Shown here: in pieces, positions 1 through 64,000 of the stretch | Layout: each line of letters opens with the position of its first letter | Numbering within the stretch: position 1 is the first letter of the stretch | Assembly: GCA_003990745.1 (NCBI GenBank) | Contig: RBNI01000004.1 | Location: forward strand, 1-64,000 | DNA length: 64,000 nt | Direction of reading: 5' to 3' | Source: Jimgerdemannia flammicorona | Lineage: Eukaryota > Mucoromycota > Endogonomycetes > Endogonales > Endogonaceae | Program-made: the position numbers and the translations under genes | The notes under the pieces: model-generated | Told to the model about the DNA's origin: nothing | What the model saw: the letters and a program-made list of their open reading frames with translations, nothing else | The model's database searches: none

Positions 1-43
1 AAAAAAAAAAAAAACTAAAGGATAGTCTGGGACAGACTACTCT

Positions 44-1256
44 TTAGTGGGGGCTGATGTGACAAACTACAAAATATAGCAATCTTGAAACCTAACTAGA
101 TAATGTGAATATTAGCATAGTATAGTAACCAACAACCATTATTGCAGAAAATATATAAATAACCAGATAGCCAAAGAAGGAAATAATGTGAACAGTGGCT
201 ATTCCCTAGACAGTGACTGTCTGCTGGACAGCAGCTGTCTACCCAAACATACCATAAATAGCAAATCTATAGTTAGCCAGATAGCAACTAGATAGCAACC
301 ACAATATATAAAATACCCCAGAGACAAGAGTGAATAAACCTCAGTCTGAAATACAAATACCAAAAAAGCCTCTAAAGATTGAGCATTGGTCCTCTTTCTA
401 CTCTGGTTCACTTTCCAATATAAAGCTTGAAGATTTTGCTGCTAAGTTTGAGTGAAGAACTTCGCCACCTTTGGAATTATTAGTATGCTTGCCAGACTAA
501 GTCTGAAGAATCTGAGTTTGCTGCCAAGTTCAAGGAAGAACCTTGCTGCCATTTTCAAGTTATCCACCACATTCCCAGAAGAGCCTGCCTTTCTTGCCAC
601 AAGTTAGTCTTTCTGATACAACTTTGTAGTGATCTGTTCATGCAAACAAAGCCAGTCTAGATGTAACTTGCGAAGAACCTGAGTTGTTTCCCAGTTGAGG
701 CTAAATCTGCACCATAGTATTCTCAGTTGAAGCCACCAATTCAGAAGAATCTGTGCCACCCAAGTATTATTCCCAGAAGAGCCTAGTATAGAAGAACTTG
801 CTATCAGTATAATTCCCAACAAACCATCTCAGGAAGAACCCATGCCATCCTCTATTTTCAGTGAGCCAAATCAAGTTATCTGTTAGAAATCACATACTTT
901 TGGAGATTATTGCACTATACAAGAGATCATCACACCAGAAATTATATACTTTTGGAGATTATTGCACTATACAAGAGATCATCACACCAGAAATTACATA
1001 CTTTTGGAGATTGCCTCGCTATACAAAATTGTGGCATTTCCAGTTGACCCAAATAAGGAACCCACTTATGCTACATACAAATTGACCACCACTCAAGAAG
1101 AAAACTGCTCACACAAACTGCTACTATACCCAAGAATCTGTTCCAAAAAGGAAGCCACTTGCACAGTATCTAGATCTTGACTATTATACTGCTAAACACC
1201 TAGAACATTTTGTTGCTTTTAACAAAGTAACTAAGGGCTTAAGCCAAACTACATCA
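44..1256 (+). mobile_element. 3' LTR of an LTR retrotransposon (body off the left edge), or solo LTR
   Basis: The segment begins TGATGT and ends ACATCA, a 6 bp inverted pair typical of LTR ends. Directly before it (44-54) is a G-rich polypurine tract (AGTGGGGGC), as expected for the internal side of a 3' LTR. It lies inside hAT-1 coding sequence, since hAT-like reading resumes at about 1264. Short frames in it look accidental. I cannot tell Copia from Gypsy because no internal coding sequence is in the window, and no second LTR copy is visible. Confidence 0.6.
886..1016 (+). repeat. 52-bp direct tandem repeat inside the left LTR
   Basis: The phrase acatacttttggagatt recurs at about 892, 944 and 996, giving a 52 bp unit in roughly 2.4 copies. 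The first two units are almost identical and the third diverges after 1010. It probably arose by slippage within the LTR. Confidence 0.85.
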
Positions 1257-1263
1257 ACCCCCA

Positions 1264-4200
1264 ACTTTGTAATTTGCCTCTATTGAGTCTAACATATTAC
1301 AATAGTTATTATGAATTCAGAGCTAAAAGATCTCTTTTGCCTTCTGAAATCAGATATTACTATTTCTTCTACTGGAACTATATAAAATGAAATTAAACTG
1401 ATCTTTAAACAGAACCATGATACTGTCAAAATTATGCTACAGATAAGATTTAATATTTTAATGTTGAATATTAATTTGAATATTTCTAAGTTGAATATCT
1501 ATTTAAATTAATCTTATTTCAATTTAATTTATTCAAAAATAAAATATATCAGATCAAATATCCTTCACTATTGATATATAGACATTACTAAATATATATA
1601 TAATTTTTGAAATTAATGCACATTAGATCTGTCAGAATTGGCAACTCAACTATATATTGATTGATTTTGTCAAGCTATCAGGATCTCATTTGGGTGAAAA
1701 TCTTACTAATGCCTTTAAAAAATGTATTCGAGATTTTAGTATACAGACAAAGGTATGTAGAGAGTAAGTCTTTAGGTTAGGTTTTTAAAAAAGATCAGGA
1801 TTTTCGAAAAAGGTTGAGATTTATAAAAATTGTCAAGACTTTCAAAAAAGATTGGGATTTTTGAAAAAGGTTGGGATTTTCAAAAAAAACTATTATTTTA
1901 TATTTTGAATTATTGATTTTTCACTCTAGATATTAGCTATAACAACAGATAATATATCTAACAATAACATATTTTTTCAAGCAATTAGAATAGAGTTTGA
2001 TACTGGCCTCAACTATCAGTCAATACAATATGTTTGCTGTCTGGCTCATATCATTAATTTGACCACTCAGGCCTTTTTAGTCTATATGAAGACTGATGAT
2101 GATGGAGAAATAACTTCAAGGCTCTAGATAAGTATTAATAAGATCTGGTCATTACCATAGTATCTTGAGTGATTTAAAGTACAATATAAAGTTTTTAGAA
2201 TCAACAATTTAAAAGAACTTACATATTTTGAATATTAAGACTTAGTAGAACTCAATATATTTTATAATTGAACAGACCTTGGAATTATCAGAGATAAGCT
2301 TTATATTATTATATTATGTTATATTTATTAATGAATTAATTTTTATTAATAGCCCTTAATCTCAATAGTTATAACTAATAAAGATTTGCAAAAATATACC
2401 ATTAAAGATAAATATACTTAGCAGATGTTAAAAGATATTATTTCTATTCTAAAGAGCTTTCAAAAAGCAATAGATCTTACAGCTCATCATAAATATACAA
2501 CAATTTATACTGCTATTCTGATTTACAACTTTCTACTGAATATATTAGAGGATAATAATAAAGATATTTAAATATATATAGTAAAGACAAGAGAGCTAGA
2601 TATCATTTACCAGGCAATAATGGCAGTTATTGATAAGTTGAAGATATACTATTCAATGATAGATAATCTTTATTATATTGATACTAGTAAGTAATTTTGA
2701 AATTTATTTGGTGCTAAAGATAGCATATATCTATTTCAAAATTCGAAATTTGCTTGATTAGTTAGTCACTACAAATCTATTTCGAAATTAGAATGAAACC
2801 AGTTCTTGATCCCAGGATTAAACTAGAATATTATTTATTCTATTATTGGGAAGACATTTGGATTGAAGAGGCTGAAAACACAATTTATATAGTCTATAAT
2901 AAAAACTATACCAATGCCTCTTTCTCCACTATCTTACCAGTCATAATGGTTTGATAGACAACCTTCTGAGTCTACTTTTCACAATTATTACCCCCTCTAC
3001 CTTGGGTTGGTTTGCTGTATCTGTTGCAGGATAGTGAGAGAGAGGCAATAGTGATGAGTTGCCCTTTTATTAGTATCTGATTAGTATATTCTCCACTTTT
3101 TTATAGTTTCTGGTACCTTTGGCTATATCTGGAGTATATCTGTTTTGGTGTGGCACTTTCTTCCTTTTGCTGTCACCAACAAGGTACTGTTTCAGTATAT
3201 CATGAGTTATATAGAGAGTCGGCTGACCTTGGGTATCAAGTGCCCAGTGTAGGTTATCTGCAGGTTCTTAGTACCTATAGTGGGGTCCTCTAGCTTTAGC
3301 AAGCTTCCCAGCAAGTATAGTTCTGGCATAGGTGACTGTTTTTCAAGTATTGTTAGGATGGGAGAGGAGATAGCCATCACAGATAGGAGGAAGGGTGATT
3401 ATGGTGAACCAGTAGGATGCCAGGCTGGGGGCAGTCATTGGGGCTGAGGCAAGTACTGCTTCAGTGGGGCCTTTTAATTAGTACAGAGCAGTTAGATAGT
3501 AGGTATCACTCTCAGCTTCTTTTGGCAATTTGGTGGGTTGGGCCCTGGTCATTGGAAGGGGTCAGGGGGCCTGAGGCTACCTATTTCAGGTGTCTTGGCT
3601 ATACTCAACTAGAACCAAGAGCTAATATGACAATGTGATCAAGGTCTATAAGCTTGAGTAGTAGGGTATTGGGGGTCTCCTCCCACCTCATGTGTAAGTC
3701 CTTTACTTACCTTGACTGGAAGAATCAGGCCCTATCCACTGTAATGTACTTTGATGAGAGTTTTTCTTTACTTATTGTTCTCTTTGAGGTAACAGGGGCT
3801 ATTCTATTTGGCTCAGGTATGGCCTTATATATATATGTTGGGGTCTTGGGTATACACTTTTGATCATTGGTATATGGCTGGGTTCTCTCTAGTGATAGGA
3901 AGAGTATAGTGTGCAGAATGAGGTATGGGCCACTATAGACTCTGCTGCACCTAGTATGGTTGAGCTGCTGGACAATAGCTAGCCTAAGTTAATAGGGGGG
4001 TAGTGCTTAGTGGGTGGTAGGAGAGAGTTTTGGCCTATATAGTCTAGGTTCTCTTCCAATAAAAATCCATGGAACTTTGAGTCTATTAAAAAAAAAAAAA
4101 AAAAAAAAAAAACAAAAACTATACCTCTCCATCTGGATCAGTTTATTATATAAATTCTGAAGTAAATAATGCTGATGCTACAATTGAAGTAGATGACATC

Positions 4201-4620
4201 AATACTGAACTAAATCAATATATATTCTTCAACAAAAGATAAACCCTGATAACAAATCCTAAATAGGAAGTAGATATATATTTAAAAAGTAAAATTGTTA
4301 AATTTCAATCAGAAGTTGATACATTATCTTGGTAGTAAGTGAGTTGGATTTTCATTTTCAAATTAGGTCTATTTCAAACCACTGAGTTTTTCTAATTGAT
4401 TGATTTATTAGAAACATTAGAGCCATAGTGGAGATTTTCGAAATCTAGTGAAAATGGCATATGACTATTTAGCTATCCCAGTAACAAGTGCTCCAATTGA
4501 GCAGATTTTTTTCAAATAATACAGATCTTATAATACTCAAAAGAGGTGTTTTAGACTCTGAAACAATTCATGAATATATATATTTAAAGGTATGACAATC
4601 AGTCTAGTATTCCAATAACA
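1264..4620 (+). pseudogene. hAT-1 transposase gene, decayed, split by a retroposon
   Basis: Reading across stops and frame changes gives hAT transposase landmarks in order. These are DFVKLSGSHLGENL near 1661-1700, LAITTDN near 1930-1950, an LAHIINLTTQAF stretch near 2040-2080, LDPRIKLEYY near 2810-2840, and the C-terminal dimerisation block (AIPVTSAPIEQ, then LKRGVLDSETIHEYI) at about 4470-4590. hAT transposases cut and paste DNA and leave 8 bp duplications. Many in-frame TAA/TAG codons show it is dead. A poly(A)-tailed element occupies 2913-4112 between the DPRIK block and the rest. I could not fix the terminal inverted repeats, so the outer limits are approximate. Confidence 0.75.
2913..4113 (+). 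mobile_element. Non-autonomous poly(A)-tailed retroposon, copy 1
   Basis: About 1.2 kb that ends in a run of 25 A (4088-4112), with an AATAAA signal about 30 nt before the tail. It is flanked by a 12 bp direct repeat, aaaaactatacc, at 2901-2912 and 4114-4125, and it interrupts hAT-1 coding sequence. Copy 2 at 30066-31286 matches it end to end. I see no reverse-transcriptase or other long frame. The structure is that of an RNA-polymerase-II-type transcript reinserted by LINE machinery supplied in trans. Confidence 0.85.
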
Positions 4621-4956
4621 ATAGTCAATCCCAAATCTTGAAATATAGTTAAATTTTGAAATACAAAATAAATATAATACTCAGATATTATATTATACAA
4701 GCATGACCCAGAACTTATGGATATACCATATCTGAATATAATTTCTGAATATATATCTAATTGTCATATTTGAATATGATTTCTATTATTTCTAGCCCCA
4801 ATGAGATAAGTGAGATATCATTGTATCTGTCTGAGAGTACTAGAGATGGATGATAAGCAGCATGAATAGCATAATATATAGAATTTCAAATATATTCAAA
4901 GCTTAAGGATATACATTATATGTATCTACTTGGTTGCTATATCTGAAATACTTATA
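4621..4956. other. AT-rich spacer, no gene seen
   Basis: Low-complexity AT-rich DNA between hAT-1 and the minisatellite. I see no coding homology. Confidence 0.6.
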
Positions 4957-5385
4957 CTTACAAGCTTGTTAGTCTGCAAGCCTGCAAGCAATAAGCATAA
5001 GCCAAGAGCTTTGAATATTGCAGCCTGCAAGCCTGCAATCCTACAAGCAATAAGTGTAAGCTGAGAGCTTTGAATATTACAATAAGTATAAGTCTGCAAG
5101 CCCATAATTCTGTGAAACCAAAAGCTTTAAATATTGTAACAAGTATAAGCTTATAATCCTGCAAGCAATAAGTATAAGCTGAGAGCTTCAAATATTACAG
5201 CAAGTATATGCCACAATTCTGCAAGTAATAAGTATAAGCTGAGAGCTTCAAATATTACAATAAGTATAAGCTAAGAGCTTTGAATATTACAATAAGTATA
5301 AGCTAAGAGCTTTAAATATTGCAATAAGTACAAGCCTACAATCTTGCAAGCAATAAGTATAAGCTGAGAGCTTCAAATATTATAT
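4957..5385 (+). repeat. Minisatellite, degenerate units with 'ataagtataagct(g/a)agagctt'
   Basis: About ten imperfect units share ataagtataagctgagagc, followed by ttcaaatatta and sometimes cctgcaagcaataag. Unit length varies from about 34 to 60 bp because of internal deletions. Frames through it are repeat artefacts. Confidence 0.85.
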
Positions 5386-5443
5386 AGGTAAAATATATAA
5401 ATAAGCCGGCTTTAATAATAAAAAATAAAACAAAAAACAAAAA

Positions 5444-6184
5444 ATGACCTCACCTTATAAAAAACTTCAATTCTATATTGATCATCTTTCTGAAGTCTTT
5501 GAGGATATGAACCATACTATCAATAATATTATCATCTGGTTGGATGATGAGGAACCTAAGACTGATGATAAATATAAGAAGAAGAAGAAGAAAATTGAAG
5601 AAGTAATCAAGCAATTTATCTCAAGGATAGTTTCTGAAGCTACCCCTCAGACTGCCCCTGAAGCCTCCACTCCTGAGACTCCTGAAGCTGTTGCTGCCAC
5701 TGTCCAAGCCACCACTTAAGCCCAAGCCACTGTCCAAACCCAAGCCACTGCCCTAGCCCAAGCTGCCACTATTTAAGCTCAAACTGCTACTACTGCCCAA
5801 GCTACCACCCAAGCTACCACCTAAGCTACTGCCCAAGCCCAAGCTACCACTTAAGCCCAAGCCACTACCCAAGTCCAAGCCACTGCCTAAGCCTAAGCCA
5901 CTACTCTAGCCCAAGTTGCTGCTTAAGCCCAAGCTGCCATCTAAGTCCAAGCTACTACTGCCACCTAAGCCACCACCACTGTACCTCTAAAAACTAAAGG
6001 TCAATCTCATATAAGCTACAATAATTGCAGAAGATATAGAAAACCATATTATACTTTTGTCAAAATCTATCAATAACTCAATTCATTGATCTTTGATCTT
6101 TTACTAAGAAAGAGCTCGTATAATAATGCTCACTAGATAGCTATCACTATGGCCAGGCATGGCAGAGATCAGGACCAGGGGTGA
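5444..6184 (+). pseudogene. Decayed Gln/Ala/Thr-rich gene (unrecognised)
   Basis: An open 91-codon start is followed in the same frame by a long Ala-Gln-Ala-Thr repeat. It has an acidic and Lys-rich N-terminus (DDEEPKTDDKYKKKKKK, then a Pro/Glu/Ala/Thr segment). From 5717 to about 5970 the frame is broken by nine TAA codons, each at a place where neighbouring repeats have CAA. The frame is otherwise kept to about 6000 and then continues with a basic segment (NNCRRYRKPYY). This fits a retroelement gag-like or host low-complexity protein killed by C-to-T changes. I do not recognise the family. Confidence 0.5.
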
Positions 6185-6640
6185 GAATTTTGAAAATATA
6201 TATTAGTTATATATGAATTTTGATAAGGTGTGAATTTTAGTTATATATTTATATATAACATATCTTTTAAATAAAGAACTGATATAATTAGTAAGCCACT
6301 GAGAATCTTGAATTGATATTCAATTCAATTCAACTAATTTTAATTAGACCCTTAATTCAATTTGACTAATTTAAATTAGACTCTCAATTTGAATACAAAA
6401 ATCCCCAATTTGATTCAATTTGAATTAACTCTAATTTAATTCAATTTAAATTAATTCAATTTGTTTGAGAGTACTAATAGTGACTAAGTTAAGATTTTTT
6501 TTTCTATAAGCTATTTTATATAGTTGTGAGATCTATATATTTATACAATCTATATAATTATGAGTTTTATATAGTTGTGCTTTTTATATAATTATACAAA
6601 TTATATAACTATAAGATTGAGTGACTACTAACTATAATTC

Positions 6641-6726
<86 letters not shown>

Positions 6727-6985
6727 ATGAGAATATTCTTTTTATCAATTTTTATTAGAAGAGAACCTAGACTATATAGACTAAAACTCTCTCTTATCTC
6801 CTCACTAAGTACTGTATTACTATAAATCTAGACTAACTATTATTTAATAGCTTAACTATACTAGATATAGTAGAACTTATAATAGTCTATATCTCATTCT
6901 ATATATTATGCTCTTTCTACTATTAAAGAGAAGTAACTATATATCTATAACTAAAGACATATATTCAAAACCTCAATATATATGT
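6185..6985. repeat. AT-rich spacer with an 80-nt poly(T) run
   Basis: Very AT-rich and nearly CpG-free. Positions 6643-6722 are an uninterrupted run of 80 T. Before it lie short attempts at tandem ttgaattaa-type repeats (6310-6450). No coding signal was found. The T run could be the tail of a minus-strand retroposon, but no matching body or target duplication is evident. Confidence 0.7.
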
Positions 6986-8583
6986 TGTCATATTTTGATC
7001 ACTGAGTCCTTCAAATATACCAGATTCTTTTCAAGATATATCTCTTAGACTAACTCAAGTTTGTTATAAGTAAGTTCTTATTGGAGTGCCTTCTCAAGGT
7101 CTTATAGTCCTCAAACTTCTTATCTTTAACTATCTTATTATCTCTTAGATTGCTTTATAAGAAAGTATATATAAGTAAACTTGACTGAATGAACTGACTT
7201 TATTTCAGAGGAAATAAGAGGGATATTTATACAAAATATAATTCAATGATTGCTAAGATATAAAGCTAAATATAAATTCCAATAACAAAAATAAAATGCC
7301 AGGACAGGAAAAACTGCTAAGTTCCAGGGTCAGTACTGATGGTTGTATAAGTTCAGAATGCTGGTATAATTCAGTATTATATCAAAATGTCAGTGCTGGC
7401 TTTATTCAGTATTACATCAAAATGCCAGTGCTGGCATTATTCAGTGTTATATCAAAATACTGGTGCTGGTATTATTCAGTGTAACCAAGAGACTTAGAGC
7501 AGAATGTTCAAGACTATAGGGGCTTCATTCTCATCAGAGGTCAGGATGTCTTCAAAAGAGATGAGATCTGTGAATGTCTCATCTGTCTCATCATCATCAT
7601 CATATAGGTCATGCATTTTGCATACTTTACATACTTTGCATGTGTTACACAGGATGACGTCATCATGTTCAGCAGCAGTAGTGGTGGGAATAAGAAGATC
7701 TGGAGCTCTCCAGTCTATGAGGTTCTCTTCCACAAAATAGGGAACAAATGTGAGGTCTTGGGGAGGTCTAACCTGGATGCTTGGGCCTTGGAATACTGAG
7801 ATCAATCCTTGCAGGAATTGATCTGGGTTGTCCTAGAGAATGAGATGCCAGAAGTTTTCTACTTCATCACTATTGAGGGTGATAGTGGACTGGGCTTCTG
7901 TGGCCACCCTAGCTTCTAGTACATTGATACAGTGGGATAACAGGTCTCTGAAATCTGAGACTCTAACATACTCCAAGTTGGAGATCAACTATGGTGCATG
8001 CCTGAAGATCTAATGGATCTTCTTAGCTATCCTTGTTTTGCATATATTTATGGGAGTGGCATCTTGTAGCTCTTGAGTGCTGGCCTGTGGAAACTCCCGG
8101 TAGAGGAAGTTTCCTATTTCATACTTCTGCTATATTTGGAGGCATTCAGTAGCAATGGTGATCCTTGTTTCCATTTCATGATAGTAGAGGATATAATGAT
8201 AAAAGTCACCAGTACTCAGGTTGACACTCAAAGTCCTTCTTGAGTGGGTCCTCATGGCTCTTCTGATGTCTTGGAATATCCTTTCTTCAACTGAAATGCC
8301 TTAGTGGTTCCTTGACATTGAGGTTTGGTGAGCAGTAGGCATTTTGTTTGTGATAAGTCTTTGAGCTATTTTGGGATTAGTTGGTCTTATTAGTTACTGC
8401 TACTGCAGTTCCTTGATTCTTCTTTTATATTCTTCAAGATACTTAACTATGGTCACAATGACTCACAGTTGGTCATTATTGCTCATCTCATATGCTATAT
8501 GATCTTCTTGTACTCTGATCTGGTGGCTTGCAAGAAAAGACTGTCTCCTGTGCTAATGTCATTATTCTGGGGTCACTGTTATA
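6986..8583 (-). repeat. Gypsy-A 3' LTR (left copy)
   Basis: About 1.6 kb, aligned along its length to 14287-15830. The terminal TATAACAG on the minus strand differs from TGTAACAG in the other LTR by one C/T transition. Its internal 186 bp block 7847-8032 is in the opposite orientation to the matching block of the right LTR. Confidence 0.9.
7494..8342 (-). pseudogene. LTR-encoded ORF of Gypsy-A, ancestral orientation, three stops
   Basis: The frame runs 283 codons from an ATG at 8342 to a stop at 7494, entirely inside the LTR. Three in-frame TAG codons interrupt it. One follows KIH (the other copy has CAG there), one follows RHAP, and one precedes DNPDQF. Visible features are a basic N-terminal half, a central segment rich in Glu/Val/Ala, and an acidic C-terminus (DDDDETDETF, SDENEAP). 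There is no signal peptide, membrane segment or recognised domain. Length is a multiple of three in both LTR copies, suggesting it once coded. Function unknown. Confidence 0.6.
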
Positions 8584-8594
8584 TCTTCCTCCTG
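8584..8594 (-). promoter_or_regulatory. Polypurine tract of Gypsy-A
   Basis: On the minus strand AGGAGGAAGA directly precedes the 3' LTR. This is the expected plus-strand primer for reverse transcription. G2 has a similar CAGAAGGAAG at the same place. Confidence 0.75.
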
Positions 8595-10245
8595 AATAAG
8601 GATCTTCTTGAGCATCCTTATTCATTAGTCTAGTTCTGAAAAATTTGCTGATCTCATAACCTCTGGCAAGGGGTCAAAAAGTGGTGTTTATGGGCTGGCA
8701 TCTTCTCTTTGTATTTTGGTGTGATGGTGAAGGGTTGCTCCCTTTATATAGAGCAAGGGCCTGATTCTGATCTTGACTAATCAGTTGATGGTTCAAACTC
8801 CTCTGGCTTCAAAAGTCTCATGGATGAGTAGTTACTGGTACTGTATCTCTTAGAGAATAGTCCAGACAAATAGCCTGCTAGTTACAGGACATATTGTTAC
8901 AATTTGCGAACTAGAACCTCATAGGTGGTTATTACATTTTGCTTCTCTTATATAGGTTTGTGGTACTTCTTGAGTCTGTTCCTGTGTACTGTGGTAGGCA
9001 GTATGGTCTCTGAGATTTTTTTAAGCCAGAAGGTAGTTTCCTTGATATCTTGTATGTAGAAGAGTCCTTCTCATTTGGGCTTCAGTTTTTGTGACCATGA
9101 GACTTCTACCATATTTCAATACAGTAGGACCTTTTCTCTGATTTGGATGGGTTCTAGGATCTTGTGATTATTTTCTGCATTCTTTCTTATCAGTGCTTGT
9201 GACTTGATGATATAATCTTCAGCCTTCTTTCTGATTTGGTATAGTCTCTGGATTTCTGCATTGACCTGTCTCTAAGTTAGGTCTAGATTTGTAACTAAGG
9301 TTCCAATAAAATCTTCTTCTCCAAAGAACAGTTCTCTTGGGGTAAAGTGTGTGCTCTGTGATCATATATCTTATAGGACAGAGAGGGCAGTTGGGAGATA
9401 GTTATCCCAATTCTCATATGTCTCTGAGATCTTTGCTAGAATGTTCTTGAGGATCTTGTTGGTTCTCTCTATCTGTCCATTTCCTTGAGGGTGGTACATA
9501 GTGGTCTTGATATACTGGATCTTGTATTTCTGATACATTATCTCATAGAATCTATTGACAAATTCTGTGCCATAGTCTGTTGTGATTTGCTTCAGTGTCT
9601 TGTAGTAACAGATGATTTCTCAGTATAGGAAGTCAGCTATAGAGAGGGCATTGGCTTCTTGTAATGCTTCTGCTTCTATCCATTTGGTAAAGAGGTCTAC
9701 AATAACTATAATATATGTAGCAGTTTCCTGATAGTATTACTGATAGTGGCCCAATGATATCTATTGTAATATGGTGGAAGGAGATAGGCTTAATTATTGA
9801 TGATCTGGGTGCCTGGTCTTACTGATTTTGTTTCTGTTTTTGGCACTTGTCACACCCTTTGACAAATTGGTGCAGGTTTTCTTCCATCTTAGACCACTAT
9901 ATGGTTCTTTTTGCCTTATCATATATATTAGTTCCTTCTAGATATCCTTGCTCATATACTTCCTTCATTACTTGATACTTCTTATGTTTAGGTATTACTA
10001 GCTTTCCTCCTTTTCTGAATGTAGTGTTGTCTAGTTCAAACTGTTTCTAAGTCCAGTTAATGATAGTGATTGTCCAGGGTTCGAGGTGGTTGAGCATCTT
10101 CCACTGCTCAAGATAGCTGATTAATCCATAGTATAGCTCCTTATTCATGTTGAATAGTCTTGATGGGGGTGTTTCGGGGTGTCCTTGAGAGTGCATCAGC
10201 ATTGATATTGATTCTTCCTGAGTAGTGCTTAATAGTACAGTCATA
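8595..10245 (-). pseudogene. Gypsy-A integrase region, decayed
   Basis: On the minus strand, downstream of RNase H, fragments read as integrase. A segment corresponding to the Cys pair of the HHCC finger lies near 9830-9880. A catalytic-core start (ITIDIIGPLS) lies near 9750-9780, and further pieces run down to 8.7 kb. Frame changes and TAA/TAG codons are frequent, and no open stretch exceeds about 65 codons. Placement rests on order and on similarity to the better-kept integrase at 28.2-29.4 kb. Confidence 0.6.
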
Positions 10246-12006
10246 CTCTTACAGCTTGTAGATCTATCTGGTATATATTTCTTTGGGGTTCAGAGTGTAG
10301 AATAGCCAGACAAGAGTGGAATAGTCTGTTTGAATAGTGAAGTGTTTCTCGGCTAAGTAGTAGTGGAACTTGTCTACTGCCCAAACTTCTGCTAAGTATT
10401 CGAGCTTGCATAACTCATAGTTCTATTCCACTCTGTGGGTACCTTGGCTTGCATAGGAGATAATATATTTATGTCCATCTTTTTTCTGAGCTAGGACTGT
10501 TCCAAGTCCTATAGTGCTTGCATCTGTCTGCAGGATGAATTCTAGGTTCCAATCTGGTCTTCTGAGGATAGGTGCTTGGGTCAACCTGGTCTTGAGTTCA
10601 TTGAAGGTTTCTTGGCACTCCTTGGTTCATTCGAATTTGGTTTTCTTCTTCAGTAGCTCATAGATAGGTGCTACAATGTTGGAATATCCTTTGATGAATC
10701 TTCTGTAGTAGCTGGCCAGTCCAAGGAAGGCATAGACTTCTGTGGTTGTTCTGGGTCTTGGGTAGGCTGCAACAGCCTCAATCTTCATGGGGTCTGTGTA
10801 AATTCTGGTCTGGTTGATGAGGTGTCCTAGATGGGTGATTTCTTGAGCTGCAAACTTGCATTTCTTAGGCTTGATGTAAAGGCCATGCTTCTTGAGCTTC
10901 TTGAGAGCTAGCTGTATGTGATTGATATATTCCTGTATAGTGTTGCTGAAGATGATCATATCATCAACATAGACAAAGAGCCATTTTCTAATCTTGTTGC
11001 TGAAGACTCTGTTCATCATTCACTGGAAACTTGCTAGGGCATTGCACATTCCAAATGGCATTCGCAGATAGATATAGGTGGCATCAGGTATGATGAAGAC
11101 TGATTTCTCATTAGTATCTTGAGTGAGACCAATCTGATGGAAGCCTGAAAACAGATCCAAGGTGGTGTAGTATTTGGCTTCACTTCCAAGAGTGGTGAGG
11201 ATTTCTTGAATATTTGGCAAGGGCTGCCTATCCTTCTTGGTGATGGCATTGAGCTTCCTGTAGTCAATGTAGAGTCTTGGCACAAACTCTCCAGGCTTGC
11301 TTCCTTTCTTTGGGGCAAGGACAATGAGTGAAGCCCAGGGACTGATAACTTGCTTGATAATTCCAGCTTCTTCCATTTTCTTGAGTTCTGCTTGCAGCCA
11401 TTCTCTATAAGCAGATGGTATGGGTTTGGCTTTCTGGTAGATGGGCTTGGTATCACCAGTGTCAACTTCATAGTAGTACTTGGGTTCTTGATTGTGGATA
11501 TTCTTGAAGTCTGTAGCAAGTACTCCTTCATTCTGGTGTAGGATCTTGAGAAGTTGTTCTTCTAGGGAAAAGTTTTCTCCAATAGTATATGTGTGCTTGT
11601 TCTGATCCTTGTCTTTCTTGTGCTCAAGTTCAGTAATCTTGGTGGCAGCATAGGCTCCTCTTCCAGTAGATCCAAAGCCTTGTTCTTCTCTCTTGGTCTT
11701 GATAAATTTGATGGCTTCAATGATCTTGGGTTTCTTGATTTCATAGATCAGCATCTGGCCAATTCTGTCATGCTTCTTGACTTTGAATAGGGTGGTGGGG
11801 TTGTGATTTCTGACTATGAGGAAGATCTCACCAGTATAATCAGGGTCAATTACTCCTCCTTTAACTAAGATTTCACTTTTGGCCAGACTACTCCTAGTCT
11901 TGATAATTCTGGTATGGTTCTCTAACAGCTTAACTCCAATTCCAGTGCCAAGTAGGGTGGTGGTCTGTGGTTTGAGAGTAGCATCTTGAATACTGACAAG
12001 GTCCAT
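10246..12006 (-). pseudogene. Gypsy-A pol: dUTPase-like segment, reverse transcriptase, RNase H
   Basis: The first frame (12006-11020) opens with dUTPase signatures: RSSLA, GGVIDPDYTGE, DRIGQML and GFGSTGR, corresponding to motifs 2 to 5. It then enters reverse transcriptase with RLYIDYRKLN, LDLFSGFHQI and LRMPFGMCNA. A TGA stop after ASFQ, where G2 also has TGA, is followed by a second frame (11019-10627). That frame holds the catalytic FVYVDDMIIF and the LGLASYYRRFI thumb. RNase H follows (FILQTDAS, then EYLAEVWAVDKFHYYL near 10.35-10.55 kb) with stops. The RT active-site Asp pair is intact. The dUTPase probably limits uracil incorporation in related elements. Confidence 0.85.
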
Positions 12007-12990
12007 TCCTATGGCTCCTTTAGTCTTGTATTCTGGGATCTTGGCTTCAGGGTAGAACTTCTTGATCTTGAGGGTGATATCTGGTTCTTATTCCTCCTCA
12101 TCATCATTGTCAGCTTGAAGCTCTGGAGGCTGGTTATCTTCTTCGACTTTCTTTTTTGCTTTGGCAGCTTCTTGCTCATATTTCTATTGGCAGATTTTTC
12201 TGACTTCACTGATACAGGACCAGTAGTCATTCAGGTGTTCAGAGCAGTACATCCTAGTACTATGGGGGCATCTTTCTTGAGGAGTATAGCCATCAATAAT
12301 CTTGTTATATCACTGCTCATCTGTGAGCTTGGGTATCTTATTCTTGTTCTTGTTTACCAAGTGTATGAAGACTTCTGTGTCCTCCTCATCTCCTTTCTCC
12401 ATGTCTGGTAGGACTCCTTTGTGGATATTGATAGAGACTCATACCTTTCTTCCTCTATAGTTGATCTGTATCTTCTGGGCATTGAGGTCAATGATGGCCT
12501 TGGCCTTGTGAAGCCATTGGTTACCAATGAGGATATCATAGTTGGTGGCACTTGTAACAATCATATCTACTGGGATGGTAGCTCCTTCTATCTTGATGGG
12601 GACTTCTCAGATTTTGCCAAGGGGGGTAGTTCATATACCATCTACTGTAACATAGACTATCTTGGTAGACTCTTCAATATCTCAGCCTAGGCAGTCAATT
12701 GCCTTCTTGTTTATGAGGTATCCTTCAGCACCAATATCAATAATGGTATCAAAGATACAGTCTTTGATCTGACATAGAGTATAGGCTGATGTCTTACACT
12801 GGTCTTTGAATTCTTTACCTGAGTTTTTGGATTCTTCTTGTATATTGTGAGCTTCTACAATCTTGTACTCTTGATTCTTGGTAGTAGTTATAAGTCCTAC
12901 TCTCAACTGCTGTCTGAAGACAGAGACTTCAGCTAGCTGTCCAAAAGTAGCATTGACCTTCTGTTCCTTGAGGTTCTTGTAGATATCATA
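12007..12990 (-). pseudogene. Gypsy-A protease region and linker
   Basis: A frame at 12906-12682 contains FDTIIDIGAEGYLINKKA, the flap-side context of a retropepsin. The catalytic Asp-Thr/Ser-Gly is changed to Asp-Ile-Gly, as expected from an ACN-to-ATN transition. Further pieces at 12560-12354 and 12230-12009 keep coding character (MLQVPPTMISSLVTNGFTR, then a Lys-rich linker) but change frame. The changed triad makes this copy unlikely to process a polyprotein. Confidence 0.65.
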
Positions 12991-13131
12991 TTGGTGGATC
13001 TTGGTCTTGTGCAGCTTCTGTTCCTTCTTGCTTTCACTTTCTCCTGAGACTGGAGTAGTACTTTCAATGATTTGGCAGACAGCTTCATCTAACTCTATAT
13101 CTTGATCAATCTTCTTGGGTTGAGTCTTGCT

Positions 13132-14166
13132 TTAAATAGTGACAGCTAGGGTCTTCTTTAGTCTTCCAACTGGCTTGCTGTTGCTCTTCCTATCATAGAG
13201 CTTAGACTGAGTTCTGGTACCTTCAGTAGCAGGGTAGAATTTGAGCTCCTCATAGTATTCTTCATCATCAGTGTCACCAATCTCCTCGATGACTACTGCA
13301 TTGGTTTGTTCTCTGGTTCTGCTAGCATTGCTTGGTTGGGCTTTACATCTTGTTTCAGTCATGCAATTCTTTGCATAGTGGCCTTCTTCTCCACATCTGA
13401 AGTATGTAATATTGTGTTCTTCTGTAGTGGCTGCAAATCTCTGTACTGGTCTTCTGTTGGCACTTCGGACTTCTCTAATAATATTACTAAGGTGTATAGT
13501 CATCTCGGTGAACTACTTGGCAAGTTCCTCCACTGGGTCAGCTTTGGCTATCTTGGGGATAGGTGGGGTTAGTTGTCTGTTTATAACTATAGCAGGTATG
13601 ATACTAGTTAACTTTGATGGCTCCATCTTGATGTCAGTTATTTTCTCCATTAAGTGTTTGGCAAGGTGTCTGGCAGTTCAATATCTCTGTACAAAGACCA
13701 CTTTCTGATCAAGGGTCAGTACAGCTGGGGTAGACTGGATTGCTAGGGCAATTTCAGGGTGAACTCCTTTGAGAAAGATTGAATCCACTATTTGTTCCTT
13801 GAGAGCATCATTATAGTCAGTCAAGACAATCTGGTGGCAGATTCAGATATAGAATGAGTTGAGATCTTTACTAAGTCCCTGGCAGATAGTATTGAGTTAA
13901 TCCTTGAGAGCTTGCTTGATCTCTTCAGTATAGTATGTTGTTCTGAGGAAGGCCTTCATATTGGCAAGTTTGGCTGCACCATTATCAGTAATAGTGGCTA
14001 TATTGAACTTGTCTCTGGCAGGTCCTCTGAGGCTGACTGGTAGAAGGGCCAATTGTGTATCCATACCAAGGGCTTGTACAGTGGCAAATTGTTCAAAGTC
14101 TTCAATAAAGGTCAGGATTGACTCTTTAGTAGTGTATTCATAGAATGTGGGGGGATGCATTTCCAT
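13132..14166 (-). pseudogene. Gypsy-A gag with zinc knuckle
   Basis: It begins at an ATG about 100 bp inside the primer-binding site. The 14166-13897 part (LTFIEDFEQFATVQALG) matches the gag of G2. The frame then meets TAA after LKD where G2 keeps CAG (KDQLNTI), a direct example of Gln loss. The 13503-13132 part has a knuckle RCGEEGHYAKNC, with the first Cys of the CCHC motif replaced, and an acidic tail. Gag would form the retrotransposon particle and bind RNA. Confidence 0.8.
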
Positions 14167-14265
14167 CTTGTCTTGAATTCTTACAGGGGTGACTCTTGTA
14201 GTCAGGGTAGTTGTTGTGGGAGTTGTTCGTTTTTTAGCTTGAAAGTGAGAGATTCATCTTGAATC

Positions 14266-14283
14266 ACCAGCCAATGGGCACCA
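14266..14283 (-). promoter_or_regulatory. Primer-binding site of Gypsy-A
   Basis: On the minus strand TGGTGCCCATTGGCTGGT begins a few bases inside the 5' LTR end. G2 has TGGTGTCCATTGGCTAGT in the same position, so both use the same tRNA primer. I cannot assign the tRNA. Confidence 0.75.
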
Positions 14284-14286
14284 AGT

Positions 14287-15830
14287 TGTCACATTTTGGT
14301 CACTGAGTCCTTCAAATATACCAGATTCTCTTCAAGGTATATCTCTTAGACTAACTCAAGTTTGTTATAAGCAAGTTCTTATTGGAGTACCTTTCTAAGG
14401 TCTTATAGTTCTTAAACTTCTTATCTTTAACTGTCTTATTATCTCTTAGATTGCTTTGCAAGAAAGTGTATGTAAGTGAACTTGACTGAATAGACTGACT
14501 TTATTTCAGAGGAAATAAGAGGGGTATTTATACAAAATATAATTCAATGGTTGCTAAGATATAAAGCTAAATATAAATTCCAATAACTAAAATAAAATGC
14601 CAGGATAGAAAAAACTGCTAAGTTCCAGGGTCAGCACTAATGGTTGTATAGGTTTAGGATGCTGGTATAATTCAGTGTTATATCAAAATTCCAGTGCTGG
14701 TATTATTCAGTATAACCAAGAGACTTAGAGCAGAATGTTCAAGACCATAGGGGCTTCATCCTCATCAGAGGTCAGGATGTCTTCAAAGGAGATGAGGTCC
14801 ACAAACATCTCATCTGTCTCATCATCATCATTATGTAGGTCATGCATTTCATGTACTTTGCATGCTTTGTGTGTGTCACACAGGATAATATCATCACCGA
14901 TGACATCATTACATTTGGCAGTAGTGGTGGCAAGAACAAGGAGATCTGGAGCTCTCCAGTCTATGAGGTTCTCTTCTACAAAATAGGGAACAAATGTGGG
15001 GTCTTGGGGAGGTCTAACCTGGATGCTTGGGCCTTGGAATACTGAGATCAATCTTTGCAGAAATTGATCTGGATTGTTCTGGAGAATAGGATAGCTAAGA
15101 AGATCCATCAGATCTTTAGGCATGCACTATAGTCAATCCCCAACTTGGAGTATGTTAGAGTCTCAGATTTCAGAGACCTGTCATCTCACTATATCAATGC
15201 ACTAGAAGCCAGGGTGGCCACAGCAGCCCAGTCCACTATCACCCTCAATAGTGATGAAGTAGAAGACTTCTAGCGTCCTTGTTTCACATATATCCATGGG
15301 AGTAGTATCTTGTAGCTCTTGAGTGCTGGCCTGTAGGAACTCCTGATAGAGGAGGTTTCCTATTTTGTACTTCTGCCATATTTGGAGGCATTCAGTAGCA
15401 ATGGTGATCCTTGTTTCCATTTCATAGCAGTAGAGGATATAATGATAAGGGTCACTAGTACCCAGGTTGATACTAGGAGTCCTTCTTGAGTGGATCCTCA
15501 TAGCTCTTCTGATGTCTTGGAATATCCTTTCTTTAACTGAGATGCCTTGGTAGTTCCTTGACCTTGAGGTTTGGTGAGCAACAGGCATTTTATTTGTGAT
15601 AAGTCTTTGAGCTATTTTGGAATTAGTGAGTCTTGTTGGTTGCTGCTACTGCAGTTCCTTGATCCTTCTTTTATATTCCTCAAGATACTCAACTGTGGTC
15701 ACAATGACTCACAGTTGGTGATCATTGCTCATCTCATATGTCATATGATCTTCTTGTGCTCTGATCTAGTAGCTTGCAAGAAAAGACTGTCTCCTATGCT
15801 GATGTCATCATTCTGGGGGTCACTGTTACA
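14287..15830 (-). repeat. Gypsy-A 5' LTR (right copy)
   Basis: About 1.54 kb, TGTAACAG...GACA on the minus strand, adjoining the primer-binding site. Compared with the left LTR it has a 186 bp block, 15089-15274, in reverse orientation. Confidence 0.9.
14725..15588 (-). pseudogene. LTR-encoded ORF of Gypsy-A, broken by internal inversion
   Basis: The N-terminal part (15588 to about 15275, starting MPVAHQTSRSRN) and the C-terminal part (about 15088 to 14725, ending MVLNILL) match the left LTR frame codon for codon. The middle 62 codons are replaced by the reverse complement of the ancestral block. The first frame therefore ends early at 15202 in an unrelated tail, and a chance ATG at 15123 reopens the second. 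There is a 5-codon indel in the acidic segment. No domain recognised. Confidence 0.6.
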
Positions 15831-16840
15831 GTATAAAGCTATATTTAAGCTAATATATATAGTCTCTATTATTCTAAATAGAGTAATATATAAAGAAACC
15901 CTCCAAAAGATACCAAGTAGTAAGTAGATTCTGATTCTTTCTAATGAGATAAGTAGAGAACTTATATATAAAATAGAAGGAGACTCTCAATACTCTACTA
16001 CTCAAGTCTATAGACCTTAATTATATTACTATATCAGCTCTCAGTTCTAGTTAAGTATAGTCAAGATATCTGATCTAAGTAGTCTTAGATCTCTCAATAA
16101 CTCTTAATAATTAGAGTCTAATCTTATATATTACTAAGAGTTACCAAAAGTGATACCTATTATCTAATTATCCAGTATTAATCAGAAGACCTCACTGATA
16201 TAATATCTGCTTCAGCCCTAATAACTATTACCAGTCTGGTTCTCTACTGATTTACTATAATCACTCTTTCTTCTATCTATAATAGCTATCTCTCCTTCTA
16301 TCTCAACTTCTTTAAAAAAAATAGTTACTTATACTGAAACTATACTTATTGAGAAACTTATTAAAGCTCAGAAGACTTCACTACAGATACTAGTAATCTA
16401 TAGATAATCTATACTAATACTTAATACCCAAAGTTGACTAACTTTATATATTAAATTTCTAAGTAATACATATCTTATTATTTAAGTTATTTAAAAATAA
16501 GATTAGAGTAGTAATAAGTATTATTATATAAATTATATAGTATATTTTTACAATTTTAGTTCTTTTAGTTCTAATTTTAAATATAGTTTTTTTTTTTAAA
16601 AAAAAAAGTTATATTTTGTTAAGTTAAAGTATTGAGATAATAACTCAATATATAGATATATAACTTTATATTATATTTTTTTTTAGATCAATTTATATTA
16701 TTTATCAGTAATATAAGAAATATAACTTATATAACTTTAATAAAATTATCTCTCTTTTGCTCAAATTTCTGTAAGATTTATAATATTTTTATCTAATTAC
16801 TAACTACTACTGAACTTAAAAGAAACTTTAGATATATAAT
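15831..16840. other. AT-rich decayed DNA, no gene seen
   Basis: Strongly AT-rich with runs of T and A near 16590-16610 and 16672-16682. By position it may include the eroded upstream part of Gypsy-G1 pol, but I can support homology only from about 16840 onward. Confidence 0.55.
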
Positions 16841-17107
16841 GCAATAATTACTCATTATTCAGAAAGAACTAATATCAATATAAATAAGGAGCTCTACTAT
16901 GTACAGAATTATCAATTACTTAAGACAGTAAAAAGATCTCTTATATTTAGAAGAATAGATATAAATAATTATCAACAAAATATAGAAATAATATGAAATT
17001 GATAGAAAAACACTCAGAAAAGAAAAGCTACTAGTTATACCAGAGCATAAGAAGGAATAAGAAATGAAAGAAGTATTCAAACAAGATTATCTTAAAAAAA
17101 TAAATAT
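16841..17107 (+). pseudogene. Gypsy-G1 integrase, left fragment
   Basis: Reads across stops as QKELISI..., then KEKLLVIPEHKKEQEMKEVF and DYL. This is the same sequence as the integrase N-terminus of G2 at 28170-28470. It stops at the 5' LTR of G2, and the reading resumes at 31594. Gly codons GGA have become AAA near 17095. Confidence 0.8.
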
Positions 17108-17565
17108 TGTAATAGTTGATCTGAATTAGTAATATGAATCAGAGAAATAGATATTTGATCATGGTACCTAAATTCAATCCCCAAATGTAGTATAGCCTTA
17201 TAAATAGCAGTCATGTTTTCACAAACATAGAAATTCTACAGATATAGAATCTTTATAATTATAGAGATTTTACAGATATAGAGGATCTATATTTGTAGAA
17301 AATGACTCATAGGAAATATAGTCATAACTTAGCCACCTTATAGCTAGCAAACTTGTATAAATATCTCAGTATCTAAAGTAAATAAACCTTAGATCAAAAT
17401 AGTTTAAAGCAAAGAGAAAGCAAAGAAACTAGTAAGTCTGCAGGCAGATTCACTTCAAACTTATCTACTCCTATATTCTGAAGACTCTACAGAGTCAAAG
17501 AAGATTAAGTTTTCAAGATATAGAAATCTGATATACTTCCAAGGTTAAGTATCTGCTATGTTACA
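17108..17565 (+). repeat. Gypsy-G2 5' LTR
   Basis: 458 bp, TGTAATAG...GTTACA. It matches 29903-30065 plus 31299-31593. Its 3' end abuts the primer-binding site. It includes a TATA-like tataaatatc near 17356. Confidence 0.88.
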
Positions 17566-17568
17566 ACT

Positions 17569-17588
17569 TGGTGTCCATTGGCTAGTGA
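17569..17588 (+). promoter_or_regulatory. Primer-binding site of Gypsy-G2
   Basis: TGGTGTCCATTGGCTAGTGA lies three bases after the 5' LTR. It differs from the Gypsy-A site by a few transitions. Confidence 0.75.
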
Positions 17589-17669
17589 TTTAAGATAAAT
17601 CTCTCACTTTTAAGCTAAATAATAAACAACTGCTACCACCTAAATAACTATATAAATTGAACCAAAATA

Positions 17670-18754
17670 TTCAGACAAGATAGATATGAGACTACTAGTA
17701 TTTCATAGTTATACTTCAGATAAGTCAATCATTACCTTCATTAATGATTTCAAGCAATATGCCACTATAAGAGGTTTGACAGCAAGGTAGCAAGTAATTC
17801 TCATGTCCTTCAGTCTCCAAGAACTAGCAAGAGTAGCATTCACAGCTATAACATATATGGAAAATGATGATGATACTATGCTAGCAGTACAGAAGACCTG
17901 ACTCTGAGCTACATACTATATAGATGAGATCAAACAGATACTAAAGGATCAGCTCAATACAATATGCTAAGAAATAAGTAAGGATCTAAATATATTCTAT
18001 ACTAGAATCTGATATCAGATAATTCTTGTAGATTATGCTACTGCTATCAGGGATCAAGTAGCCAAAGTAATCTTTATAAAAGAAATCTACCAAAAGATAG
18101 TTCTGGCTATCTGCTCATCACCAATAGTCCTGGATCTGATACAGAATGTCACCTATGCTTAGCAATATTGGATAGCTAGATACCCACAAGACTATACAAT
18201 AGAGAGAGTCACTGAAGTCAGAATCAAAGCACCCAAGGTAACCAGTGTAATCCCTATCACAGTGATCAATCAAAACACACCCAACTAAGAGTGACCTCAT
18301 AGAGGAACTTGCCAAGAAGTTTGCTGAAATGACAGCTCATCTAGGAGATGTGGTAAAGGAAATTAAAGGAAGAGACTACCACTCAGTTCAGAAATTTGCT
18401 GCCACCTCAGACAAAAAGAGAGATATCTACTATACTTGTAGAGAAGAGAGCCACTACTCATATAAATATATAGGTGAAATTAAGTACAAGATACAGCTAA
18501 GCAATACTACTCAAAATAAGAAACAGGCCAATATCATTACCTTTAAGGAAATTGGGAAATCAGATGAAGAGGAATGGGAGGCCTATCCTATACAGACCAC
18601 TAAGAAGAATGTCTGCAAAGAACTCTACAAGAGACCACCAGGGAAACCTAAGAAGAACCCTGTGGAAAAGCAGATGGAGACTGCTACAGAAAGTCAAGTT
18701 GAAGAAATGGATCAAGATATGGAGCTAGAACAGGCTGTTCAAGATATCATCTAA
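17670..18754 (+). pseudogene. Gypsy-G2 gag
   Basis: Matches Gypsy-A gag from FINDFKQYATIRGL through KDQLNTI to a 141-codon open stretch at 18329-18754 (MTAHLGDVVKEIKGRD...). The zinc knuckle is eroded to TCREESHYSYKY, with the last Cys replaced by Tyr. Earlier parts contain TAG/TAA for Gln. The tail is acidic, ending QAVQDII. Confidence 0.75.
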
Positions 18755-19807
18755 GGAACCACTCTAGCCAGTGAAGGAGAAAAGAAGAAGAAGCTTTGCA
18801 AAACCAAGATCTTCAAGTATAATATCTTCAAGGATCTCAGTTAACAAAAGATCAATGCAATCTTTGGCCAGGTGGTAGAAATACCCACATTTAGACAGTA
18901 AATGAGATACAGACTTGCTGAAACAACTAAGGAATAAAGATAGAAGATAACTGAGATCAACAATATTCAAGAAAACTCAGGAGAAGAAAGCAAAGACAAC
19001 TATAAGACCTCTGCCTATGCAACCTGTCAAATCAAGGATAGAGTCTTTGAGGCTATCATTAATACAGGAGTAAAAGAATGTCTTCTCAGCAAGAAAGCAG
19101 CAGACTACCTAAGTTGGGAAGTTAAAGAAGCAACTAAATTGGTATTTGTCACAGCAGATAGTATAAGAGCCATACCTCTGGGAAAGATCTGAGATATTTC
19201 CATCAAGTTTGGAGGAGTAACCATTTCAGTAGATATAATCATAACTAATGTAACCAACTATGACATTCTTATTGGTAATCAATGGCTTTATAAAGCTAAG
19301 ACAGTAATTGATCTGAATACTCAGAAGATGCAGATTATCTACTGTGGACAGAAAATGCAAATTTCCATCAATGTCAACAAAGGAGTTCTGCCTGAGATGG
19401 AGGAAGAAGAGAGTGAACAAAAGAAAGCCTACATGGTGACAACTTAGAAAAAGAAGAAGAAAATCAGATGGATGAGTGAAGAAGACTGGTGTAAGAAGAT
19501 TATAGAAGGATATATACTACAAGGAGTCTGCTCTTATGAGATCTGAATATACTATATGGAGCATGTCAATGAGTATTACCAGTATACTGGCAAAATCAAG
19601 GAGATCTACTACCAAAGAAGAGAGAAGGTCCTTGAGAAACAAGTAAGATAAGAAAAGAAAATAGAAGAAAAGAATGATAAATTACCAGCTCTTCTCAAAG
19701 ATAGTGATGATAAAGAAGAAATCAGGATCAAGATTCAGAAGATTCATTTTAATATAGTTCTACCAGAATACAAGTCAGAAAATGCAGCCAGAATAAATAT
19801 CACTACA
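18755..19807 (+). pseudogene. Gypsy-G2 protease and linker
   Basis: Near 19045-19110 the frame reads EAIINTGVKECLLSKKAADYL. This matches the retropepsin context of Gypsy-A, but the catalytic Asp is changed to Asn, consistent with a G-to-A change on the other strand. Downstream, ITNVTNYDILIGNQWL and an acidic/Lys-rich linker follow, with scattered stops. Confidence 0.65.
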
Positions 19808-21569
19808 GTGGAGAAAACTGTACTTGAACCTCAGATAAGCACCCTACTTGCAACTGATCTGGAGATAACTATTCCAAAGGACTATATCAGAATTCTCAAG
19901 TTAAGAAGCAGCCTAGCTAGAAGTGAAATCACAATTGAAGAAGTCATCAATTCAGATTATATTGGAGAAATACTACTTATTGCTAGAAACTATAATTCTA
20001 TGATTCCATTTCCAATCAAGAAGAAGGACTGACTAGTACAGATATTGATCTTCTCAGTTCTTCAGCCAAGGATCATAGAAGTCAAGAAGTTGGAGGAAAT
20101 AGAAAGAGGAAGAAAAGAATTTAGATCTACAAGAAGAAGAGTATTCACTAGTATCAAGATCACTGAGCTAGAGCACAAGAAGGAGAAAATCACAAATAAG
20201 CACAGCTATACTATTGGAAATAAATTTCCACTCAAGATAGAGCTCAGGAAAATACTCTATAAATTTGAAGATATCCTTGCTACAGACTTTAAGAATATCA
20301 AAAAAAAGACTCTATACTACTATTATGATATAGATATTAGAGATATTGAACCAATTTATCAGAAGGCAAGACCTGTCCTGCCAGTCTACCAAGAATGGCT
20401 TAGAGAAGAAATCAAACAGATAAAAGAAACTGGTATCATTAAGGAAGCCAGTAGCCCCTGGTTTTCACCCCTAAAGAAAGAAAGCAAGTCTGGAGAATTT
20501 ACTCCAAGACTCTACATTAATTACAGAAAGCTCAATATAGTCACCAAGAAGGATTGCCAACTACTATTCCTCATTAGTGACATCCTTATAACTCTGGAAG
20601 ATAAAGCACAATATTATAGTATCTTGGATCTATACTCAGAATTTCACCAAATTAGACTCACAGAAACAGTAAGTGAGAAATCAGCCTTCATCACCCTAGA
20701 TAGAACCTATGTCTACCTGTAAATACCATTTGAAATATACAATGCACCAGTAAGTTTCCAGTGAATGATGAACAAAATCTTTCACTATGATATGGGAAGA
20801 TGGATGATGGTTTATGTGGATGATATAATTATCTACAGCCAGATACCAGAGGAATATCTGCAGTATGTCTAGTAGATAATAAAAAAGCTGAGAAAGTATA
20901 GACTATATATTAAGCCCAAGAAATGTAAATTCACAGAAATTGAGATCTCCTATCTTGGCAATATCATTAACTGAGATAGAATATATACTGATCCTCTCAA
21001 GATATAAGCAGTAGCAGTATACCTAAGACCTACTACTATTACTAAAGCCCAAGCCTTCATAGGATTTATCTCATACTACCACTAATTTATCAGAGGATTC
21101 TCTAATATCATATGTAGGCCCAATCTACAAACTCAATAAGAAGAATACTAAGTTTCAATGAGCTGACAGGCAACAAAAAGCATTTGATGAGCTTAAGGTC
21201 AGACTGACCCAGGCACCCATCCTTAGAAGATCTGATTGGACTCAAGAGTTCATCCTGTAGATAGATATAAGTATATAAAGACTAAGAACAGTTCTAGCTC
21301 AAAAGAAAGACAAAGTGAGTATATTATTACATACCTCAGCCAAGAAACCCAAGGAGCTGAAAAAGAATATAAATCCTATAAGTTAGAATATCTTATAGTT
21401 ATCTGGGCTATAGAAAAGTTTCACTACTATCTTGCTGGAAGACACTTTACCATTCAGATAGACTACTCAGCCCTTACTTAACTACTGACTACAGAGTAAC
21501 CCAAAGGAATCTATATTAGATAGATTATAAAGTTACAAGCATATGACATAACTATCATACACCACTCAG
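19808..21569 (+). pseudogene. Gypsy-G2 pol: dUTPase-like segment, RT, start of RNase H
   Basis: The dUTPase remnants are LRSSLARSE, INSDYIGEI and FRSTRR (eroded motifs 2, 3 and 5). RT follows with PRLYINYRKLN, ILDLYSEFHQI, an eroded IPFEIYNAP and the catalytic MVYVDDIIIY near 20810-20835. RNase H reads EYLIVIWAIEKFHYYLAG near 21385-21440. The reading ends at the hAT-2 insertion (21570) and continues in integrase at 28165. Confidence 0.8.
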
Positions 21570-21654
21570 TAGTGCTCCAAATGAGTCAATTCAAATTAAA
21601 TCTGAATTTGATTCATCATATGATGGTTTGATCTAAATCTCAAATCCAAAGCTA

Positions 21655-21945
21655 TCCAAATCAACTCAGATTAATCCAAATCACCCCATCCAAATCACCT
21701 CATCCAAATCACTCATCCAAATTGCCCCATCTGAATCACCCCATCCAAACCACTCAATCTGAATCACTCAATCTGAATCATTCAATCTGAATTACTCAAT
21801 CTGAATCACTCAATCCAAATCCTCCAATTCAAATCCTTCAATTCAAATCCTCCAATTTGAATCCTCTAATTTGAATCCTTCAATCTAAATCCTCATCTGA
21901 ATCCTTCAACTGAATCCTCCAATCTAAATCCTCCACATAACTGAA
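21655..21945 (+). repeat. Subterminal ~13-14 bp repeat array of hAT-2 (left)
   Basis: Around twenty degenerate units of the type caatctgaatcact or ccatccaaatcac. Arrays near hAT ends often serve as transposase binding sites. A similar array with gatcaatccagata units occurs near the right end. Confidence 0.85.
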
Positions 21946-22349
21946 TATGTCCACATATACAATATATATATATATAAACATATGTATACATATGTAAATA
22001 TGCAAACACATATGTTGATAGATCAGTCTTCAACAGTTCATAGTATCAACAATGCTTCAAGTCAAACATCCCTGATAGTTCCATACCTTCCATACAATTC
22101 TCACTCCAAAATCTAGCAATATTATACTAAGATAAGAGATGATATTGTTTGCAATTATTACAGGTAAAAATTTAAAATACACATATTAATATAACTAATA
22201 CTTTTTATTTGACACACACATGATACTATTTCACCCACCCCTATAAACTGCACCAGTCAGAAGTTCAAAATACTTGGTAGTATGACTTCAAACATATATT
22301 GACATATAAAAGACAAGCACTCTGACAAAATCAAAAAGAATATGGAGAT

Positions 22350-24640
22350 AAATAAAATTGACATCTAAGCTGTGGTGAGTATGTTTATCTGATTGCCTGA
22401 CCATTTCTGTACCAACAACTCCATTTAATCAAAAATATTTAGCCATACTCTTTAGCAGAATTTCGAAATTAGCTCATTCACTAGATTATATACACAGATC
22501 AGCTATTCACAACTATCGAGAGTGATCAATTGTATAGCATCTTTGGCCTCCTCAAGCATAATTTATATTTGCCAAGTACCAATACTATTCGCAAAGATGT
22601 CCTGAAGGCCTATAGGAAGAAGTATGACAATCTCTACCAGATACTTCAAGTAAAATAAGAGCAGTACCATGACCTTTGCAAGCTGAATTATATATATATT
22701 TTTATAAAGAGCTCACCAATATAACCTCACATTTAATAAGTAGGATTCAGAAGGCAAAATTTTGCTTACAATCAATACATATATATCTCCCAATGCAATT
22801 TTGTTTCTGGACATTACTAGTCATTAGATTGATCTTGATTGGCAGCTTAAATCTCTCATTCTTGACTTCATTAAACTTGCTGACCCTTATTCTGGAGACC
22901 ATATCACAGATACTTTTATTAGTTGTATCTGGGAGCTTGGAATCACAACCAAGGTAAAAAAGGAGGACTTGTCATCAGGTTGGCATTTTTGAGAGAGATT
23001 CTAAAATAAAACAGATTTTATTAGTTATTTATTTTCACATAAATTTGTCAACTAAATATTTCAAGTACAGATTTTGGTCATTATGATGGACAATATCACA
23101 AACAACTTAACATTTTTCCAAGTTTTAGTGACCAGTCTCAAATAGGAAAATATGGCCTTCAGTACAGAAAGCTGCCATATGCAATGCTAGGCCCATATAC
23201 TGAACCTTACTGTTCAGAACTATCTTATACATATAGACAAAACATCTGAAAGAGGAGGGGCTCTGAGTATAATTTTCAAGCTGCACAAACTGGTTGTATT
23301 GGTCCAATTGTCTCTACAATAATAAGACAAATTCGCTATATAGTGTAGGGCAATCAGTTTAGCCTCGAAAGAGCTTATATTAGATATTTATATATATTGA
23401 AACTCAATATTTACAATGATCCAGCATGTGCTAGAGTTTTCTATAGTATACATTCTTTTTTTCTTCAGTCAGCTGAAGCAACTTATTTCAGATAATTGAA
23501 GATTTTTTTTTTTTAAAAAAAAAAAAACTCAATAGATTTAATAGTGGCTGCTGATAAGAAAATATGAGGTGAGGCTCTAGGTGAAAGTGAGTGGGATATA
23601 CTTAGGAATATTATCAGAGTTTTGGAAGTAAGTAGTGATTGCTCTGGCTCTACACTCATTTTGTCTACCTCTATATAATGTAATATCTCACTATATATAA
23701 CTGCCAGTATTTTGATGATTGTATGAAGGATATAGTCAAACAAATGACTCTGACAATAAGCTCTGTAATACCAGTATACAACCTTCTGATTGATCAGCTA
23801 GAGGAGAAGCTCAAGAACAGGTTGGAGGATTGTGGTAATTTATAGTTAAGTCCAGATCAGAGAGATGCTATGGAGGTTGCTCTAAGTAAGCTTAGAAAAT
23901 ACTACTCCAAAACAGATACTGCCATATATTCAATCAGTATACATATGTCAGCATATAGCTGTTGCCTCTTCCAAAATAGAGAAACTCTCACAAAAACTCA
24001 CTCTCTTTTCTCTGAACAGTGCTGGACCCATGCTTAAAGCTACAATACCATAAAGATCAGGGCTGGGAGCAGTACTTTATTGAGAGAACCAAGCAGGCTA
24101 TAATCAAAGTGTACTGGAAAAACTATGTACCACTGTAAGGTTCTGGCCGAAGTCCAGATAAATATGCTGAGGGATCTCTCTTATCCCACATTTACTTCAG
24201 CAGAAAGAAGAAGAGGGAGCCATCAGTGGAAGAGCTGCTGTCAATAGATGAACTTATCATTTACCTCACCAGTGACTACGTGATCCTGCTGGAGAGTATG
24301 AAGGTGCTCAACTGGTGGAAGATGGGTTGTCAGACAGATGTTGGGCCAATTTAACCTATCAATCTAACCACCACTCTACCCACTGGGGTATGTAGCTGTG
24401 TCAAATGGACTTCTCTAGTCTGTGTAGTATAGCTTGAGACTACCTGGTGATTCCTGTCTCCAGCACTCCTATTGAGTGGGTATTCTCAGGTAGGGTGGAT
24501 CTCATTGCCCCAAAGAGATGTATGCTGAATACTGAGATAATCTAGGCATATATATATCTGAAGTCTTAGTGGGGCTCAGACCACTAAAATTTGATGAGTT
24601 CTGGGGGTTTGTAGATAAGTTGATTGACCTTGTGAAATAT
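22350..24640 (+). pseudogene. hAT-2 transposase remnant
   Basis: Across stops, 22815-22940 reads DWQLKSLILDFIKLADPYSG, then DHITDTF and WELGITTKV, the hAT core block. Near 24050-24350 comes WEQYFIERTKQAIIKVYW and a region before the C-terminus (LLSIDELIIYL). Near 24430-24570 lies the dimerisation domain (IPVSSTPIEWVFSG across a frame change, then APKRCMLNTEI). The gene is dead, with stops and frame changes throughout. The divergence from hAT-1 indicates a separate family. Confidence 0.75.
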
Positions 24641-24734
24641 TTAATACCTTTCAAAAATAAAAGGAAAAAAAACCTGAGGACTCAGCCCAGAGTTTGTAGC
24701 CCAAGTGGGGCAGTAGTTGGTGGGATTGGTAGCA

Positions 24735-25275
24735 GCAGAGGGAGTATACAAAATTTGCAGCCCTCTACTAATAGCAAGGGATAGCCCCAAGCTGTCAGTG
24801 CCCCAAGCTATCAGTGCTCAGGTCAGTAGATAGATCAGTGGACACAGAGTCAGCAAAGGGAGTGTGTAAAATTTGCAGCCCTCTGCTGGCAGCAAGGGGC
24901 AGCCCCAAGCCACAAGTATCTGAGATAGAGGGATTGACAGAGGGGGGGGGGTAGACACAGGGAGTACACAAAATTTGTGGTTCTCTGCCAGCAGCAAGGG
25001 GCAGCCCTAAGCTATCAGTGCCTGGGTTAGTGGGTGGGGTCAGTTGGCAGGGTCAGTAGACATTGGGGTCAGTGGAGGGAGTATACAAAATTTGCAGCTC
25101 TCTGCTGGCAATAAGGGGCAGCCCCAAGCTACAAGTGTTCAGGATGGGTGGGGCAGGCAGAGGGAGTATACAAAATTTGCAGTATCAGCAGCATAGGGCT
25201 CCCCCCAGCAGTCTGTGTCTGGGCTGGAGGTTGGCAGAGTTGGTGGAGAGAGCATACAAAATTTGCAGTCCTCTG
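24735..25275 (+). repeat. Tandem repeat, ~85-120 bp units with 'gggagtatacaaaatttgcag'
   Basis: Six units start with variants of gggagtatacaaaatttgcag at about 24738, 24858, 24958, 25077, 25161 and 25246, followed by an (a/g)gcaaggggcagccccaagc block. This is unusually GC-rich for the island. Confidence 0.85.
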
Positions 25276-25324
25276 CCAGTAGTATAGGGGCAGCTCCAAG
25301 CTGTCAAGAAGTTTAAGTCTAGGT

Positions 25325-25485
25325 TGGAGGGTACTTCTGGTAGTCAGAGGGTGCTTCTGGTGATCGGAGGGTACTTCTGACAGTTGGAGGACATTTCTGG
25401 CAGTCAGAGGGTACTTCTGGTGATTAGAGAGTACTTCTGGTGATCAGAGGATATTTCTGGTGATCAGAGAGTGTTTCTGACAGAC
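25325..25485 (+). repeat. Tandem repeat, ~20 bp units 'agggtacttctggtgatcag'
   Basis: About eight head-to-tail units of roughly 20 bp with transitions between them. Confidence 0.85.
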
Positions 25486-25671
25486 AAAGTCCACTACAGA
25501 TTCAGGCCCCATCACTGGTTTGGGTCCTACAGACACCCTGGCCCTATGCTATAATACTGCACTGTGGTACTATAAGAGCAGAGCCAAGGGATCAGTAGGA
25601 TCCAGCATAATGGCTAAACTAGTACTACAGAAGAGGCACCTGGCTACCAGCCTAATCCATATAAAATGACT

Positions 25672-25755
25672 GCTGAACCCTTATGAAAGATTGCCTAACC
25701 CTCATGAAAGATTGCCTAACCCTTATGAAAGATTGCCTAACCCTTACAAAAACTG
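25672..25755 (+). repeat. Tandem repeat, 22 bp units 'aacccttatgaaagattgcct'
   Basis: Three and a half near-identical units. Confidence 0.85.
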
Positions 25756-26111
25756 CTCCACCTGCCAGTCCCAGGCCTTAATGAGCCTATTATCTATTGT
25801 AAGTATGACAACTGTTGTATCTGAGCTCTCCTCAAAGGTGATGGTACTATAGTAGTCATGTGGTTAAAATAGGATGGCCATATTGGCTACAAATAGGACC
25901 CCAAAACCATAGATAAGATTGTACCAGACTCTGCTGCTATCCTCCCAGGTTGGGCTCTTCCTTTCTGGGATATAGAATATTATTGGGGTAACATTATTAT
26001 CTGTATGTATAGGCAGAGAAACATTGTACCTGATATATCCTAATGTGATACAAGTGTATAGTTGAGTGAACCCTTGGCCCCAGACCTTATACTGCCAGGC
26101 TGTACTGGTGA

Positions 26112-26783
26112 ATGCCTGCTCTTGGCCTAGCCCCAGAAGCCCTGGCTTGGAAACCTGCCAGACAGATAGTATCTAGTCAGTTCTTTTTGCATATAAGGGG
26201 ACAGAAACCCCCCAGACTGCAGCATCCAAAAAAAGCAGAGCTTCTCACCTTATATGGTATACTAAATTGTGCCAAGAATATATATACAGCTGCACTGAGA
26301 TCACCACCAAGTTGGCCTGTCATATACTCTACCAATCTACTCAAAGAACCCCAGATCATAGCTACTATTGCTGTACAGACCATGTCATACTCATACAGTT
26401 TGCTCTTCAATAGCACTTCTAAAGTTCTAGTAGAGGTACAGAATCTTATGCATCTCTGGAATTGTGTCAAAAAGAGTATATTGGTGAAGAGTGTAATTAT
26501 CTGGAGAGGAGTAAAAAAAAGAAAAATGAGTGCAGGGGATTTCAGAACTCTAGAACCCATCCTTTACCAGTGTTACAGTATACTCAATTCCTGTCCAAAC
26601 CCTCCCTCCTTGCTTTTTTCACCCTCTCTTTCCTACTATCCAGTATTTGACACAATCCTCACAAATCTCATTGATGTGGTAGTGAAGCTTGTTACTGTAG
26701 AGATTCCTTACCACCATTACAACTACCTCTCTGTATTCATTAATGATAATATAGTTCTTTTCATTATTAGTTACTCCTGCTGA
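26112..26783 (+). CDS. Unrecognised 223-codon frame inside hAT-2
   Basis: An uninterrupted 223-codon frame from ATG in DNA where stops are otherwise dense. The product would be basic, with a Cys-containing central part and a hydrophobic C-terminus (LTNLIDVVVKLVTVEI, then VFINDNIVLFIIS). I recognise no domain, and no hAT family member is known to me with this sequence. It could be the relic of transposon cargo or a chance opening in a less-decayed patch. The codon pattern does not settle it. Confidence 0.3.
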   Translation: MPALGLAPEALAWKPARQIVSSQFFLHIRGQKPPRLQHPKKAELLTLYGILNCAKNIYTAALRSPPSWPVIYSTNLLKEPQIIATIAVQTMSYSYSLLFNSTSKVLVEVQNLMHLWNCVKKSILVKSVIIWRGVKKRKMSAGDFRTLEPILYQCYSILNSCPNPPSLLFSPSLSYYPVFDTILTNLIDVVVKLVTVEIPYHHYNYLSVFINDNIVLFIISYSC

Positions 26784-26984
26784 CCAATGAACCCCTTGGT
26801 CAAGAACAATTGACTCTGATTTGAATGTAGACCCTCAAGCCTTGATGGTGATGCTAGTATTGCTTTTACTGAACATCTTGCCCTCAAATTTCTCTATTTG
26901 ATCAGATACTAGATATAGTTGAACTTAGGTAACTTTGAACTCTCCTTTCTAATAGAACTGAGCTCTAATTTGAGGGACTAAGAT

Positions 26985-27095
26985 AAGTATGCAGATGGGT
27001 TGCATGCAGATGGGTTACATGTGGATAGGTTATATGCAGATAGATTGCATGCAGGTAGGTTGCATGCAAATGAGTTGCATGTGGGTGTGGGTGTT
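26985..27095 (+). repeat. Tandem repeat, ~16 bp units 'gcagatgggttgcat'
   Basis: About seven degenerate units of gcagat(g/a)ggttgcat. Short gtgagtgag and gttgcatgag runs follow up to 27240. Confidence 0.8.
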
Positions 27096-27964
27096 TTTTA
27101 GAAAGAGATTATGTAAAAAATGAAGTTAAATAAAACATAGAGATGGGTATTTCAGAAAAAGAGCATAAGTGAGTGAGTGAGTGAGTTGTATGCTGATTAG
27201 TTGTATGCCAACGAGTTGTATAAGTTGCATGAGTTGCATAAGATTACTTATAAAGACTTGCTTCTGTTCCTTTTGAGACCTCCACCATGCAATACATTAA
27301 CTCAACAGCTCAGCCACCAAAGGTATGCCTGCAATGTCTACCAGTCTTTCTTCATATTGACCAGATATTATAAATAAAGTTGGCAGATCTCGCTATAGAG
27401 TTGTAGACCCTAAGAAAAGCATAAGATAAATTGAGTTGTACTGGAGAAATTTAAATAAATATAAGTAAACAAGTGGCAGCAGAGTGAGCAATCTACATCT
27501 ACTATTGGCTGCTCCAAAAAGGCTATTATATATATAGCTATAAGGTCTGTGAATTCTAAGGTCTAAAGGGCCACCATGAGTTGTTACCAGAATTCTCCCT
27601 CATCTCTACCATCACTACTACCATCACCATTACTATTGCCACTATTGTCACCCCTTTGGCTCTCAATGAGTAGCTTGTATACTGCTTATATGAAAAAGAA
27701 TCTAACATTGTCAACAGAGAGTGTATTTCCATCTCGAATACTCTCTCTTTTGATAATCATTGTAGGGTAAAAAATGAGTAGACTGGACCAATGACTACTG
27801 TTTTATTTGCTCATAATGTAGCAGGAAAGAAAAAAGAACAAAGAAAAAGAATAAAGAAAGAACAAAAGAAAAGAGAGAATAAAAGAAAGGGTGATATCAC
27901 CAAAGTACAGTAGAAAAAAAAAACAAGAGTGAAAATGAACAAAAGAAAGAGTAATATTATCAAA

Positions 27965-28090
27965 GATTTCAATCTGAATGGATCAATCCAGATAGATCAA
28001 TTCAGATAGATCAATCTAGATAAATTAATCTAGATAGATCAATCCAGATCAATCTGGATCAATCTGGATCAGATCACAAGACTAATCTGA
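27965..28090 (+). repeat. Subterminal ~14 bp repeat array of hAT-2 (right)
   Basis: Units gatcaat(c/t)(c/t)agata repeated about nine times shortly before the right terminal inverted repeat. Confidence 0.85.
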
Positions 28091-28164
28091 GTTGATTTAA
28101 ATCTATTATATGATGAATCTGAATCAAATCTCATCCAGATCAACTCCATCTGTTTGGAGCACTA

Positions 28165-29470
28165 TTACCCAGAAAGAACTAATACCAATATAGATACTCT
28201 CTCACAGATACTCCAAAGGACCTCCAACCAGCAAATCAATTATGAATAAAAAACTCTACTATAGAATTATCACCTATCTGAGATAGTGAAAGATACCCCA
28301 ATATCTGAAAGAATGGACACAAATAATTATCAATAGAACATGGAAACAATTTGAAACTAATAGAGAAACATTGAAAAAAGAAAAGCTACTAGTTATATCA
28401 GAACACAAGAAGGAGCAAGCAATGAAATCAGTATATAAACTTGGCTATCTAGGAGGAACAAACATATATAATAAAGCAAGAAGAACAATATAGTGGTCAG
28501 GAATAGAGAAAAATATTAGATAATTTATCAAGATGTATGACAAATATCAGAAATAGAAACAAAATCAACAAAATCAAGCCTCAGGATTAGCATACATAGA
28601 ACCAGTACTATTCACCTACATTACAATAGATATGATTGGCTCTCTACCCTTGACTTTGACTAGGAACTAATACATCATTATCATTATAGACCTTTTTACA
28701 AAATGGATAGAGGCAGGACTTCTTAAGAAAGTTAATATATAGTTAATTGCTGATTTTTTTTACAAAGAAATCATCTGCTAGTTCAAGACTCCAATATAAG
28801 TAACTACAGACAGAGGAATAGAATTTGTGAATCAGTTCTTTGAGATTCTCTATAAGAAGTATAAGATTCAGCATATTCAGACCACAGCATACTATCTTTA
28901 AGAAGATAGATAGGCAGAAAGGACCAACAAAACTCTCAAGAATGTTATTGCCAAGATCTGTGATAACTATGAAAACTGATATTACTATCTACTAATAACA
29001 TTATCTGCTCTCCAGGATATTCAATCACAAAGCACCCATTTCATCTCTCAGAAAATACTATTTGAAGAAGAAAGTTCTCAAAAAACCCTATCATCTAATA
29101 GGAATACTTTATGGAAATATATAGATAAAGAAATACAGAGACTATACCAAATCAGAAAGAAGGCTGAGAATTACATAACCAAGGTACAGGCACTATAGCA
29201 GAATAATACAGAAAAGGTTTACAAGTCCCTGGAGATTATTAAGATAAGAGACAAGATTCTAATATATCAGAATATAGTAGAAGCCTCATGGTCATGAAAA
29301 CTGGAGCCTAAGTAGGAAGGACCTTACCTTGTGTAAGAGATAAAAGAGACTACCTTTTGGCTATGAAAACTCTCAGACATAATCATTTCCACTACTATTT
29401 ACTAAAACTAACTCAAGAAGTATCATGGCCAGTCAATAAAGTATAGCTACACAATGAGCTATAGAAAGAC
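28165..29470 (+). pseudogene. Gypsy-G2 integrase
   Basis: The reading continues pol after hAT-2. It has KEKLLVISEHKKEQAM, GYLGGTN, then CDKCQKQKQ-type zinc-finger Cys (about 28530-28560). The core has ITIDMIGSLPL (first Asp) near 28625 and TTDRGIEFVNQFF (second Asp) near 28805. A catalytic-Glu region with TAYY and ERTNKTLKN follows near 28885-28940. The C-terminal part reads GPYLVQEIKETTFWL near 29320. TAG/TAA replace Gln repeatedly. Confidence 0.8.
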
Positions 29471-29902
29471 AATAGTATACTACCAAGCTACCTATAATAG
29501 AGGAATTCTTTGACAGTATCCAAAGTATAGTACAGATATATCTGTCACAAATTTCACACTTCAAGATCTATCAGAATTGGACAGAGCTTTAAGAATACTT
29601 CAAGTTAGAATAGCTACTAAACTTAAGCCAGAGATAGCAAAAGAAGATTGGATCAGAGAGTACTAGTTCTCCTATGTTCAGATCACTATTGTTAAATGAG
29701 TATATAAGTTATTTAAGAAGAATAAGCCAGCCTTAGCTCACCTTTGAGAAGTGGTTTCAGGAGACTTTATATAAGTCAAAAAGTATCATTGAGAGATTGT
29801 AATGATACAGATTGCATAGTACAAAGAGGTACAGATTGTGGAGGCTTAGGAGTTTGAGTAAATAGGGTATTTTAGAAATGAATTACCTATTCAGAAGGAA
29901 GT
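29471..29902 (+). other. Gypsy-G2 3' tail after integrase, with polypurine tract
   Basis: Decayed coding-like sequence (ALRILQVRIATKLKPEIAKEDWI) of unknown role follows integrase. The segment ends in CAGAAGGAAGT (29892-29902), the polypurine tract before the 3' LTR. Confidence 0.55.
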
Positions 29903-31253
29903 TGTGATAGTTGATCTGAATTAGCAATATGAATCAGAGAAATAGACATTTGATTATAGTACCTGAATCTGATCTCCAAATATAGTATAGCCTTACAAAT
30001 AGCAGTCATGTTTTCACAAATATAAAAATTCTACAGATATAGAATCTTCATAATCAAAGAGATTTCATGACTCCTTTCTCTGCTACCTTACTAGTTACAA
30101 GGTTTGATAGGCAACCTTCTGAGTCCCCTTTCCTCTATTATTACCCCCTCTATCTCGAGTTAGTTTGCTGTGCCTGTATGGATATGGTGGGAGAAGGGCA
30201 ATGGTGATGAGTTGCCCCTTTATTGATGTCAGATCAGTGTCTTCTTTACTTTTTCATGGTTTCTAGTATCTTTGGCTGCATCTGGAGTACATTCATTTTG
30301 GTGTGGCATCTTCTTCCTTTTGCCATCGCCAATAAGGTACTGTCTTGATATGTCTTGAGCTACATAGGGAGTCAGCTGACCTTGGGCATCAAGTGCTCAG
30401 TGTAGGTTACCTACAGGTCCTCAGTGCCTGTGGTGGAGCCCTCTGACTTTGGCAAGCTTTCCAGCAAGCATGGTTCTGGCATAGGTGACTGTTTTTCAGG
30501 TGTTATCGGGATAGGAGGGGAGATGGCTGTTACAGATAGAAGGATGGGCAATTACAGTGAACCAGTGGAGTACCAGGCTGGGGGCGGTCATCAGGGCTGA
30601 GGCAGACAATATTTCGGTGGGGCCTTTCGATTGGCTGGTAGAGGGTGGGGTGGTGCAGGGACTGGTATCCTGGCTATACTCAACTGGAACCAGGAGCTAA
30701 TATGGTAACATGATCGAGGTCCGCAGGCTTAGGGAGTGAGACCTTCCTCATTTGGCAGTACCTGACTGGAACTAGGAGCTGACATGGCAATGTGATCGAG
30801 GCCTGCAGACTCGGGGAGTAGGAGTGGGGTCTTTTCAGGCCCTAGCCCATATATAAGTTCTTTAAGGAAGGTGCTGTATGTAAGTTCTTTACTCACTCGC
30901 TTTGAATCTACTTTGCTCTCTATTGGTTGATTGGGGGGTTTTTTCTTTACCTCAGGCTTTCTTTTGGGGTTTGGGGGGCTATTCTTTATTCAGTCCCAGT
31001 GCTGCTAGATCTGATGCATAGATGTGCTCTTGTGTGTAAATGATGATCCAACCCTGGTGAGTAGACAAGTCTAGTCTATGTCATGGGGGTCGATGTAACT
31101 GGTGTTCAACAGACATAGCTGGAGTGGTAGGACTGCTGGACAGCTTAGTAGCCTAGGTTAATGAGGGAATATTGTTTGGTGGATGGTGGGGGAGGGTTTT
31201 GGTCTATATAGTCTAGGTTCCCTTCCAATAAAAATCCACGGAACTATGAGTCC

Positions 31254-31289
<36 letters not shown>

Positions 31290-31593
31290 AAGAGATTTTA
31301 CAGATATAGAGAATCTACACTTGTAGAAAATGACTTATAGGAAACATAGTCATAACTTAGCCACCTTATAACTAGCAAACTTGTATAAATAACCCAGTAT
31401 CTAGAGTGAATAAACCTCAGATCAAAATAGTTCAAAGCAAAGAGAAAGCAAAGAAACTAGTAAATCTGTGGGCAGATACACTTTGAACTCACCCACCCCT
31501 GTATCCCAAGGACTCTGCAGAGTCAAAGAAGATCAAGTTTTCAAGATACAGAAATCTAACATACTTCCAAGGTTAAGTGTCCACTACATTACA
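29903..31593 (+). repeat. Gypsy-G2 3' LTR, interrupted
   Basis: 29903-30065 and 31299-31593 together match the 5' LTR 17108-17565. The interruption is retroposon copy 2. LTR ends TGT...ACA are intact. Confidence 0.88.
30066..31286 (+). mobile_element. Non-autonomous poly(A)-tailed retroposon, copy 2
   Basis: About 1.2 kb with a tail of 30 A (31257-31286) and AATAAA at about 31228. It is flanked by a perfect 12 bp duplication, tcaaagagattt, at 30054-30065 and 31287-31298. It aligns end to end with copy 1, with an internal deletion and rearrangement near 30630-30830. Both copies start within a few bases of each other, so this is probably full length. No coding frame is shared by the copies. 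Confidence 0.88.
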
Positions 31594-31751
31594 ATACTTA
31601 TGACAAAGCAAGAAGGTCTATATAGTGGCCAGGAATAGAAGAAGATATCCAAAGATTTGTACAAATATGTGATAGGTGCTAGAAACAGAAATAATATTAA
31701 TGGAATCAACCCCCTGGATCAGTAGACATTGAACCAACCCCATTTGCCACT
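31594..31751 (+). pseudogene. Gypsy-G1 integrase, right fragment
   Basis: Resumes the G1 reading interrupted at 17107: YDKARRSIQWPGIEEDIQRF, then CDRCQKQKQYQWNQPPGS, across stops. The zinc-finger Cys pair is intact. It ends abruptly at about 31751 in mid-gene, where CpG-containing host-like sequence begins. Confidence 0.8.
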
Positions 31752-32008
31752 AATATCGATGATGAGGGTGCCCGTGCTCTGGCCGAGTTTCTGAAGCATA
31801 ACATCTTCTTTTTCAAATTCTCGGTAAAAATCTGCAAGGCGGCTACGTCAAAGACATGGAATACGCCGAAGGTGGTGGCATGGTCCACCGCGACCTTCAT
31901 CCAGGGGACGTATTCTTCATGTCGCGCGAAAACACTAGTGAGGTAGCGCAAATCGTTGAATGCCATCGCCAAGCGCAGTCCATACAAGGACTGTCTTTTG
32001 AGCAGTAA
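31752..32008 (+). pseudogene. LRR plus protein-kinase remnant at the island edge
   Basis: 31752-31802 reads NIDDEGARALAEFLKHN, a ribonuclease-inhibitor-type leucine-rich repeat. After a frame change, 31820-32008 reads KDMEYAEGGGMVHRDLHPGD and ends at TAA. This contains a kinase catalytic loop (HRDLHPG, with the usual Asn changed to Asp). No DFG motif follows, so the piece is truncated. The same pairing of LRR and kinase occurs on the minus strand at 49.8-51.2 kb, which suggests one gene family. The N-terminal part was lost at the junction with G1. Confidence 0.55.
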
Positions 32009-32305
32009 TATCAATGATTCTTAACTTTTTTTTTTCTTCTTTTTTTCAGATCGATGCGGAGCTAGCACTTAGCAAAATACCTTTTTGCATTCAGCATGCC
32101 TATTGCGTAAGTAATCTATTTTCGCAATGATTTGGTTTATTACGCTCTGCGGCGTGGCATGTTGCCCTAGGTCGACGCCCCATTCTCACCATTTTGAAAA
32201 TTGCATGCGCGTCCTGACACAAAACTCTGCCCATATATGAACTGTCTGTAACCTCTGCAAACTCCAATGGCGCCCGTCAAGCCTTCTCTTCTCCTTACTA
32301 ACTCT

Positions 32306-32525
32306 TTACATAGTCACGGCCGCCTTGTGGAAGTGCCATTGGCATTGGAGGAACGGCAGCGAGAACCCGAACCCGAGGTATAGGAACATTTTCACCGCCA
32401 ACGCGAACTTGTTCTTGGTCGAGGATGGGAGGTTCTGACCGTTCTCGTTAGAGAAATGGTAGAGGTCGGAGCGGAGCAGGATGACGAAAGTGAAGGGCGG
32501 CGAGGTACGACCGCGACGAGGGCAT
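32306..32525 (-). CDS. Cox8/COX7C-like cytochrome c oxidase subunit, N-terminus unresolved
   Basis: The frame ending at 32306 reads YHFSNENGQNLP, STKNKFALAVK, then one hydrophobic helix (MFLYLGFGFSLPFL) and a short His/Lys tail. That is the layout of small subunit VIII/VIIc of mitochondrial complex IV: a presequence, a Lys/Asn-rich linker and one transmembrane helix. No ATG precedes this block in frame. The only good start (32525) lies in the +1 frame and gives an Arg-rich, presequence-like MPSSRSYLAALHFRHP. Either an intron or a frameshift joins the two, or this is a pseudogene. Family match is from memory of the motif, so confidence is moderate. Confidence 0.45.
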
Positions 32526-32745
32526 GTTTGATGGAGGGTGCGAGCTGTATAGTGTAGAGTCAGAGTAATAGATGACAAAACGTGCCGAAAAGAGTGTATA
32601 CCATCGCTCTTTTCTTCGCATGAATTCGCCGCGCTGTAACTGACGTCATATTTTTAGCTGGTTTTGACAAAGAGTGGGTTACAGGGCCATCCGGTGATTT
32701 TCTATGCGCACTCCGCAATCGCTTTCGCAATAATATTCTCCCACT

Positions 32746-32746
<1 letters not shown>

Positions 32747-32796
<50 letters not shown>
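32747..32796 (+). repeat. 50-nt poly(A) run
   Basis: Uninterrupted A between the Cox8-like frame and the secreted-protein gene. No target duplication is seen around it. Confidence 0.9.
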
Positions 32797-32798
<2 letters not shown>

Positions 32799-33018
32799 AA
32801 AGAAAGAAAAGGAGGTATATTTCGTCTACATAAGCCATCATAATACATACATAGGGGCATGCATCTAGTTCCCACATACATGCATCGTACACCGCTTCGA
32901 TATCATTGGATAAAAAGATTAACAACCTAATATCATGAGTATAAAGTCAGGACCTAAATTCGACCAAAACTAAAACCCTCCCCTCACTCCAAAACCAAAA
33001 TCAACCCCCAAAAAAAAA

Positions 33019-33324
33019 ATGAAACTAAACGCCTCCACTATCGTCGCCATCCTGGTCTTCCTCGCGCCCGCTGCTGCCGGGGTGGACACCATCGCCGCCG
33101 ACCGTAACACCGAATCCGCTATCGACGCCGGGCTCTTCGACCAGCCGGGTCAGTTTGTGATCAGCGATGAGTTGCAAACCATGGACCGTTGCTGCTACTG
33201 CTGGAGATGTCTGGAGGCGAAGCTCCAGAAGCAGGAGGTGGTCCGCCAAAACATGTTCCAGCTGCCTTCCGATAGACGCGTCGAAGATGTCTGCTGTTCG
33301 TGCTGGGATTGCGACGAGCAATGA
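33019..33324 (+). CDS. Small secreted cysteine-rich protein (effector-like), unrecognised family
   Basis: A 101-residue protein starting MKLNASTIVAILVFLAPAAA, a clear signal peptide with cleavage likely after Ala20 or Gly21. The mature part is about 80 residues and acidic. It has exactly eight Cys in two copies of CCxCWxC (Cys58, 59, 61, 64 and Cys92, 93, 95, 98), 34 residues apart. Each copy is preceded by Asp/Val. The spacing suggests two equivalent metal-binding or disulfide knots. The ATG follows a C-rich and A-rich leader (33001-33018). It lies 1.3 kb from the transposon island, a common setting for fungal effectors. I know no named family with this motif pair, and the frame has no intron. 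Confidence 0.7.
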   Translation: MKLNASTIVAILVFLAPAAAGVDTIAADRNTESAIDAGLFDQPGQFVISDELQTMDRCCYCWRCLEAKLQKQEVVRQNMFQLPSDRRVEDVCCSCWDCDEQ

Positions 33325-33817
33325 GCCGAGGCAAGGGAAGGGTGTTGTGATGGGAGATGATTAAAACAAAAAGAAAAGAAAGAAAAAAATTCACCTTTCG
33401 CTCGGATAGGAAGACAAAGAAATAAAAAAGGAAATCTCATCCAATTAAAAACGTCGCGATGAATTCAAGATTAGTTCCAATTAGGGCGTATGCAGGAAGT
33501 TAATTTTCCTACAATATTATATTCGTTTAAACATCCATCGGTTTTGCAAGCAGGCTTAGATAGCCACCCCCCGATTGTCTCTCATGAAAGTTGTCTTTTG
33601 CGAGAGGGGCAAGTAATTGTAATATAAGTATTGCGCGTCGATAATGTGGTCTAGGGGCTTTCCGTAGGCTTGGAAGTACACGGTCGCGCAACAAAAGTTT
33701 GTCACTATGAATGGTTACTTGTGCACGACAAAGCCCCTGATAGTCTCGTCGCAAATGGTCTCACAAACCATATTTAAATAATTTTATGCAATATTTCTAA
33801 AAGTCTGATAAATTACA

Positions 33818-33900
33818 GCTATCTTGGCCGAGTTGGTCTAAGGCGCCGCACTCAAGTTGCGGTCTCGTAAGAGGCGTGCGTTCGAATCGCACAGATAGCA
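33818..33900 (+). tRNA. tRNA-Leu (anticodon CAA)
   Basis: 83 nt. The acceptor stem is GCTATCT paired with AGATAGC plus discriminator A. The anticodon stem CCGCA/TGCGG has loop CTCAAGT, so anticodon CAA (reads UUG). A long variable arm (TCGTAAGA region) makes it type II, as for Leu. The internal promoter A box starts TGGCCGAGTTGG at about 33825, and the B box GTTCGAATC is at 33880-33888. No intron is present. Confidence 0.93.
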
Positions 33901-33922
33901 CGTAAATATTTCCTTTTGTAAC

Positions 33923-33931
33923 TTTTTTTTT
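33923..33931 (+). terminator. RNA polymerase III terminator for tRNA-Leu
   Basis: A run of nine T lies 22 bases after the tRNA, with a weaker TTTT at 33914. Confidence 0.75.
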
Positions 33932-35114
33932 CTATTTTTTATTTTTGATTTATCGGACTTGGGAAATGCAGAGGCATGTGCCAATATGGTAGTCATTACC
34001 CATCACACACGTGACGACGTGTCTTCGCCGCGTAGTTGGATATCGCCATGTTGGGTAAACACGTTGAGCTGATTGATTACCTTGCGCGTTTGTGAATCTC
34101 CATCTTGTGCAAGCGTTGTTGTTAAAGTACCGAACTAGAATGTTGTGATCTATGTTCAGGTGATCTATGTTCAGGCATCAGATATCTTCGTTGTAAGATT
34201 TATGTCGAACTTTTTTCATTATTTGACGAAGCTACGCAGGAAACAGCGCGGTGGATGGGAGTCCTAGAATCAAGTAGAACTGGTACACAACCATTTGTGA
34301 AAGATGAATGTAGGACAACCAAGGGATCTAACCGGATTAGTCATTAACGGCACGGAGCCGACCGAAACAGCCGAGCCTGGAACCTGGAGATTGTCGAATG
34401 GGCCAACCACTCTTGTAAGAACCTCGCCACGAACCGATCAAAAGCACACATCCGACCGAAATAAAGGCGACCGGGTTTGATGCATCAAATGTGGCCAGAC
34501 GGAGCCGATAACAGCTTCGTGTTGCCAAAGGTTTCGATAACAGACCGCGCAGACCATTCTGCGCGTCGTCAAACAGACCGTTTTTGCCGGTTTGCATTCA
34601 TTCTGGCCATGCATGGGGACAAGCGACGTTAAAGTCTATGATTACGCAAGCGTTTGAATACAGTGCACTAGCAACCCGGTTCGCGTTGCAACAGCCAATT
34701 GAATGGTTGTTGGCAAATACTTTGGGAGAATACGCAGCTTGATGACTAAACACAAAGATAGAGACAGCCTGAACCGAGCGATTTATTCTATCACATGCAA
34801 CGCGCAGCAGTCGTTCCAAGCTATACTCCAACGGACCCACAGTACCTGTTTCTCGATCCACCCGTGAAAGGTTCCACTGGCACAGACTAGAAAGTCAACA
34901 GGATGCGAATGGGAGTAACGCGACATAAAAGCAGCCAATCTACCGATTGACAATTCAGCTACGCAAATACAAGCTCTTGGGTCAAAGTTTTCGCGCTCTT
35001 TCACAAGAACAATCAAATCGGCGCAGCACATGCTTTATCGGATTGCAGTCACGAAAGCGACTCTGGACGTCAACCCTCGAGCCCCCCCCTCCTTCCCTTG
35101 TTCCACACATATCC
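33932..35114. other. Intergenic, no gene supported
   Basis: Balanced base composition, with short frames on both strands that lack recognisable motifs or splice-consistent extensions. Contains a CACGTG-like site near 34007. Upstream region of the F-box gene. Confidence 0.55.
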
Positions 35115-36170
35115 ATGCCATCCTCCTATCTTCCCCCTGAGCTCCTCAATCTGATATTCACCCACCTAGCCACGGGTCCCCCACCCCCACGGCACCCGGA
35201 AATCGACTTTCTCTGCTGTAGCTTGGTCTCCCGCGCCTGGTTCGACTCCGCTGTCCCCTTTTACGAGCGCGCCAAACGGGACGCGGAGTTCGCCCGCACC
35301 CCCCACCTCTGCACTGTCCACCAGTACACAGATAATGAGCTACGGTGTTTTATCATAGCCCTCGGTGAGGCCCGGAAAAACTGCGTGCCCATTGGCATGG
35401 CCGTCAAGGAGGTGGTTGTGATCGGCCGTGAGTTACTCGCCCTCGGCGAGGACCCATTGTGGAACGCGCCGGGCGAGGTGTGGAACCCCGCGCTCATCAA
35501 CGCCGCGGGGAGGCTAATCCACTCGCTCATCCCGCAGGACTCGCAACCGGGGTCCGACGATTCATTCTGCCTGACCCTCCGCCTGAACCGCACGAACTAC
35601 TGGTTCCACCTCCGCCCGCTTCGCGACATGTTGACCTGCTTGGCGCCCTGGACGGAGGGTCTCACAAACCTATCCATCCACGATTATCAAGAACCTCCCA
35701 CCCGCATCGACATCAGAGCTTCGGGTCCACGTCCATCTACGCTGCGGGGAGCGTTGGACCTATTGACCGACACGCTTTTTGGCTCGTCGCCACCCCAGGC
35801 CGCGCCAGTGTTGGCGCCGGAGCCTGACCCGCTGTCCGCACTACTGAGGTCATGTAGTGCGACGTTGACGCAGCTTAGTCTGCAGAACACGCACGTGACG
35901 GCGTCGATGGCGCGGACGCTGAGGTCTTGCGTGCAGATACAGATCATACGCATGCTCCGCCCGCACTTCCACCTCTCGCCGGCGGACTTCGCGGACATGC
36001 TAGCATGCTGGAAAGGGCTCAGGATCCTGTCCGTGCGGAACCCGCACCCGAGCACTGGGAACACGTTGGTGGTCATTTCGAAGGCGAACGAGCTGGGAAG
36101 CAAGCCGGGATTGCCGGTGGTGTATATCAATGGTTGGAATGCGTACCAGGGGAATGGTCAAGGTGGTTAA
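35115..36170 (+). CDS. F-box protein (351 aa)
   Basis: An intronless frame. An ATG at 35115 is followed at once by an F-box: LPPELLNLIFTHLA, then FLCCSLVSRAWFDSAVPFYER (residues about 6-55). F-box proteins recruit substrates to SCF ubiquitin ligases through Skp1. The rest (residues 60-350) has Leu-rich segments such as LSLQNTHVTASMARTLRSC and ILSVRNPHP, consistent with irregular leucine-rich repeats. The open frame extends upstream to 34947, but the F-box at the N-terminus argues for the 35115 start. Substrate unknown. This expanded class is common in fungi. Confidence 0.75.
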   Translation: MPSSYLPPELLNLIFTHLATGPPPPRHPEIDFLCCSLVSRAWFDSAVPFYERAKRDAEFARTPHLCTVHQYTDNELRCFIIALGEARKNCVPIGMAVKEVVVIGRELLALGEDPLWNAPGEVWNPALINAAGRLIHSLIPQDSQPGSDDSFCLTLRLNRTNYWFHLRPLRDMLTCLAPWTEGLTNLSIHDYQEPPTRIDIRASGPRPSTLRGALDLLTDTLFGSSPPQAAPVLAPEPDPLSALLRSCSATLTQLSLQNTHVTASMARTLRSCVQIQIIRMLRPHFHLSPADFADMLACWKGLRILSVRNPHPSTGNTLVVISKANELGSKPGLPVVYINGWNAYQGNGQGG

Positions 36171-36628
36171 GCCGGTGAAAATGAGGATAAAAATAAAATT
36201 GTGTTAACGTCTACGGTAGAAAGAAGTGTGAATTGACATATTGCATTCTCGTTCTTGGTGTGTAGGCTATATGTGCATAGAGTATTAACATCTTTTGGAG
36301 ACAGTGGCACGGTTTATGTACATGGAAAATAAGCTCTCGTTACTGCATCAGCCATATCATCATTGCGGTATGAGGGTATGAGATCAGTCATACCTACTGA
36401 ACAGTTAATGATTAAGTCTTCCAAAAATCGGTAAATTATAATCTTCACCGCTGCAGCATGGAAGCAACGTCGGCGTTCGCTCTCTGCCTGACACTTAACT
36501 GGCACAATGTAATTATAATTATGTTCACTATATTGATATTTCACAGACACGAGTATTTCTGTCTCGTGACATGACTGTCTTTTGATTCAAAATTTTACGA
36601 CTTCCATCCATCCATCCTTCAACCCGCC
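36171..36628. other. Intergenic between F-box genes
   Basis: AT-richer spacer. A ccatccatccatcc run at 36605-36618 lies just before the next start codon. No gene seen. Confidence 0.6.
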
Positions 36629-38222
36629 ATGTCTTCCACTATCGAGACCCTAACCCAACCTGTCCTCATTGCAATATGTCTATTCCTCGAACCTCACGCC
36701 ATGCTTCAGTTTGCCTCGGCATCGCGTGTTCTCTGGAAAGTCGTTAATGACCAGGAGGTTTGGAAGAGGTACTACTCCGAAAGCGCAACTAGAAGGCGAG
36801 ATGGCTTCGTCCAACTCGTGGAGGCCATTCTCGCCATATCCAAGTCCGATCCGAGCGTAATACTCTTCACTACCCACTCTCCTCGCAACACTCACCACCC
36901 TCCACTCCCTCCACATACTCCCCAGTAAAACCCTTATCGACTTCGGCGATCTCTTTACTGTCCACTTGCTGTTTACTTCCGCCGGGCTCGAAGTCGACTC
37001 GCGTTTCGCCACTGAGCCCTCGGACTGGGCCGCCTATTACCGCGCCAAGACCGATGCCGCGCGTGGCCAAGATCCGGACGAAAAACTGAGGGATGCAGAG
37101 ATCGACTACGTCCGCACACAGGCCCTGCTACGCGGATTCCAAGAGAGCAGAGATCTTGACGTACTGGCGCAAGTGGCAAATAAAATGATTGGGATGTTGG
37201 GTGAGTTTACAAGGACTGCATTCAATATATCGAGCGTGTTCACAACATACTTATCATTGGTACATAAACCATTCTCCTTCACTCCTCAATCCACCTCCTC
37301 ACCGAACCTAGACACCTTCCCCGCACACGCTGGCTGCTACCATATCCTTGCCTTCGTTTTGTTTGTGCTAAACCACCTCGAAGACGCGCTACTGCTGCTC
37401 GAGATGGGCCGCGACATCGACCCCGAGTACGAGCCCATCGATGGTGTGTGTTTGAGGTGGTTGGTTAAAGGGGGTGTCGCGTTGCGAGAGCGAAGAGGGG
37501 ACACTTGGAGCGGATTTTTTTCTGGGAGGGAGAGGGAGGTTTGATCTGAGCGGTCGTCTTGATTTGCGTATTTTTGCTCACAGTCACATAAACACATATA
37601 CCGTACCCCATCCCCTCGACATCCCCACAGAGCTCGAAGAGGAGATCCAGACCATCCTTGCCGGCTACGAAGGTTCTGAAGGTCCGTCCACACCGTATTC
37701 CTACCATTTTCTCATCTCAACTCCGGTGCTAAATCTCTCCAGATCCCCCTCCCCCTACACAGACGAGCTTCCCCTCCTAGAGTCCAATGCACTGACCCCG
37801 CGACTCCGCGAGGTCCTCTCCGACCTTTTCGACCGCTTCGACCTTGATCGCGATGCTGCACTTAGCCCGGCCGAGCTCGATGAGTTCGTCTTCCGCACAA
37901 ACGGATCGCACCCGCCAAAGCCCTTCCTGCTGCAGATGGGGCAGAAGTTTGGCGCTAATCGAAAGGGGTGGCTGACCAAGGGGGGGTTTTTTGTGAGTTG
38001 AGGTGGGCGGGGTAGGGGTGATGTGGTGTTGTAATACTTGCGGCGGCGGGCCTTTGTAGTCCGTATCGTATTTTCGCTCACACCGATTGCTATCTTTGAC
38101 AGGAGTTCTTCCTCGAGCAAACCCTTGACGACCCCTCGGAAACGCGGCGGGATCTCAGTGTGCACGGCTATGATGGGCGGACGCTGACGAAGCTGACCGA
38201 CGAGACGGACGGCGAGGCGTGA
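36629..38222 (+). CDS. F-box-like / EF-hand protein, multi-exon
   Basis: The first exon (from 36629) has an F-box-like start: TQPVLIAICLFLEPHAMLQF, then SRVLWKVVNDQEVWKRYY. Later exons with GT-AG borders and matching phase are 36926-37200, 37312-37444, 37631-37681, 37763-37992 and 38103-38222. They encode a helical, TPR-like segment (HAGCYHILAFVLFVLNHLED, LLLLEMGRDID). A single canonical EF-hand loop follows (DLDRDAALSPAE) after LSDLFDRF. The second EF-hand is degenerate. The first junction is uncertain. The obvious donor at 36857 gives the wrong phase, whereas a donor at 36769 keeps frame but removes 29 codons. This may be a calcium-responsive substrate adaptor. I do not recognise a named orthologue. 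Confidence 0.6.
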
Positions 38223-40128
38223 GGGGTGTCGGTGACGCGAGAAAGAGGGAATGGCGGTGGGCGTGAGAGTGAGCAGCACCGGGGGTGTTAATGATAAGAA
38301 ACCTTTTCGATGCTACCATGTTTTGGCGAGAGTTTCATGCGCTGGTGCCGCTCGTAGCCGAGGTCGCGAACGGTCCTGAACAATGTTGGTGACATTGAAA
38401 GGATAGCATGTATATTATATGGTTATCACACAACATCGACGAAAGAATAATAATAACAAACATAACCACCTTCATATTGCTTTCGTTGAGATTGCCTCTC
38501 ATATATCAAAAACAGAGAATGTAATTGGAACTCCATATGCGACTTCGAGTGCCATTACAGGGGTGAATGAGAGTCAGGTGAACCCACGTCGTCCCATAAC
38601 CCAACGCAGACAGGATGAAGGAAATGGCGAATTGGATCTTCATGCAAATAAATATGGATCAATCCTTTTTTATTCCACTTAAAAACCGTGTTACACGTGC
38701 TTTCGAGATTCTCGACACCAACGTCAACATTAAGGAGCGCGTCCACTCTCCAGAAAAAAAAACCCCCCGATCCGACACCACTCATGGGCCTCCTTGTGCC
38801 TTGTGACAAGTGCACATGCCTATCACACAATCCTAGAGCAAGATCTGCGGTCTGACCGTGGAGTTTTGCCACTGCAGCCAAGGCCCTGTCCACATCACAA
38901 AATCTCAACCGGTGCTGGTACCATACATTCGAGTGCCTATGCCATACATTTAAGTACGTTAAGTAAATATGTATGCAAAGTGTGCCGTTTATGCATTGTG
39001 CTTTTGTGATGCAGGATTCAAACCAATCCCCAAAACCACGAGCACAATCTCGTGTATCCGTGCCTGCCCTAAACTCGGCCCACCCATTCATATCCAAAAG
39101 ATCTTGTTGACCGCACCAGAAAGCTGGGCTCCCTCCCCTGGGAACTTCATCACCGTCGTCGAGTCGCGAGCCTAACTCGTCTCATCGTCGTCAATCTACT
39201 CCTTCTTGACCTTTGGTTACACGCACGGCACATCAATCTGTGTCCACGCGGAGTGTCCATCGATGCATAATACCATTATTATTTGATACCGAATGGATTG
39301 TGTTTGTACTCCATGTGCATTGAAGTGAAGTACAATAAGCTCCGTTTGCGAAAGTAGGTATGACTGGCCGGCCAGCAGCCGCGGAAAAGCATCGCGTTTC
39401 GACACACTTGTAAGCAGAGTCCTTGGCTATGTCGAGAAGAGTTCCGGACGGTGTCACCTGAAGTTGGCGAAGTCGGTTTGCATGTTGGTTGTCGGTTTCC
39501 ACTGTCTTATTTGGTACTTTTGGTCAAGGTCAAGGGTTTGACGCGTTAGACGCGCCCGGTGTTCGCCGTGCGCGTTTCTTTCTTTCTTGTGAATGACGTC
39601 ACGCGGACGGAGACATCTCATTGGGGACCCTGGGCTGTAGATCGTTCGCTGTGCTCTTCGCGTGACGTAATTTTTTTTTTTTTTTTTGGAGTAAATAGTG
39701 CTCATTTTCCAACTCGAGGTGAACATTCTTCTTTTTTCCCCTTTATCCCCCCAGGTCTACAAGATTCTAGTATGAAGATCTTCCTTTCCCCCTTCAAGCT
39801 TCCCTGGCATAATTTACAAGGGACGCTCGCTGGCGGATATCTGGGGTTTGCTATTGTATTTATTTACGATAGCCCCAGGAAGTTTTCTGCTGGTATGTAG
39901 TTGCAATCGTCCGTCCCCGGGACAATAATCTAGGTTGGCCCTTCCATGTGTGTGTGCATGAGTTCTTACTGCTCTCTGGAAGTGTGATAAGACCTTTGTG
40001 GTTATCGGTGGGTCGACGGGTTGGGAAGAAGCCTGCTGATGAGATCTATTCCAAAGATAAGTCTTGCCTTGTCTTTTTTTTTTTTACCGGACCTGATTAC
40101 TCACATATTTTTTGACTGGTTCCTTATG
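38223..40128. other. Gene-poor spacer
   Basis: No supported gene. A frame at 39772-39900 (MKIFLSPFKLPWHNLQGTLAGG) ends at a possible donor but I could not extend it. An 18-T run lies near 39670. Confidence 0.5.
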
Positions 40129-40175
40129 TCGGTCTTGGTTGCTTTTAAGCCAACTGATGAGCCCCTTGAAACCGG
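40129..40175 (+). ncRNA. Degenerate hammerhead ribozyme copy
   Basis: Order of elements: CGGU, then C, a closed stem I beginning UUGGUUGCUUUUAAGCCAA, the core CUGAUGA, then GCCCCUU directly followed by GAAACCGG. Stem III can pair (UCGGU with ACCGG, one wobble) and both core strands are intact. The 3' half of stem II is missing compared with the copy at 52235-52291, a loss of about 10 nt. It is therefore probably inactive, but it shows that the ribozyme belongs to a dispersed family. Confidence 0.6.
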
Positions 40176-41857
40176 TCTATATAATTATGTATTTTATGTA
40201 TTTATAAACAATAAATAAATCAGACGCATCAAACATGTGTGCTGTTTAAACTCTATTGTCATCAATGTTTTGTCGCGTGCCTGAGGCTCGCGATCGAGAG
40301 GGGGGTCGGGGTTCTGAGAATGTGGGTTTGTGGCTTACGTGGGGAGCATAACGGATTCAATACTCACCTCCTGTTCCTCTCTCTTCCTCCTTCGCAGACA
40401 CATAGATTGGGACGCAATAGGAGACTCGCAACGGCCTCCTGACCAATTACGATCTCGACTCCGTGTGTATTACTGAAATCGTCACCATCCTGCAGCTCCC
40501 TCCACATGCTCAAAAGCCTATGAGGCCCTTATGTCACAAATGAGGCTAGGATTGTGGTCATGCAGAAGGAGCTTGTCAGAGGGTTGAGGGAGGAATGGTG
40601 AGGTCTTCATTTCTGTTTTTGTGGGATAGTGTTTCGGACTGTGAACTCGTATACAGTCTCTTAGATTATCCTACAGGACATCCCCCCTCCCTCAGCGGCG
40701 TCGTATCCCGCATCGAGCACCTCATCGCCATTGTCACCGAGCAGCTCAAAGATGGTGATGTCGAGGGTGAGTAGGCCGTGCAGCTCATCGATAAGGGAGG
40801 GTTGAGATACGAAGACGAGGAACAGGTGCAGCGCGTTGCCTTTGTGACTATGAATTTCCAACCCTTTTCTGATAGTTGTTTTAGGGTAAAAAAGGTCACG
40901 CTTCATCAGTCCAAACAACTAGGTATCGGTTTCAGTCAAACCACCCTAACCGCTTCCCGTCTTCACGAATAGGGCCCCCAGCAGGACACCGAGATAACGC
41001 ACAGGCGGAGGTCGTCGCCAAGTCGACCATTACGGGCTTCATGGAATGAGGTTCAGACGTCCCGGAAACAAGTCAATTTCATTACATATCTCCATCCACG
41101 GGTGTAATTCACCCTCGACAAGTTGAAGGAGGCCAAGAGGGTGGTGGCCAGGACATCGGATTTGCGTCGGGTGAGGAGGTGCGTTTCGGAAGACCAACTG
41201 ACGGGACGCTAAGGATATAACTATGTGCTGCATCAACGAAGCGCAAGGCGTTCTCAAATCGGGGACGCTGCCACCTTTCGCCTGAATATGGACAACAGCA
41301 CATATTCATTATCAATCAACGGATGTCGCGATGTACAACTTTCCCGCCAAGGTATATATATCCGCCAAATATCGAGTTAGATATCGCAGACCGTGATCCA
41401 TTTTTAGCTTTCCTACTACGTTACTTTGTGGTCGTCTGGGAGAGTGCTGAAGGTATTTGAGGGAGGGTTTTGCCGTCACGGTGTACGACCTTTATCGCGA
41501 TAATGAATAGACAGGCAAGGCTGTATTAATTGAAGCTTTGAAAATACACTTCCCCGCCATTGCTTTTACTACAATAAATTGCGATTAGTGCATTGAAAAG
41601 CGCTGCCATTCAGGTTGGGTGCACGGTCTACAAGTCCTGCTATGGTCCGCTGCGCTGTTTTCACGGAGGGATCTAAGCATAATCCCAGCATTCCGATTCT
41701 GTAACGTTCCGCGAAAGCGCTAGAGAGGCGAGAATGCCGATTTTTTTCTTGGTGGGGGGGAAGGAAGATATCGGAAATCTTCTACTGAAGGGTTAACGAA
41801 CATCCGCGGCCCGTTTACTCTCGAAAAGGCACAGTCTGGTCATCTCGCGACAAGCGC
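40176..41857. other. Possible gene debris, no function assigned
   Basis: Coding-like patches on the plus strand, for example LSGVVSRIEHLIAIVTEQLK (about 40690-40750) and YEDEEQVQRVAFVTMNFQPF (about 40808-40870), are separated by stops. I could not assemble an open transcript or recognise a family. Confidence 0.35.
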
Positions 41858-41880
41858 GTCACGTGACCGAATCATATAAA
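41858..41880 (+). promoter_or_regulatory. CACGTG palindrome and TATA-like box before the SDR gene
   Basis: GTCACGTGAC (41858-41867) is a bHLH-type (Cbf1-like) site. CATATAAAA follows at about 41873. The start codon is 25-90 bp downstream. Confidence 0.55.
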
Positions 41881-41891
41881 AAAGCTCTGCT

Positions 41892-43405
41892 ATGCAGTCC
41901 GACACCCCGCCCTCTGCAAACCCAGACAACCACACATTTGACCAAACTGAACATATGGAAAACGCCGCCCGCCGCATTGACAACATCTCCTCCCACTTGG
42001 CTGCTCAGCCCTGCGCCGGAAACTACCCCAAGGGCCTGTTGGCAGGGGAGGTCGCCATCATCACAGGGTCTGGGTAGGCGTTTGGACGTGTCTGATTGAC
42101 TGGTTGGGTGGCTGACGGATACCGGCGTGGGGGTGATTTTTTTACTCAGCGATGTGTCTTCCGTCTTTGGCAGCCAAGGTATCGGCAAGTCTTGCGCCAT
42201 GCTCTTTGCTAAAGAGGGTGCCTACGTTGTCGTCACTGATATTGACAATGGTACGTAGCATAGGTTTCCAAAACTGGAAAACTTCCTCTTTCATTATGGA
42301 TCCAAGTTGTAGAATATGTTCTCGCTGTCCGCTCAACCACGAAAACCAAATCCGTACAGGCAAGTCCGACGCAGTCGCTGCCGACATCAATGCTGCCGGC
42401 GGCAAGGCAATATCCGTTCCCGGCGACGTCCTCGACGCCTCCTTCCCCGACCGTCTGATCAACGAGACCATCAAGTATGTATCTTTACTTCTTTACAGCT
42501 TTATTGCTGGAAATGCCTCGCTGTCATTTAACCAATAACTCACCGTCGTCACCTCGCAGGGCATTTGGCAAGATCAACCATATTGTCAACAACGCCGGGT
42601 TCACCTGGGATGGCATGCTACATAAGCTGACGGACAAGCAGTGGGACGTGATGCTCGCCGTCCACAACACTGCACCATTCAGGATCGTCAAAGCCGCCGC
42701 CCCGCATATGGTATGTCTTTGTGGACGATGGGTGACGGACGGCTTTCGGCATGGGCGTACATAGGGCTATAAAATACAGATCTGACTTGTACCATCCCAT
42801 TATCCTATTTCAACCCACCACAGCGTAAGCGAGATGGCGCCAACAAGTGCATTGTCAACGTACGTGCTTCATTTTCATTTTCTATTGCACTTCTGCTTCC
42901 CTATCCATTCTGAAATTTACCCGTTCCCTTTCCCCTTCAGATTTCCTCAACCTCTGGCCTTCATGGTAACATCGGCCAGGCTAACTATGCAACCGCCAAA
43001 GCTGGCATCGTCGGTCTGACTAAGACGATCGCCAAGGAGTGGGGCGCGTTCGGTGTGAGGGCCAATACCGTCGCCTTTGGGTACGTCGTATCACCCTTTC
43101 CCCTTCTTCCTCACGCCTTTCACACTCGCCTCTAACACGCACCACCTACACGCAGCTACATTGAGACGCGCCTGACGCAGGCCAAGGAGGCCGGTGCCTT
43201 TATCGAGGTGGAGGGTAAGAAGGTGGCACTGGGAATTCCGCAGGGCGCCGCCAAGGCCGCCCCCGTCAACCAGTTCGCCGACATCCCGCTTGGCCGCACC
43301 GGGTCCCCTGACGACGCCGCCGGTGGCGTGCTGATGCTGTGCACACCGTTCGCCAACTACGTCACCGGACATACACTCGAGGTCACGGGTGGGAAAGGGA
43401 TTTAA
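41892..43405 (+). CDS. Short-chain dehydrogenase/reductase, FabG-like (3-oxoacyl-ACP reductase family)
   Basis: Seven exons with GT-AG borders and consistent phase: 41892-42073, 42174-42250, 42360-42474, 42560-42710, 42824-42859, 42941-43080, 43156-43405. The product is 316 aa, or 295 if Met22 (41955) is used. Rossmann motif TGSGQGIG (about residues 58-65), NNAGF for fold stability, catalytic Ser190, Tyr203 and Lys207 (STSG...YATAK), and a C-terminal GHTLEVTGG typical of FabG-like SDRs. It should reduce or oxidise a keto/hydroxy group with NAD(P)H. The substrate may be a fatty-acyl chain or a small metabolite. An insertion ([19 protein letters not shown]) near residues 255-275 lengthens the substrate loop. 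Confidence 0.9.
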
Positions 43406-43979
43406 GTAAGGGGATTCTCGTAGATTAGGTGGGAGGGATAAAATGTGTGTGCGTGTATGCGTGTATGGGAAGTAGTAGGATGATGGTGGTTGGATCGCGG
43501 GTGAATATATTCCTTTGTCAAATGGCAATAATTTATGGACGTTTTGTCGGGGTAGCTTGCTCGGTCACGGTTTCCTGAACAAGATATATATAGTATTAGT
43601 GTTTACACTCTTCGTGGTTATGTGACTTCTCGGTTTATGGCGAGGGTTAAGAGCGCGGTCTACAAATGGCATTTGCACTAATTAGTAAATGAACATGAGT
43701 CCATTTTTGAATCGAAACCCTATGCCTGTTATTTACCGACAATAATGACACAAATGACACAAGCTCGCTTGGTTATTAAACAAAATGCTCGTCTCCGGCT
43801 GTCTCGTCGAGTCCAACTGCCTTTTCGGAAGGCCGCATATCGGAGTGGAGAACAATAATTTCTATTAATCACGATAGTCTTACGTGGCAACTTCTATCTC
43901 TCTTCTTTAATTAACGTCCATGAACGTAATCTGGAACGCGGCAAAAGATCCGTCTTCTATTTTACGAAAATCAACGTAG
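43406..43979. other. Convergent 3' intergenic between SDR and HEL2
   Basis: No gene seen. It holds the 3' ends of two convergent genes. Confidence 0.6.
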
Positions 43980-44716
43980 TTACAACCCAACATGTAATAA
44001 GATCTGTCTCTTCTGTTTCTTCTTCCCCTTCCTCTGTCCAACCTCCTCCTCCTCCTCTTCCTCTTCCCTCTCCCAATCGTCGTCTTTTTTTGCCCCCCAC
44101 GCCGGCAAATCTGTTTGACTCCCCGACCTTCCCACCGCGCCGACCGCAGGTGACGCCCTGCTAGCAACAGGCTTCAACGATGGGAATTCCTCCTGCCTCC
44201 CATTAGATCCCAGCCTCTTGACCTCGCCACTTCCGCTGCTGCTTCCCGTCCTCGACATGGTGGTTCCGCCACCGCTGGTGGCCCACGCGGTGCTAGAGGC
44301 TGAGAGCGGGGTCGGGAAGAAGAGTTGCGGCGTCTTGGAGGGAGCGGAGGGTCCCGGTGAGGGGTCGCGCGGCGGGGGGGACGAGGCAACCGCCGCAACT
44401 TTGTCCCACACACTGCGGGCGCTCGATGCCCGCGTACCGCCGCGCCGCGTGTTGCTGGACTTGATCACAAGGATACGCGGCGCGCTCTTAGCGTTCTTGG
44501 CAGGGGAGGAGGGTGGAGGAAGAGAGGGGAAAGCGGAGGGCGCATTGAGGACTGAGCCTGAGGCTAATGCAGAGTAGGAATTGGCGGTAGACGATCCATC
44601 GAGAGAGGGGAAGTCTTCCACCTGTGATTGTAGCTGGAAAACAAGTGCGAAAACCTGTGAGAAAGGGTATATATATATATATATATACGCGATTCCGCAA
44701 GCCCTCGTCTTTTTTT

Positions 44717-44767
<51 letters not shown>

Positions 44768-47453
44768 ACAGCTTGCCACCCCGACCTCGGAATCAACAGA
44801 AGAAAAAAAAAAAACTCACCATAAGCTTTCGATCTCTCCACGCCCTCAACAACTCGGCCTTCTTCTCCTCCTTATCCAGCAGCTCGATAACCCCTTTAAT
44901 AACTTTCCCAGCGATCTCCACATTCCGGCCAAACAGCTGCACCAACGAATCCAGATATTGCTCGACCGGCAGGACTGAATCCCTATATTCAATGATAAGC
45001 TGCCGGAACTGCTGCATGCGCTCAGTATCATTCTCAAGGTACCCAAGGATCTGCTTCCGCAGCGCGGAGTGCTGCTTCAATGTCTCGGCGTCCACAGTTA
45101 CCGCAGGCTTGGCCGCGGCGGCAGGGTTCGACGTCACGTCTTCGGCCGTATCGACCGTCGGCATGCCAAAGCCAGCAGGCGCACGCGCCGCAACCCCGCG
45201 CGTAGGCACGGGCGCGGGTGCGGACGCAGGCGAGAGCGCGTCGGGTGTCAGCGCACCAAACCCGGCGGGGGCACGTGCCGCTACTCCGCGTCGTTCGCGC
45301 TCGGGGGGGGGGTCGTTGTTGGCGGTGGCGGCGGCGGAACTAGCCTCGGAGTCGGGCGGGGATTGCACATTCCTCGGCTGCTTCTGCCTGCCCTTGCCGC
45401 GGCCGCCCCGATCATCACTTTGTTGCTGCTGCTGTTGTCGGCCCGCGGAGAGGTTGAGATCCTGCATAGCGCTTATGACGGCCTCGACGGGGCGCTGGTT
45501 CGTAGCCTGGACTAAGGTGCCCAGCTGGGGGAAGGCGTCCACGGCGGGTTGTTGTGCTAGTACGGCGCCGTGACCGCTGTCGTGGTGCCGGTCTCTTTCC
45601 CGATCCCTCCCGCGGTCTCGAACTCGGTCTCGGTCTCGGTCTCGGTCTCGTCCGTGGTCGCGCCGGCTATTCGGTCCGCTGGTGTACTGGAAGTTCACCT
45701 CCACCTTGCGAGCTTCTCGCTGCTTGGCGCGTGGGATGTGAGCCCCTCCGTGGACTTCAACCTTCGGGAATCATTGATTTCGTTGACGAGATTGATAAGT
45801 GTGCCAAGTGAAACAAACGAAAAACACGCGCGCGACATGTACAAAAGCCACCAAACCACTAGCAGACCAAGATATGTGTTGTCTATGATTTACCTCATGA
45901 GCTTTTAGATCAATATCAGATGCAAAGACAACGAACTTCTTCTCCAAGCATTCAGAATTTTGGCACATGAAGTGGTCGTCGCGGAAATGCTTGGCCTGTA
46001 ATGTGTATAATGAGTTAGGGAGGTCGAAGCCACAAATGAGTAAACATGACAGTGTTCTGCCCCCCACTATTTTTTATTTTTTTTATCGTATAAAAGACTA
46101 TCAATCCCCCTCCTCCTCCACTCCTTTCCTCCCTTCTCGCAATAATAATAACTCACCAAACCCTCATAATTCGGATAATACTGGTGCCTAATCCCCTGCC
46201 TGACGCAGACATGGCACTGCTCATGCTTGTCACGACAATGTTCGTAAAGCTCGTCGTCGCCGTAGAACCCCATAGAGCAGAAGGCGCATTCTGGGTGGCC
46301 CTTGAACCCTGAGGACTCGCCGTCGCGATTGTTCTCGAACCCTTGCGAGTGATGCTTACGCAACTGGTTGGATGTGAACAATGTGTGTTCGTGCGAGAAA
46401 ATCTTTTTGTACCGCGTGCAGAGGTCGCTGGTGGCGAGGGAAGCGAGGAAATTGAAAGATTTGGTCGGGAGGTCGTGAGTGATGGGGATATTTGACACCC
46501 ATGGGAGAGTTTGCTACAGATATCTCATCTCAATTCCATCAAGACCACCTCTTCCCCACGACATCATCCAAACCACTATTCCTCTGTAAACAACAAAAAT
46601 GTGACACTCACCACAAAAACATTTCGTGGGTTCTCTTAACATGCCTCTTGAGCTCATACCATCCACTCTCGTACACGTCGCATGTGGGTTCCGGACAGTT
46701 GAACCGTAGCAGCATTAGCACATCCTCCTGCATCTGCAACGTTTCAAACCGCGTGTCCAGCCTTTTGTTTATAAATGGCGTGTCGGCATCCGTGTAATCT
46801 TGGAAGGGTTTGTCAGGGGAGGACGTCAGAATCACCGTGGCTTGCTCAGTCTGCATTTAGGAGTAAAGAAGGCGAGGATTAGGTTGCGCAGAAGTATGAA
46901 ATTCGTGTTTCCGCCTCCGACGCCATTTATTGCTTCGCCACCCAAGGCGATATATTAACATTCACCACCGCGAGCCCATAACCGCTCACCTCCTCGCGAA
47001 TCCTCTACGCACCTTACAATATGCACAATTTCTCGTCTTATACAACGCCCTCAACCTCAACGAGCACAAGTGACACGTGCGATGATTACATTCAGCGACG
47101 GCGAAGATGACGATCGGTTCCGTACAAATAAAGCAGAAGTCAGTCTCCCCATCCTCGGCGGCGGGCTCCTGCACCGGTGCCAAGGCCCTCTGCAGCGATG
47201 ACGGTTCGGTATCCGGTGCTTGCTGATCTTCAGGCGCGGCCCTCTGCCCGTTCGCCCTGCCGCCGCCGCCACCGCCGCTCCCACGGCCATTCTGGTAGGG
47301 GTGCCGGAAATGAGGCTTCCCACGGTGGCTGCCAGGCTCTCCACGGTGACTGTGATGCCTTGTTGGAGCGTGCGCGGTCGGGGCGTGCCGGCTGTTGGTG
47401 TTCGCGGTGGTGTTCCCGGTGGCGGACGGGGTGGAGGTGGAGGTGGAGGCCAT
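43980..47453 (-). CDS. HEL2: Hel2/ZNF598-type RING E3 ubiquitin ligase (ribosome-associated quality control)
   Basis: Six exons on the minus strand with consistent phases: 47453-47013, 46850-46612, 46427-46157, 45995-45894, 45761-44820, 44633-43980 (an alternative last acceptor gives 44621). About 880 aa. The C3HC4 RING is at residues 107-146 (CFICTEP... CNHRTCHLC... CAYC). C2H2-type fingers follow (CPEPTCDVYESGWYELKRHV, CAFCSMGFYGDDELYEHC, MCQNSECLEKKF), as does the family-specific EVHGGAHIPRAKQREARK. The second half is low-complexity, with Arg/Asp repeats near 45600-45680, poly-Gln, and a repeated GVAARAPAGFG. The end carries a Glu run and a Lys-rich tail. Hel2 marks collided ribosomes by ubiquitinating small-subunit proteins. 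Intron 5 contains a 48-nt A/T homopolymer. Confidence 0.92.
44718..44765 (+). repeat. 48-nt poly(A) run inside HEL2 intron 5
   Basis: In the minus-strand transcript this is a U48 tract upstream of a (TA)n stretch and the acceptor. It could act as an oversized polypyrimidine tract. Confidence 0.85.
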
Positions 47454-48168
47454 GATGTAGGAGAGGTTGGGATGGATTGAGTGGTATCTGTTGATGGGGG
47501 GAGGTGGGAGGTGGGAGGTGGGGGGCGGGGTTTATCTAGAAGCTGCGGTTGAGACAGGGAAATTATTTTTGCTTTTGGCATTTTCCAGCAATTATGTCAT
47601 CAATTTCGGATACGCATCCTAAACCCGCCAAATTGGACAAAGCCTATGCAGTGGCACAGTAACCCAGGTCGGTCCATACTGCGCGGCATTGCCTCAAAAT
47701 ACAGGTACAATACAGGAACATCGCTCTTGTTTCCGAGATTGTGCACTTTGCCAACCTGACCGATGAGTCACGCCCTTTATTTACGTAGTACCGATACTGA
47801 ACTCTCCACCTACCGCGCAGCATACCTTTGCTGATCAGTCTTGAAACAGATATTTGCACCCATGACTATGTCAGCATTTTTTTTTCTTTTTTTTTCTTTT
47901 CCAATACCCTGCTAGATGGCGCCATGATTGAGAGGTTCCTTCAGTCATTCCCATAGTCACGTCATATCTGTATCTCCCATTCACAAATCCATCTTTACCT
48001 GTTGAGCATAAACAAACAAACCTCCGAAATAATATAATACGATGGAAAATGTTGCTGAAAAAGAACCAGATTACAATGGCTTGCTAATTTACGTCATGGT
48101 TGGTTGATGTGTACAGTGGTATCCGGGCATCACAAAAGTCTCGGTATTTCGAACAGGAAGGAAATGTA

Positions 48169-48169
<1 letters not shown>
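47454..48169. other. Intergenic upstream of HEL2
   Basis: Promoter side of HEL2, followed by spacer with T-rich runs near 47877-47900. No gene seen. Confidence 0.6.

Positions 48170-48248
<79 letters not shown>
48170..48248 (+). repeat. 79-nt poly(A) run just past the EIF1AD stop
   Basis: Uninterrupted A ending 18 bp from the EIF1AD stop codon. The EIF1AD transcript would carry a U79 tract in its 3' UTR unless cleaved before it. Confidence 0.9.
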
Positions 48249-48251
<3 letters not shown>

Positions 48252-48266
48252 ACACCCATGGCACCG

Positions 48267-48981
48267 CTACTCCTCATCGTCGTCGGTACCCTCCTCACTC
48301 TCTGTATCCTCCTGTACTGGTCGGTTGTTGTTTACAAATAGGTCGTCGTCCGAGTCTTCTTCGTAGCTGTCATATAAAATATGATTGATTCGGTACCGAA
48401 ATGGCAAGGTCATGGAATGTTCGAGAGGAGATCCATATAATGTCAATCGTTACCTCTCGCCTTCCTCGGCCTGGGATTGAGGGGCTTCCTTTTGTCGGTC
48501 TTGCTCGGCGAACTCGGGCGGCCTAAGGGAATCAGAACGACGGTCGGTCAGTGTCTAGGACAACGAGTTTGCGTGCGCAAGAAGACACACACCAAAAACA
48601 AAATAACATACCACACCCCGTCTGCCTTAAGCTGCTTGATATGGGCGGGCATCAATGGGTGCACGATCTCGCCCCCGATCTTGTCTGTCGTCGCCACGGT
48701 GGGGTCCACAATCACGTAGTTACCTGCGGAAATAAACAAAAACCCGTGAGCAACCAAAAATATCCTTCCCCCCGCCATCCCCAACATTACCACGCACCAC
48801 GCTTGACCCAGATGAGGTTGCGGAACTTGGGTGGTAGCGTCACGAGCGTTGTGCGCCCGTCGGCGAACCCAATCTCGTGCAGATTCTTGCCACGTGGGCC
48901 AACCACGCGCGCAATCTCCTGTGGCGGAATGGGGACGGGGACGGTGTCAATGGCTTGCTTGGCGGTTTGTTTGCGACCCAT
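48267..48981 (-). CDS. EIF1AD: EIF1AD-type S1-like (eIF1A-domain) protein
   Basis: Four exons: 48981-48798, 48723-48612, 48522-48454, 48366-48267, all GT-AG and phase-consistent, giving 154 aa. The start is MGRKQTAKQ. An in-frame non-ATG extension upstream is ignored. The OB-fold reads QEIARVVGPRGKNLHEIGF, TTLVTLPPKFRNLIWVKRG, NYVIVDPTV, then KIGGEIVHPL. It ends in an acidic tail (SYEEDSDDDLFVNNN, SEEGTDDDEE). The family is the eIF1A-related EIF1AD/haponin group, nuclear or ribosome-biogenesis associated. The length matches orthologues. Confidence 0.9.
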
Positions 48982-49041
48982 GATGTTGCTGGCTGAAGCA
49001 AAGATTGTGTTTGGGACGATAATTTTCAAAGACGACCGTGT

Positions 49042-49088
49042 CACGTGCACAATTTTGAGATTTGCTCAGCCACTGTTCAAATCACGTG
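49042..49088. promoter_or_regulatory. Two CACGTG boxes upstream of EIF1AD
   Basis: CACGTG at 49042-49047 and ATCACGTGAT around 49083-49088, 61 and 102 bp upstream of the start codon. Confidence 0.5.
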
Positions 49089-49790
49089 ATACCCAGCGCA
49101 TCGAGCTCGGATATGCACATTGTTCATATATACAAAATGGTTCAGAAAGTCATCACTCGGATGCGTTCAAAAGTGAGTATTTTATACACCTTTGCAACAA
49201 ACAAACCGGCTTTTTTATGTCAAGATAACATGGATACGTTCCGTGTGCTATGGATACCCCTTTAACTATATTCACAAAAGGCAAAAGCGAGTGCTACAAA
49301 CCATGAAACAGGCTCCAGAATATATGCATCACAATGGAAGGCCACAAAGAGAAGACCAGTCCAACCTCGATGCTGGTTGGCTATAACTGCAGTGTTTCCC
49401 TTTTGTTTGCCCAATGAGCTCCTTTTTGCTTCCGGAAAAACTTAGCTTAATCTTGCATCTAAGATGTCTGTGTTTCATTGTGAATATCTCTAATAGTTGT
49501 TGACATAAACAATACTACAAATAGAAAATAATATTAGATATTGAAATACTGATATGTATAATCCGTTGGACATACTAAGCTTATTTACGACTTGCCTTCG
49601 CCTTCATTAATCCCCCTGGCTAAATCTGCCAAATGAACAATCCTTTTATGATATGTATATTCAGTAACGTTTGAAAGTACTACAATTGTGTTATTTTTAA
49701 TTTCTCAACATACTACTGTATCTGAACCTGGATCACTTCCACCCACATCCAATAGAACGACAAAGGTTTCGACGGTTTCGAACTTGTTGG
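49089..49790. other. Intergenic, AT-rich, no gene seen
   Basis: Spacer between EIF1AD and the kinase remnant with no coding motif. Confidence 0.55.
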
Positions 49791-50500
49791 TCAAGTGCAA
49801 CTCCAGCCATGCTTCGAGTATAAGCAACTATGGAGAGCCTCCGTCGCCGTTAACCTCTTGTCTTTCAACCTAACCACAAATTCCCTTCCCACTCTCCGAC
49901 GTGATTATGTGACCATATTCCTTCTGCAGCAATTTTGCCAGTTGATACATCTTTTTGTAGCGACCGTCATCGAGGGCCCCTCATACCATTCTTTCAGCAT
50001 ATCACCATGTTGAATTATCTCCCCGTCGGACTCGCGGCCTCCATGCCCAAAGTCGATGAAGACATACTCCTTGAGGGAAGGATCATACAGAATATTTGAT
50101 AACCGGATGTCGCGGTGAAGGAAGCCACCTTTGTGTAGATCACATTTTTCGTCATCGCTCGTACGTTGTCAGCCGGGTTGATTGTCCCTTGGTCGCCGGT
50201 ATGACCTTGTACTTTCTTTATCGATCTTTGGACTTACTAAGACCTCGAGGCGTATTCGTACATATTTAAAAAGTCCAAGTTTTTTGTAGCATACGGAAGG
50301 TCGACCAGTGAAACCTCCTTCTCCACCATCGGCCACGACGAACATTCTCTTTGCGAGAGGAGGGTAGACTACATCGGGACGGATTCCTTTGTAGTTATCA
50401 GGATGCGCGCGATGTTGATAGTGGTTCGAAGAATCGTCATCCGACCTATAATATGGTTGAGACAAAAGGATCGGCCATCTATTTTAACATTCCGGCGATC
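49791..50500 (-). pseudogene. Protein-kinase-like remnant (fungal kinase type)
   Basis: Minus strand, about 50145-49960, reads KGGFLHRDIRLSNILYD, then VFIDFGHGG. This contains the catalytic-loop HRD (50109-50117), the Asn five residues on, and the Mg-binding DFG (50046-50054). Upstream 50465-50170 (PPLAKRMFVVADGGEGGF and onward) may be the preceding lobe, but frames do not join without stops. It lies downstream of LRR exons on the same strand. Probably a decayed LRR-kinase gene. Confidence 0.6.
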
Positions 50501-50720
50501 CTTGACCCATTTGCAGCGTAGCAGATATCGCCGAAAAATGTGGGATCGAGCTCCCCAAAAATGAAGTTCACGTTTCAATTTCACATTTAAGCTCTATATA
50601 TTTTTTGTATATGCTGAAAACAGGCCCCCAGATAAACTAATGTTATTTTTCAGAGCCTTCAAAAATTCTTTTATTTTCTTTGCGATCGAGGAAAATATGT
50701 TCCCATTATTGCTATTCAGG

Positions 50721-51250
50721 CGAACACGCACAGACCGTGAGCTTGATTCCTGTACACAATTCTTCACACAGTTCCGAGTTCCGCTTCAGAGAACCGGCTA
50801 GGGCGCGTGCCCCCTCGTGGCCGATGCAGTTACCTGAACATGAACAGGGATGTATAAGCGAACACGCACAGGTCGTGAGCTTAATTTCATCATGCAGCCG
50901 CCCACAATTCTTCACACAGTTTCGACATACCCTGATCCGGAAACTTGCCAAAGTGGATGTTGCCGTCTGACCATTTACAGGGGATGGATGAGCGAACACG
51001 CACAGATTGTGAGCGTGATTCCATCGCGCAGCTGCACACAATGCAGAGATTCAGCGTGGTCAAGGTCGTGTTCCGCTTCAGAGACTCGACTAGGGGCTAG
51101 GGAGTGTGCTCCCATCATGGCTGATGCTGTTGTAAGGGGATGGATGAGCGAACACGCACAGGTCGTGAGCTGAATTCCGTCGCACAGTTGCACATAATGC
51201 TTCACACAATTCATACACACCCCATCAACTTCCGTCAACCTTCCTCATCA
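50721..51250 (-). repeat. Tandem array of LRR-coding units (~134-156 bp)
   Basis: Four units start at 50721, 50858, 50992 and 51148 with gcgaacacgcacag. On the minus strand two units encode ribonuclease-inhibitor-type repeats. One reads GNCIGHEGARALAGSLKRNS. The other reads NSISHDG and, after a one-base shift, ESLKRNTTLTTLNL. The shared gtgcgtgttcgc resembles a splice donor, and ttacaacag and atgttcag resemble acceptors. Each unit may therefore be an LRR mini-exon plus intron. Frames are broken, so it is likely non-functional. Confidence 0.6.
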
Positions 51251-52032
51251 CGCGGAGGTGCGATACCGCAAATATACGCACCATGCCGTTCCCGAACGAG
51301 CACTCCGAGCTTGGGAACCATGTCTCATAGCAAGTCCGTGGCGAGTACGAGGGTGTCAGGCTATTATGGCTGGGGGAGAGTGTGTCGTGATTGTCAGAAT
51401 CGAAATAATACGTGATATTGGCAAGTTCGAAGGGTGGTTCATGGATTGGATGCAAACGACTTGCTTTGTAGGTGCCGCGCTCAGCCATACTTGTGCACAA
51501 TGCAGAGCTCCAGCATTGTTTTCCTCGTCGGCATAGAACTGGTATTTTGTGGTTGCAACAATCGAAAATAGTTGAAGCAAGAGCAGAAATTCGGTACCCG
51601 TCACCTGGCAATAACCACACCTCTCATATCTCGCACATTATAGACAACCTCCTCCCCTCCACCATTCTGCTCATCCTCCAAGTCTTGCATCCGCCCTCCA
51701 CACCTGCGCCATTCCTTTTCCTGCCAGTCTCTCCCAGATCAGGTGCTCGTCTATCATCCCGGTGTAATCCCATCGATGGTGTAATCCCATCGGTGAGGTA
51801 CTGAGTGTCTAAGTTGTCCGTCGTGAACTTTGGGCACCAGTCTATGGCCGCCCGTGTTGAGGATGTTGCCCATGCAGGGTTTTGCGGGAGTTGAAGATTG
51901 GGTGCCGGAATAGTGATGTCGATTTTTGTGAAGGGGTTACGCACTTAGAAAGTACGAGCCATTAATGGGGAACGACTTTGGGTCAGGATCGGCGCCGAGG
52001 AGGATAAAGATAGGGTCAGTGCGGGTAGGCAT
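51251..52032 (-). CDS. Possible unrecognised gene or remnant
   Basis: An ATG at 52032 opens MPTRTDPIFILLGADPDPKS, then FPINGSYFL, and meets a good donor (GTGCGT at 51946). Possible downstream exons are 51804-51624 and 51604-51356 (for example TKYQFYADEENNAGALHCAQ). I cannot fix the exon joins or recognise the family. It may belong to the LRR/kinase remnant that follows on the same strand. Confidence 0.3.
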
Positions 52033-52234
52033 GTATTGAATAATGAACATTAAAATGAAAAGTCCAGACAATTTCCCTTATTTTCTTGCACACGGCCTCG
52101 AGTGCCCCCCGACACCCTGCCCCCACCCTCACACACCCCACCTTAATATATCCAGTCCCAAGCGTGAAAATCAAGAACGAATTGCACTTACTTGATCACT
52201 CGTCATACGTCCACCTCACTTTTGATATATATAA

Positions 52235-52291
52235 CCGGTTTCGCCCTTGCTTAAGGGGCTCGTCAGTTGGCTTTAAAGCAACCAAGACCGG
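52235..52291 (-). ncRNA. Hammerhead ribozyme, stem III open (type III), apparently intact
   Basis: Minus strand, 57 nt. Stem III strand CCGGU (52291-52287), cleavage-site C17 (52286, so the site reads GUC), and closed stem I from UUGGUU to AGCCAA with a 7-nt loop (52285-52267). Core CUGACGA (52266-52260), stem II GCCC...GGGC (52259-52243), then GAA (52242-52240) and ACCGG (52239-52235). ACCGG pairs fully with CCGGU. All core nucleotides required by the hammerhead consensus are present: C3 U4 G5 A6, G8 A9, G12 A13 A14, A15.1-U16.1 and H17. A decayed second copy lies at 40129. No protein gene overlaps it. Confidence 0.85.
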
Positions 52292-52619
52292 CAATTTGGC
52301 CGGTTACGGGGTCAGTTAGTTGGAGTCTTTGTCTTTGGCATAAAAAATCATTCAGTTTACAGATGAGTAGAGAATCAAACCTACCAGAGATTTCCGTTGT
52401 ACATGTTTTCGCAGCATGCCAAATGAATATGATGGAATGCATGAATGCGAATATGAAACAAACGATAGAGTGACATTGAGAATGTGCGAAGGAATTGATG
52501 GAAACGCGGTCGAATAGCTGCAGCACGAGACTGTGGGTGTATGAAAGTTTTTTGTACAAAAGAAATGCACTTACACGTAGAGGTGTCAGGAAAATTAAGG
52601 CCGGGGAAGCTTGATGATA

Positions 52620-52826
52620 TAATACATAGGTAAGAAAAAACGCGTGGGTAAGAAAAAACGCGTGGATAAGAAAACAACATGTAGGTAAGAAACAATATAT
52701 AGATAGGAAAACAACATGTGGGTAAGAAAACAACGCGTGAGTAATACATAGGTAGGTAAAACCGCGTGGTTAAGAAAACAACACGTGGGTAAGAAAACAA
52801 TATAATTACATAGGTAAGAAAACAAT
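52620..52826 (+). repeat. Minisatellite, ~18-20 bp units 'aggtaagaaaacaacatgt'
   Basis: About ten degenerate units of (g/a)(t/g)gtaagaaaacaacgcgtg. The 'FSYPRVF'-like frames on the minus strand come from the repeat. It stops exactly where the CDF fragment begins. Confidence 0.85.
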
Positions 52827-53037
52827 CGGAGAATACGTCTCGAACGTCGACATCAGATCTGTCATCCTCGTCTGCATCGCCCTGAGTACCATCTTATTCG
52901 CCTACTGCACTGCGTTAAAGCAATATGCCATGGCCAAGGTCCTGGCGCAAAATCACCGAAACGACTTATTCAACTTATTCATCAACTTGTTGAGTCTGAC
53001 GACGGCTTTCGTGGCCTCATGTATCATAGTTTTGTAG
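52822..53037 (+). pseudogene. Cation diffusion facilitator (CDF) transporter fragment
   Basis: 71 codons to a TAG at 53035-53037: EYVSNVDIRSVILVCIALST, then LFAYCTALKQYAMAKVLAQN, HRNDLFN, ending in a hydrophobic stretch. This matches the TM4-TM5 part of fungal CDF metal exporters. There the NHRND motif supplies metal-site residues and Tyr/Leu/Lys-rich loops follow. Everything upstream is replaced by a minisatellite, and downstream the AT-rich island begins within about 15 bp. It is therefore a truncated pseudogene. Confidence 0.6.
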
Positions 53038-53049
53038 TGTGTTGTATAG

Positions 53050-55250
53050 CTTTGTTTCAGGTGACAATTACCCCCTAGGTGATGAACAAACAAAATTTAA
53101 TTGTTCTATCTTGGATAATTGTCATATTAGTCAGATATCCTTGTATGCCTACATTGGAACCTATACATTCCTTATCAAATCTCACATTACTGTTTAAGTC
53201 TAGATTAGGATATATACAAGTTCTGTAAGGGAGCAGGCTCCCACATTAGCCCTTTCAGGCTGACTCTTTCCAAATGGTGAGGTAACAAAGGAGAATATCA
53301 TGAGTACTATTGAAATCCCAGTCAAGCTTTGTCTGATATGCTGGACAGCAAAACACCTTAGACCTGTCTAGGCTATAGTGGAGATATCCACAGTATCTAT
53401 ATGTCTTGAAAGTGTACTCTTTTGTGCAGAGGATGATCTGATATCATGAATGCTCATATGCTTTATGAGTTAGATACTGGTAAAAGTAGAAATGTGATCA
53501 TGTGTACATCATATGTATAGTCTTAGAATGAATATAATATTACTTCTATCTGACCATCTCCTACATATAGAACTCTGATAGGAGAATGATGTAATAGTTC
53601 TCACATAACTACTATGTGAGCTTATGATGGCAGTTATTGATCAAGTATCAAATATACTTGTGAATATACAGTATAATATATTGCAACCTATAATTAGTAA
53701 ATATATATATATATATCTTCTTCAATATCTGATCTCTTTTCTATAATTGAAGAGGCCAAAAATAATATATACCAAACTGATCTATAGTGCTTATACTTAT
53801 TCATCTTCTTATGAATACTATCTCACTTACTCTGAAGCCTATCATATTTATGACTCAGTCTGTAGATATAGATAATATTATTCTTCTTCCACTTGATTGC
53901 TAGCTCACTCAAGTTATATCTAGTCATAAATGTTTATATATTAGAATCTAATGTGATAACCCCTATACTCCTTTCACCAGACATAGAGTCTTAGCTCTCA
54001 GCTCACATATCAAGAGATATAGAAATATAGAGATAGAATTCACCAAAACAATTCATTACAAGCTGGCTATTATATTCAAGATTGATTGATAGAGATTCAG
54101 CAGACCTCATATTAGAAAGGAATGCAAATTTATTATGTAATTTCCCCCAGTACTTGGAAAGTACTGCAATTGACTAAAAAAATAAAATAAAATAAAATAA
54201 AATAAAAATAAATTATTGAAAATTATTAAACTAATAAGAATTCAATATAAAATTAAAATAATTTTCACCTATTGATAATTCTTTTTAAAATGAAACTTCA
54301 TTTGAAATACATATTTTACTATAAAGTTAGAGGTATATCCCCTGAGAAGGTCATTCATAACCTCATTACAAATGTCATATAGTGTCTCCAGAACTCACTT
54401 ATTATTATTCTTAAAGTTAGAGATATTGAGATACTATACTCTCAGATTCTTCTTGTAGTATTTTATATTTTTATTTTGAACTATAGTGAGATACTGATTG
54501 TATGTCCATCATGTTATTCCCATCCTTGATTATTAATATTATAAGCATAGTTGTTTTTAAGAGATAAAAAAAAAAAAAAAAATAAATTAATTCAATATAC
54601 AAGTATAAAAAACAATTTTTTAAAAAAAAAAAAAAAAAAATACTCAAGAGAATAATTACCATAGTCTGTTATATCATATCATAAAAACTGTGATAATGAT
54701 CAGCAGATTCTTTATAAGTTCTTTAGTCTCAGAATTATCAATAATGCTAATATCTGAACTGAGAACCATGAGCTGAATCTCATTCTTCTCAAAGATCCAT
54801 TCTATGAGTTCTAATCCAAAATGACACAACTAGTCTTTTTAGGCAACCATTACTTCTTCAACTTCTTCTATATATATTTATTTCAAAAAGGCAACAAACC
54901 CTCTACATTTCCAGTTAAGCCCCAAGTCAATGTTACTAACAATCTCATGTTCTGGAAAATGCTGTCACAGGTCAGTGATTTGTCATTCAAGATCTCTTTG
55001 TTAGTGCTCAGAACTGACTCTGACATAGCAGATCTTGGCCTTTTGCATGGATTGTTATTGTCTTGCAAGCTGGTTATCACTAAACAATCTGTGAATGTCT
55101 GCAGTAGAGTAGAGTCATTTGCCACCCAGGTTCTAATGAAAGACATGTGCCCTGAGGCAGCCCACTGCCACAGGGTTTCAACTGAGACATTGTAGATTTG
55201 TTTGATACTACTTGCACTTGTGTAGGTGGTATTTCGAGCTAGATTGTTTT
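53050..55250. mobile_element. Second AT-rich decayed island, unclassified
   Basis: CpG-poor, AT-rich, with taaaa/aaata runs (54178-54210), poly(A) runs (54567-54583, 54620-54640) and a T16 run near 55245. Near the left end tgacaatta (about 53061) and taattgtca (about 53116) form an inverted pair 63 bp across. A 158-codon minus-strand frame (55359-54883, NVSVETLWQWAASGHM and onward) is open but unrecognised. It could be transposon-derived. I cannot name the element. Confidence 0.5.
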
Positions 55251-55856
55251 TTTTTTTTTTGGAGATTTGCTGAGGAATGTGGGGAATCCGCGCATGCGGT
55301 AGGTTGCATTTATATGTTTTGCACATGTTAAATATGAAAGCCAAACAACTGTCACTCACATACCCCTATTAATTTCCATAGGAAAGTGAGCTTTATTCTG
55401 GAACGTTCAGAAACGCTGCAACGGTTAATTTCCGTGAATTCTTCCGACCTGGTTCCAAATATCTCCTTTTCTCTAATCGTTGAAATCCCAGTCTTGTCCA
55501 TCACGCCGTCTCTTGCTTCACTTTCCTCGTTCCGATAGTGAGAAAAACCTCAAACTTTTTTTTTACCCATTCTAACGTTTCAAACCTCCCTGGTCTCATA
55601 TGGCCGACGCAAATAACACGCACCCCAGATCAATTCGGATGTAATACGTCTATTGATGCCGTCGTGGTTAGCATGGGGTGTTTGTTATTATTATTATTTA
55701 ATAATAATACATGAATATTCTACGCGGGAAAGCGCGAAGAAAAGAGGAAAAGAAAGACCAGTATCACTTTTTGAAAGAAACTTTTTTGCCGATTTTCGGC
55801 GGTGTGACCTACATGTACGGCAGAGTTTGAAATTAGATTTGAAGGGATAGATTCAT
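55251..55856. other. Intergenic, 3' side of LOC1
   Basis: CpG returns at about 55285 (aatccgcgcatgcgg). Otherwise spacer with no gene seen. Confidence 0.55.
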
Positions 55857-56776
55857 TCAATTGCAACACTCACTCTCTTGCTTTAGCTCGACAGAAAAAA
55901 AACGGCGAAAACAGACAGAAAGAGAACAGATACCAACTTTCGACTTGGCGGCTTGCTCCTTGATCTGTCCGACCTTCTCCTTCTTTTTGATCCGCCGCTT
56001 GTTCTTAATTCCATGCATCACCTTTTCCTACGAAGCCGTAGAATGTTGCTGTCGCATGTTAAAAGCAGCGGTCATCCATGGCTGGTCGAGCAAAGCCTCA
56101 AACCTAAACTTGCCAACTTCTCGTCCTTCAACTTTCGCTTCTCGCTCGCTCGCTGTTCCTTCACCTCAACGATTCGATCGACCTTGCTTCGTCGGTCGAG
56201 CTTGCGCGAAATCCGCTTCTCCTCCATCTGTGTAACCTGGTCGATCAGGCTGAGCATCGTGTCCTGTCGATCGTTTTGATGGAGGGATTTCGTCAGCAGG
56301 CCGATGATGAATCGAGTGAACCCAAAGGGATGGGGGGAGGGGGGGGGGAAGGAGGGACATGTTGCTAACCTTATCAGCGAATATCTTGCCCTTTTTCCCC
56401 GCCTTCCTCACTGGTGCAGCTTTCGCAAATGCATTGTCCGTAGGATCGTCCTCGCCAACCGGGGATCCATCTTGGTCGTTCTCGCCGTTCTCTTCTGCCA
56501 CTTGCTCTCCCTCGTCGTCGTTGTGGCGAGCGGCGGCGGCGGCGACGGCGGCCCTCCGCTCCTCATCGGCCGCACGCTTGACCTTTTTGGCGCGACGGCG
56601 TGTGGATTCGGGATAGGATTTCCCGGCGGATGCTGTCGCTGGTTTTGAAGTGGGCTACAGGGTAAAAAGGAAGGAGTGGGGCAGAGAGGGAGGGAGTGAG
56701 ATGGATTGAGTGTGGTCTTGTTATTTCGGACAATGGCAATAAGTACCTCACGTTTTCGTCTCCTTTCGGGAGGCAT
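55857..56776 (-). CDS. LOC1: Loc1-like ribosome assembly/mRNA localisation protein
   Basis: Four exons, all phase 0: 56776-56747, 56654-56370, 56263-56114 and 56027-55857, giving 211 aa (yeast Loc1 is about 204). The protein is highly basic and coiled. It starts MPPERRRKRE, then RRRAKKVKRAADEERR. The conserved GKKGKIFADKDTMLSLIDQV lies in the middle, followed by MEEKRISRKLDRRSK and a Lys-rich end (KNKRRIKKKEK). Loc1 works in the nucleolus in 60S assembly. Introns 1 and 2 are GT-AG. Intron 3 (56028-56113) uses GCAAGT, so it appears to be a GC-AG intron, and no GT donor there keeps the frame. The last about 20 residues (VGICSLSVCF and onward) look unlike the family, so the 3' end may hold one more intron. 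Confidence 0.75.
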
Positions 56777-56963
56777 ATTATTCGTGTTGATCAAAGAAAG
56801 GAAGATTAGCTTCTGCGGCACGTGGCACGTGTGTCACGTACGTCATTTCACCGATACAGACGTACACATAAAATGTGTCATTGTCGCTGTCACCACCCGT
56901 CGCACTTGCCCAATTTCCCCTCCCCCCCTCCCCCCCTCCCCAAAAAAAATAAAAATAAAACAG
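56777..56963. promoter_or_regulatory. Bidirectional promoter LOC1 / UBR1
   Basis: 187 bp separates the two start codons. It contains CACGTG at 56819-56824 and 56826-56831, and CACGTACGTCA directly after. Pyrimidine-rich tracts (ccccctccccccctcccc) lie just before UBR1. Confidence 0.65.
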
Positions 56964-59900
56964 ATGGTAACAACAGACACCCAACAACAACCACCCCCAC
57001 CCGCCGACCTCTACCACTACCTCTCAATAGTCCCCTCCTACTTCGCCTACGACCTCACCGACTCCGCCAAGAAGGACATCCTTCGCAATTGCTACAATGC
57101 ATTCTGGCGCAACGATCAGCAAGTCTTCCGTTTCCTCTTCCCGGATGGATTCGACGAGGCACTGCTCAGCATCGATGCCACAGAGGCGTCCGCGGATGCT
57201 GAACTGGTAGACGCGCTCTCTGGGTCGTCCGCTGTGCAGAATGCTGTGTTGGATAATGACGAGAACCTGCCCGAATATTCCGAGACGCATAGAGGGAAGC
57301 CGTGTGGACACGTGCTGAGGAAGGGTGAAGGAGTTTATCGGTGCAGGTATTTATTGACGCCGTTATTTGTAGAATAGGTTTGCTTATCGTTAGTGTTGCG
57401 GGATATCATTTATCGAGAACTTGGCAAGGCTTCTCCAGGATTGCGTGGAAATTGTTACCATAGTTAACCAAACGTATCTTTTCTGACGCCTTTTTCTTAC
57501 CCAAACCCAGAAACTGCGGCTTAGACGACACTTGTGTTTTTTGTGCGCGCTGCTTCCGCGCGACCAACCATGAAGGCCACGACGTCTCCTTCACGATCAG
57601 CATCGGCGCGGGCTGCTGCGACTGCGGGGACTCAGAAGCATGGCGGGTCCCGGTCCACTGCAAGTACCACACCGCGGATGCGCACTCAAGCCCGGGGCAA
57701 TCCCCCGGGCTTCCCAACCTACCCACAGAGCTGCACTCGTCAATCCGGTCGACGATCGCGACCGTGCTCGACTTCGTCCTCGAAACCTTCGCCGCATCTC
57801 CGTCGACCATCGCACCGCCTGCGAGCCGCCAGGCCGTCGAGCTCGAGGCAAGGCAGACCGCACTGATGACTGACCGGGGGCCGATGTTGGAGGAAGGAAG
57901 AGAGAAGTATGCATGCGTGTTGTGGAATGATGAGAACCATTCATTCGTGCAGGTCATTGAGGTCGTGACAGAGGGGTCGGGGTGTACAGAAAGTGAGGCC
58001 GAGCTGATCGCGAAACAGGTCGATACGCATGTAGGTGATGCGGTATGGGTTGGGGTCGTGCGAGTGGAGAGAGGGAGGTTGGGAGGGGAGGTTGGGAGGG
58101 AAGGAATGAGGGGAACATGATAGTCTCGGTTGGGTGTTATGATAGAGATGTTTAACACTACCGAACGATCTGCATATAAACTACCCCCCGCGTAACCCAG
58201 GGCCGCGAAATTATCGAGATGTCCGACGACATCGACCGACTCTTGAACATCGCCCGCGTGGTCTCGCGTGTAGGTCTAGCCGTGACGGTGCGTTCCGCGC
58301 GAGACACCTTCCGCGAGCACGTGAGCGGGATGCTCCTCCTATGGCTCAAGGAACTGACCTGTGGAAAACTCCGGCTCTTCCCTCACTTTGGCGACGGCGT
58401 GACCGTCCTGCGCGACATTTTATGCGCCGAACTCTGCTCCGAATGGCGGCGCGGCGTCTCGAGCGCCGCCGCGAACCGGGGCCCCCGACATGACGACCCC
58501 GAGGACGAGGAGATGGCATACACGGACGAGGAGACGGCGGGCGACGATGTCGTCATGGAAGAGCGGAGGGAGGAAGAAGAGGCCGCGAGCGAGGGTATCG
58601 TAGAGTTAGATGCCGATGTCGATATTACTGAGGCCGAGTGGGATGTCGTTAGGGGCGCGGAGGAGGACGACACGGAGACCTGGCCTGGGGTTTGGGAGGA
58701 GCGACAGCGGACTTCTGCGTTACAATATGAAGATTTTAGAAAGAAGTTGAGGCTTGATTGGTTGATGCTGGTGGATAGGAGGTTATGGAAGGAGGTTAGG
58801 ATTTGTATGCGAGATATGTTCATCGGAGCGCTGATTATTAAGCAGGAATACAAGAAAATTTTCGGTAGGTCGGGGTCTGTGGTATATGGTGGTGATGATG
58901 GTGATTTAATCGCAAGCAAGGCGTTGTAGTCACAATGTATGTGATAATTTTAGCCTTACAGCTGACGTGCATTTATCCCAAATCTTTATTAGCCATCCGC
59001 TTCGCCCGCAACTACCTCAAGCTTGCTGACTCCTTTCTCTTTAAAGATCGCGAGCCCGAGCATACGGTCTTCCTCCTTTCCGTTCAAGTCTTCACGGTCC
59101 CGAGACTAGCCGCTCTGCTTGTGAACCACTACAACTTTTTCGGCACGCTCTGCTCGAGCCTGCGAAACCTCTTCACTTACGACACCGTCATCCCGTCCAC
59201 CCCACGCTCGCACCTGCGTCGCCCGATCAATGTGGAGGTCGGCGCCGGCTTCAAGAACCGCCGATACTTCCAGCTTTTTCACGACCTCCGCTTTGTCCTC
59301 AGCTCAGAGTCCGTCAAGCAGAGCATCTCACGCCACCCGCGATACCTCGCACAGTATCTCGACTTCGTTGCAGCCTTTCAGGGCATGGACGTCCAGGTCC
59401 GCCAGACGGACCAGCACGTTGAGTACGAGTCGGAGACTTGGGCCAATGCATTCAACGCCACTGTGCAACTTGTCAAGTCATGCCGCCAGTTTGCCGAGTG
59501 TTTCGGCGATAATCCCGCCGTCCTCGGATTTGTCATACGAAGGCTCATGAAGAAGCTGAACGACTGGGCAACGCGCAGGCCCGAAGAGGCCGATGCTCGG
59601 GGTACCGATGCTGAAGGCGGAAGCGAGCATGAGTTCCAATTGGTCGAGACGCCGCATGCCGGGGCGCATCGTATCATCAAGTTCGAGGTTTCGGCACAGC
59701 CCGTGTCATTCCATCATCCTTTGCATTGGCTACTGGCCGAGTTGTTGGAGCATATTGAAGGGTTAGAGGATCAGGTATTGAGGGAGGCGGGATTGGGTAG
59801 TTTTAAGCATATGGCCATGGGGTTCGATGTTACAATCGAGGATATCGATGCGTTGGTGACGAATAATAGGGAGAAGGTGTTGGCCATCCTGGATTACCCG

Positions 59901-62900
59901 TTGAGAGGTAGGTTTGGAGGGGAGGGGAGGGGAGGGAGGGAAGGGCGCTGATTTTGTGTTGAAGGGAAAACGGTGATGTGTGGGTGATTGCATGAATCTT
60001 AACTTTTTATTTTTTATAGCGGTCGTTCTTTTAGCCCAGATGCGAGCAGGTGTGTGGGTTAGGAATGGTTATAGCGCTCGGAGCCAGGTAAGCTTCGTAC
60101 AAACGACATTTATATATTTTGTGAATCGGAATACATCTACTATATCAGTGACTCTAATCGATAAATTATAATCCCGACACCATTTCCAGGCGCATCACTA
60201 CCGCGAAGTTTCTGTTCGCGAATACACTTATGATGCAGATCTCCTCATCCTGCAAACGGGCTTGGTCCTCTTGGACATGGACCTATTCCTACTTACTATC
60301 CTGGACCGGTTCCAGCTGCTGGGATGGTTCAGCGGCAAGACCCACAAGGTATACGACACGGCGCAGACCGTCTACATGATTGAGGAATTGCTGGACGTCC
60401 TGATCGTGTGTGCAAACGAGCGCGCAATCCTCACCGGCGTGACCCTCGAGGACCGCATCAGGCGGGAGATCATCCATGGACTCTGCCTCTCCCCCCTTGC
60501 CTACTCCGAGCTTGCAAAGCGCATCCCAGAACGTCTTTGCGAGAACCCAAAGTACGATCAGCTGCTGTCAGAGCTTGCGAATTTCAGGGCCCCTGAGGGG
60601 TTGCATGATCATGGCGTGTATGAGTTGAAAGAGCAGTACTACGATGACGTCGATCCGTACTTCTTCCATTACACGCGGAATAATCGTGCCGAGGCTGAAC
60701 AGGTGCTCAAGAGTCGGTGGAAGAAGCACGGAGACTCGAGGACGTTTCTGGTACCGAGGCCGTTGCCGATCACGAAGGGCCCGTTCGTGAAGCTGGGTAA
60801 CGTGCTGCACGCCAGGGTGATGATACAGGTAATCACACACGCGCTGTGGAACGTGAAGGGCGACCGCAAGATGAACAACGACCTGATCATCGACGAAGCC
60901 CTCTACCTAATTATGCTCGCCCTAGTCGACGAGAACAACGACTACACCCCTAAGGCTAGCAAAGGCAAGGGCAAGCAGAAGGAAACCTCCGCGTCTCCCG
61001 CCATGCTCGACCTCGCTGAGCAAGCCGACGGCACCCCCGGTTTCGTCCACCACGCCACGTTCGACGACTACGCTGTGGCGGGCGAGCTGGAGCGTGAGCA
61101 CGTCACATTGCTCAAAGTACTGCTGCGCTACCTGGATGACGAGCACTGGAAAGAGATCCACGACAAGCTTGAATGGATTGTCGGCAGAATCTACGAGCTC
61201 GGATCGACTGTCGCTAAGGTCGCTGTGGACGAGTTCCGATGGCGCAAGGCCAACCCTTCGCTCGTGGTCAACCCTGCCGAGCCGGCGGCGGATTCGTCCG
61301 GAATGACGGAAGCCGAGCGGAAGAAACAGCTGGCGAAGGAAAGCAAGGAGAAGATGTTGGCGATGTTTGCGCAGGCGAGGGAGAAGTTCGAGGAGAATAA
61401 TGGCGATCTTGAGGATACGGACGACGACGACGAGGAGGAGTTGTTGATGGAGCGGGAAACAGAGGCAGAGGGTCGCGCCGACGACGGGGTCATGGAGCAA
61501 CTGCTGAAGGAGACTAGGAATATATGGCGATTCCCAACGGGTACATGCATCGTATGCCAGGAAGAGACTGACCAGCGGGAGTTGTACGGCATGCTATGCC
61601 TCGTCCAGCCATCTAGCATGCTCAGGCTGACCCCGCTCAAGGATGGCGGCGTGGAATTTTTGAAGGAGGTCTTGGGGACGCCGGAGACTTTGGATGTCAC
61701 CGTCCCGCTCGCGCATATAACCAAGGGATTCCAGCCTAATTCACATGTGCGCGGGCCGTATATCTCGACGTGTGGACATTTGATGCACGCGCATTGCTTT
61801 GATACGTATGCCAAGTCATTGGAGGCAAGGCAGCAGGCGTATCCGAGTCGAAATCATCCAGAGAATCTCGAGCAGAGGGAGTTCTTGTGCCCGCTGTGCA
61901 AGTCGCTAGGGAACATCATGCTGCCGATCCAGTGGAAAACAAAGATGGAGACCTTCCCGGGAGTGCTGGTCGAATCCGGTGTCGACGACTTCCAAAGGTG
62001 GTTAGAGAGCGGAGTCGATGCGGCGGCTGCGAGGTTGCAGATGGACGCGGGCGCGAGGTCCGATCCTGGCATGCCGGAAAGGAGGAGCAACAGCATACTC
62101 GCCAATGCCGCGGGTGCCTTTTCCCAGTTTGTGCGGAGGCCGTTCGGGTCGGGATCGACGGACCGCCGCGATACCATGCCGGGGAGCCTGGCGAATGCGG
62201 AACCCGAGTACGTCAGGTTCGAGCTGACCAGGCCCGAGGGTTCAGCGGACGAGCAGGATGACACCGCCATCGTGCCGCTCGTGGGTGGGGAGCCGCTGGT
62301 GATCTCGCTGGACGCTCCGAGGACGATGGAAATCTATGACCGGATCACGGAAGTGCTGCGGATGGTGTGCGACCAACTCTGGACGCAGGAGGATCGGACC
62401 CTGCGTGAGACGTCCGCCATCAAGCACGTCGATTTGCTTTGGGAGGCGTTCGGGTACACCATTTCATGCGTCGAGATCGCGCACCGTGGGATGGGGGGTA
62501 CGGGCGAGTTTGGTGAGATTGCCGGCCGCGGGACGTTGGTGGACACGATCCCCGAGGCTACGTTGACGCTCCTCCGCATGCTCTCGGAGACCACCATGAC
62601 GTACTACAGCATCGTGGCCATGGGCACGGGCATGGAGTGGGCGCGCAAGTTACGCCAGTTGACGGTGGAGCGGTTGCGGCAGCTGTTTTACGACAACATG
62701 GCGATGCGGCAGCTGGACATCGGGCCGCAGAACCTGTTTTTTGCTGCTATCCGTAACAGGAAACTCAAACCGTTGCTCAAGGATGATCCGTTCCACGTCC
62801 TTGTCGAATGCTCAATGTACATGGCCCCAACCCTCGGCTTCAAGACTCACCACCTTATGAGGCTCATGTACTTGGCCGAGGTCGTTAAAACCACAATCGC

Positions 62901-64000
62901 CCTCGTCCAGGCCCTGGGCAGCGACATCGACCAAGCAGATCGCAACGTCCTGCAGACAGCGCGTGCCAGCCTATTGCAACAGCAGTACCCGATGGACATG
63001 GAGTCCGTCGAGGCCCTTCACGAGTTTATCGAGTCCGTAGTGCTTGGCCTTAACCTCCCGGTCCATATCGTTGCGCGCTTCCTCGACGTCTCAGGCGACC
63101 AGCTCTTCGCCCGCCTCCTGCGTGCTTACCTCCTCCCCTTCCTACGCAAGTGCACTATCTTCCTCCATGCCAGGTTTGGCGTCACCCCCCAGCCCGGCGC
63201 AGAGGGAGGCATCTCACGCGACGGGAACGAGTTCGACCGTCTCCGCGAGTTTCTGCGCCTGCCTAGCTTCGACGAACTGTTCATCTCATCTTCACATCGG
63301 ACCCCGAACGCCTTCGGCCCCGTTATCGCTGGTTGGTTGCACCACTTGCGTGACCATGCCGCATCCTTAACCGAGGACATCGCCGAACTAGAGTCGGAGT
63401 CTGCGCTATCCACATCCGTCTCACTAGGCCCCGTCAGGATTCCCCTCAATCACCCGGCCATTTTTAGCCTCATCGAGCTCCCACAGCGGCTCGAAACACT
63501 GTTCGAGGAGAGCCTGAGACGCCTATGCCGGAAGTGCGGGCAGGTACCCCATGAACCTGCCATGTGTTTGATGTGCGGGACATTTGTGTGCTACCAGAGT
63601 TTCTGCTGTACCGAGAATGATATGGGCGAGTGTAATCAACATAGAGTCCGGTATGTGTCGCGTTTGTGTCTATGGGCGATAAGGGAATGGAAATAAGTTT
63701 TGAGAGTTTTTGGATTCGACATTGCAATTGACCTATCTTTGTGTGACTCGACCATCCAGCTGTGGCGGCGAAGTCGGCATCTACTTTGTGGTCAAGAAAT
63801 GCATCATTCTGTTGCTTTACAAGGATAGGGGCAGTTTCGTGAATCCACCCTATCTCGATGCCCACGGCGAAGTCGATATCCATTTCAAGTGAGTGATACT
63901 TTCCCATTTCTTGACTTATGCATCCAATCCATATGGCCTCTTTCGCTGACCGTTTTGTCTCGTTTCATTACCATGCTTCACCTTCATTCCAGACGCGGTC
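56964..64000 (+). CDS. UBR1: Ubr1-type N-recognin E3 ubiquitin ligase, 3' end beyond window
   Basis: Exons: 56964-57346, 57511-58030, 58201-58864, 58993-59907, 60020-60087, 60190-63650, 63760-63888, 63993 to beyond 64000. All borders are GT-AG and phases agree, giving about 2,050 codons so far. The UBR box (residues about 114-185: CGHVLRKGEGVYRCR, NCGLDDTCVFCARC, GAGCCDCGD) binds basic N-degrons. An acidic insert lies in exon 3. The RING-H2 near residues 1300-1400 is CIVCQEE...STCGHLMHAHC...CPLC, preceded by an Asp/Glu run. The C-terminal zinc cap has CRKCGQVPHEPAMCLMCGTF. Ubr1 sends N-degron and misfolded cytosolic proteins to the proteasome with Rad6. Only the last part (about 100-150 residues expected) is missing. 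Confidence 0.95.

Follow-up and report, generated by a model that had tools for sequence, protein, structure and literature searches.

A type III hammerhead ribozyme family dispersed through the Jimgerdemannia flammicorona nuclear genome, with splice-like words upstream

The hammerhead locus and its surroundings

The window, that is the whole stretch of DNA analysed here, comprises 64,000 nucleotides of contig RBNI01000004.1 from Jimgerdemannia flammicorona. When ten of its reading frames were compared with Pfam, a ZNF598-type RING finger (46989-47453) was the only match. A UBR1-like protein lies at 58935-59951 (best match 66% identity), and ARAGORN placed a tRNA-Leu (CAA) at 33818-33901, a site with no Rfam match at gathering score. 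Two reverse-transcriptase-like stretches, 10183-12750 on the minus strand and 19421-21475 on the plus strand, resemble reverse-transcriptase loci of the same genome; they appear Ty3-like by reading of their sequence and lie more than 30 kb from the ribozyme. Nearer to it are repeated units of 42-86 bp at 50720-51222, in which a leucine-rich-repeat-like peptide can be seen by eye on the minus strand, and a tandem array of an 18/37-bp repeat at 52627-52800, just upstream of the ribozyme stretch. The putative LRR remnant and CDF gene that the first-pass annotation placed on either side of the ribozyme can be made out by eye in translations. The features at the ribozyme itself are the following.

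52235..52291, minus strand: type III hammerhead ribozyme with stem III CCGGU/ACCGG and with stems I and II closed by loops (from sequence, RF00008, pattern, fold and covariation)
52285..52286, minus strand: predicted self-cleavage site after GUC (position from the sequence, cleavage expected from the hammerhead consensus)
52315..52321, minus strand: branch-point-like word AACTAAC, branch A at 52316 (score 8.7 at -28); the word is present in relatives, as AATTAAC in C6550
52379..52384, minus strand: 5'-splice-site-like word GTAGGT, weak (4.4); also in C6550 and C7328, GTGGGT in C635, not evident in C6670
52186..52191, minus strand: GTAAGT 3' of the ribozyme; also in C2054, C73 and C635, ATAAGT in C7328, absent from C6550
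52050..52430, minus strand: stretch common to C7328 (81%), by sequence comparison
52222-52438, minus strand: stretch common to C6550 (90%), by sequence comparison

On the minus strand the GUC triplet occupies 52288-52286, with the predicted cut between 52286 and 52285, and is followed in the 3' direction by CUGACGA, stem II (GCCC/GGGC), GAA and stem III, which ends at 52235. The complete minus-strand hammerhead proposed for 52235-52291 was exact in its coordinates and in each element, and the type III topology was borne out by the core, the three helices, the open stem III and a full-length match to RF00008 (Hammerhead_3). This match, obtained at a relaxed threshold, spanned 52293-52233 and model positions 1-54; its score of 36.5 bits (E 7.9e-6) stayed below the gathering score of 48.5 bits, which is why a scan of the window with Rfam at gathering score returned no match. 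Taken literally, the motif fails the covariance-model check suggested in the first-pass annotation, a failure that is overridden by the family evidence given below. The hammerhead fold, with a loop I of 7 nt, is the minimum-energy fold of the motif, and its folding energy is ordinary (z -0.83; 42 of 200 shuffles folded equally well or better). The gapped pattern GTCT-N-CTGANGAG-N-CGAAAC, in which 17 letters are fixed, matched once in the window and in none of 100 dinucleotide shuffles. Judged from its sequence, the motif is confirmed as a genuine type III hammerhead.

A dispersed ribozyme family in the genome

The window's own genome (134.8 Mb in 7754 contigs) was searched with the same pattern, giving 79 matches on 74 contigs, compared with a single match for the reversed pattern. 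One match, C6491, had no stem I, which leaves 78 copies. This number is a lower bound for the size of the family, because the C7328 copy, with U before GAAA, escapes the pattern; its stem III is preserved through a paired change. A copy on C73 has lost the G of GAAA, indicating that some copies decay. With RF00008 at least 29 matches were found at E<=1e-3 among the best 68 of 18148 candidates scored, none of them above the gathering score, while a model built from 17 sequences recovered 49 ribozymes, all at E <=2.1e-8, from 46 loci, together with two non-ribozyme rows at E about 0.6. Relatives of the window ribozyme included C6550, C7328, C43, C73, C2054 and C6670, with others, among the best 40 of 111 candidates scored. 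A chance origin of the motif was excluded by the pattern counts, the dinucleotide shuffles and the covariation. By these comparisons the window site belongs to a type III hammerhead family dispersed through a fungal nuclear genome, and most of the family's copies look able to cleave. The UBR1-like protein in the window and the spread across 74 contigs both fit the fungal nuclear origin assumed at the outset.

Covariation, loop contacts and conservation

In the family alignment 92.6% of the cells were paired and changes on both sides were seen in 10 of 15 pairs, distributed over all three helices. The covariation score was 0.263 compared with 0.124 in shuffles; none of 500 shuffles was as high, nor did any attain one of the five covariation measures, and the slid controls were all far lower. 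The set consisted of 48 distinct rows of 51, including the two weak non-hammerhead rows, and its rows are related to one another and were aligned to the model. Covariation across the family is the strongest evidence that the predicted ribozyme is genuine.

The two loops also appear to change together. At least four Watson-Crick pairs between loop I and loop II could be formed in 44 of 57 distinct cores, whereas in controls with swapped partners a mean of 24.9 and a maximum of 34 cores reached four pairs. Co-changing words included UGCU/AGCA, UACUC/GAGUA, UGCCA/UGGCA and ACUA/UAGU, which points to a tertiary contact between loops I and II in the family.

The ribozyme was the best-conserved part of the loci, while the adjoining sequence was common within subfamilies and differed between them. 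Ribozyme positions outside the pattern were 94.4% identical (805/853) compared with 87.7% in the flanks (9910/11298). The ribozyme was more conserved than its flanks in 21 of 25 related-locus pairs and less conserved in four, counts to be read with the pairs sharing loci and thus not being independent. Of the 25 strong L050-unit matches spanning the ribozyme, 15 retained it by the pattern and 10 did not. Overall we regard the ribozymes as genuine and conserved as a family, in a setting that is new.

Recurrence of the units and mobile-element explanations

Units containing the ribozyme recur with common ends in differing surroundings. With L050 as the query, 19 of 27 strong matches started within positions 122-142, a span of 21 bases. 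With L029, 12 of 16 started within 39-51 (13 bases); five of these 16 matches ended within 484-487, which is the end of the ribozyme, and another four ended 20-30 bases later. Heads and tails of the units recombine between loci. These observations favour a non-autonomous mobile element, retrozyme-like or SINE-like, in which the hammerhead would circularise or trim a short RNA and the enzyme of another element would copy it back into DNA, leaving solitary copies; known retrozymes likewise carry type III hammerheads, as described in the part of PMC7229834 available to us. Same-strand neighbours within 2 kb, however, occurred on only 3 of 74 contigs, the copies being mostly solitary, and neither a tRNA nor a reverse transcriptase was found in 45 other ribozyme loci, the latter queried with ten pieces from the same genome. 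A short search with assumed ends gave no convincing target-site duplication in ten loci. The conservation of the ribozyme above its flanks would be unexpected of dead copies, though active source copies might explain part of it. We consider such an element possible, and it ranks close behind the splice-coupled model that we favour below.

The closely spaced copies were C635, with two same-strand ribozymes 1042 bp apart and of differing subfamilies; C1034, with three same-strand hammerheads of different subfamilies (L023 1074, 2013 and 3013) spaced by 939 and 1000 bp; and C5981, with a same-strand pair spaced by 1977 bp. No direct repeat on both sides of the window ribozyme was found within 50.7-53.9 kb. 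Of the retrozyme-like element suggested earlier, the interspersed recurrence of parts of the surroundings is supported, and the paired ribozymes 0.3-2 kb apart are not. In L031, about 48 bp including the 3' part of the ribozyme (GGCCGAAACCGATAT) are tandemly repeated directly after the ribozyme.

A remnant of a Penelope-like element had also been suggested. Hammerheads are borne by such elements in other organisms (PMC7229834, in the part available). Those hammerheads are of type I, whereas the present ones are of type III. GIY-YIG gave 22 matches on 12 contigs, none of which carries a ribozyme, and no ribozyme contig was among the best 150 RVT_1 contigs, the latter being weak evidence because only about 1.4 shared contigs are expected by chance. 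The type I family RF00163 gave no match in a search that was silent in its controls too, so that this result is no proof of absence. A Penelope remnant is very improbable, and descent from either a retrozyme or a Penelope element is unsupported, since the copies are mostly solitary and the search of the 45 other loci gave no reverse transcriptase.

Splice-like words upstream of the ribozymes

Many loci carry G|NTRAGTA or GTGAGTAT about 60-120 nt upstream of the ribozyme, and CTAAC, CTTAC or CTGAC about 6-40 nt before GUC. Splice-like words were scored in 45 loci grouped into 20 equally weighted sequence clusters, with control windows from the same loci. Using weight matrices for the 5' site and the branch point that were written after inspecting the sequences, the 5'-site score at -135..-40 was 6.84 compared with a control mean of 3.54 (sd 0.64, maximum 5.41, 115 windows), and the branch-point score at -50..-3 was 4.58 compared with 2.43 (sd 0.53, maximum 3.45). 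The branch-point matrix was high inside the ribozyme core too (5.65 at 0..40). On the reverse strand the scores were at background.

Counts of fixed words gave a similar picture. T[AG]AGTA was present in 6 of 20 cluster representatives and in 17 of 541 control windows, and CT[AGT]AC in 8 of 20 representatives and 67 of 1082 control windows. The canonical GTRAGT was not enriched (1 of 20 representatives vs 16 of 541 control windows). G|NTRAGTR occurred at 16 sites in 4950 upstream bases, whereas the rate in these loci, 28 per 116709 bases, would predict 1.2; these strong 5'-like sites come from just 7 of the 20 clusters. Their first base (group A) was A in seven, T in four, C in three and G in two. 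A non-G first base is also usual in the background (23 of 28 sites vs 14 of 16 strong sites), so it is no proven selected feature, and the window's own subfamily has G at this position (GTAGGT).

Pyrimidine bias near the ribozyme was modest and not clean, the fraction being 0.55-0.61 at -100 to +60, 0.41-0.45 at +80 to +120 and 0.52-0.58 further on. Within the 28 nt before GUC an AG was present in 23 of 45 loci, which speaks against the model favoured below, and lacking in 22, compared with control windows lacking it at a mean of 23% and a maximum of 43%. Downstream of the ribozyme, 3' splice sites were not enriched (5.20 vs 5.13 in controls, sd 0.53), and a second branch point was not clearly enriched (3.52 vs 3.10, sd 0.50).

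Flanking sequences and genes

Ribozymes located in leaders or introns of ordinary downstream genes, where they would lower or tune expression, might account for the family in another way. G+C is higher downstream (about 0.44-0.47) than beyond 300 nt upstream (0.38-0.41), downstream reading frames are common to some loci (L016, L023, L049 and L063), and the window ribozyme is followed by GTAAGT, all of which speak for it. Against it, downstream frames of at least 60 aa were about equally numerous in sense (368) and antisense (317), Pfam gave no match for the shared frames, and the lack of an enriched 3' splice site weakens the idea of an ordinary intron. We judge this explanation unlikely. An upstream coding exon was rejected: the longest open runs ending 90 nt upstream had a median of 36 codons, the corresponding medians being 29 for the reverse strand and 57 for a downstream stretch, which gives no sign of protein coding. 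Twenty flank reading frames compared with Pfam gave kelch, ankyrin, F-box/LRR, AAA, BTB/SPRY and acetyltransferase matches with no shared theme.

Downstream of several copies (L022, L023, L029, L059 and L063) lies GACGCGTCA, which we take to resemble a fungal cell-cycle promoter box; the 10-base word TGACGCGTCA is the part of it covered by the enrichment count. As a promoter word, TGACGTCA was rejected, being present at 7 of 44 loci in two clusters and chiefly in one subfamily. No known RNA family was found beside the ribozyme, with no Rfam match at gathering score in 20 fetched loci.

A possible pairing of self-cleavage with splicing

Given that splice-like words are enriched upstream, RNA self-cutting may be naturally paired with the splicing machinery in these loci. 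We tentatively favour a model in which the dispersed type III ribozyme severs a branch point from its 3' exon and leaves the spliceosome with at most the first step. The transcript would cleave itself after GUC, a few to about 30 nt past the branch point (about 9 nt after the presumed branch A in subfamily B, up to about 30 nt elsewhere), and this would detach any 3' exon. A spliceosome assembled on the upstream words could then perform the first step at most, as the 3' exon would no longer be attached for the second. The upstream exon might be freed with a defined 3' end, or an abortive intermediate might silence the downstream RNA. A more specific version, a two-cut cassette that has spread to dozens of loci, in which the hammerhead lies just after the branch point, only the first step takes place and the product is a non-coding RNA whose 3' end is defined, is rather doubtful. 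The lack of 3'-site enrichment downstream fits a first-step-only arrangement and would be equally expected without any intron.

If correct, the favoured model would offer one directly testable answer as to what role genomic hammerheads have outside retrozymes and Penelope elements, namely cleavage coupled to the spliceosome. Even without splice coupling, a well-supported nuclear fungal family of type III hammerheads is added.

Comparison with known systems

Viral or viroid-like relatives were looked for and rejected, the close core pattern having no match in viral contigs. A looser core pattern matched three viral contigs, in which stem II differs and none of which reaches the Rfam gathering score. 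These IMG/VR contigs (L078, L079 and L080) carry hammerhead-like motifs, in L079 and L080 after a terminator-like hairpin and a T run.

The present family shares its core, topology, GUC triplet and loop I/loop II pairing with the RF00008 type III hammerhead. It differs in being dispersed in a fungal nucleus beside splice-like words, with none of the at least 29 matches reaching the gathering score. The available parts of PMC7229834 and PMC7761336 assign type III hammerheads to plants and to infectious circular RNAs, and type I to metazoa; fungi are named in neither. Like the plant LTR retrozymes described there, the present family has type III hammerheads in repeated stretches of the genome; unlike them, its ribozymes are mostly solitary, with no flanking long repeats seen at the window and no tRNA found nearby.

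The only close parallel to a fungal type III family that we found, in a search that covered few subscription journals, is the report on Yarrowia lipolytica (PMC3088659, available in part), in which hammerheads lie in interspersed repeats of a fungal nuclear genome. The likeness noted here is one of description, and the available part of that report makes no mention of splice-like words. No paper on hammerheads coupled to spliceosomal cleavage was found by title or abstract opening.

The proposed first-step-only arrangement has a parallel in the processing of fungal telomerase RNA, which a paper on Neurospora reportedly also describes. No telomerase RNA match was obtained with Rfam at 20 fetched ribozyme loci. 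In fungi the 3' end of this RNA is formed by first-step-only spliceosomal cleavage, in some species at AUAAGU, whose non-G first base blocks the second splicing step (PMC4299874, in the part available). No ribozyme is reported there (the word hammerhead does not occur in the main text of PMC4299874), whereas here many loci carry one. The two systems have in common a branch point, a first step without a second (which here would follow from the predicted cut) and, in part of the family, a 5' site whose first base is not G, a parallel that is suggestive, not established.
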